DNA of 41,138 nucleotides, from positions 88,060 to 129,197 of the forward strand of contig NZ_JXJW01000002.1 of the NCBI RefSeq assembly GCF_002441695.1. Reading direction: 5' to 3'. This DNA comes from Pseudolactococcus piscium. Lineage in GTDB: Bacteria; Bacillota; Bacilli; Lactobacillales; Streptococcaceae. Positions 1 to 41,138 of this stretch are shown one piece after another; within the stretch, counting starts at the first letter, position 1, and each line of letters opens with the position of its first letter. Under the pieces are notes generated by a model. The model was not told the origin of the DNA. It saw nothing but the letters and a program-made list of their open reading frames with translations, and did no database searches. A program made the translations under genes and the position numbers.

Positions 1-54
1 GACAAAATAAAGCAAAAAATCGGTAAGCGAAATTTGGTAGGTCGATTTGACTAG
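1..54 (+). CDS. possible C-terminal end of an upstream gene (partial)
   Basis: The window begins inside an open frame of 17 codons ending in TAG at 52-54 (residues DKIKQKIGKRNLVGRFD). The other two forward frames stop almost at once. The basic composition is compatible with a protein tail, but the fragment is too short to identify. A strong hairpin with T-run at 107-145 could terminate it. It may also be chance. Confidence 0.25.
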   Translation, partial: DKIKQKIGKRNLVGRFD

Positions 55-106
55 TCATGCTAGACTAGCAAGATACCACTATGAGACGATCCCTAACTGG
101 TAACTC

Positions 107-145
107 AAAAAGCAACAGACGATTGATGATCGTCTGTTGCTTTTT
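107..145. terminator. bidirectional rho-independent terminator
   Basis: Perfect inverted repeat: AAAAAGCAACAGACGAT at the left pairs with ATCGTCTGTTGCTTTTT at the right around a short loop. There is an A-run on the left and a T-run on the right, so it can serve queA (minus strand, ending at 154) and whatever lies to the left on the plus strand. Confidence 0.85.
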
Positions 146-153
146 CTTTTTGC

Positions 154-1185
154 TTATTTGACAAACATGGCATCCCCAAAACTGAAGAAGCGATAATGCT
201 CATCTATTGCGTGCTGGTAGGCTGATAAGACAAACTCGCGGCCAGCAAAGGCAGAAACTAGCATGACCAGAGTTGATTTCGGTAGATGGAAGTTAGTAGA
301 GAAGGCATCAACCACTTGGAACTGATAGCCTGGTTTGATGAAGATATTTGTCCAGTCACTATCTGCCTGAACTTGTCCATCGAATTTCTTTGCGACAGAC
401 TCCAGTGTCCGAATAGATGTTGTACCAACTGCGATAACACGTTTTCCAGCAGCTTTTGTCTCATTAATGATTTCAGCTGTTTCTTGGGGTAGAATATAAA
501 ATTCACTGTGCATATCGTGTTCTTCTATGTTATCGACGCTGACAGGACGGAAAGTTCCCAGGCCGACATGCAAGGTAACCCAAGCGATATTAACCCCCTT
601 GGCTTTGATTTGCGCAAGTAAGTCGTCTGTGAAATGTAAGCCAGCAGTTGGTGCAGCAGCAGAGCCGTTTTCTTTGGCGTAGACAGTCTGATAGCGACCT
701 TGATCGGCTAATTTTTCATGGATATAAGGGGGAAGTGGCATCTCACCTAGGCTCTCAAGTACTTCTAAAAAGATACCATCATAAGTAAAGGTGACGATCC
801 GGCCACCATGATCTAAGGAGTCATCGACTACTGTAGCTGTTAAGCGGCCATCACCAAAGGTGATCATAGTTCCATTTTTAAGCTTTTTAGCAGGTTTTGC
901 AAGGACTTCCCAAGTATCATCGACAGTGTTCTTTAAGAGCAATAGCTCGATATGGCCACCTGTATCAGCTTTTTGACCATGGAGGCGGGCAGGTAAGACA
1001 CGTGTATTATTTAGGACGAGTGTATCGCCACTGTTTAATTCGTCGATAATATCAAAAAAATGTTTATCTGCCATCGTCTGTTTTGTCTTATCAATAACTA
1101 ATAAACGGCTTTCAGAACGATGTTCAAGTGGTGTCTGAGCGATGAGTGTTTCTGGTAAATCAAAATTAAAGTCTTCAATATTCAT
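154..1185 (-). CDS. queA: S-adenosylmethionine:tRNA ribosyltransferase-isomerase QueA
   Basis: 343 aa, the usual QueA length. The enzyme transfers and isomerises the ribosyl part of SAM onto 7-aminomethyl-7-deazaguanine at the wobble position of tRNAs with GUN anticodons, giving epoxyqueuosine; it acts in the cytoplasm. Recognisable family segments are the N-terminal [12 protein letters not shown], the [13 protein letters not shown] block near residue 60, [13 protein letters not shown] near residue 175, [10 protein letters not shown] near residue 206, and the C-terminal [17 protein letters not shown]. It is monocistronic, divergent from nagB, and ends at a strong terminator. An extended -10 lies only 7 nt before the ATG and no Shine-Dalgarno is visible, so the mRNA may be leaderless. 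Confidence 0.96.
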
Positions 1186-1192
1186 AGTTAAA

Positions 1193-1201
1193 ATTATAAC
1201 A
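1193..1201 (-). promoter_or_regulatory. extended -10 promoter of queA
   Basis: On the minus strand TGTTATAAT lies with its last base 7 nt before the queA ATG (1185). No good -35 is seen at the right distance. Normal -10 to start-site spacing places transcription initiation at or 1 nt before the start codon. Confidence 0.6.
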
Positions 1202-1219
1202 TTTTTGGGAGGTTAATGC

Positions 1220-1248
1220 TTGACAAATGGACAGAAAAGGAATACAAT
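1220..1248 (+). promoter_or_regulatory. sigma-A promoter of nagB
   Basis: TTGACA (1220-1225), 17 bp spacer, TACAAT (1243-1248). This is a near-consensus housekeeping promoter, about 50 nt before the nagB start. A palindromic operator overlaps the end of its -10. Confidence 0.85.
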
Positions 1249-1262
1249 TGGTCTATACCAAT
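1247..1262. promoter_or_regulatory. NagR (GntR-family) type operator in front of nagB
   Basis: ATTGGTCTATACCAAT is an almost perfect 16-bp palindrome overlapping the -10 and the expected transcription start. It matches the known form of NagR/YvoA (dre-like) operators, which repress amino-sugar catabolic genes until glucosamine-6-phosphate or GlcNAc-6-phosphate accumulates. The regulator gene itself is not in the window. Confidence 0.7.
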
Positions 1263-1298
1263 AAAGCATATTCATTCATTTATTTAGAGGAGAAAATA

Positions 1299-2003
1299 AT
1301 GAAAGTCATAACAGTTAAAAATCAACTTGAAGGTGCTAAAATCGGCCTGGATATAGTATCAGAAAAAATGGCAGCAGGTGCTAAAACATTTGGCTTAGCT
1401 ACAGGCTCAACACCAGTTGAATTTTATAATCAAATTATTAATAGTGATCTTGATTTTACAGATAAAACATCTATCAACTTAGATGAGTATGTTGGCCTTG
1501 ACGGATCAGATGAACAATCTTATCGCTATTTCATGAGTCAACATCTCTTTAATGAAAAACCTTTTAAAGCAAACTTCTTACCAAATGGTAAGGCTGCTGA
1601 TTTAGATAAAGAAGTGAAAGCATACGACGAAATTATCGATGCCCATCCCATCGACTTGCAAATCCTGGGTATTGGTCAAAATGGTCATATCGGCTTTAAC
1701 GAACCAGGTACATCATTTGATGTGACAACGCACGTTGTAGACTTAACGCAAAGTACAATCAAAGCTAATTCACGTTATTTTGCTAATGAAGCAGATGTAC
1801 CAAAACAAGCTGTGTCTATGGGAATTGCAAGTATTCTAAAATCTAAAACTTTGATTTTGATGGCTTGGGGTCATGAAAAAGCCGAAGCAGTAAAAGGCAT
1901 GATTGAAGGGGAAGTTACCGAAAGCCTACCTGCTTCAGTCTTACAACAACATGATGATGTGATTGTCATCATTGATGAAGCTGCTGCTAGTCTATTGAAC
2001 TAA
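1299..2003 (+). CDS. nagB: glucosamine-6-phosphate deaminase NagB
   Basis: 234 aa when started at ATG 1299, which follows a good ribosome site (AGAGGAG); an upstream in-frame ATG at 1227 lies inside the promoter region and is rejected. The enzyme converts glucosamine-6-phosphate to fructose-6-phosphate and ammonia, letting amino sugars enter glycolysis. Family motifs seen are GLATGSTP near the N-terminus (sugar-phosphate binding), NLDEYVGL (catalytic Asp region), and [15 protein letters not shown] (catalytic His and Glu region). This is the short Gram-positive form without the C-terminal allosteric extension of the enterobacterial enzyme. It is monocistronic, with a NagR-like operator upstream and a terminator directly after the stop. 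Confidence 0.96.
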
Positions 2004-2042
2004 AAAAAGTCCTTGATGATAACGATCATCAAGGACTTTTTT
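2003..2042. terminator. bidirectional terminator between nagB and the amino-acid transporter
   Basis: Inverted repeat AGTCCTTGATGAT / ATCATCAAGGACT around AACG, with an A-run on the left and T-run on the right. It serves convergent nagB (+) and the ABC transporter operon (-). Confidence 0.9.
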
Positions 2043-2055
2043 AGTGTTGCATCGC

Positions 2056-2796
2056 TTAAACGTTCAAGACTTTGTTTAGGAAATCTTTCAAACGTGGATG
2101 TTGCGGATTATCAAATAATTGATCAGGTGTACTATCTTCTAAAATCTGGCCACCATCTGTAAAGATGACGCGGTTGGCCACTTTACGAGCAAATCCCATC
2201 TCGTGGGTAACGATCAACATGGTCATACCATCTTTAGCTAAATCTTGCATGACTTCTAAGACATCGCCTACCATTTCTGGGTCAAGTGCTGATGTTGGTT
2301 CATCAAACAACATGAGATCAGGGTCCATAGCCAGTGCGCGAGCAATGGCAACACGTTGTTTTTGACCACCAGACAAGCTTTCAGGCATGGCATCAGCCTT
2401 ATCAGACAAGCCCACTTTTTCCAGCAAATCAAGCGCTTTGGTATGGGCTTCAGATTTAGTCATTTTTTTAAGTTCAAGTGGGGCATAAGTGATGTTATCA
2501 ATCACCGTCATATTTGGAAATAGATTGAACTGTTGGAAAACCATGCCAACCTCTTGACGTACTTGGTTAAGGTTGGTCTTTTTATTAGATAAATCATAGC
2601 CGTCAACGATAACACTACCAGAGGTAATCTCTTCTAAGCCGTTAAGCGTTCTAAGAAAAGTTGACTTACCAGACCCAGAAGGGCCAATAATACACACAAC
2701 GTCGCCTTCGTTAAACTTAGTTGAGATACCTTTTAAGACTTCGTTAGTGCCAAAAGATTTATGTAAATCAGTAATATCAATTTTTAGTTTTGCCAT
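2056..2796 (-). CDS. polar amino acid ABC transporter ATP-binding protein (GlnQ family)
   Basis: 246 aa, full length for the family. Walker [10 protein letters not shown] lies at about residues 38-46, followed by the Q-loop ([13 protein letters not shown]), the ABC signature LSGGQKQR, Walker B with [15 protein letters not shown], and the H-loop IVTHEMGFA. These mark the HisP/GlnQ-type ATPase that drives uptake of glutamine or other polar amino acids at the inner face of the membrane. Its ATG overlaps the stop codon of the upstream fused binding-protein/permease gene by one base, so the two are translationally coupled. The exact substrate cannot be read from the sequence. Confidence 0.93.
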
Positions 2797-4247
2797 TATT
2801 TCATATTCCTTTCAAGTCGACGCGCAAAGATTGTCAAAGCGAGAATAACAATGAGATAGATGATTGCAATCAAGCCATAGACTTTAAATGATTGGAAGTT
2901 TCGAGCAACAATAATTTTACCAGTTTGTAGGAGCTCAATTAAGCCGATAGCTGAAATGATTGTCGTGTCTTTCAATGAAATGATAAATTGATTGACCAAA
3001 CTTGGAATCGTAATTTTAACTGCTTGAGGTAGGATGACACGTTGCATTGTTTTGACATAAGGCACACCAAGTGAACGTGAGGCTTCCATCTGTCCAGTCG
3101 CAACAGAATTAACACCACCACGTACGATTTCAGCGATGTAAGCTGATGCATTTAAGGTCAGTGCGATGATACCAGCCGCAAAGTCATTAAGTGGACTAGG
3201 TTGACCAGTGATAGATTCAAACAGGTTAGGGATACCATAGAAGATAAAGATGGCAAGTACCATCAAAGGCACACCACGTACGAGGTCAACATAAACTTTA
3301 GTGAAGCCGCGTAAGAATTTGCTAGGTGACACACTGAATAGCCCAAAGATAATCCCAACGATCAAGGCAAGAACAAATGAGACCAAAGTTAGCGCAAGTG
3401 TATAGCCAAGTCCAGATGCCAGTTGTTGCCAGTTGTTTTTGATGATCCCAATCATCGTTGACTCATCTACTTTTTTATCGTCAGATGCGTCATTTCCCAT
3501 GTATTTTGCAACAATTTTATCATACTGGCCATTGGCTTTAATTTTCTTTAAGCCAGCATTGAACATCGAGATAAGCTCAGGATTCTCGCCTTTTTTAACG
3601 GCAAACCCATACTCCCCTATTTTTTCAGGTGTGATGGGTGTTGCAAATTCTTGACCTTGAATAATGGCATATTTGACCACAGGTTCATCATCCATAAATG
3701 CATTGATTGAACCTGTGTTTAAGCTTTGATACATGGTATCAGCAGCATCGAAGACTTTGACCTTATAGCCATATTTATCTTTATTTTTATCGATAAATGC
3801 TTGAGATGCCGTTCCATTTTTGACACCAACTGTTTTTCCTTTTAAATCTTTGTAAGATTTGATGTCAGTTGTTGTCTTTTTGACAGCAAGACTAGCATTG
3901 GCTGTGAAGTATGGATCTGAAAAGTCAAAGACATTTTTACGTTCAGCCGTAATCGACATCCCAGCGATCATGCCATCGGCATGTCCTGCTTGTGTTTGGT
4001 CAACAGCAGTTTGGAAGCCAACGAAGTCCATCGTTATCTTAAAGTTCTCGGTTTTAGCGATTGCTTTGAGTAAATCAACATCTATGCCGACATACTGTTT
4101 ATCTGAGTTTTGAAATTCAAATGGTGCAAATAGCGAATCAGAGGCGATTTTATAGGTATCTTTTACTGGTTTATCATCAGCTTTCACACTCGTTATCGAC
4201 AATAAGGTGATGAACAAGGTGAGTAGCATCAATAATTTCTTTTTCAT
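2796..4247 (-). CDS. amino acid ABC transporter, substrate-binding protein fused to permease (GlnP type)
   Basis: 483 aa from the ATG at 4247 ([18 protein letters not shown]), preceded by GAAAGGGA; a longer frame reaching 4367 has no ribosome site and its N-terminus is not signal-like. Residues 1-23 are a cleavable signal ending SVKA. About 25-265 is one periplasmic-type SBP_bac_3 domain ([32 protein letters not shown]). From about 285 a HisM/GlnP-type permease follows, with the EAA loop near [21 protein letters not shown]. The binding domain therefore hangs on the outer face of its own permease, a layout typical of Lactobacillales; Lactococcus lactis GlnP carries two such domains, this one only one. 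It is coupled to the ATPase gene. Confidence 0.92.
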
Positions 4248-4314
4248 AAGTTGTTCCCTTTCAAGTATATTCTTTCTTATTTTAGCATAAAATTGACGCA
4301 AAATAAAGACAATG

Positions 4315-4342
4315 AAAAAAGATGTCATCATTTCTGACATCT
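4315..4342 (-). terminator. terminator of pepQ
   Basis: On the minus strand AGATGTCA, a 7-nt loop, TGACATCT and then a T-run. It lies about 70 nt past the pepQ stop and before the start of the transporter operon. A possible extended -10 for the transporter (TGCTAAAAT on the minus strand, about 4282-4290) follows it. Confidence 0.75.
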
Positions 4343-4412
4343 TCTGGTTGTTCAGTAATTTTACCATACTGATTTTATTTCTCTACTTTATCAGTGGTGA
4401 CAAGGCAAGTCA

Positions 4413-5501
4413 TTAAAATACCAATAAATCCTTAGACGTATGGGTCAAACTTTCAGCCCCAGTAGCGGTCACGTAGAGACAATCCTCTATGCGCACACCC
4501 ACTTGATTGGGGATATAAATACCGGGTTCAACAGAGAAACACATGCCAGTTTCTATCGTAATATCTTCACTGCCACCGATAGAGGGGTATTCATGGACAT
4601 CCATGCCGATACCGTGTCCTGTACGATGCGTAAAGTAGTCACCGTATCCCGCTTTTGTAATGATATCACGTGCCACCTTGTCAACTTCAAAGGCAGTCAC
4701 ACCAGGTTTGACAAAGTCTAAGGCTGCTTGCTGTGCTTGACGTGTAATCTCATAGATCTTACGATCAAAGTCAGTAGGTTGACCGATTGCGATTGTCCGA
4801 GAGGCATCTGAAGCATAGCCATTTGACATGACACCTAAATCAAAAAGTAATAATTTATTTTCTTGGATAGCAACAGCTTCGGGGACACCATGAGGATTGG
4901 CTGCTCTGGCACCTGTCAAGACCATGGTATCAAAGCTCATCTCCGAAATACCTTGTCGTTTCATTTCAAATTCGATTTTGGCCACAACATCCATCTCAGT
5001 CAGACCTTTTTCTGATGCCGCAAACTTGAAGCCGATATCAAAGCATTTATCAGCGTAATCACCAGCAACAACCATCTTTTGAATCTCATCAGCTGTCTTA
5101 AATAGGCGCATTTGATTGATCAATGGTGTTAAATTTTTAAAGGTTACTTCATTAAAGACTGATTTGAGGCCATCACTTTTACTGAGAATAAGATGGTCAA
5201 ATTCAACAGCGATTGTCTTAACCCGGTAGCCCTTTAATTTAGTCGCGATTTTTTCCCACGGATTTTCGCTATCAGCATATCCGATGACATCAAAGCTCAC
5301 ATGAGTTTTAGCTTTTTCGACTTCAAGCTCGGGCGTCAGCATGATTGGCTCCCGATCAGGGAATACCATCAAGCCTAAGATACGTTCGTGTGGATCCATG
5401 GCAAAACCTGTTAGATAGTTAACAGTAGTTGGATTCGTAATGAAGGTCATATCCCATTCTTGTTGATTGAGATAATCAGTAATTTTTTGTAGTTTAGTCA
5501 T
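4413..5501 (-). CDS. pepQ: Xaa-Pro dipeptidase (prolidase) PepQ
   Basis: 362 aa, normal for the M24B family. N-terminal creatinase-like domain (about 1-125, with [18 protein letters not shown]), then the pita-bread metallopeptidase domain. The five dinuclear metal ligands are visible: Asp in [12 protein letters not shown] and Asp in YASDASRT, His in [13 protein letters not shown], Glu in CFSVEPGIY and Glu in [10 protein letters not shown]. It cleaves Xaa-Pro dipeptides in the cytoplasm, the last step in use of casein or proline-rich peptides. The start fits the conserved family N-terminus, although AGAGG sits unusually close to the ATG. In lactococci and streptococci pepQ is usually divergent from and adjacent to ccpA; here gdhA lies between. 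Confidence 0.95.
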
Positions 5502-5545
5502 ACCTCTATTTTGCCACTTTATGACTAAAATTGCTATGTCTAACG

Positions 5546-5593
5546 ATTATAAATGATAAAAATGTATAAGATGTTTGACAAGTGTGCTATAAT
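5546..5593. promoter_or_regulatory. divergent promoter region of pepQ and gdhA
   Basis: On the minus strand TATAAT (5551 to 5546) can serve pepQ with a leader of about 40 nt. On the plus strand an extended -10 TGCTATAAT (5585-5593) serves gdhA with a leader of about 85 nt. Neither has a convincing -35. A TTGACA at 5575-5580 is only 7 bp from the gdhA -10 and cannot be its -35. Confidence 0.55.
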
Positions 5594-5628
5594 TAAATAG
5601 TCATCTTATTCAGTCAGGCATTTGTTAA

Positions 5629-7029
<1,401 letters not shown>

Positions 7030-7100
7030 GTAACCGTTACAGTCAACTCCTCTAATATACGGTAGGCGTTGTCAGGCATTGTTATCGGTTTAAAACGATC

Positions 7101-7127
7101 AAAAAAGTCAAGCAATTGACTTTTTTT
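7101..7127 (+). terminator. terminator after gdhA
   Basis: AAAAAGTCAA and TTGACTTTTT pair around a 2-nt GC spacer; in the hairpin the loop is probably GCAA or similar. Seven T residues follow, about 75 nt past the gdhA stop. Confidence 0.75.
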
Positions 7128-7290
7128 GATGGCAAAAATAATGTTGCTAAAGGATTAGCTAGTCGTCTTTTAATTGAAAAATCCCAGAAGTCAAACAAGT
7201 TAAGGGCAAGCTATATCAGCTGTTTAGCCTTACTTAATGGGCATTTTTTGACCGACTGTCATTTTTTATGTAAATTTTAGGCAATATATC

Positions 7291-7319
7291 TTGAAAACCT
7301 TTTCATAAAATGATAAAAT
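7291..7319 (+). promoter_or_regulatory. ccpA promoter
   Basis: TTGAAA (7291-7296), 17 bp, TAAAAT (7314-7319), with an upstream TG making the -10 extended. Expected transcription start is about 7326, giving a leader of about 55 nt that contains a perfect palindrome. Confidence 0.75.
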
Positions 7320-7330
7320 ATATAAATGAA

Positions 7331-7349
7331 ATGAAAATATTATTTTCAT
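7331..7349. promoter_or_regulatory. 9-1-9 perfect palindrome in the ccpA leader
   Basis: ATGAAAATA, T, TATTTTCAT, a perfect inverted repeat just downstream of the expected transcription start. It is too widely spaced and lacks the central CG needed for a CcpA cre site. It could be an operator for another regulator or a weak hairpin in the mRNA leader just ahead of the ribosome site. Confidence 0.5.
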
Positions 7350-7380
7350 GAAAAAGGTGTAAATGAGGAGTAGAATAAAA

Positions 7381-8379
7381 ATGGATAATGAAACAATTAC
7401 AATATATGACGTCGCGCGTGAAGCAGCAGTGTCGATGGCGACAGTCAGCCGCGTTGTGAATGGCAACCAAAACGTTAAGGAAGCAACACGTCGTAAGGTA
7501 TTAGACGTCATTGAACGCCTAGATTATCGCCCGAACGCTGTGGCGCGTGGGCTTGCATCTAAAAAAACAACAACAGTTGGTGTTGTCATACCTGATATCT
7601 CAAATAGTTATTTTGCAAGTCTGGCCCGAGGCATTGATGACATCGCAACGATGTATAAGTATAATATTGTCATCGCAAATTCAGATGGAGATGATGATAA
7701 AGAGATTAATGTTGTGAACACGCTTCTTGCTAAGCAGGTCGATGGCCTTGTCTTCCTAGCACATGATTTATCTGACAAGATACGTGCTGAATTTTCGCGT
7801 ACAAGAACACCGATTGTCTTAGCTGGTGCAGTAGATCACGAAAGTCAAATTCCTTCAGTTAATATCGACTATAAGCAAGCGACTAAAGATGTGACGCTTG
7901 AACTTGCAAAAAATAATCAAAAAATTGCCCTTGTTGCAGGACCTATGGTCAATGCAATTAATGGTAAAGAACGTCTGATTGGCTATCAAGCTGCCTTGTC
8001 AGAAAGCGGTCAACCCTTCTCTGAAGGGCTTGTCTTTGAAACAAATTATAGTTTCAATGATGGCATGAAACTAGCTGAACGTGTTAAAGCATCAGGCGCA
8101 ACTGCTGCTGTCGTAACAGATGATGAAGTTGCTGTTGGCTTATTAAACGGTTTAGTCAATAACGGTGTTAATGTACCGGAAGACTTTGAAATTATTACAG
8201 CCAATAACTCAGTCATCACTGAATTTACGCGACCAACTTTATCATCTATTGAACAGCCTTTATATGATTTAGGTGCTGTATCGATGCGTCTATTGACTAA
8301 GATGATGCATAAAGAAGAAGTAGATGAGAAACGCGTGATTCTACCTCACGGTATCGTCAAACGCGGTTCTACAAAATAA
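7381..8379 (+). CDS. ccpA: catabolite control protein A (LacI family)
   Basis: 332 aa from ATG 7381; AGGAG is 10 nt upstream. An ATG at 7363 is possible but would make the ribosome site part of the gene. CcpA is the global carbon-catabolite regulator of Firmicutes: with HPr-Ser46-P it binds cre sites. Residues 6-25 form the LacI helix-turn-helix (ITIYDVAREAAVSMATVSRV) and the hinge helix is PNAVARGLASKK. The CcpA-specific block GVVIPDISNSYFASLARGID and TMYKYNIVIANSD follows, with the HPr-contact and sugar-binding-like core to the C-terminus (PLYDLGAVSMRLLTKMM). A candidate target in this window is the cre site in front of the sugar operon at 13723. Confidence 0.96.
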   Translation: MDNETITIYDVAREAAVSMATVSRVVNGNQNVKEATRRKVLDVIERLDYRPNAVARGLASKKTTTVGVVIPDISNSYFASLARGIDDIATMYKYNIVIANSDGDDDKEINVVNTLLAKQVDGLVFLAHDLSDKIRAEFSRTRTPIVLAGAVDHESQIPSVNIDYKQATKDVTLELAKNNQKIALVAGPMVNAINGKERLIGYQAALSESGQPFSEGLVFETNYSFNDGMKLAERVKASGATAAVVTDDEVAVGLLNGLVNNGVNVPEDFEIITANNSVITEFTRPTLSSIEQPLYDLGAVSMRLLTKMMHKEEVDEKRVILPHGIVKRGSTK

Positions 8380-8439
8380 GGTAGCGAATACATCCTATAT
8401 AAATTGCGAGCGAAAGCGGGCAGTTTTTATTTTTATCAT

Positions 8440-8463
8440 GATAGGTGCATTTCATTACCTATC
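8440..8463 (+). promoter_or_regulatory. hairpin ahead of the MFS transporter gene
   Basis: GATAGGT and ACCTATC pair around a 10-nt loop and sit 18 nt before the MFS start codon, just upstream of the ribosome site. No T-run follows, so it is not an obvious terminator. It may influence translation. No known riboswitch class is recognised. Confidence 0.35.
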
Positions 8464-8481
8464 TCCCTTTGCGAGGTTAAG

Positions 8482-9648
8482 ATGACTAGAAAACCTATCC
8501 TGTCGGCACTTGTTATCATAAATTTTATCATTTACATTTCACTCGGTTTACCGGATTCTATACTGGGTAGTGCTTGGCCAAGTATGCGTGAGACCTATGG
8601 GATGGGTGCTAGTCAAATCAGTTATTTGACAACCATTATCCTACTATTTTCAGTGTTATCGAGTTTACTCTATACAAAAATTGCGCGCTATTTTACGACG
8701 TCGCAAGTTATTTTTACCAGCATGATATTGGTCATCATTGGGCTAGGTTTAATGATGATGACGTCAAATCCTTGGGTCCTATTTATTTCAACACCATTTA
8801 TGGGGATTGGACAAGGTGCTATCGACGTCACCGTTAATCATTTTGCGGCTAAGCATCTGCCAAGCTCTCTCATGAGTCTCTTGCATGGGTTTTATGGGGT
8901 AGGCGTCAGTATGAGTGCAGCCATCTTGACTTTTTTCTTAGCTAATTTTGCGAGTTGGCGCTTAGCTATCATAACGATTGCCATACTTGAGATCTTGATA
9001 TTGGGCTTGGTTTTTATCTACCGCAGGCATTTCTCTGAGCCAAACGATCAGACACTAGATCATCATAATGATACTAGCCGCCCAGTTAGTCAAAAATTTA
9101 AGCTCAGCTACCTGATCAATCCCCTATTTTATTTCTTTTATGCGATAGAAGGGGTAGTCGGGGTCTTTCTAGCAACCTACTATGTCGAAGCATTTCAGGT
9201 GAGCAGTGCAGAGGCTGCTTTTTTCACAACGCTATTCTGGCTGGGCTTGATGTTTGGCAGATTTTTAACAGGTGCCTTAACGCGTTTTTTTAGTGACAGA
9301 GCGATTTTATTTGGCCACTTGTTACTTCTTGTCGCCATGTCTTTGACGCTATTACTACCACCTGGTGTTTATACTGTTTTGACTGCCTTCATGTTAGGGC
9401 TTGCCATGTCTTCACTGTATCCCTTGATGATGATGGTGCCAAATCGCATTTACTCAGAACCAATTGCCAAACAAGTGATTTCTTATAATGTCGGCTCTTG
9501 TATGTTAGGAACCCTCATTTTTCCCCTGATTTTTAGTGGTTTATTTAAAAGTCTAGGATTTGGTATCTTTCCTTATCTGATTTGTGGCTTGACGCTCGTC
9601 TTATTCATGATCGCAGGCTATATTTTTAAAAAGTATCAAACAATCTAG
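8482..9648 (+). CDS. MFS transporter, 12 transmembrane segments
   Basis: 388 aa from ATG 8482 (MTRKPILSALV), preceded by GCGAGG; an open frame reaches back to 8404 but lacks a ribosome site and is polar. The protein is almost entirely hydrophobic helices, with the central cytoplasmic loop near residues 190-205 (RRHFSEPNDQTLDHHNDTS). The segment SLGLPDSILGSAWPSMRETYG near the first loop and GRFLTGALTRFFSDRAILFG in the second half resemble the sugar-porter-like and FucP-like MFS members common in Firmicutes. Substrate unknown. It lies about 100 bp behind ccpA with a terminator after it; it could be read from the ccpA transcript, since no strong separate terminator is seen between them. Confidence 0.85.
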   Translation: MTRKPILSALVIINFIIYISLGLPDSILGSAWPSMRETYGMGASQISYLTTIILLFSVLSSLLYTKIARYFTTSQVIFTSMILVIIGLGLMMMTSNPWVLFISTPFMGIGQGAIDVTVNHFAAKHLPSSLMSLLHGFYGVGVSMSAAILTFFLANFASWRLAIITIAILEILILGLVFIYRRHFSEPNDQTLDHHNDTSRPVSQKFKLSYLINPLFYFFYAIEGVVGVFLATYYVEAFQVSSAEAAFFTTLFWLGLMFGRFLTGALTRFFSDRAILFGHLLLLVAMSLTLLLPPGVYTVLTAFMLGLAMSSLYPLMMMVPNRIYSEPIAKQVISYNVGSCMLGTLIFPLIFSGLFKSLGFGIFPYLICGLTLVLFMIAGYIFKKYQTI

Positions 9649-9669
9649 TCACAACTTGATTGTTTTTTA
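9639..9669 (+). terminator. terminator of the MFS gene
   Basis: AACAATC and GATTGTT pair around a 12-nt loop, followed by a T-run. The stem begins inside the last codons of the gene. Confidence 0.6.
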
Positions 9670-9687
9670 TTTATGTCACTTTCTATT

Positions 9688-9739
9688 TTGACTTTTATCT
9701 AAATAGTGCTATAATCTATTTAGGGATAAAACTAAATAG
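9688..9739 (+). promoter_or_regulatory. promoter and triple half-site operator of the ArsR/SdpI pair
   Basis: TTGACT (9688-9693), 16 bp, TATAAT (9710-9715) with TG extension. Three copies of an 8-bp half-site alternate in orientation: CTAAATAG (9699-9706), CTATTTAG (9716-9723), CTAAATAG (9732-9739), separated by 9 and 8 bp. The first two flank the -10 exactly. This is the expected layout for autorepression by the ArsR protein encoded just downstream. Confidence 0.75.
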
Positions 9740-9752
9740 AAAAGAGGACCTG

Positions 9753-10028
9753 ATGAGTGTACAACAAACATTAAAAGCAATCGCTAACCCGGTTAGACGG
9801 GAAATCCTAACGATTTTGAAAGCGGGTCGACTATCAGCTGGAGAAATTAGTGATAACTTTGCGCTAAGTCATGCGACTGTTTCAAGTCATTTAAAGCTAC
9901 TTAAAGAAGCGGACTTGATTCGGGAGAGTAAGTATAAGAATTTTATATACTATGAACTGAATCTCAGTGTATTTGAAGAAACCATGTTTTGGTTGAAAGG
10001 ATTTTTAGGTGAAAAAGATGAAAATTAA
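9753..10028 (+). CDS. ArsR-family repressor (SdpR-like)
   Basis: 91 aa from ATG 9753, which follows AGAGGA; the longer frame from 9660 would read through the promoter. It is a compact winged helix-turn-helix protein: LKAIANPVRREILTILKAGR, then the recognition-helix region LSHATVSSHLKLLKEADLI and a wing (YKNFIYYELN). No metal-binding cysteines are present, so it is not an arsenic sensor. It is followed, with an 11-nt overlap, by an SdpI-type membrane protein, the same pairing as sdpR-sdpI of Bacillus subtilis, where the membrane protein gives immunity to a toxin and tethers the repressor. No sdpC-like toxin gene is seen here. It probably binds the three half-sites at 9699-9739. Confidence 0.85.
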   Translation: MSVQQTLKAIANPVRREILTILKAGRLSAGEISDNFALSHATVSSHLKLLKEADLIRESKYKNFIYYELNLSVFEETMFWLKGFLGEKDEN

Positions 10029-10650
10029 AGAAATGACGTGGCCTATCTTGTTAGGTCTACTACCGATTGTGATTGGCTTAGTCCTCTATCGCCAGTTACC
10101 AGAACAATTACCGATTCACTGGGGGTTAAACGGTCAAGCAAATGCTTATATGGGTAAACTACTCGCAATCTTACTCATGCCAGGGCTGATGCTTGCACTG
10201 AATGTGGTCTTACATATTGCATTTGTCCTTAACTTGGGTAAGTCATCTAATCCCAAAATTGAAAAGCTATTGATGTGGGTGTTGCCGATCATGGCGATTG
10301 TGATTCAATCGTTATCCTTTAGTGAAGCACTTGGTTATCATCTATCGATTAGTCTGTTTGTCATGTGTATCATCGGTATCTTATTTATGGTACTGGGTAA
10401 CTATATTCCTAAAACAACGATCAATAGAGCTATCGGCTTTAGATTGCCAAGTACCTTAAACAATCCAGATAATTGGCAGAAGACAAATCGTCTGGGTGGG
10501 ATCATGCTTGTTTTGTCTGGTCTCTTATTTATCATAGGTGGGGTGATTAGTCTGTGGTATCCTATCATTATCTTCCCCGTTTTTATTTTTATGATGGTCA
10601 CAGTTGTGCTCATCCCTTTGATTTACTCGATGAAATTGGCTAGAAAATAA
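10018..10650 (+). CDS. SdpI/DUF1648-family membrane protein
   Basis: 210 aa from ATG 10018, with AGGTG six bases upstream; a GTG three codons earlier is possible. The N-terminus has the DUF1648 pattern: one membrane helix, then LYRQLPEQLPIHWGLNGQANAYMGK. About six hydrophobic helices follow, with the SdpI-type segment RAIGFRLPSTLNNPDNWQKTNRLGG between the third and fifth. In B. subtilis SdpI protects against the SDP killing factor and signals to SdpR. The overlap with the upstream repressor gene argues for joint action. Here it may sense or resist an outside peptide; that is inference from the family. Confidence 0.85.
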   Translation: MKIKEMTWPILLGLLPIVIGLVLYRQLPEQLPIHWGLNGQANAYMGKLLAILLMPGLMLALNVVLHIAFVLNLGKSSNPKIEKLLMWVLPIMAIVIQSLSFSEALGYHLSISLFVMCIIGILFMVLGNYIPKTTINRAIGFRLPSTLNNPDNWQKTNRLGGIMLVLSGLLFIIGGVISLWYPIIIFPVFIFMMVTVVLIPLIYSMKLARK

Positions 10651-10667
10651 GTAGCAAGTGATAGTCT

Positions 10668-10698
10668 AAAGCACAACCAATCAGGTTGTGCTTTTTTT
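10668..10698 (+). terminator. terminator after the SdpI-like gene
   Basis: AAAGCACAACC and GGTTGTGCTTT pair around AATCA, followed by a T-run. Strong rho-independent terminator. Confidence 0.9.
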
Positions 10699-10760
10699 GT
10701 TGTGTGCTGGTAGGTTCTTTTTAGTTTAATAAGCAATTAAGGGCATGACTGAGTTTATCC

Positions 10761-10811
10761 TTGACATCATACTATTTTTCATATAGTATTATATTATATA
10801 CAAAATAGTAT
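10761..10811 (+). promoter_or_regulatory. promoter and inverted repeats in front of the padR operon
   Basis: TTGACA (10761-10766) with TAGTAT (10784-10789) at 17 bp, or TATTAT (10787-10792) at 20 bp. ATACTAT (10769-10775) and ATAGTAT (10783-10789) form an inverted repeat with a 7-bp gap lying between and over the promoter elements; a third copy ATAGTAT is at 10805-10811. This fits autorepression by the PadR protein. Confidence 0.65.
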
Positions 10812-10826
10812 TGAGAGGTAAATCGT

Positions 10827-11138
10827 ATGACAATCCAAATGCCAACTGTTTTACTGGATGGTAGTGTGCTTGCCATTCTTGAAAATCAGGATATGTATGG
10901 CTACCTGTTGACTAAAGAAATACAAAAATATATTAATGTCTCAGAATCAACCATGTATCCAGTCTTAAGACGTTTGCAAAAAAGTGGTGAATTAGTGACC
11001 TATGATGAGGCATTTGAAGGCAGAATGAGACGGTATTATCAAATTACGCCACTAGGTCAAAGGCGTTTAAGTGAGATTAAACAAGATTGGCAAACATTTT
11101 CAGTTGGAGTCAATGATATTTTAGGAGGTATGTCATGA
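10827..11138 (+). CDS. PadR-family transcriptional regulator
   Basis: 103 aa, the size of short (subfamily 2) PadR regulators. The winged helix-turn-helix is clear: LDGSVLAILENQDMYGYLL, then ESTMYPVLRRLQKSGELVTY and a wing around RMRRYYQITPLGQRRL. A ribosome site GAGAGG lies before ATG 10827. Its stop overlaps the start of the next gene by 4 bases (ATGA). The arrangement PadR, DUF1700, DUF4097 is a common Firmicutes module in which PadR represses its own operon, often relieved by membrane-active drugs or bacteriocins. The inducer here is unknown. Confidence 0.92.
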   Translation: MTIQMPTVLLDGSVLAILENQDMYGYLLTKEIQKYINVSESTMYPVLRRLQKSGELVTYDEAFEGRMRRYYQITPLGQRRLSEIKQDWQTFSVGVNDILGGMS

Positions 11139-11731
11139 GTTATATCCAGGATCTAGCAAGTTATTTAACTAATCTACCGCAGGAAGAGCGTGAAGATGCC
11201 CTGTTTTATTATGAACAGTATATCTATGAGGGTAAGCTGACTGATGGTCAAGCAGTTTCTGAGTTTGGCACACCCAAGCAGCTTGCCAGACGATTAGTTG
11301 CCGATTACTACATGGGTGACGCACCACAGCTCCCAGAAAAAAAAGCGCAGTCCCCTTTTACCTTGGCTAGAGTTGTCATTCTTGCCTTATTTGCATCACC
11401 TATCTTAATTCCCGTTTTGATTGCGGCTTTGGCTATTATCTTCTCACTGATAATTACTTTTGCAGCACTTGTATTTTCGATATTTGCTGTGCTCTTAAGT
11501 TTTCTTGTGGCTGCTATCGTAAGTATCATAGGTGGTGTGATCATCATCAGCCAGTCGGTCTTAGGTGGCTTATTTTATGTGGCATCTGGTCTTGCCCTTA
11601 TCGGTTTAGTTATGCTAGGTTTGCCCCTTGCTATCCTAATGGTTAGGTGGTTAAAAACGATCTTAATGCTGATGATTAAGTGGGTTGGTAAACAGACTGT
11701 GGGTAAAAAAGGAGTGAGACATGAATCATAA
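11135..11731 (+). CDS. DUF1700 (HAAS domain) membrane protein
   Basis: 198 aa. The first 65 residues match the HAAS/DUF1700 signature: YIQDLASYLTNLPQEEREDALFYYEQYI, followed by EFGTPKQLARRLVADYYMG. The rest is a set of closely packed hydrophobic helices (from about residue 80 to 185), giving an integral membrane protein with a cytoplasmic N-terminal domain. HAAS domains are associated with PadR regulators and may pass a membrane signal to them. It overlaps padR by 4 nt upstream and the DUF4097 gene by 11 nt downstream, so the three are one translationally coupled unit. Confidence 0.88.
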   Translation: MSYIQDLASYLTNLPQEEREDALFYYEQYIYEGKLTDGQAVSEFGTPKQLARRLVADYYMGDAPQLPEKKAQSPFTLARVVILALFASPILIPVLIAALAIIFSLIITFAALVFSIFAVLLSFLVAAIVSIIGGVIIISQSVLGGLFYVASGLALIGLVMLGLPLAILMVRWLKTILMLMIKWVGKQTVGKKGVRHES

Positions 11732-12563
11732 AAGAATGATGATAATCGGTGCTATCTTATTGATAGTAGGTGGGACAGCTGCTTATGGCATTTGGCAGGT
11801 AGAAAAACCAGGTGGTCTAGTTTGGCAAGATGGCTTTAAATATAAACGGCTAGGAAAAATCAGTCAGTATGATTATTCATCTCAGCTACCAGCTGATCGC
11901 ACAACCATTAAAAACCTAAATATTAGGGTTGAAAATTGTGATGTTATCATCACAAAAGGGTCAAAATTTAGGGTAACGGCAACGAAATATGCATCAAAAG
12001 TATTAGATAAATTAGTATCTGTTACCTTTACGGATGGAACATTATCCATTGAAGAAAATCGTGATCAAGAAGGTAGCGTGGTCTTTGGCGTTAATAACTT
12101 CACCCAAAAGATCAACATAGAAATTCCTGAGGGTAGTCAGTTAGCAAGTGTAGAGGCAAAAAACAAGAGCGGTGACTTGAAAGTCACAAATTTGAAACAG
12201 ATAGACAGGCTAGTTATGTCAAGTGATAATGGTGCTATTAAATTTGAAAATATCGCGACGAAGTATGCTAAACTAAGTAGTGAAAATGGCGATATTACCA
12301 TCAAATATAGTAGTTTTGACAGTCTAAGTGCTAATAATCAAAATGGTAATATTGAGCTCAAGAAGAGTCACATTTCTGATGGTGGTGATATCAGTAATCA
12401 AAATGGGGATATCGAACTTGATAAGACAGCATTTCCAACCTTTTACGCAGCAACACAGAATGGTGATAAAGAAATTAAGCGTAGCCAAGCAAGTCAAGAA
12501 ACCAGTAAGGCAGCTGCAGCATTACGCATCTTGAACCATAATGGTGATATTGAGATAGATTAA
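11721..12563 (+). CDS. DUF4097 putative envelope adhesin-like protein
   Basis: 280 aa with an N-terminal membrane anchor or signal (MMIIGAILLIVGGTAAYGIW). From about residue 75 it becomes a regular beta-solenoid typical of DUF4097, with a repeating N-G-[DN]-I unit (SDNGAIKFENI, SENGDITIKY, NQNGNIELKK, NQNGDIELDK, NHNGDIEID). It is probably exposed on the outer face of the membrane. AAAGGAG precedes ATG 11721. It is last in the PadR operon and has its own terminator. Function is not established for the family; a link with cell-envelope stress is inferred from the operon type. Confidence 0.88.
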   Translation: MNHKRMMIIGAILLIVGGTAAYGIWQVEKPGGLVWQDGFKYKRLGKISQYDYSSQLPADRTTIKNLNIRVENCDVIITKGSKFRVTATKYASKVLDKLVSVTFTDGTLSIEENRDQEGSVVFGVNNFTQKINIEIPEGSQLASVEAKNKSGDLKVTNLKQIDRLVMSSDNGAIKFENIATKYAKLSSENGDITIKYSSFDSLSANNQNGNIELKKSHISDGGDISNQNGDIELDKTAFPTFYAATQNGDKEIKRSQASQETSKAAAALRILNHNGDIEID

Positions 12564-12571
12564 GTACAAAA

Positions 12572-12599
12572 ACATGACTCACCTTCAGTCATGTTTTTT
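12572..12599 (+). terminator. terminator of the PadR operon
   Basis: ACATGACT and AGTCATGT pair around a 7-nt loop, then a T-run; it begins 9 nt past the DUF4097 stop. Confidence 0.85.
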
Positions 12600-12701
12600 A
12601 GCGTGTTCTATGTCTTGAAAAATAGGGCATGCTATGGTATGGTTAAATTAAAAGATTGATTAGCTATAAGACGATGTGGTCGTTTGTCGAAAGGAGATAA
12701 G

Positions 12702-13676
12702 ATGGGTGTGACGATGAAAGATGTTGCGGCGCTTGCGGGTGTCGGCGTCGGAACAGTGTCAAGAATGATAAATGATGTGCCGGTCAAGGCATCTACACGC
12801 AAAAAAGTGGAAGCCGCTATCAAAGAACTAAATTTTGAGCCTGATGCATCAGCTAGAGCGCTTAAGACCAAGCGTAGTCAAACGATTGCCTTGATTTTAC
12901 CAACGATTTGGCATCCCTTCTTTTCAGAATTTGCCTATCATGTCGAGGAGAGTCTCAGTAAACATGGCTATAAACTCTATCTGTGTAATGCAGATGGTGA
13001 TCCTCAAAAAGAGTATGACTATATCCAGATGGTCAAGCAAAGCAAAGTCGATGGCATTATCGGCATCACTTATTCAGATATTGATAAATTTGTATCCACC
13101 AACTTACCTTTTGTCAGCATCGATAGACATTTTTCGGAAGCAGTGACTTATGTGACTGCGGATAATTTTGGTGGCGGTAAACTAGCGGCTGAAGAATTGA
13201 ATAAAAGAGGCTGCCAAAACCTAGTTTATATTGGTGGGATTAACCAATATCCTAATGAAACGACTTTACGGGCAGATGGATTTGAAGCCTACTGCAAGGC
13301 ACATCATATCGCGTTTGATAGCTTGAAAATTCCGGAACCAATAGCAGATTTTGCCACACCAATCAAGGCATTTTTTAACCAAATTAAGGCATTTGATGGG
13401 ATTTTTTGTGTCAATGACACAATGGCAATAGAAGTGATGACAGCACTGAGAACGCTTGACAAAGCAGTCTTGCGTGACTATCAGTTGATTGGGTTTGATG
13501 GCAACAAAATGGAGAGCTCAAGAGATTATATGGTCTCTACGATCGTTCAACCTAAACAAGAGATGGCAGCAGCTGCAGTTGATTTAATCCTAAAAAAAGT
13601 CGCAGGCGAGCAGACTAAAAATCGTGTCATCTTACCCGTTACCTTTGTGTCAGCAGGCACTACCAAAGACGTTTAA
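12702..13676 (+). CDS. LacI-family regulator of the adjacent sucrose/fructan operon
   Basis: 324 aa from ATG 12702 (MGVTMKDVAALAGVGVGTVS), with AAAGGAGAT just upstream; a TTG at 12684 and an ATG at 12714 are alternatives. Residues 4-24 form the helix-turn-helix, PDASARALKTKRSQTIALILP the hinge and start of the effector domain, and a periplasmic-binding-protein-like core follows (DNFGGGKLAAEELNKRG, IFCVNDTMAIEVMTALR). The operon downstream imports and splits beta-fructosides, and two palindromes of the LacI type (GGAAACGTTTCC form) lie in its promoter region, so this protein most likely represses it until sugar is present. The layout resembles the pneumococcal sus locus, where the regulator is SusR. 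Confidence 0.9.
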   Translation: MGVTMKDVAALAGVGVGTVSRMINDVPVKASTRKKVEAAIKELNFEPDASARALKTKRSQTIALILPTIWHPFFSEFAYHVEESLSKHGYKLYLCNADGDPQKEYDYIQMVKQSKVDGIIGITYSDIDKFVSTNLPFVSIDRHFSEAVTYVTADNFGGGKLAAEELNKRGCQNLVYIGGINQYPNETTLRADGFEAYCKAHHIAFDSLKIPEPIADFATPIKAFFNQIKAFDGIFCVNDTMAIEVMTALRTLDKAVLRDYQLIGFDGNKMESSRDYMVSTIVQPKQEMAAAAVDLILKKVAGEQTKNRVILPVTFVSAGTTKDV

Positions 13677-13688
13677 GGCGTCTTTTTT
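13665..13688 (+). terminator. terminator of the lacI-type gene
   Basis: AAAGACG and CGTCTTT pair around TTTAAGG; the stop codon lies in the loop and a T-run follows. Confidence 0.75.
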
Positions 13689-13717
13689 ATTTTCTGTCAA
13701 AAACGTACATTTAGCAC

Positions 13718-13746
13718 TTGAAAGAAAACGCTTTCAATGTTAAACT
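13718..13746 (+). promoter_or_regulatory. promoter of the sucrose/FOS transport operon, with cre site
   Basis: TTGAAA (13718-13723), 17 bp, TAAACT (13741-13746). The sequence AGAAAACGCTTTCA (13723-13736), one mismatch from the ideal CcpA cre palindrome TGAAAACGCTTTCA, fills the spacer between -35 and -10. CcpA bound here would block polymerase when glucose is plentiful. Confidence 0.75.
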
Positions 13747-13757
13747 AATCTTAGAAA

Positions 13758-13835
13758 TTGAAACGTTTCCAAAATAACGAGTCATGGGTTGGGGATGGAT
13801 CAGTTACAACATTACACTAAAACGGAAACGTTTCC
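13758..13835. promoter_or_regulatory. two LacI-type operators
   Basis: TTGAAACGTTTCCAA (13758-13772) lies just past the expected transcription start, and CGGAAACGTTTCCAA (13823-13837) just before the ribosome site of the binding-protein gene. Centres are 65 bp apart. Both are of the AAACGTTT class bound by sugar-specific LacI regulators, presumably the one encoded upstream. Confidence 0.75.
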
Positions 13836-13853
13836 AAAAACGGAGGATGTCAA

Positions 13854-15179
13854 ATGAAAAAAAGTACAGTCATCAAAGCAGTTGGTCTGCTTACAGTTGC
13901 AGTGATTGCTGGAACTGCACTGACAGGGTGTGGGAAATCAACTAGCAAGGCGAGTAAAGGGAGTGACAAAGACGTCACTGTATGGGTCAATACTTCAGAT
14001 GAAACACCTGAAGGCAAAGCATGGGAAAAAATCAGTGAAAAATTTAATACTGATAATGGCAAAGGCTATAAAGTCAAAGTTGAATATATTCCCCGTAGTG
14101 GCTCAGGTGGCGGTTATGAAGATAAAGTAAACGCAGCCATTACGACAAATACCTTACCTGATATTGTCTCCTTAGATGGGCCTAATACGGCAGCCTATGC
14201 GTCATCTAAAGTCATCGCACCTTTAGATGATTACTTGAAGGATGCAAAAATGGATGATGTCCTAGACTCCATCAAGAAACAAGGCACCTATAATGGTAAA
14301 TTCTATGCCTTTGGCTTTTCAGAGTCGGGCGTTGGGGTTTACTACAATAAGAAGATGTTCAAAGAAGCAGGGATTGACCCGACGACGATACCAACCCTCC
14401 AAAAACCTTGGACATGGCAAGAGTTTCAAGCTGTATCTGCCAAAATTAAAGAGAAGTTCAATAGCCCAGCTATCGATATCCAACTAGCAAATGCTGATGA
14501 GATGCTGACTTATGCTTACACCCCATTTATCTGGTCTAACGGTGGAGATGTTGTCAGTGAAGATGGTAAAAAAGCAGAAGGCTACTTTAATGATAAAAAA
14601 AGTGTTGAAGGCCTACAATTTATTCAGGACTTAGTTAAAAAAGGCTATACGACAAATACGCCTGTAAAAAAAGGATTTGAAACAGGCAAGTATGCCATGC
14701 TCTTAAGTGGCTCATGGACGATGGCAGATCTTGCAGCTAACTATAAAGATATCGACTATGGTATCCTACCTTACCCAGTGTCAGATACAACGAAAAAACT
14801 TGTCTCACCAACAGGTAGTTGGGAACTTGCCATGTCAAGTGCAACTAAGAAAAAAGATGCCGCTGCAGCCTTTATCGTCTATGCAACCAATACAGAATCA
14901 AGCAAGATTATGAGCTTAGGCAATCAAGTGTTACCAATTCGTAAATCAACAGCCGAATTGATTAAAAATGATATCCCAGAAGGGATGAAGTTCTTGATGG
15001 AACAAAATCAACTTTCAGGTAAATCACGCCCTGTCGTTGTCGCTTATCCACAAGTATCACGTGCCTTCCAACAAGCGGCAGCTGACGCAGGCTACTTTAA
15101 AGAAAATCCAGATGTGCAAAAAGTTGCAGATACCAGAGCAGCAGAAATGCAAGCAGCAATCGATAAAGCTAAAAAATAA
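13854..15179 (+). CDS. sugar ABC transporter substrate-binding lipoprotein
   Basis: 441 aa. The N-terminal signal ends in a lipobox (GTALTGC), so the protein is lipid-anchored on the outer face of the membrane. The mature part is a family-1 extracellular solute-binding protein (VTVWVNTSDETPEG, NTLPDIVSLDGPN, GFETGKYAMLLSGSW, PLYPVSDTT-like region). The ribosome site CGGAGGA is 7 nt from ATG 13854. It is first in the operon with two permeases and a GH32 hydrolase; context makes sucrose or short fructo-oligosaccharides the likely ligand, as for SusX of Streptococcus pneumoniae. The substrate cannot be read directly from the sequence. Confidence 0.9.
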   Translation: MKKSTVIKAVGLLTVAVIAGTALTGCGKSTSKASKGSDKDVTVWVNTSDETPEGKAWEKISEKFNTDNGKGYKVKVEYIPRSGSGGGYEDKVNAAITTNTLPDIVSLDGPNTAAYASSKVIAPLDDYLKDAKMDDVLDSIKKQGTYNGKFYAFGFSESGVGVYYNKKMFKEAGIDPTTIPTLQKPWTWQEFQAVSAKIKEKFNSPAIDIQLANADEMLTYAYTPFIWSNGGDVVSEDGKKAEGYFNDKKSVEGLQFIQDLVKKGYTTNTPVKKGFETGKYAMLLSGSWTMADLAANYKDIDYGILPYPVSDTTKKLVSPTGSWELAMSSATKKKDAAAAFIVYATNTESSKIMSLGNQVLPIRKSTAELIKNDIPEGMKFLMEQNQLSGKSRPVVVAYPQVSRAFQQAAADAGYFKENPDVQKVADTRAAEMQAAIDKAKK

Positions 15180-15288
15180 ATAGGGCAAAGTATGACTTGA
15201 ATAGCCGCCTTGTTTGCATTACATGACAGAAAATAACTGGTCTGTTGCTGACTCAGATCAAAGGGGAAACTGGTTTAGGAGTAATTTT

Positions 15289-16164
15289 ATGAACAAAAAA
15301 CCGACATTAAAAGATAATTTGATCGGGTACGGCTTTATGTCACCAGCCTTGGTATTACTAGGTGTTTTTCTGGTCATTCCCGTATTCATGGTTGTCTACT
15401 ATTCATTTACTGACTACTATTTGCTAACACCCGATCAGCGACAGTTTGTCGGCTTAGCAAACTTCATCCAACTTGTTAAAGATCCGTTTTTTATCAAATC
15501 GATCTTTAATACTTTAAAATTTGTGGTCTGGATCATTCCAGTTCAACTTGGTGCAGCGCTCGGCCTAGCTCTAATCGTCAATAAAGCCAGAAAAGGGAAT
15601 CTCTTGTTTAAAGTTGCCTTCTTTGCGCCAGTTGTCATGTCCTTGGTCGTGATTTCGATTCTTTGGCTCTATCTACTCAATCCAAATGATGGCTTGATTA
15701 ATACCATCTTGACCAAAGTCGGGATCAACGCACAACCCTTTTTAACCAGTCCAAAGCAAGCCATGTACACGATTGTCTTCGTTTCAGCATGGCAGGGTGC
15801 TGGCTATCAGATGTTGCTCCTACTTGGTGGGATGCAAAATATCCCGCAAGATGTCTATGAGGCAGCTGAAATAGATGGCTTTAGTAAGTTTCAACAATTT
15901 ATCTATATTACCATGCCCTTGTTGAAACCGACAGCCTTGTTTGTCCTCTTAACAACCCTTATTTCAGCCTTTAAACTGATCGTTCAACCGATGGTCATGA
16001 CACAAGGGGGACCGATGAATTCGACCATGACCATGGTCTACTATATCTACCAATCAGGATTTACAGATAGAATGGTCGGCTATTCAAGTGCCATCGCCCT
16101 CATTTTCACAACGATGATCGGCATGATTTCAATCGGTCAACGCAAGCTGATGAAGGAGGACTAA
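15289..16164 (+). CDS. sugar ABC transporter permease (MalF/UgpA type)
   Basis: 291 aa from ATG 15289 (MNKKPTLKDNL), with TTAGGAG upstream; an in-frame ATG at 15214 has no ribosome site. Six membrane helices are visible, starting GFMSPALVLLGVFLVIPVFMV after a short cytoplasmic N-terminus. The EAA motif that contacts the ATPase is at YEAAEIDGFSKFQQFIYITMPLLKP. It pairs with the next permease, whose start follows its stop by one base. The pair forms the membrane channel of a CUT1-type importer. Confidence 0.92.
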   Translation: MNKKPTLKDNLIGYGFMSPALVLLGVFLVIPVFMVVYYSFTDYYLLTPDQRQFVGLANFIQLVKDPFFIKSIFNTLKFVVWIIPVQLGAALGLALIVNKARKGNLLFKVAFFAPVVMSLVVISILWLYLLNPNDGLINTILTKVGINAQPFLTSPKQAMYTIVFVSAWQGAGYQMLLLLGGMQNIPQDVYEAAEIDGFSKFQQFIYITMPLLKPTALFVLLTTLISAFKLIVQPMVMTQGGPMNSTMTMVYYIYQSGFTDRMVGYSSAIALIFTTMIGMISIGQRKLMKED

Positions 16165-16165
16165 G

Positions 16166-17023
16166 ATGAAAAAAATACTTAAAAAACTAAAAGCAATCAC
16201 AATACTTGAGTATATTTTACTCTTACTTCTGGCAGCCCTCTTTATTTTCCCGATGTTATGGATGGTTGTTTCATCCATGAAACCGGAAGCGAATGTCTTT
16301 AAAGACCTAAGCAGTTTTCGCGCTTTTCTGCCAAGTATGAATCCAGCCAACTGGTTTAAAACCTATGCAGAAGTCATCAAACGCTTTAGTGTGGGGACCT
16401 ATCTCCTGAATAGTATCTTCTATGGGTTAAGCTTTTCCTTCTGTTCTATCTTGATTAATGCTTTGGCAGGTTTTGCCTTTGCAAAGATTAATTTTTCAGG
16501 AAAAAAACTTATCTTTGGCTTGATGCTAGGCCTACTAATCGTGCCTGTAGAAACAGTCCTAATCCCGCAATTTACAATCATGAATGGACTAGGGCTAGTG
16601 AATACAAGACTGGCAGTTATCCTACCAGGAATCGCAAGTGTCTTTAATATTTACCTGTTTAGGAATTTCTTTATCGCCATACCTGAAGAAATTATCGAAT
16701 CTGCAAGAATTGATGGGGCAAGTATTGTCAAAATATTCTTTAGCATCATGTTACCCATGTCTAAACCTGCGATCGCGACAGTCGGCGTACTGTCATTTAT
16801 AGGCAGTTGGAATGACTACATCTGGCCGTTGATGGTCTTGACAGACAAAAGTAAATTTTCGATGCAAGTGGCGATTACGACCATCAATTCAACACAACCA
16901 GTTTATATTAATCAGGTGATGGCTGTCTTGACCATGTCAACGATCCCACTCATTATCATCTATGTTGTGGCGCAAAAATACATCTTAGAAGGCCTTGGTG
17001 GGTCAGGCACAGGCATCAAATAA
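16166..17023 (+). CDS. sugar ABC transporter permease (MalG/UgpE type)
   Basis: 285 aa, six membrane helices beginning near residue 12 (ILEYILLLLLAALFIFPMLW), EAA motif at ESARIDGASIVKIFFSIMLPMSKP, and a conserved C-terminal QKYILEGLGGSGTGIK tail. AAGGAGGA precedes ATG 16166 inside the end of the upstream gene, so translation is coupled. There is no ATPase gene in the operon or elsewhere in this window apart from the amino-acid GlnQ-type one; CUT1 importers of streptococci and lactococci commonly share one MsmK-type ATPase encoded elsewhere. Confidence 0.92.
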   Translation: MKKILKKLKAITILEYILLLLLAALFIFPMLWMVVSSMKPEANVFKDLSSFRAFLPSMNPANWFKTYAEVIKRFSVGTYLLNSIFYGLSFSFCSILINALAGFAFAKINFSGKKLIFGLMLGLLIVPVETVLIPQFTIMNGLGLVNTRLAVILPGIASVFNIYLFRNFFIAIPEEIIESARIDGASIVKIFFSIMLPMSKPAIATVGVLSFIGSWNDYIWPLMVLTDKSKFSMQVAITTINSTQPVYINQVMAVLTMSTIPLIIIYVVAQKYILEGLGGSGTGIK

Positions 17024-17054
17024 GGCATTACTTAAAACCTAAAAAAGGGGAGAC

Positions 17055-18524
17055 ATGACAAATAAAGTTGCGTTGGCGAATCAGTTTATTGCTGAACATG
17101 TCACAGAAGTTGTACAAGACTATCGGCATCACTTTCACTTAATGGCGCCTATTGGTTGGATAAATGATCCAAATGGCTTTATCTATTTCCAAGGTGCCTA
17201 TCATCTGTTTTATCAACACTATCCCTATGATAGTAAGTGGGGACCGATGCACTGGGGGCATGCGAAGTCGGTTGACTTAATTCATTGGGAACATCTGCCT
17301 GTTGCATTAGCACCTGATCAAGACTATGATGCCGATGGCTGTTATTCAGGTAGTGCTATCGAGCGAGATGGCAAACTTTATCTGATCTATACAGGTCACG
17401 TCGAGCATGATGGTATCAGACGTGAGGTGCAGTGTTTGGCTGTATCTGAGGATGGCATTCACTTTGAAAAAAATGCGGCTAATCCGATTATAGGAGATGA
17501 GCAGCTGCTAGGCATCGATGCTGATATTGCTGATTTTCGGGATCCAAAAGTCTTTGCGCGTGACGGCAGTTACTACTGTGTCGTCGCCTCTAAAACATCC
17601 GATGACCTTGGACAGATTTTACTGTTTAAATCAGACGATTTACTGACCTGGACATTTTTCTCAGTCCTGCTGACCGGTGAGCCAAAACATGGGACCATGT
17701 GGGAATGTCCCGACCTCTTCCACTTGGATGGCAAAGACGTCTTGATCATGTCCCCAATCGGAATGCCAGTTGCTGACTATGCTTATGAGAATATTAACTC
17801 TACTGTTGCTTTTATCGGACAAGTTGACTGGAAAACGGGGACATTTAAGATAGATAACTATCATGAGATAGATGGTGGTATGGATTTCTATGCACCACAA
17901 ACCTGTCTGGGACCGAATAGCGAGCGCATCGTGATAGCTTGGATGCAGATGTGGCAACGCACCCTGCCGACAGATGATCAAAAACACTTATGGGCTGGGG
18001 CCATGTCCCTAGCAAGACGCTTAAGCATAGAAAACTTAACCCTGCGACAAGTGCCCGTTTTAGGTCAGTTAAAGCCTGTCACACAAAAAATAGAGATTTC
18101 TGAAAATCATCTAGAAACCGTGATTTTAGACCAGATTTTTATAGATAGTTGCTATCTAAAGTTTGACTTAGATTTATCTAAAACAAGTCAAGTTGCCATT
18201 GATCTTGCCTTGTCGGCATCATCGGCAATTCGTCTTATAGTTGACCTAGATAAGCAAAGTATCACCCTAGATAGAGAAGGATTTGGTCTAGCGTTAGTTG
18301 GACAGGAAGCAGTGCCCCTAAATAGCCGGCAAGTCCCGTTAACGCTAGATAAGTCAAAAAAACTGACCATCGAAATCGTCAGAGACACCTCCTCTATAGA
18401 GGTCTTTACAGATAGTGGTCAGGCTTTAACAGCCACATTTTACGAAACAGACAAAAGTCAGATAATCGGACTATCATCTGTGGGAGAACTAACAGGAGAG
18501 TTGGCTTATTCAGTCATTTCTTGA
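17055..18524 (+). CDS. GH32 beta-fructosidase / sucrose(-6-phosphate) hydrolase
   Basis: 489 aa, no signal peptide, so cytoplasmic. It has all three GH32 catalytic motifs: WINDPNG (nucleophile Asp38), FRDPKVF (transition-state Asp163), and WECPDLF (acid/base Glu217). The five-blade propeller is followed by a short beta-sandwich from about residue 345. It hydrolyses terminal fructosyl units. Because the linked importer is an ABC type and not a phosphotransferase system, the substrate inside the cell should be unphosphorylated sucrose or fructo-oligosaccharide, as with pneumococcal SusH, although the sequence also resembles ScrB. AAAGGGGAG precedes ATG 17055. It is the last gene of the operon. 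Confidence 0.92.
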   Translation: MTNKVALANQFIAEHVTEVVQDYRHHFHLMAPIGWINDPNGFIYFQGAYHLFYQHYPYDSKWGPMHWGHAKSVDLIHWEHLPVALAPDQDYDADGCYSGSAIERDGKLYLIYTGHVEHDGIRREVQCLAVSEDGIHFEKNAANPIIGDEQLLGIDADIADFRDPKVFARDGSYYCVVASKTSDDLGQILLFKSDDLLTWTFFSVLLTGEPKHGTMWECPDLFHLDGKDVLIMSPIGMPVADYAYENINSTVAFIGQVDWKTGTFKIDNYHEIDGGMDFYAPQTCLGPNSERIVIAWMQMWQRTLPTDDQKHLWAGAMSLARRLSIENLTLRQVPVLGQLKPVTQKIEISENHLETVILDQIFIDSCYLKFDLDLSKTSQVAIDLALSASSAIRLIVDLDKQSITLDREGFGLALVGQEAVPLNSRQVPLTLDKSKKLTIEIVRDTSSIEVFTDSGQALTATFYETDKSQIIGLSSVGELTGELAYSVIS

Positions 18525-18529
18525 TCATC

Positions 18530-18568
18530 AAAAAATACTTGACCAGCTTCTAGGTCAAGTATTTTTTT
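18530..18568. terminator. terminator of the sugar operon
   Basis: AAATACTTGACC and GGTCAAGTATTT pair around an 8-nt loop, followed by a T-run and preceded by an A-run. It serves the sugar operon (+) and the convergent pentapeptide gene (-). Confidence 0.9.
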
Positions 18569-18595
18569 GTTTGTTGGTTCTTTAGAGCAGTGTAA

Positions 18596-19195
18596 TCAAA
18601 TGATTTTGATACCTAGTAACCTCGCAAAAAAACCTGCTTGTAAATTATTTATCTTAATGCCATTGAGCTGGTCTAAAGTAACCTCGATGGCATCAAATTC
18701 ACTATTTGAAAAATCTATACCTTTAAGATTAGTCCCCCAAAAGTTGGCTAAATTAATATTTGTATGCCTAAACTCAAGTTTAGAGAATGTACAGGTTTGA
18801 AAGAGGCTCTCTGTTAATTCGCAATTTTCAAAAGTGACTTGTTTTAAAGTACTATCAGAAAAATTTGCGTAGTTCATATTAGTATGATTAAATTGCGTTG
18901 TTTTAAAGTAAGCGCCAATAAAATTTGTTCCAAAAAACTTACACTGTGTAAAGTCACAGTCATAGAACCTTGCTTTGGATAAGTCAAGGTTAGACCAATC
19001 ACAACCTATAAATACACACTTTGTAAATTCTAGTTCGCCCAATTCTGCATGCTCAAAACTTATTTTATTAAACTTTGACTGACTGAAATACAGATTTTCT
19101 GTGACGTTGATAACTTCATTCACTAATTCAGTTTGATAGATTTCATTATCCTGAATATCGTTAAACCTTTGTTGCTGTAAATTATTTAATGCCAT
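18596..19195 (-). CDS. pentapeptide-repeat protein
   Basis: 199 aa, made for most of its length of five-residue units with Phe or Leu at the centre and A, C, S or T two residues before it (for example ANFSDSTLKQVTFENCELTE split over residues about 110-130). This predicts a right-handed quadrilateral beta-helix. The first 35 residues and last 25 (GIKINNLQAGFFARLLGIKII) lie outside it. Some relatives (Qnr, MfpA, AlbG) mimic DNA and protect gyrase, others have no known role; nothing here decides between them. The gene stands alone and faces the sugar operon. The start is uncertain: GAGGACGAGGA lies just upstream of ATG 19195 and is a plausible ribosome site. Confidence 0.85.
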   Translation of the reverse strand: MALNNLQQQRFNDIQDNEIYQTELVNEVINVTENLYFSQSKFNKISFEHAELGELEFTKCVFIGCDWSNLDLSKARFYDCDFTQCKFFGTNFIGAYFKTTQFNHTNMNYANFSDSTLKQVTFENCELTESLFQTCTFSKLEFRHTNINLANFWGTNLKGIDFSNSEFDAIEVTLDQLNGIKINNLQAGFFARLLGIKII

Positions 19196-19619
19196 TCCTC
19201 GTCCTCGTCTATATCATTTATCTTTCCTATGTTGTTGCGCTTTAATGTCTAAAGGTATCAAAAGTGCGTATACTCCCTTTGAACCTGATTTGGGAAGTCA
19301 TGTTGTTTAGACAGCGAGTATCAGGCTGAAAAATGGCTAATACATAGCCTAAGTTAAGCTCTCACATGCCTGAATTTCAAAAAAGTACCTCCTGTAATAT
19401 TATAAAACTTTGTATTGATCAGTGTCAAGATTTAGTATTTTTAAGCAATCCTGATGTGTCGAAGTAAGCATATTACTTGACCAAATTGTCTTGCTTAATA
19501 TGTAGTCTTGAAAAGATAGTAGGTAAGCTGATAGTCACAATTTGTAGGAAAAAAACGCTTACGAAAAAAATTTAATTATGCTATACTGATTTTGTTTCAT
19601 AGAAAAGGAGGGCATTATT
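19196..19619. other. intergenic region of 424 bp, no gene seen
   Basis: AT-rich and without a supported reading frame on either strand. Near its right end is an extended -10, TGCTATACT (19579-19587), which probably drives the DUF2798 gene, with AAAAGGAGGG after it. A partial cre-like stretch AAACGCTTAC at about 19554 is too degenerate to call. Confidence 0.5.
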
Positions 19620-20081
19620 TTGCCTACGAACAAAAAAGAGGGAATCATTTTTACAGTGATGATGTGTTCACTTATGGTTATTGGCATGAGTATTTATAAT
19701 TTATGGGTACATAATAGTTTGGATATAATTGCACTCGCTAAAGGATTTATACCAGGTTTTATAGTCGCATTTATTTTAGATGTCTTTATCGTTGGTGTTG
19801 TTGCTAAAAAATTAGCTTTTAAATTACCAATTAATAAAGCAAGTAAATTTCAATTGATCCTTACAATATCAACACTTATGGTTATTGGTATGGTCACATT
19901 CATGTCTGTTTTTGGTTTGCTGATGAATGGTAATGTTTCCAGTATAACTTTTTTAGATTACTTACATGCTTGGGGAACTAACATCATTTTGGCTTTACCT
20001 CTACAATTAATCATAGTGGGACCCGTTTCTAGACAAGTCTTAAGCGTAATCCAAAAACAAAGCAAGTCAGTACAAGTATAA
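19620..20081 (+). CDS. DUF2798-family membrane protein
   Basis: 153 aa. The start is TTG 19620, chosen because AAAAGGAGGG sits 8 bases upstream and no in-frame ATG lies near. Four membrane helices fall into two similar halves: each has a helix with MVIGM (residues about 18-22 and 82-86), then a short loop and a second helix ending in GPVSRQ or VGVVAKK. This internal duplication is typical of DUF2798. Function is unknown. It has its own promoter and terminator, so it is probably monocistronic. Confidence 0.8.
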   Translation: MPTNKKEGIIFTVMMCSLMVIGMSIYNLWVHNSLDIIALAKGFIPGFIVAFILDVFIVGVVAKKLAFKLPINKASKFQLILTISTLMVIGMVTFMSVFGLLMNGNVSSITFLDYLHAWGTNIILALPLQLIIVGPVSRQVLSVIQKQSKSVQV

Positions 20082-20091
20082 TGACTTGTCT

Positions 20092-20125
20092 AAAACATTA
20101 TCTAAGATAAGGTAATGTTTTTTTT
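20092..20125 (+). terminator. terminator after the DUF2798 gene
   Basis: AAAACATTA and TAATGTTTT pair around a 12-nt segment that can pair partly itself; a T-run follows. Confidence 0.75.
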
Positions 20126-20457
20126 ATGTCATATTGATTGTATATCATGACTCTGCTAGCTAAACCTCTCAGGCATTACGCTAAACATGGGATGAAAACA
20201 GAAGTAGATGATCAAAATAGATGCTATCCATTATTGTATTTGACCAAGGCTAAAGCATAGTGATGATCTAACAATGGCGTACCAAAAAGCCGTGTATCAT
20301 AAACCTACAGCACTTTGCTTGACGGAAAATAAGTTACGTTTTAACTAAGGACATGTTTAAATTTAAGTAGGATCAGTTGCCTTGTCTGTAGGTGCTGGAA
20401 TCGGTATCCCATCACTAGTCCATCGTTTTCCTATGGGATTTATGATATAATATGTCT
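20126..20457. other. intergenic region of about 330 bp before cvpA, possible gene remnants
   Basis: No intact gene. Two short peptide-like frames catch the eye: one of 22 codons from ATG 20193 region (MKTEVDDQNRCYPLLYLTKA) and one near 20375-20450 (LSVGAGIGIPSLVHRFPMGF) that ends at the cvpA promoter. They could be scraps of decayed genes, but I cannot identify either. Confidence 0.3.
20443..20451 (+). promoter_or_regulatory. extended -10 promoter of cvpA-mutS2
   Basis: TGATATAAT with its last base 6 nt before ATG 20458. No clear -35. Normal spacing puts the transcription start at the A of this ATG, and no Shine-Dalgarno is visible, so the transcript may be leaderless. Confidence 0.6.
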
Positions 20458-21018
20458 ATGATTATTACACTTATCATTTTAGCCCTTTTAGTTTGGGCAT
20501 ACTTTGTCGGTCAGTCACGTGGTCTTGCATTGCAACTTTTTTATACATTTGGCTCGCTCATCGCTATTTTTATTGCACTTGCAAATTATAAAACGCTTGC
20601 TGAAAAAATAACACTTTGGGTCCCTTTTGCATCTGCAACAGTCGATAGTAAATTATCCTTTTATCCAGCTAAATTACTTTTCGAAATTGATCACGTTTTC
20701 TACGCACTCGTAGCCTTTTTGATCATTTACGCTGCCGTCTATGCTGGCTTACGGCTTATTGGTATCTTTTTAGGTGCCTTTGAAAGTATGATCATATTTG
20801 GCGCTATCGGTAACGTGATTGCCGGTATCTTATCAGTCTGTGCTGTCTTTTTTGGCTTATCACTAGCTCTGATGGTGCTGTCAACTGTCCCGCTTGCTTT
20901 GGTTCAAAACCAGCTATACGCTAGTGGCATTGCACGCTTCATGCTAGAGCAGACACCTATCTTTTCTAGCTGGTTGCAGCATACCTTTATCACAGACATT
21001 ACAAAAATTAACCTATAG
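20458..21018 (+). CDS. CvpA-family membrane protein
   Basis: 186 aa from ATG 20458; another ATG two codons upstream (20452) would begin inside or right at the promoter. Four hydrophobic helices are seen: residues about 2-16, 27-45, 75-100 (FYALVAFLIIYAAVYAGLRL) and 110-140. The pattern ARGLALQLF after the first helix and the overall size match the colicin V production protein family, which in Gram-positives often lies before mutS2. Its role in the membrane is not well defined. Translation of mutS2 starts 6 nt after its stop, without a good ribosome site of its own, so the two appear coupled. Confidence 0.85.
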   Translation: MIITLIILALLVWAYFVGQSRGLALQLFYTFGSLIAIFIALANYKTLAEKITLWVPFASATVDSKLSFYPAKLLFEIDHVFYALVAFLIIYAAVYAGLRLIGIFLGAFESMIIFGAIGNVIAGILSVCAVFFGLSLALMVLSTVPLALVQNQLYASGIARFMLEQTPIFSSWLQHTFITDITKINL

Positions 21019-21024
21019 AATCCT

Positions 21025-23361
21025 ATGAACAATAAAATTTTAGTTACCCTAGAGTTTGATCAGATTAAAGCACAAGTTAGTCAATCACTCTCTACTTCTC
21101 AGGGTCAAGCAGAAATGCAAGACTTGGCCCCTATTACCGATCGAGATCGTATCCAAAAATGGTTTGCCGAATTAGTAGAATTTGGTAATATCGTCCAAGA
21201 AAATGGTCCGGTACCACTAGCTAATACAGCAGACTTGACGGAAATCTTGCGTCGTATCGAATTAGATGCGAGCTTGGCAAGTCAAGAATTTGCAAAAATA
21301 AAAAAAGTTCTGCGTTTGGTAAATGAAACGCGGCGTTTTTTTGAACACTCAGTAAATGTTAGCTTTCCTGTTTTGTCACAAACACTCGACAAATTTGTCG
21401 ATGTGGGGTATTTGCTAGGCCTCCTGCAAATCATCGATTCGGCGGGTGCACTTGCGGATACCGCCTCAAGTCATTTGTTTAGTCTACGTCAGACAATCAA
21501 AAAAAGTGACAGTGATGTCAAAAAAATATTAGCTGAAATCTTGTCCAAATCTCAAGATCATTTGACCGAAAATATCATTACCATCCGTCAAGGACGGCCA
21601 GTGCTTGCTGTCAGAAGTGATAGTAAGAATAAAATACCTGGTGTTGTCCACGATATGAGTGCCTCAGGTCAGACCTTCTATATCGAGCCAAATCGAGTGG
21701 TGACACTAAACAACGACATCGCCCAAAAAAGGATAGAAGAAAAAAATGAAGTAGCTCGGATACTACGAGAACTTGCGGAGGCCATAAAGCCACATACACC
21801 AGATATTCGACAAAATACCTGGTTGATCGGACAGATCGACCTCATCAACGCAAAATATCGTTATCAACTGGCTAACAAAGCCACGATACCGACTATTTCT
21901 GATCATAAAGCAATCAAGCTCTATGATGCCAGACATCCTTTAATCGATCCAAAAACAGTTGTCGCAAATGATTTTTTCTTTGATCAGACACTGGAAACGA
22001 TCGTTATCACTGGGCCAAATACTGGTGGTAAGACGATTACCTTAAAAACACTTGGTGTGGCGCAGCTGATGGCACAATCTGGTCTACCTATCTTAGCTGA
22101 TCACGGTAGTCAGGTCGGCATCTTTACAGAGATTTTTGCTGACATAGGTGATGAACAATCCATCGCCCAAAGCCTATCAACCTTTTCTAGTCATATGACC
22201 AATATCGTTAAGATATTAGGACAAGTTGACCACAAAAGTCTTGTCTTGTTTGATGAGTTGGGTGCGGGTACTGACCCTAAAGAAGGGGCAGCCCTTGCGA
22301 TTTCAATCCTCGATTTTCTAAAAGCGAGGCATGCTAAAACACTTGCGACCACACACTATCCTGAGCTAAAAGCGTATGGTGTTGAGACAGAAGGTGTCGA
22401 GAATGCCTCTATGGCCTTTGATTTGGATAATTTCAAGCCGACTTATCGTTTGGTACAAGGGGTACCAGGACGCTCAAACGCCTTGGAAATTTCAAGACGG
22501 TTAGGCTTGGACAGCTCTATATTAGCTGAAGCTGCAGGCTTTCTGACAGAAGATGAACATGATGTGAATGTCATGATTGCCTCATTAGAGCAAAAAAATC
22601 AATATTTAACAACATCAGTCGCTAACATCAGGATACTTGAAAAAGAGAATAAGCTCTTGCACCAAGACTTGAGCAAGTCTGTTGAGACCTTTAAGCGTGA
22701 CCGTGAAAAAGCCTTAAACGAAGCACGACAAGAAGCACAAGATATCGTCAAAGTTGCGATCGATGAAGCAGATACGATTCTCAAGACCCTACAAGACAAG
22801 TCCTTGTTGAAACCACACGAAATCATAGAAGCAAAACATCAACTAGGTGAGCTAGCTCCTGAGCTTGTTGATTTATCTAAGAACAAAGTCCTAAAAAAAG
22901 CCAAGGCAAAACGTGGCCTTAAACCAGGCGTAGAAGTCCTCGTCCTATCCTATAATCAGCGTGGTAATCTCATCAGACTGGCTAAAGATGGGCGCTGGGA
23001 AGTTCAGATGGGCTTGATCACCACAAAACTATCAGAAGACGAGTTTGACCCCATAGAGAGTGAAGAAATCACTAAAAAAGTCAAGACCAAAGCCGTTAAA
23101 AAAACAGTGACTGCTCATATCCAAGCTCAGTTAGATTTACGTGGGACACGATTTGAAGAAGCCCAAAAGCAATTAGACGACTATCTAGACCAAGCCTTAC
23201 TCGCTAATCTGCACCAAATTACCGTCGTTCATGGTATCGGTACAGGCGTCATACGTGAGATGGTCCGAGAGTACCTCCAACGGTCGAGACACGTCAAGTC
23301 CTACACCTATGCCCCACAAAATGCAGGCGGTAGCGGAGCGACGATCGTGACCTTGAAGTAG
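21025..23361 (+). CDS. mutS2: MutS2 endonuclease / ribosome-rescue ATPase
   Basis: 778 aa, full length. The clamp and lever domains cover roughly residues 1-300, followed by the MutS ATPase with Walker A GPNTGGKT (330-337), Walker B and signature (LVLFDELGAGTDPKEGA), then a long coiled coil (about 510-610, rich in K, E and Q), and a C-terminal Smr nuclease domain (LDLRGTRFEEAQKQL, TVVHGIGTGVIREMV). MutS2 lacks the mismatch-recognition domain; it has been linked to limiting homologous recombination and, in B. subtilis, to sensing and splitting collided ribosomes. No Shine-Dalgarno is obvious, so it depends on coupling with cvpA. A terminator follows within 30 nt. Confidence 0.95.
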   Translation: MNNKILVTLEFDQIKAQVSQSLSTSQGQAEMQDLAPITDRDRIQKWFAELVEFGNIVQENGPVPLANTADLTEILRRIELDASLASQEFAKIKKVLRLVNETRRFFEHSVNVSFPVLSQTLDKFVDVGYLLGLLQIIDSAGALADTASSHLFSLRQTIKKSDSDVKKILAEILSKSQDHLTENIITIRQGRPVLAVRSDSKNKIPGVVHDMSASGQTFYIEPNRVVTLNNDIAQKRIEEKNEVARILRELAEAIKPHTPDIRQNTWLIGQIDLINAKYRYQLANKATIPTISDHKAIKLYDARHPLIDPKTVVANDFFFDQTLETIVITGPNTGGKTITLKTLGVAQLMAQSGLPILADHGSQVGIFTEIFADIGDEQSIAQSLSTFSSHMTNIVKILGQVDHKSLVLFDELGAGTDPKEGAALAISILDFLKARHAKTLATTHYPELKAYGVETEGVENASMAFDLDNFKPTYRLVQGVPGRSNALEISRRLGLDSSILAEAAGFLTEDEHDVNVMIASLEQKNQYLTTSVANIRILEKENKLLHQDLSKSVETFKRDREKALNEARQEAQDIVKVAIDEADTILKTLQDKSLLKPHEIIEAKHQLGELAPELVDLSKNKVLKKAKAKRGLKPGVEVLVLSYNQRGNLIRLAKDGRWEVQMGLITTKLSEDEFDPIESEEITKKVKTKAVKKTVTAHIQAQLDLRGTRFEEAQKQLDDYLDQALLANLHQITVVHGIGTGVIREMVREYLQRSRHVKSYTYAPQNAGGSGATIVTLK

Positions 23362-23387
23362 GCCAAAACGTATACAGTAATATAGAC

Positions 23388-23416
23388 AACACCGAACTAG
23401 ATTTCGGTGTTTTTTT
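23388..23416 (+). terminator. terminator after mutS2
   Basis: AACACCGAA and TTCGGTGTT pair around CTAGAT, followed by a T-run. It separates mutS2 from the CRISPR-cas region. Confidence 0.9.
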
Positions 23417-23496
23417 GTATGTCTTTCTTAGATAATATCAGGTTATCAGATGATTGTGAAAAATGACAGTAAACTCAAGCATTTTTAGATAATACG

Positions 23497-23505
23497 TGTT
23501 ATAAT
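23497..23505 (+). promoter_or_regulatory. extended -10 promoter ahead of the Cas9 remnant and cas operon
   Basis: TGTTATAAT about 30 nt before the ribosome site of the Cas9 remnant. No convincing -35. It probably once drove cas9 and, with no terminator between, should now read into cas3. A second weaker candidate is TATAAT at 23633-23638, 30 nt before cas3. Confidence 0.6.
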
Positions 23506-23538
23506 TATTCTGAAAATAACTATACATGAAGGAGCTGG

Positions 23539-23595
23539 ATGATGGGTAAAGAGTATACGATTGGTTTGGATATTGGGACAAATTCTATTGAGTGA
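23539..23595 (+). pseudogene. N-terminal remnant of cas9 (RuvC-I motif), truncated
   Basis: AAGGAG at 23529-23534 is followed by ATGATG and a frame of 18 codons ending in TGA: MMGKEYTIGLDIGTNSIE. Cas9 proteins of type II-A begin with almost this sequence (for example M-x-K-x-Y-x-IGLDIGTNSVGW), where the Asp of GLDIGTNS is the catalytic RuvC-I residue. The match ends exactly where Gly-Trp would follow; the next 70 nt lead directly into the ribosome site of cas3. Nothing else of a type II system (HNH domain, csn2, tracrRNA) is seen. Other RNase-H-fold kinases share GxDxGT, but the full string is most like Cas9. The fragment has promoter and ribosome site, so an 18-residue peptide may still be made. 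Confidence 0.8.
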
Positions 23596-23646
23596 CCATC
23601 GTAAAAAAACAAGTTACTGGGGTCAAGGTATCTATAATTATAGTGA

Positions 23647-28644
<4,998 letters not shown>

Positions 28645-28655
28645 AGGAGCATATT

Positions 28656-29699
28656 ATGACAAACACTAACTTATTTTTAGATATCCATGTGATTCAAGCT
28701 GTACCACCCGCAAATATCAACCGCGATGATACAGGAAGTCCCAAGACAGCCCAATATGGTGGTGTAACAAGAGCGCGTGTCAGTTCTCAAAGCTGGAAAA
28801 AAGCGATGAGAGATTATTTTAATGCCAATGGTACTGACAGTAATGTTGGGATTAGGTCATTAGAGATTGTAAAATATTTAGCTGATAAAATTCAAGAAAA
28901 AGATAATACTATAAATGATGATGACGCACTAAAAGTAGCGAACGATACGCTTAACAATGCTAAAATATCAACAAAAGATAATCGTTTAAAAGCCCTATTC
29001 TTCTTAGGATCTGCTCAAGTTGAGAAACTAGCACAAGCTGCGATTGATGGCGTAAAAGACAAAAAAGCCTTACAAGAGATTTTAGTAGATAATCCAGCAG
29101 TTGATATCGCTTTATTTGGTAGAATGGTTGCAGATGATCCATCTCTTAACGAAGATGCATCGGCTCAGGTAGCCCATGCCATCTCTACTCATGCAGTCCA
29201 AACAGAATTTGATTTTTTCACTGCGACTGATGATTTGGCAGCAGAAGATAATGCAGGTGCTGGCATGTTAGGTACTATAGAATATAATGCATCAACACTT
29301 TATCGCTATGCAAATGTAGCTGCACATGAACTCCTTAAGCAACTTGATGATAAAACTGCAACAATAAATGCCCTAAAATTATTTGTTGACGCTTTTGTTA
29401 AATCGATGCCAACTGGGAAGATTAATACATTTGCTAACCAAACCTTACCAAGTGCTGTTGTAGTCGTACTTCGCAGTGATAGACCTGTTAATATTGTCAA
29501 TACATTTGAAAATCCTATCAAAGCAAATGGTGGTTATGTTGACAAATCTATTCAACAATTGGAAAAAGGGTTACAGGATGCGGATTGTTTTGTGGCTAAG
29601 CCCTTATCCATGCTGACAATTGGTTTGAAAGATAATAATCAACTTAATTTTGATACTTTGTTAGCACAGTTAGATAGTGATTTAACAGATAATTTGTAA
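28656..29699 (+). CDS. cas7e: Cascade backbone subunit Cas7e (CasC, Cse4)
   Basis: 347 aa. Starts FLDIHVIQAVPPANINRDD and continues with GGVTRARVSSQSWKKAMR, the RRM-fold family signature. Six copies form the filament along the crRNA spacer. The segment near residues 185-205 (DFFTATDDLAAED, then AGAGMLGTIEYNASTLYRY) includes the thumb and the conserved YNASTLYRYA block. AGAGGAG precedes ATG 28656. All family landmarks appear intact and length is normal. Confidence 0.96.
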   Translation: MTNTNLFLDIHVIQAVPPANINRDDTGSPKTAQYGGVTRARVSSQSWKKAMRDYFNANGTDSNVGIRSLEIVKYLADKIQEKDNTINDDDALKVANDTLNNAKISTKDNRLKALFFLGSAQVEKLAQAAIDGVKDKKALQEILVDNPAVDIALFGRMVADDPSLNEDASAQVAHAISTHAVQTEFDFFTATDDLAAEDNAGAGMLGTIEYNASTLYRYANVAAHELLKQLDDKTATINALKLFVDAFVKSMPTGKINTFANQTLPSAVVVVLRSDRPVNIVNTFENPIKANGGYVDKSIQQLEKGLQDADCFVAKPLSMLTIGLKDNNQLNFDTLLAQLDSDLTDNL

Positions 29700-29712
29700 G
29701 TGGGGGATAAGT

Positions 29713-30426
29713 ATGACAACTCTATTATTAAAGTTGGCTGGCCCCTTGCAGTCATATGGTACGGATTCACACTTTGAGACACGACAAACTGGGCGCTATC
29801 CATCTAAAAGTGCTGTAATTGGCATGATTTCAGCCAGTATGGGGTTGAAGCGAGATCAAGATAAAGAAATTCAATCCTTAAATCAATTAGATTTTGCAGT
29901 GAGAGTAGATCAGCCTGGGGAAATTTTACGTGATTTTCATACAGCCCATTCTCTTAAAAAAGATGGCAAAGTCAATCGAACTTATGTGACTAATCGCTAC
30001 TATTTAGAAGATGCGGTATTCGTTGTTGCAATTAGTGGTAGTGAATCTTTAATGCAAGAAGTGTCTAGAGCAATCAAATCACCTTATTTTCAAACATTTA
30101 TGGGTCGTCGTGCCTTACCTTTGACAAGCGATTTCTTTATTGAAGAGGTTGAAGAAAAACCGATTTTAGCATTAACAAATCTAGTATGGCAAGCTGCAAA
30201 ATGGTATCAAAAAAAGAACGCGAACCTATCAAAACTAGATATTTATGCAGATGCTGATTTGCTAAGTACTGGCAGTAGTTTAATGACTAGAGAGCATGTT
30301 GTGTCATTTTCACAACAGAAGAGACAATATGGATTTCGGCCTGTTAAACACACTAGTATTACAGTGAGAAAAGAAGATTTGTTGCTATCACACGATATAT
30401 TTTCTGCTATAGAAGGGAGATCGTGA
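29713..30426 (+). CDS. cas5e: Cascade subunit Cas5e (CasD)
   Basis: 237 aa. The N-terminus LLLKLAGPLQSYGTDSHFE and RYPSKSAVIGMISASMGLKR are the RAMP-family Cas5e signature. It caps the 5' end of the crRNA and holds the repeat-derived handle (here predicted GUGAUCC plus one pyrimidine). GGGGGAT precedes ATG 29713. Its TGA overlaps the first base of the cas6e ATG, so translation is coupled. Confidence 0.95.
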   Translation: MTTLLLKLAGPLQSYGTDSHFETRQTGRYPSKSAVIGMISASMGLKRDQDKEIQSLNQLDFAVRVDQPGEILRDFHTAHSLKKDGKVNRTYVTNRYYLEDAVFVVAISGSESLMQEVSRAIKSPYFQTFMGRRALPLTSDFFIEEVEEKPILALTNLVWQAAKWYQKKNANLSKLDIYADADLLSTGSSLMTREHVVSFSQQKRQYGFRPVKHTSITVRKEDLLLSHDIFSAIEGRS

Positions 30427-31067
30427 TGTATTTATCTCGAGTAGTAATTGATACTAAAAATCGTCAAAAAATGAAAGATTTAACACATGTAGGGGCCTAT
30501 CATGGGTGGGTTGAGAATAGTTTTCCTAATCAAGTACGCGATTCACAAGGCCTCTTTCCCCGTAAACTCTGGCGAATTGATAAACTGAATCAAAATAAAT
30601 ATTTACTTTTAATTAGTGAAGAAAAACCTGACATAAAGAAACTGGAAAAGTATGGCGTCCAAGATACAGGTCAAATAAAAGATTATCAACCGTATATTGA
30701 TAGCTTAAAGTCAGGGGATTATGTTCGATTTAAATTAGTCGCAAATCCAGTCATTTCGAAAAAAGTTTCAGGTGGACGTGGACAAGTGATGCCCCATGTC
30801 ACAATGGCATGGCAAGAGAAATTTTTACTGGATCGCTCAGAGAAGCATGGCTTTAAACTTAATTCAGATGATTTTGCAATCACAGAACATGAATATGTCA
30901 CTTTCAAACATAAAAGTGGTAAAATGCCTAGACTCAGTAAGACAACTTATGAAGGCAATCTAACAATTACTGATAGTAAAAAGTTTAAAGCATTACTAGT
31001 TGGCGGAATGGGTAAGAAAAAAGCGTATGGCTTTGGTATGATGACAGTTATTCCGATTGGAGAATAA
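30426..31067 (+). CDS. cas6e: crRNA endoribonuclease Cas6e (CasE, Cse3)
   Basis: 213 aa from ATG 30426, overlapping the cas5e stop by one base; a GTG one codon earlier is possible. His26 in GAYHGWVE fits the catalytic histidine known for Cas6e/Cse3, and the C-terminal glycine-rich loop GGMGKKKAYGFGMM is the RAMP signature. It cuts the repeat hairpin (CCCGC / GCGGG stem, ACCT loop) on its 3' side, leaving an 8-nt 5' handle, and stays bound to the 3' hairpin in Cascade. Its stop directly abuts the cas1 start. Confidence 0.95.
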   Translation: MYLSRVVIDTKNRQKMKDLTHVGAYHGWVENSFPNQVRDSQGLFPRKLWRIDKLNQNKYLLLISEEKPDIKKLEKYGVQDTGQIKDYQPYIDSLKSGDYVRFKLVANPVISKKVSGGRGQVMPHVTMAWQEKFLLDRSEKHGFKLNSDDFAITEHEYVTFKHKSGKMPRLSKTTYEGNLTITDSKKFKALLVGGMGKKKAYGFGMMTVIPIGE

Positions 31068-32909
<1,842 letters not shown>

Positions 32910-32935
32910 TGCTGAAATACTTGGGATTTTTAAGT
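32910..32935 (+). promoter_or_regulatory. residual leader between cas2 and the CRISPR array
   Basis: Just 26 bp separate the cas2 stop from the first repeat. The stretch is AT-rich and ends TTTTTAAGT. No consensus promoter is seen in it; AATACT at 32916-32921 is a poor -10. The true leader, including any integration signal or promoter, must extend into the 3' end of the cas2-dnaQ gene. Confidence 0.5.
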
Positions 32936-35900
32936 CTTTTACCCGCACCTGCGGGGGTGATCCCACTTTGAACAGTTGTAGTAACAGCAGTCCAAACTTT
33001 TACCCGCACCTGCGGGGGTGATCCTGAACCAATCTGGGCAATCAATAGTAACTTTAGCTTTTACCCGCACCTGCGGGGGTGATCCTAGCGCCCAAACTAT
33101 CATGCGCAACCTCTCGGCCTTTTACCCGCACCTGCGGGGGTGATCCTAAGCGGTAAAATAGTACTATGATGATTGTATACTTTTACCCGCACCTGCGGGG
33201 GTGATCCTGACGTTTGAAGAAGCAATCGATATTATTGAAGCTTTTACCCGCACCTGCGGGGGTGATCCTTAAATTTCTAATTTCATACAAGCAAAATTCT
33301 TCTTTTACCCGCACCTGCGGGGGTGATCCTTCCTGTCCATAATTCGCTAAACCATGTACCTACTTTTACCCGCACCTGCGGGGGTGATCCTTCAATGACT
33401 TCAAAGGACTAATGCAATCTTTCCTTTTACCCGCACCTGCGGGGGTGATCCCATAAGTATCTTGATGATACGGACTATTCTCAGCTTTTACCCGCACCTG
33501 CGGGGGTGATCCCACACATAGTTCTCCGTTTATCCGTTTTATTAACTTTTACCCGCACCTGCGGGGGTGATCCTTTCAATCTGTTTAACAGTTTCTCGTG
33601 TTTCCACTTTTACCCGCACCTGCGGGGGTGATCCCAGAAAAAGACGATGAGGGCCAACGATTGTTGGCTTTTACCCGCACCTGCGGGGGTGATCCCTAGA
33701 TACTAAATTTTATGATGATGTAAAAAGTCTTTTACCCGCACCTGCGGGGGTGATCCCGTTGTTGACGAACAAATACCCCAACAACAAACCTTTTACCCGC
33801 ACCTGCGGGGGTGATCCTAAAATGGATGGCGATTACACAAGTAAAGTTGACTTTTACCCGCACCTGCGGGGGTGATCCTAGTGGACAATTTAGGCGACTA
33901 CTCGCCAGAAGCTTTTACCCGCACCTGCGGGGGTGATCCCATCAGTTCCTGTTCGCTTACTCAAGGTCATTACTTTTACCCGCACCTGCGGGGGTGATCC
34001 TAGCCTGATGTAGCTACTGATTGACCGCCTACACTTTTACCCGCACCTGCGGGGGTGATCCCAGTTTTTCGAATGTCAGCGCTAATTTTTTACACTTTTA
34101 CCCGCACCTGCGGGGGTGATCCTGAAAAAACTCAAAAAATCAGTAGCAGTCTTAGCTTTTACCCGCACCTGCGGGGGTGATCCCTGACCTTTTTTAACCC
34201 AATTTGCTAAGTTTTCCTTTTACCCGCACCTGCGGGGGTGATCCTATCAACAGCTCAACAGCTATTTCTCCACAGATCTTTTACCCGCACCTGCGGGGGT
34301 GATCCTGAAGTTGGCGAGTTCGCAACGGTACGATATTACTTTTACCCGCACCTGCGGGGGTGATCCTTTCCAACGCTATAAATGGGGAATATGAAAATGC
34401 TTTTACCCGCACCTGCGGGGGTGATCCCCTATCAAGTGGGAGGTAAGTTCTGTAGAGGTACTTTTACCCGCACCTGCGGGGGTGATCCTATAAATGCTGG
34501 GACTTAGTTAACTGGTACGTACTTTTACCCGCACCTGCGGGGGTGATCCCAACTCCCGTTCTAGCTAGTTCAGACTCATTACCTTTTACCCGCACCTGCG
34601 GGGGTGATCCTAGCTATTTACTCTCTCCCATTTGACATATTCCCTTTTACCCGCACCTGCGGGGGTGATCCTGAAGCGGATTTCATTCAGATAAACACTG
34701 ACATCTTTTACCCGCACCTGCGGGGGTGATCCCACACTTTTTACAAGCTTTACTACCTAATCGCTCTTTTACCCGCACCTGCGGGGGTGATCCTTTCACT
34801 CGTTATCCTCAACTGGAACAAGCTCACTTTTACCCGCACCTGCGGGGGTGATCCTTGAGGAAAAATTGAAAGGGCGGTATAAAAATGCTTTTACCCGCAC
34901 CTGCGGGGGTGATCCTCAGGTGTCGATTCCCTAAATCTGTTATCGTGACTTTTACCCGCACCTGCGGGGGTGATCCTAAGTCTCAGCTGGTGTTCCGTTG
35001 AATTCTTTACTTTTACCCGCACCTGCGGGGGTGATCCTAATCGTGACAGCGTCTACACGCAGAACAATATCACTTTTACCCGCACCTGCGGGGGTGATCC
35101 CTTTGAAGATATAGCAGACACTAGCACAGGTATCTTTTACCCGCACCTGCGGGGGTGATCCTCGCAAGGTGTTTCAAGGGTTGATACGTCAAGTCTTTTA
35201 CCCGCACCTGCGGGGGTGATCCTATCTTAACGAAAAAACTGGAAGAAGTTTCAGACTTTTACCCGCACCTGCGGGGGTGATCCTGACATTTGAAGAAGCA
35301 ATTGAAATAATTGAAGCTTTTACCCGCACCTGCGGGGGTGATCCTAAATCTTTTGTTCTGCAATAGTCGCATCAAACCTTTTACCCGCACCTGCGGGGGT
35401 GATCCTAGCCTTAGATAATTTAAGAAACTTTTGTTGACCTTTTACCCGCACCTGCGGGGGTGATCCCGGCATTACCCGCTTGTCACAATATAACCATACC
35501 TTTTACCCGCACCTGCGGGGGTGATCCTGCTGAAACAACTGCTATGATAAGAGTAACTATCTTTTACCCGCACCTGCGGGGGTGATCCTCAGCCATTTTT
35601 CAAAAGCTTCTAGTTTCTCTACTTTTACCCGCACCTGCGGGGGTGATCCCCGTTTATCGGCCATTTACACCCCCAAACACCACTTTTACCCGCACCTGCG
35701 GGGGTGATCCTGCAGCGGCCGTTAAATCATGCAACTTAGATAACTTTTACCCGCACCTGCGGGGGTGATCCCGAATACAGCGCAATTGTGTTTAACTTAC
35801 CTCACTTTTACCCGCACCTGCGGGGGTGATCCTACCAATCAAAGCACCCTTTTTAACCCAGTTTGCTTTTACCCGCACCTGCGGGGGTGATCCTAAAGCG

Positions 35901-37540
35901 CTTCTGCTTTGCTATCGAACTTTATGCTTTTACCCGCACCTGCGGGGGTGATCCTATATTCAATAGGTTTAGATATCGAGAATAAAACTTTTACCCGCAC
36001 CTGCGGGGGTGATCCCAGGAGCTAACCTCTCTCGCTGTCTGCGTTTGCCTTTTACCCGCACCTGCGGGGGTGATCCTGGAATAGACCCGATTGGCTATTA
36101 CAATGGGGCCTTTTACCCGCACCTGCGGGGGTGATCCTTAAGATAATCGCACCAATTGCAATTCCGATACCTTTTACCCGCACCTGCGGGGGTGATCCTG
36201 AAAAAAATCACAATTTTAGGAATCGTTTTATCTTTTACCCGCACCTGCGGGGGTGATCCTACAGATGCGATATTCTTCAAAAACGGAGTCGCCTTTTACC
36301 CGCACCTGCGGGGGTGATCCTCGCTATGGTATGCAGATCACAGTCGCTACTAACTTTTACCCGCACCTGCGGGGGTGATCCTTAGCAAACCCAACATTCA
36401 CAGAGGTTGATTTTCTTTTACCCGCACCTGCGGGGGTGATCCTAAAATAGCCACTGATAATCTTCTTATCAGTAGCTTTTACCCGCACCTGCGGGGGTGA
36501 TCCTTCTTGACGGGTCTAAAGTGTTACAGTCTGATGCTTTTACCCGCACCTGCGGGGGTGATCCTACCCTCTAGTCATATATCGCGCATAACTCACACTT
36601 TTACCCGCACCTGCGGGGGTGATCCCGGAAGAGAATCATCATTCAAATCCATTGGCGACTTTTACCCGCACCTGCGGGGGTGATCCTATACAGGACTTCA
36701 TTTCCATGGAAGGTAAGTTCTTTTACCCGCACCTGCGGGGGTGATCCTTGATATCAAAAGAACACACCGTAAACGTGAACCTTTTACCCGCACCTGCGGG
36801 GGTGATCCTGTCTCCTACTGCAAAACTGCTTTATTTTTATCCTTTTACCCGCACCTGCGGGGGTGATCCTATCCATGAATTATCTCCTTAAAACGGAAGA
36901 GACTTTTACCCGCACCTGCGGGGGTGATCCTGGCTACATGTATTTTTCAAACTTGGATAATTGCTTTTACCCGCACCTGCGGGGGTGATCCCCCCCAAAC
37001 ATCACGATAGCCGTCTGGCTTTTCCTTTTACCCGCACCTGCGGGGGTGATCCGGTGTTTCTATCAATTTTAGTGATTGAACTAAACTTTTACCCGCACCT
37101 GCGGGGGTGATCCTGTTTTACTTTTATTCATTCTTCCGCCTCATGACTTTTACCCGCACCTGCGGGGGTGATCCTATTCAGCAATCCAGAAAACTTTACA
37201 ATTTCAGCTTTTACCCGCACCTGCGGGGGTGATCCTAGTTAATTAAAACTGCTTACGAAAATTATCAACTTTTACCCGCACCTGCGGGGGTGATCCTAAC
37301 CGATATCGGCAAGAAGTATTTGATCATCACTTTTACCCGCACCTGCGGGGGTGATCCTACTTTTTATCGTCTGCCAATTCAACCCCCAAACTTTTACCCG
37401 CACCTGCGGGGGTGATCCTTCGGAACTGGCGTGACATTATAGTCAGGATACCTTTTACCCGCACCTGCGGGGGTGATCCTACCGCTTCATTAACTCGCTC
37501 ATCGGCTGTTTTCTTTTACCCGCACCTGCGGGGGTGATCC

Positions 37541-37634
37541 TCGCTGACTTCGATAAGCAAGCATACATTGAGCCTTTTACCCGCACCTGCGGGGGTGATC
37601 CTCGCTGACTTCGATAAGCAAGCATACATTGAGC
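37541..37634 (+). repeat. tandem duplicate spacer (numbers 76 and 77)
   Basis: The 33-nt spacer beginning TCGCTGACTTCG occurs twice in a row (37541-37573 and 37602-37634). This is a simple one-unit duplication within the array. Confidence 0.97.
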
Positions 37635-40104
37635 CTTTTACCCGCACCTGCGGGGGTGATCCCTTATCCACTTGAAAAGCCAGACGGCTATCGTGCTTTT
37701 ACCCGCACCTGCGGGGGTGATCCTGCCACTTAAGTTTTCACCGTATTGAACCACATCTTTTACCCGCACCTGCGGGGGTGATCCTCGTTTCCTTTCTATT
37801 CGGTCATCCGAACTTTACTTTTACCCGCACCTGCGGGGGTGATCCTTCATGCCCGAAAGCATCAAGTAAAGCCTGCGGCTTTTACCCGCACCTGCGGGGG
37901 TGATCCTAGATGACATAGAAATTTACTCGATCGGACTTGCTTTTACCCGCACCTGCGGGGGTGATCCTAGCCTTTTTATTTCAGACTCAGCCTGTTCTAT
38001 CTTTTACCCGCACCTGCGGGGGTGATCCTCCAGACAAACGTCCGACAAACGTACACCAGAGCTTTTACCCGCACCTGCGGGGGTGATCCTCATCAAGCGT
38101 ATACCCTTCGGAAAACCTATACCTTTTACCCGCACCTGCGGGGGTGATCCTGAACTTGACGGAAAATACGACTCAAGTCGTAACTTTTACCCGCACCTGC
38201 GGGGGTGATCCTAAAATCTTATGAAGAAGCTGGAAATTACTTGACTTTTACCCGCACCTGCGGGGGTGATCCTGATTGAATTTGATAACGTACGTGAAGC
38301 TTTAGCTTTTACCCGCACCTGCGGGGGTGATCCTAGCGTATAGATTTTGAAAACCTAAATTACGACCTTTTACCCGCACCTGCGGGGGTGATCCCCAGAT
38401 TGAAAAATTTCCATGAGTTAAATTATTCTTTTACCCGCACCTGCGGGGGTGATCCCTTCACGCTGTAGGCTCTCATTTGCACGCTGTAGCTTTTACCCGC
38501 ACCTGCGGGGGTGATCCTATAGACAGCTTGCGAGATGAAAGAGATTCTATCTTTTACCCGCACCTGCGGGGGTGATCCCATACAGTCATAAAGGTTTCTA
38601 AAGAAACAAACCTTTTACCCGCACCTGCGGGGGTGATCCTGTCAAGTGTTTTCTCCAATTATTTTAAATAATCTTTTACCCGCACCTGCGGGGGTGATCC
38701 TTCATTTTGGTTAAAATAAACATTAGATACCGTCTTTTACCCGCACCTGCGGGGGTGATCCTTTCAAAGGCATTAAAGACAAGCGGGTATTACCCTTTTA
38801 CCCGCACCTGCGGGGGTGATCCTAAATACAAGACAGAAAAATTCATTTCAGAAAGCTTTTACCCGCACCTGCGGGGGTGATCCTTAGTTGTTCTAAAGCT
38901 TCACGTACGTTGTCAACTTTTACCCGCACCTGCGGGGGTGATCCCGTCTACCTATTTCCCAAATCAAGTAATTTCCACTTTTACCCGCACCTGCGGGGGT
39001 GATCCTACACCTGTAATACCGCTCCAAGCATTAGATGCCTTTTACCCGCACCTGCGGGGGTGATCCTGAAGAAGCAAGTCAACGTGAGCAAGAAGAATAC
39101 TTTTACCCGCACCTGCGGGGGTGATCCCCTAGTGCCGTGTTAGCATCGGTCAGTTGATTGCTTTTACCCGCACCTGCGGGGGTGATCCTTTCAATCAAGA
39201 TTGAATCTAGTAACTCCGCTTCTTTTACCCGCACCTGCGGGGGTGATCCTATTTATATAGGGTGGATGGTAGGGAAAAGAAACTTTTACCCGCACCTGCG
39301 GGGGTGATCCTTTGACATATAAAGAATTTTGCTTATATGAAATCTTTTACCCGCACCTGCGGGGGTGATCCTGACATAGTAAAGCCGTTTGTTGCATTTG
39401 CTACCTTTTACCCGCACCTGCGGGGGTGATCCCAGGTGATAGCTTTCTATCGTTTTCAAACTCGATCTTTTACCCGCACCTGCGGGGGTGATCCTGGGTT
39501 GAGACCTCGTTGTCTTGCAATTTCCAACTTTTACCCGCACCTGCGGGGGTGATCCCAATCCAGACTATGACAGACCAGTGATAAGAGTCTTTTACCCGCA
39601 CCTGCGGGGGTGATCCTGACCAAAAAGGTGCGCTATACGAAGAATTGATCTTTTACCCGCACCTGCGGGGGTGATCCTATTTTTAATGCTGGGGCTAGTT
39701 TTAAAAGCAGCTTTTACCCGCACCTGCGGGGGTGATCCCTTAACCGCATCCCAATCCATGTCCATCGTCTTCTTTTACCCGCACCTGCGGGGGTGATCCT
39801 CAGCATCGAAAATCGCAGTGCTATACAGGCAACTTTTACCCGCACCTGCGGGGGTGATCCTAATTTGATAAAAAGCAAGTTGAAAAAGATTACCTTTTAC
39901 CCGCACCTGCGGGGGTGATCCTCTTTATCTGCTCACGCTTCACTTTGTTAGTCTCTTTTACCCGCACCTGCGGGGGTGATCCTGTTATTGTTGGCTTTTT
40001 ACCCTTTCCGTTGCTCTTTTACCCGCACCTGCGGGGGTGATCCCAGCTGAACTAGTATACTTATAACCTGTTTGCCCTTTTACCCGCACCTGCGGGGGTG
40101 ATCC

Positions 40105-41113
40105 TTATGCTGGTAAGCTAGGCGAAACTTACGTATTCTTTTACCCGCACCTGCGGGGGTGATCCCTACAAAACCACGGACTGATAAATATGTACCAACT
40201 TTTACCCGCACCTGCGGGGGTGATCCTAACAAAAGGTCAACGGATTAAAATGACCACAACTTTTACCCGCACCTGCGGGGGTGATCCTTATGCTGGTAAG
40301 CTAGGCGAAACTTACGTATTCTTTTACCCGCACCTGCGGGGGTGATCCTATTCGTCATTTATATCAGTATTTATCTGGATCCTTTTACCCGCACCTGCGG
40401 GGGTGATCCTAACAAAAGGTCAACGGATTAAAATGACCACAACTTTTACCCGCACCTGCGGGGGTGATCCTGGAAAATTTAGTAAACAAAGTACAAGAAA
40501 TTCCTTTTACCCGCACCTGCGGGGGTGATCCTTCAGTACTGCACTTGCAGTCTTCGACGGCATCCTTTTACCCGCACCTGCGGGGGTGATCCTGACAGTG
40601 ATTTTTGCAAAGTTTTTTTTGATTCCTTTTACCCGCACCTGCGGGGGTGATCCTGGAAAATTTAGTAAACAAAGTACAAGAAATTCCTTTTACCCGCACC
40701 TGCGGGGGTGATCCTAAATACTTGACTAACACGGGAAACCGTGTTATCTTTTACCCGCACCTGCGGGGGTGATCCTGACAGTGATTTTTGCAAAGTTTTT
40801 TTTGATTCCTTTTACCCGCACCTGCGGGGGTGATCCTATCATAAATGACAGGAATCTAGGAACGGTCCACTTTTACCCGCACCTGCGGGGGTGATCCTAT
40901 CTTAAATTCATAATCGCCGATATTATTTAACTTTTACCCGCACCTGCGGGGGTGATCCTCAAAGCAGAAATTGGCGATGTCGTAGAAGTGTCTTTTACCC
41001 GCACCTGCGGGGGTGATCCTATCATAAATGACAGGAATCTAGGAACGGTCCACTTTTACCCGCACCTGCGGGGGTGATCCTAACACGATGTCAAGCTATG
41101 ATACTACAGTATA
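40105..41113 (+). repeat. interleaved duplicated spacers at the right end of the array
   Basis: Spacers 118-134 follow the order A B C A D C, E F G E H G, I J K I L. Identical pairs are A 40105/40288, C 40227/40410, E 40471/40654, G 40593/40776 and I 40837/41020, all exactly 183 bp (three units) apart. B, D, F, H, J and L occur once. K (40959-40991) has no partner in the window. Confidence 0.97.
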
Positions 41114-41138
41114 CTTTTACCCGCACCTGCGGGGGTGA

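What the first reader, a model, noticed from the sequence alone, without database searches (positions are those of the whole stretch)
40105..41113. Regular interleaved spacer duplication with a testable prediction
Seen: three successive six-unit blocks have the form X u Y X v Y, in which the outer spacers of a triplet are repeated and the middle one differs (ABC-ADC, EFG-EHG, IJK-IL...). A simple unequal crossover would copy whole runs, including the middle spacer, so the threefold recurrence of the same pattern is hard to explain that way. It could reflect an unknown array rearrangement, or an assembly artefact that interleaves two array versions (ABC EFG IJK and ADC EHG ILK). It predicts that the next spacer beyond the window is K (starts TCAAAGCAGAAATTGG).
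Basis: partly seen in the sequence, partly recalled or inferred. Interest (0 to 1): 0.75.

Follow-up and report, generated by a model that had tools for sequence, protein, structure and literature searches.

The report
CRISPR spacer pattern, probably misassembly
In a draft genome of a lactic acid bacterium, a bacterial immune-memory array appears to repeat its entries in a strange interleaved order, but that order most likely comes from how short sequencing pieces were joined and not from a new biological process.

Summary
A type I-E CRISPR array (28-nt repeat, 61-nt period) reads A B C A D C E F G E H G I J K I L at window 40105-41113, with exact copies. The array continues to C12:135666. Just past the window come the only N of the 197.7-kb contig, a truncated S1 (the array's first spacer), then L M S1; a further complete X u Y X v Y block follows. 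The next spacer is not K. The pattern is absent from 54 arrays (1,403 spacers) of related systems, and three blocks arose in 0 and 1 of 5,000 simulations of duplication plus deletion. Contig ends of this draft share at most 29 nt, exactly 29 and flush in 17 of 42 sharing pairs. A graph of that word size shatters this array into 507 pieces, so spacer order rests on a later threading step. Two array versions differing in middle spacers give exactly such three-spacer pieces; merged through the repeat at words 85-89 they rebuild blocks 1 and 2 letter for letter. Verdict: most likely an assembly artefact (about 0.75 over its variants). No reads were available.

The parts
23659..32909 (+). type I-E cas operon: cas3, cse1/cas8e, cse2, cas7, cas5, cas6e, cas1e, and cas2e fused to a DnaQ/DEDDh-type exonuclease
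   Evidence: ORFs; NCBIfam (Cse1, Cse2, Cas7, Cas5, Cas6, Cas1e, Cas2e and the Cas3 domain models pass their cut-offs; the full-length Cas3 model PRK09694 does not, 345.5 of 569 bits)
32910..32935 (+). 26 nt between cas2-dnaQ and the first repeat (leader side)
   Evidence: window 32876-32935 differs at 1 of 60 positions from the same place in the congener G006
32936..41138 (+). CRISPR array, window part; it continues past the window to C12:135666 (239 exact repeats, one truncated repeat at the N, one degenerate last repeat)
40105..40442 (+). block 1, spacers A B C A D C
40471..40808 (+). block 2, spacers E F G E H G
40837..41113 (+). incomplete block 3, spacers I J K I L
41114..41138 (+). first 25 nt of a repeat; the next base of the contig (C12:129198) is the only N on C12
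40044..40076 (+). spacer 116, just before A; the same spacer recurs at unit 153, beyond the window
32964..32996 (+). spacer S1 (unit 1); recurs whole at unit 137 and truncated right after the N

Best explanation
An ordinary type I-E CRISPR array whose spacer order around window 40077-41138 and beyond is an assembly artefact. The draft was built on a graph with a 29-nt overlap, too short to link spacers across a 28-nt repeat, so a later step (reads, pairs or scaffolding) set their order. Where the data held two alternative triplets with the same outer spacers (X u Y and X v Y), both were placed one after the other and merged through the identical repeat, giving X u Y X v Y. Shown: the pattern, the 29-nt overlaps, the N, the shattering at that word size, and that serial merging of such pieces rebuilds blocks 1 and 2. 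Inferred: that the junctions C-A, G-E, K-I and 135-133 do not exist in the cell, and that two array versions (two clones, or two places in one array) were in the sample.
For: Contig ends: of 42 pairs of ends sharing 18 nt or more (80 informative ends of 40 contigs, of 74 contigs), 17 share exactly 29 nt flush with both ends and none shares more. At word 29 the deposited array falls into 507 unitigs, none longer than 85 nt apart from the two with flanks; 168 of 223 distinct spacers start with T, so even repeat plus one base is mostly shared. The only N of C12 lies in the anomalous stretch, and the 87 nt before it recur 117 nt further on. The sequence after the N resumes exactly at the base that separates S1 from the four other spacers beginning CAC. 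Two versions with different middle spacers give pieces ABC, ADC, EFG, EHG at words 63-93; at words 85, 87, 88 and 89 their ends overlap by 17-26 nt and merging gives the observed letters. No such block in 54 related arrays; duplication plus deletion rarely makes it.
Against: No reads were seen, and the assembler is unknown. In one search merging did not give the observed sequence at words 62-83, 91 or 93, and 85-89 is not the graph's 29, so reads of about that length must be assumed to supply the context. Only blocks 1 and 2 were modelled. The sequence before the N stops 30 nt, not 29, past the point where L becomes identical to spacer 4. C12 has no other close duplication outside the array, apart from one 32-nt repeat at a lag of 2,821 nt, so no second misassembly of this kind was found on it. 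Plain tandem duplications occur in this array and in other arrays. Two versions that differ at single middle spacers are themselves unusual.
Confidence: 0.6

Rival explanations
1. The order is real. Repeat-mediated slippage or unequal crossover made three-unit tandem loops (ABC, EFG, IJK, LMS1, 133-134-135), and exchange with a second array version left different middle spacers in the two passes of three of them.
For: Array duplications are real in general: SpacerPlacer lists 805 of 24,090 spacers as duplication candidates, 695 of them simple duplications (PMC11472070, passages). This array also has plain tandem duplications (76 76, 178 179 178 179, 182 183 182 183), and exact duplicates occur in 16 of 54 related arrays. 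All five loops have the same length, three units, which is more orderly than careless joining would be expected to give.
Against: No such block in 54 related arrays. Duplication plus deletion gave three blocks in 0 and 1 of 5,000 runs, but exchange between versions was not simulated. It needs several independent events at neighbouring places, exactly where the draft has its only N on C12.
Confidence: 0.18
2. Artefact of another kind: one array version only, scrambled by a gap-filling or read-extension step that lost memory at the 28-nt repeat and visited some spacers twice.
For: The graph word carries no linkage through the repeat, and a single N is left in the stretch.
Against: A memory-less walk should give loops of varied length; the five loops here are all three units.
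Confidence: 0.15
3. Pairs X Y were duplicated in tandem (XYXY, as 178 179 178 179 in this array), and new spacers were then inserted internally behind X in each copy (ectopic acquisition).
For: XYXY exists twice in the same array; ectopic integration is documented in other systems (PMC8047081, passages).
Against: It needs an insertion behind X in both copies at three places. By eye the 3' ends of the X spacers share no motif with the leader end; no formal motif search was run.
Confidence: 0.03

Closest known systems
Type I-E CRISPR-Cas with a Cas2-DnaQ fusion (for example the Lactococcus plantarum DSM 20686 locus)
   Same: Same repeat sequence, array directly after cas2-dnaQ, 72% identity in the Cas2-DnaQ protein
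   Different: No shared spacer; its 131 spacers hold one spacer five times in a row and no X u Y X v Y block
Tandem spacer duplication by repeat slippage or unequal crossover
   Same: Identical spacers a few units apart; seen in this array as 76 76, 178 179 178 179, 182 183 182 183
   Different: A simple duplication copies the middle spacer too; here the middle spacer differs
Misassembly of short-read contigs at identical repeats
   Same: Repeat no longer than the graph overlap, a leftover N, and neighbouring pieces that look as if they should overlap
   Different: The loops are unusually regular, and no reads were available to confirm it

Membership tests
Type I-E CRISPR-Cas | cas3, cse1, cse2, cas7, cas5, cas6e, cas1e, cas2e in one operon | tested here: met
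   (NCBIfam) on the eight ORFs; the full-length Cas3 model stays below its cut-off while its helicase and HD domain models pass
Type I-E CRISPR-Cas | array of about 28-nt repeats with about 33-nt spacers beside the operon | tested here: met
Type I-E CRISPR-Cas | active acquisition and interference | not testable with these tools
   needs experiments
Simple tandem spacer duplication | whole run of spacers copied, middle spacer included | tested here: not met
   middle spacers differ in all three complete blocks
Assembly artefact at identical repeats | graph overlap too short to carry linkage through the repeat | tested here: met
   17 of 42 sharing end pairs share exactly 29 nt, none more; 507 unitigs at word 29
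Assembly artefact at identical repeats | pieces X u Y and X v Y merge through the repeat into the observed DNA | tested here: inconclusive
   true for blocks 1 and 2 at words 85, 87, 88, 89; false at 62-83, 91 and 93; the I-L-S1 stretch and the block beyond the window were not modelled
Assembly artefact at identical repeats | suspect junctions absent from the reads | not testable with these tools
   no reads held

The most novel reading that the evidence does not exclude
The array really carries five loops of exactly three units within about 30 units, made by a recurrent repeat-mediated process that copies a triplet and exchanges its middle spacer with a second version of the array, so that alternative spacers are kept side by side between the same neighbours.
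Probability: 0.12. Interest if true: 0.6.

Novelty: not a real feature. Interest (0 to 1): 0.17.

Why it matters
If the order were real, it would show a kind of array recombination that slippage and leader-end acquisition do not explain. As it most likely is an artefact, its value is a caution: the length shared by contig ends shows when a draft's graph is too short to span a CRISPR repeat, and spacer order and duplications in such drafts should not be read as infection history.

Tried and rejected
Simple unequal crossover: rejected for these blocks because the middle spacers differ, and simulation rarely gives the pattern. Wide target-site duplication during Cas1-Cas2 integration: worked out on paper only; it would give X Y n X Y or X n X Y, not X u Y X v Y. 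A graph word of 87, suggested by the 87-nt match at the N, was dropped when contig ends gave 29. Phage origin of the spacers: no match of the window part of the array in the phage collection in near mode; distant mode was run only on the part beyond the window, where 87 records matched, among them staphylococcal phages whose DNA polymerase gene matches one spacer at about 91-94%; not followed. Viral contigs were not scanned, because protospacers would not decide the order. Relatedness of spacers within the window blocks: no spacer from A to L shares 13 nt or more with another distinct spacer on either strand. Naming the strain: not achieved; Lactococcus rests on the named relatives and on G007, whose contig length and spacers equal L. 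plantarum DSM 20686. Assemblers were thought about from recall only and none is claimed. A CRISPR-bearing record in the phage collection (MT835722.1) had 20 distinct entries and no such block. Papers: searches were seen as listings; passages only were read of PMC11472070, PMC8047081, PMC10443329 and PMC10457644. A search for all of 'CRISPR', 'spacer', 'interleaved', 'duplicated spacers', 'array' found 0 papers; this is one narrow search, not proof of absence.

Full report
What is there. The window is C12:88060-129197 of an unnamed draft of 2,405,003 bases in 74 contigs, of the genus Lactococcus judging from named relatives. Window 23659-32909 encodes a type I-E operon that ends in cas1 and a cas2 fused to a DnaQ-type exonuclease. 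Twenty-six nucleotides further the array begins. It holds 239 exact copies of CTTTTACCCGCACCTGCGGGGGTGATCC, one truncated copy at an N, and a degenerate last copy ending at C12:135666, which puts the leader at the left. Whole-genome counts of the repeat (240 with up to 3 mismatches; 239 exact to a shorter pattern) equal those on C12, so no second array is present.

The observation. Spacers at 40105-41113 read A B C A D C E F G E H G I J K I L with exact copies. Just past the window end the contig has its only N. Then follow S1 from its 4th base (S1 is the first spacer of the whole array), L, M, S1, 131, 132 and a further complete block 133 134 135 133 136 135. The predicted K does not follow. 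The scaffold holds three complete X u Y X v Y blocks. Read as a graph, the stretch has five loops of three units: ABC, EFG, IJK, LMS1 (if one M is lost at the N, which is an inference) and 133-134-135. Spacer 116, just before A, recurs 36 units later in the numbering.

Chance and controls. Of 20,000 shuffles of the same units, 1 gave one block and none gave more. Random tandem block duplication plus deletion gave three blocks in 0 of 5,000 runs (14 of each) and in 1 of 5,000 (40 and 80). In 54 arrays with 1,403 spacers at 53 of 65 loci with a related Cas2-DnaQ, no block was seen; 12 loci gave no array by my finder, and long arrays can be cut by the 10-kb flank. Sixteen of these 54 arrays hold some exact duplicate. 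The congener G006, whose array lies on a 2.27-Mb contig and whose leader differs at 1 of 60 positions, has 64 spacers with one doubled; L. plantarum has 131 spacers with one spacer five times in a row. Neither shares a spacer with this array.

Forensics of the draft. I compared the ends of 41 of the 74 contigs (82 ends; the two of C40 are masked). Of 42 pairs of ends that share at least 18 nt within their last 80, 17 share exactly 29 nt flush with both ends and none shares more. That is what a graph assembly with a 29-nt overlap leaves. For example, four contigs stop 28-29 nt into one shared sequence. Such a graph cannot carry linkage through a 28-nt repeat when 168 of 223 distinct spacers begin with T. 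At word 29 the deposited array breaks into 507 unitigs, the longest without flank being 85 nt. The order of the units must come from a later, read- or pair-based step. At the N, the right-hand sequence resumes exactly where S1 becomes different from the four other spacers beginning CAC. The left-hand sequence stops 30 nt, one more than 29, past the point where the end of L becomes identical to spacer 4. The 87 nt before the N recur 117 nt further on, as if the two sides should have overlapped at L.

Model. Cut at the back-joins, the stretch falls into pieces that would overlap their neighbours by three units but for the middle spacer..116 A B C | A D C E F G | E H G I J K | I L.. | (S1) L M S1 131 132 133 134 135 | 133 136 135 137... 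In a mixture of two versions that differ only in the middle spacers, the graph branches hold ABC, ADC, EFG and EHG at all words tried from 63 to 93. At words 85, 87, 88 and 89 their ends overlap by 17-26 nt of repeat, and merging them in series gives the observed letters. At 62-83, 91 and 93 it does not. Only blocks 1 and 2 were modelled. This shows possibility, not proof: it needs contexts of 85-89 nt, which reads could supply but the 29-nt graph could not.

Against this reading. I had no reads and do not know the assembler. Plain tandem duplications are present here (76 76, 178 179 178 179, 182 183 182 183). Uniform three-unit loops are more regular than careless joining would be expected to give. 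Two versions differing at single middle spacers are not a usual population pattern. Outside the array C12 has just one close direct repeat (32 nt, lag 2,821 nt), so no second case of serial placement was found there. I therefore keep about 0.2 for a real order in some form.

Verdict. An ordinary type I-E array with an unreliable spacer order. I give 0.6 to serially placed versions, 0.15 to scrambling of one version by gap filling, 0.18 to a real rearrangement and 0.03 to pair duplication with internal acquisition.

Noticed in passing
window 38184-38305 (units 87, 88) and 38856-38977 (units 98, 99): Spacers of units 88 and 98 share 19 nt, and those of units 87 and 99 share 14 nt, on opposite strands, in nested order; they probably come from overlapping targets on both strands of one element.
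   Followed up: no
window 36964-37024 (unit 67) and 37635-37695 (unit 78): Spacers of units 67 and 78 share 22 nt on opposite strands.
   Followed up: no
window 36537-36597 (unit 60) and C12:129595 (unit 141): Two spacers differ at one base: a second acquisition from a variant target, or a mutated copy.
   Followed up: no
C12:132463-132706 and C12:132830-133073 (L009): Two plain pair duplications, 178 179 178 179 and 182 183 182 183, stand close together in the older part of the array.
   Followed up: partly
window 32964-32996 (unit 1) and C12:129351 (unit 137): The leader-end spacer S1 also occurs deep in the array; interleaved with the two copies of spacer 116 it allows two orders of the segments between them if the order is not phased by long reads (the second order is my inference).
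   Followed up: partly
G000 contig ends C12, C13, C19, C56: Four contigs end in the same sequence of 28-29 nt, probably the end of one repeated mobile element.
   Followed up: partly
L194 (MT835722.1): A record labelled Bacteriophage sp. from human faeces carries a CRISPR array of 61-nt period with a related repeat.
   Followed up: partly
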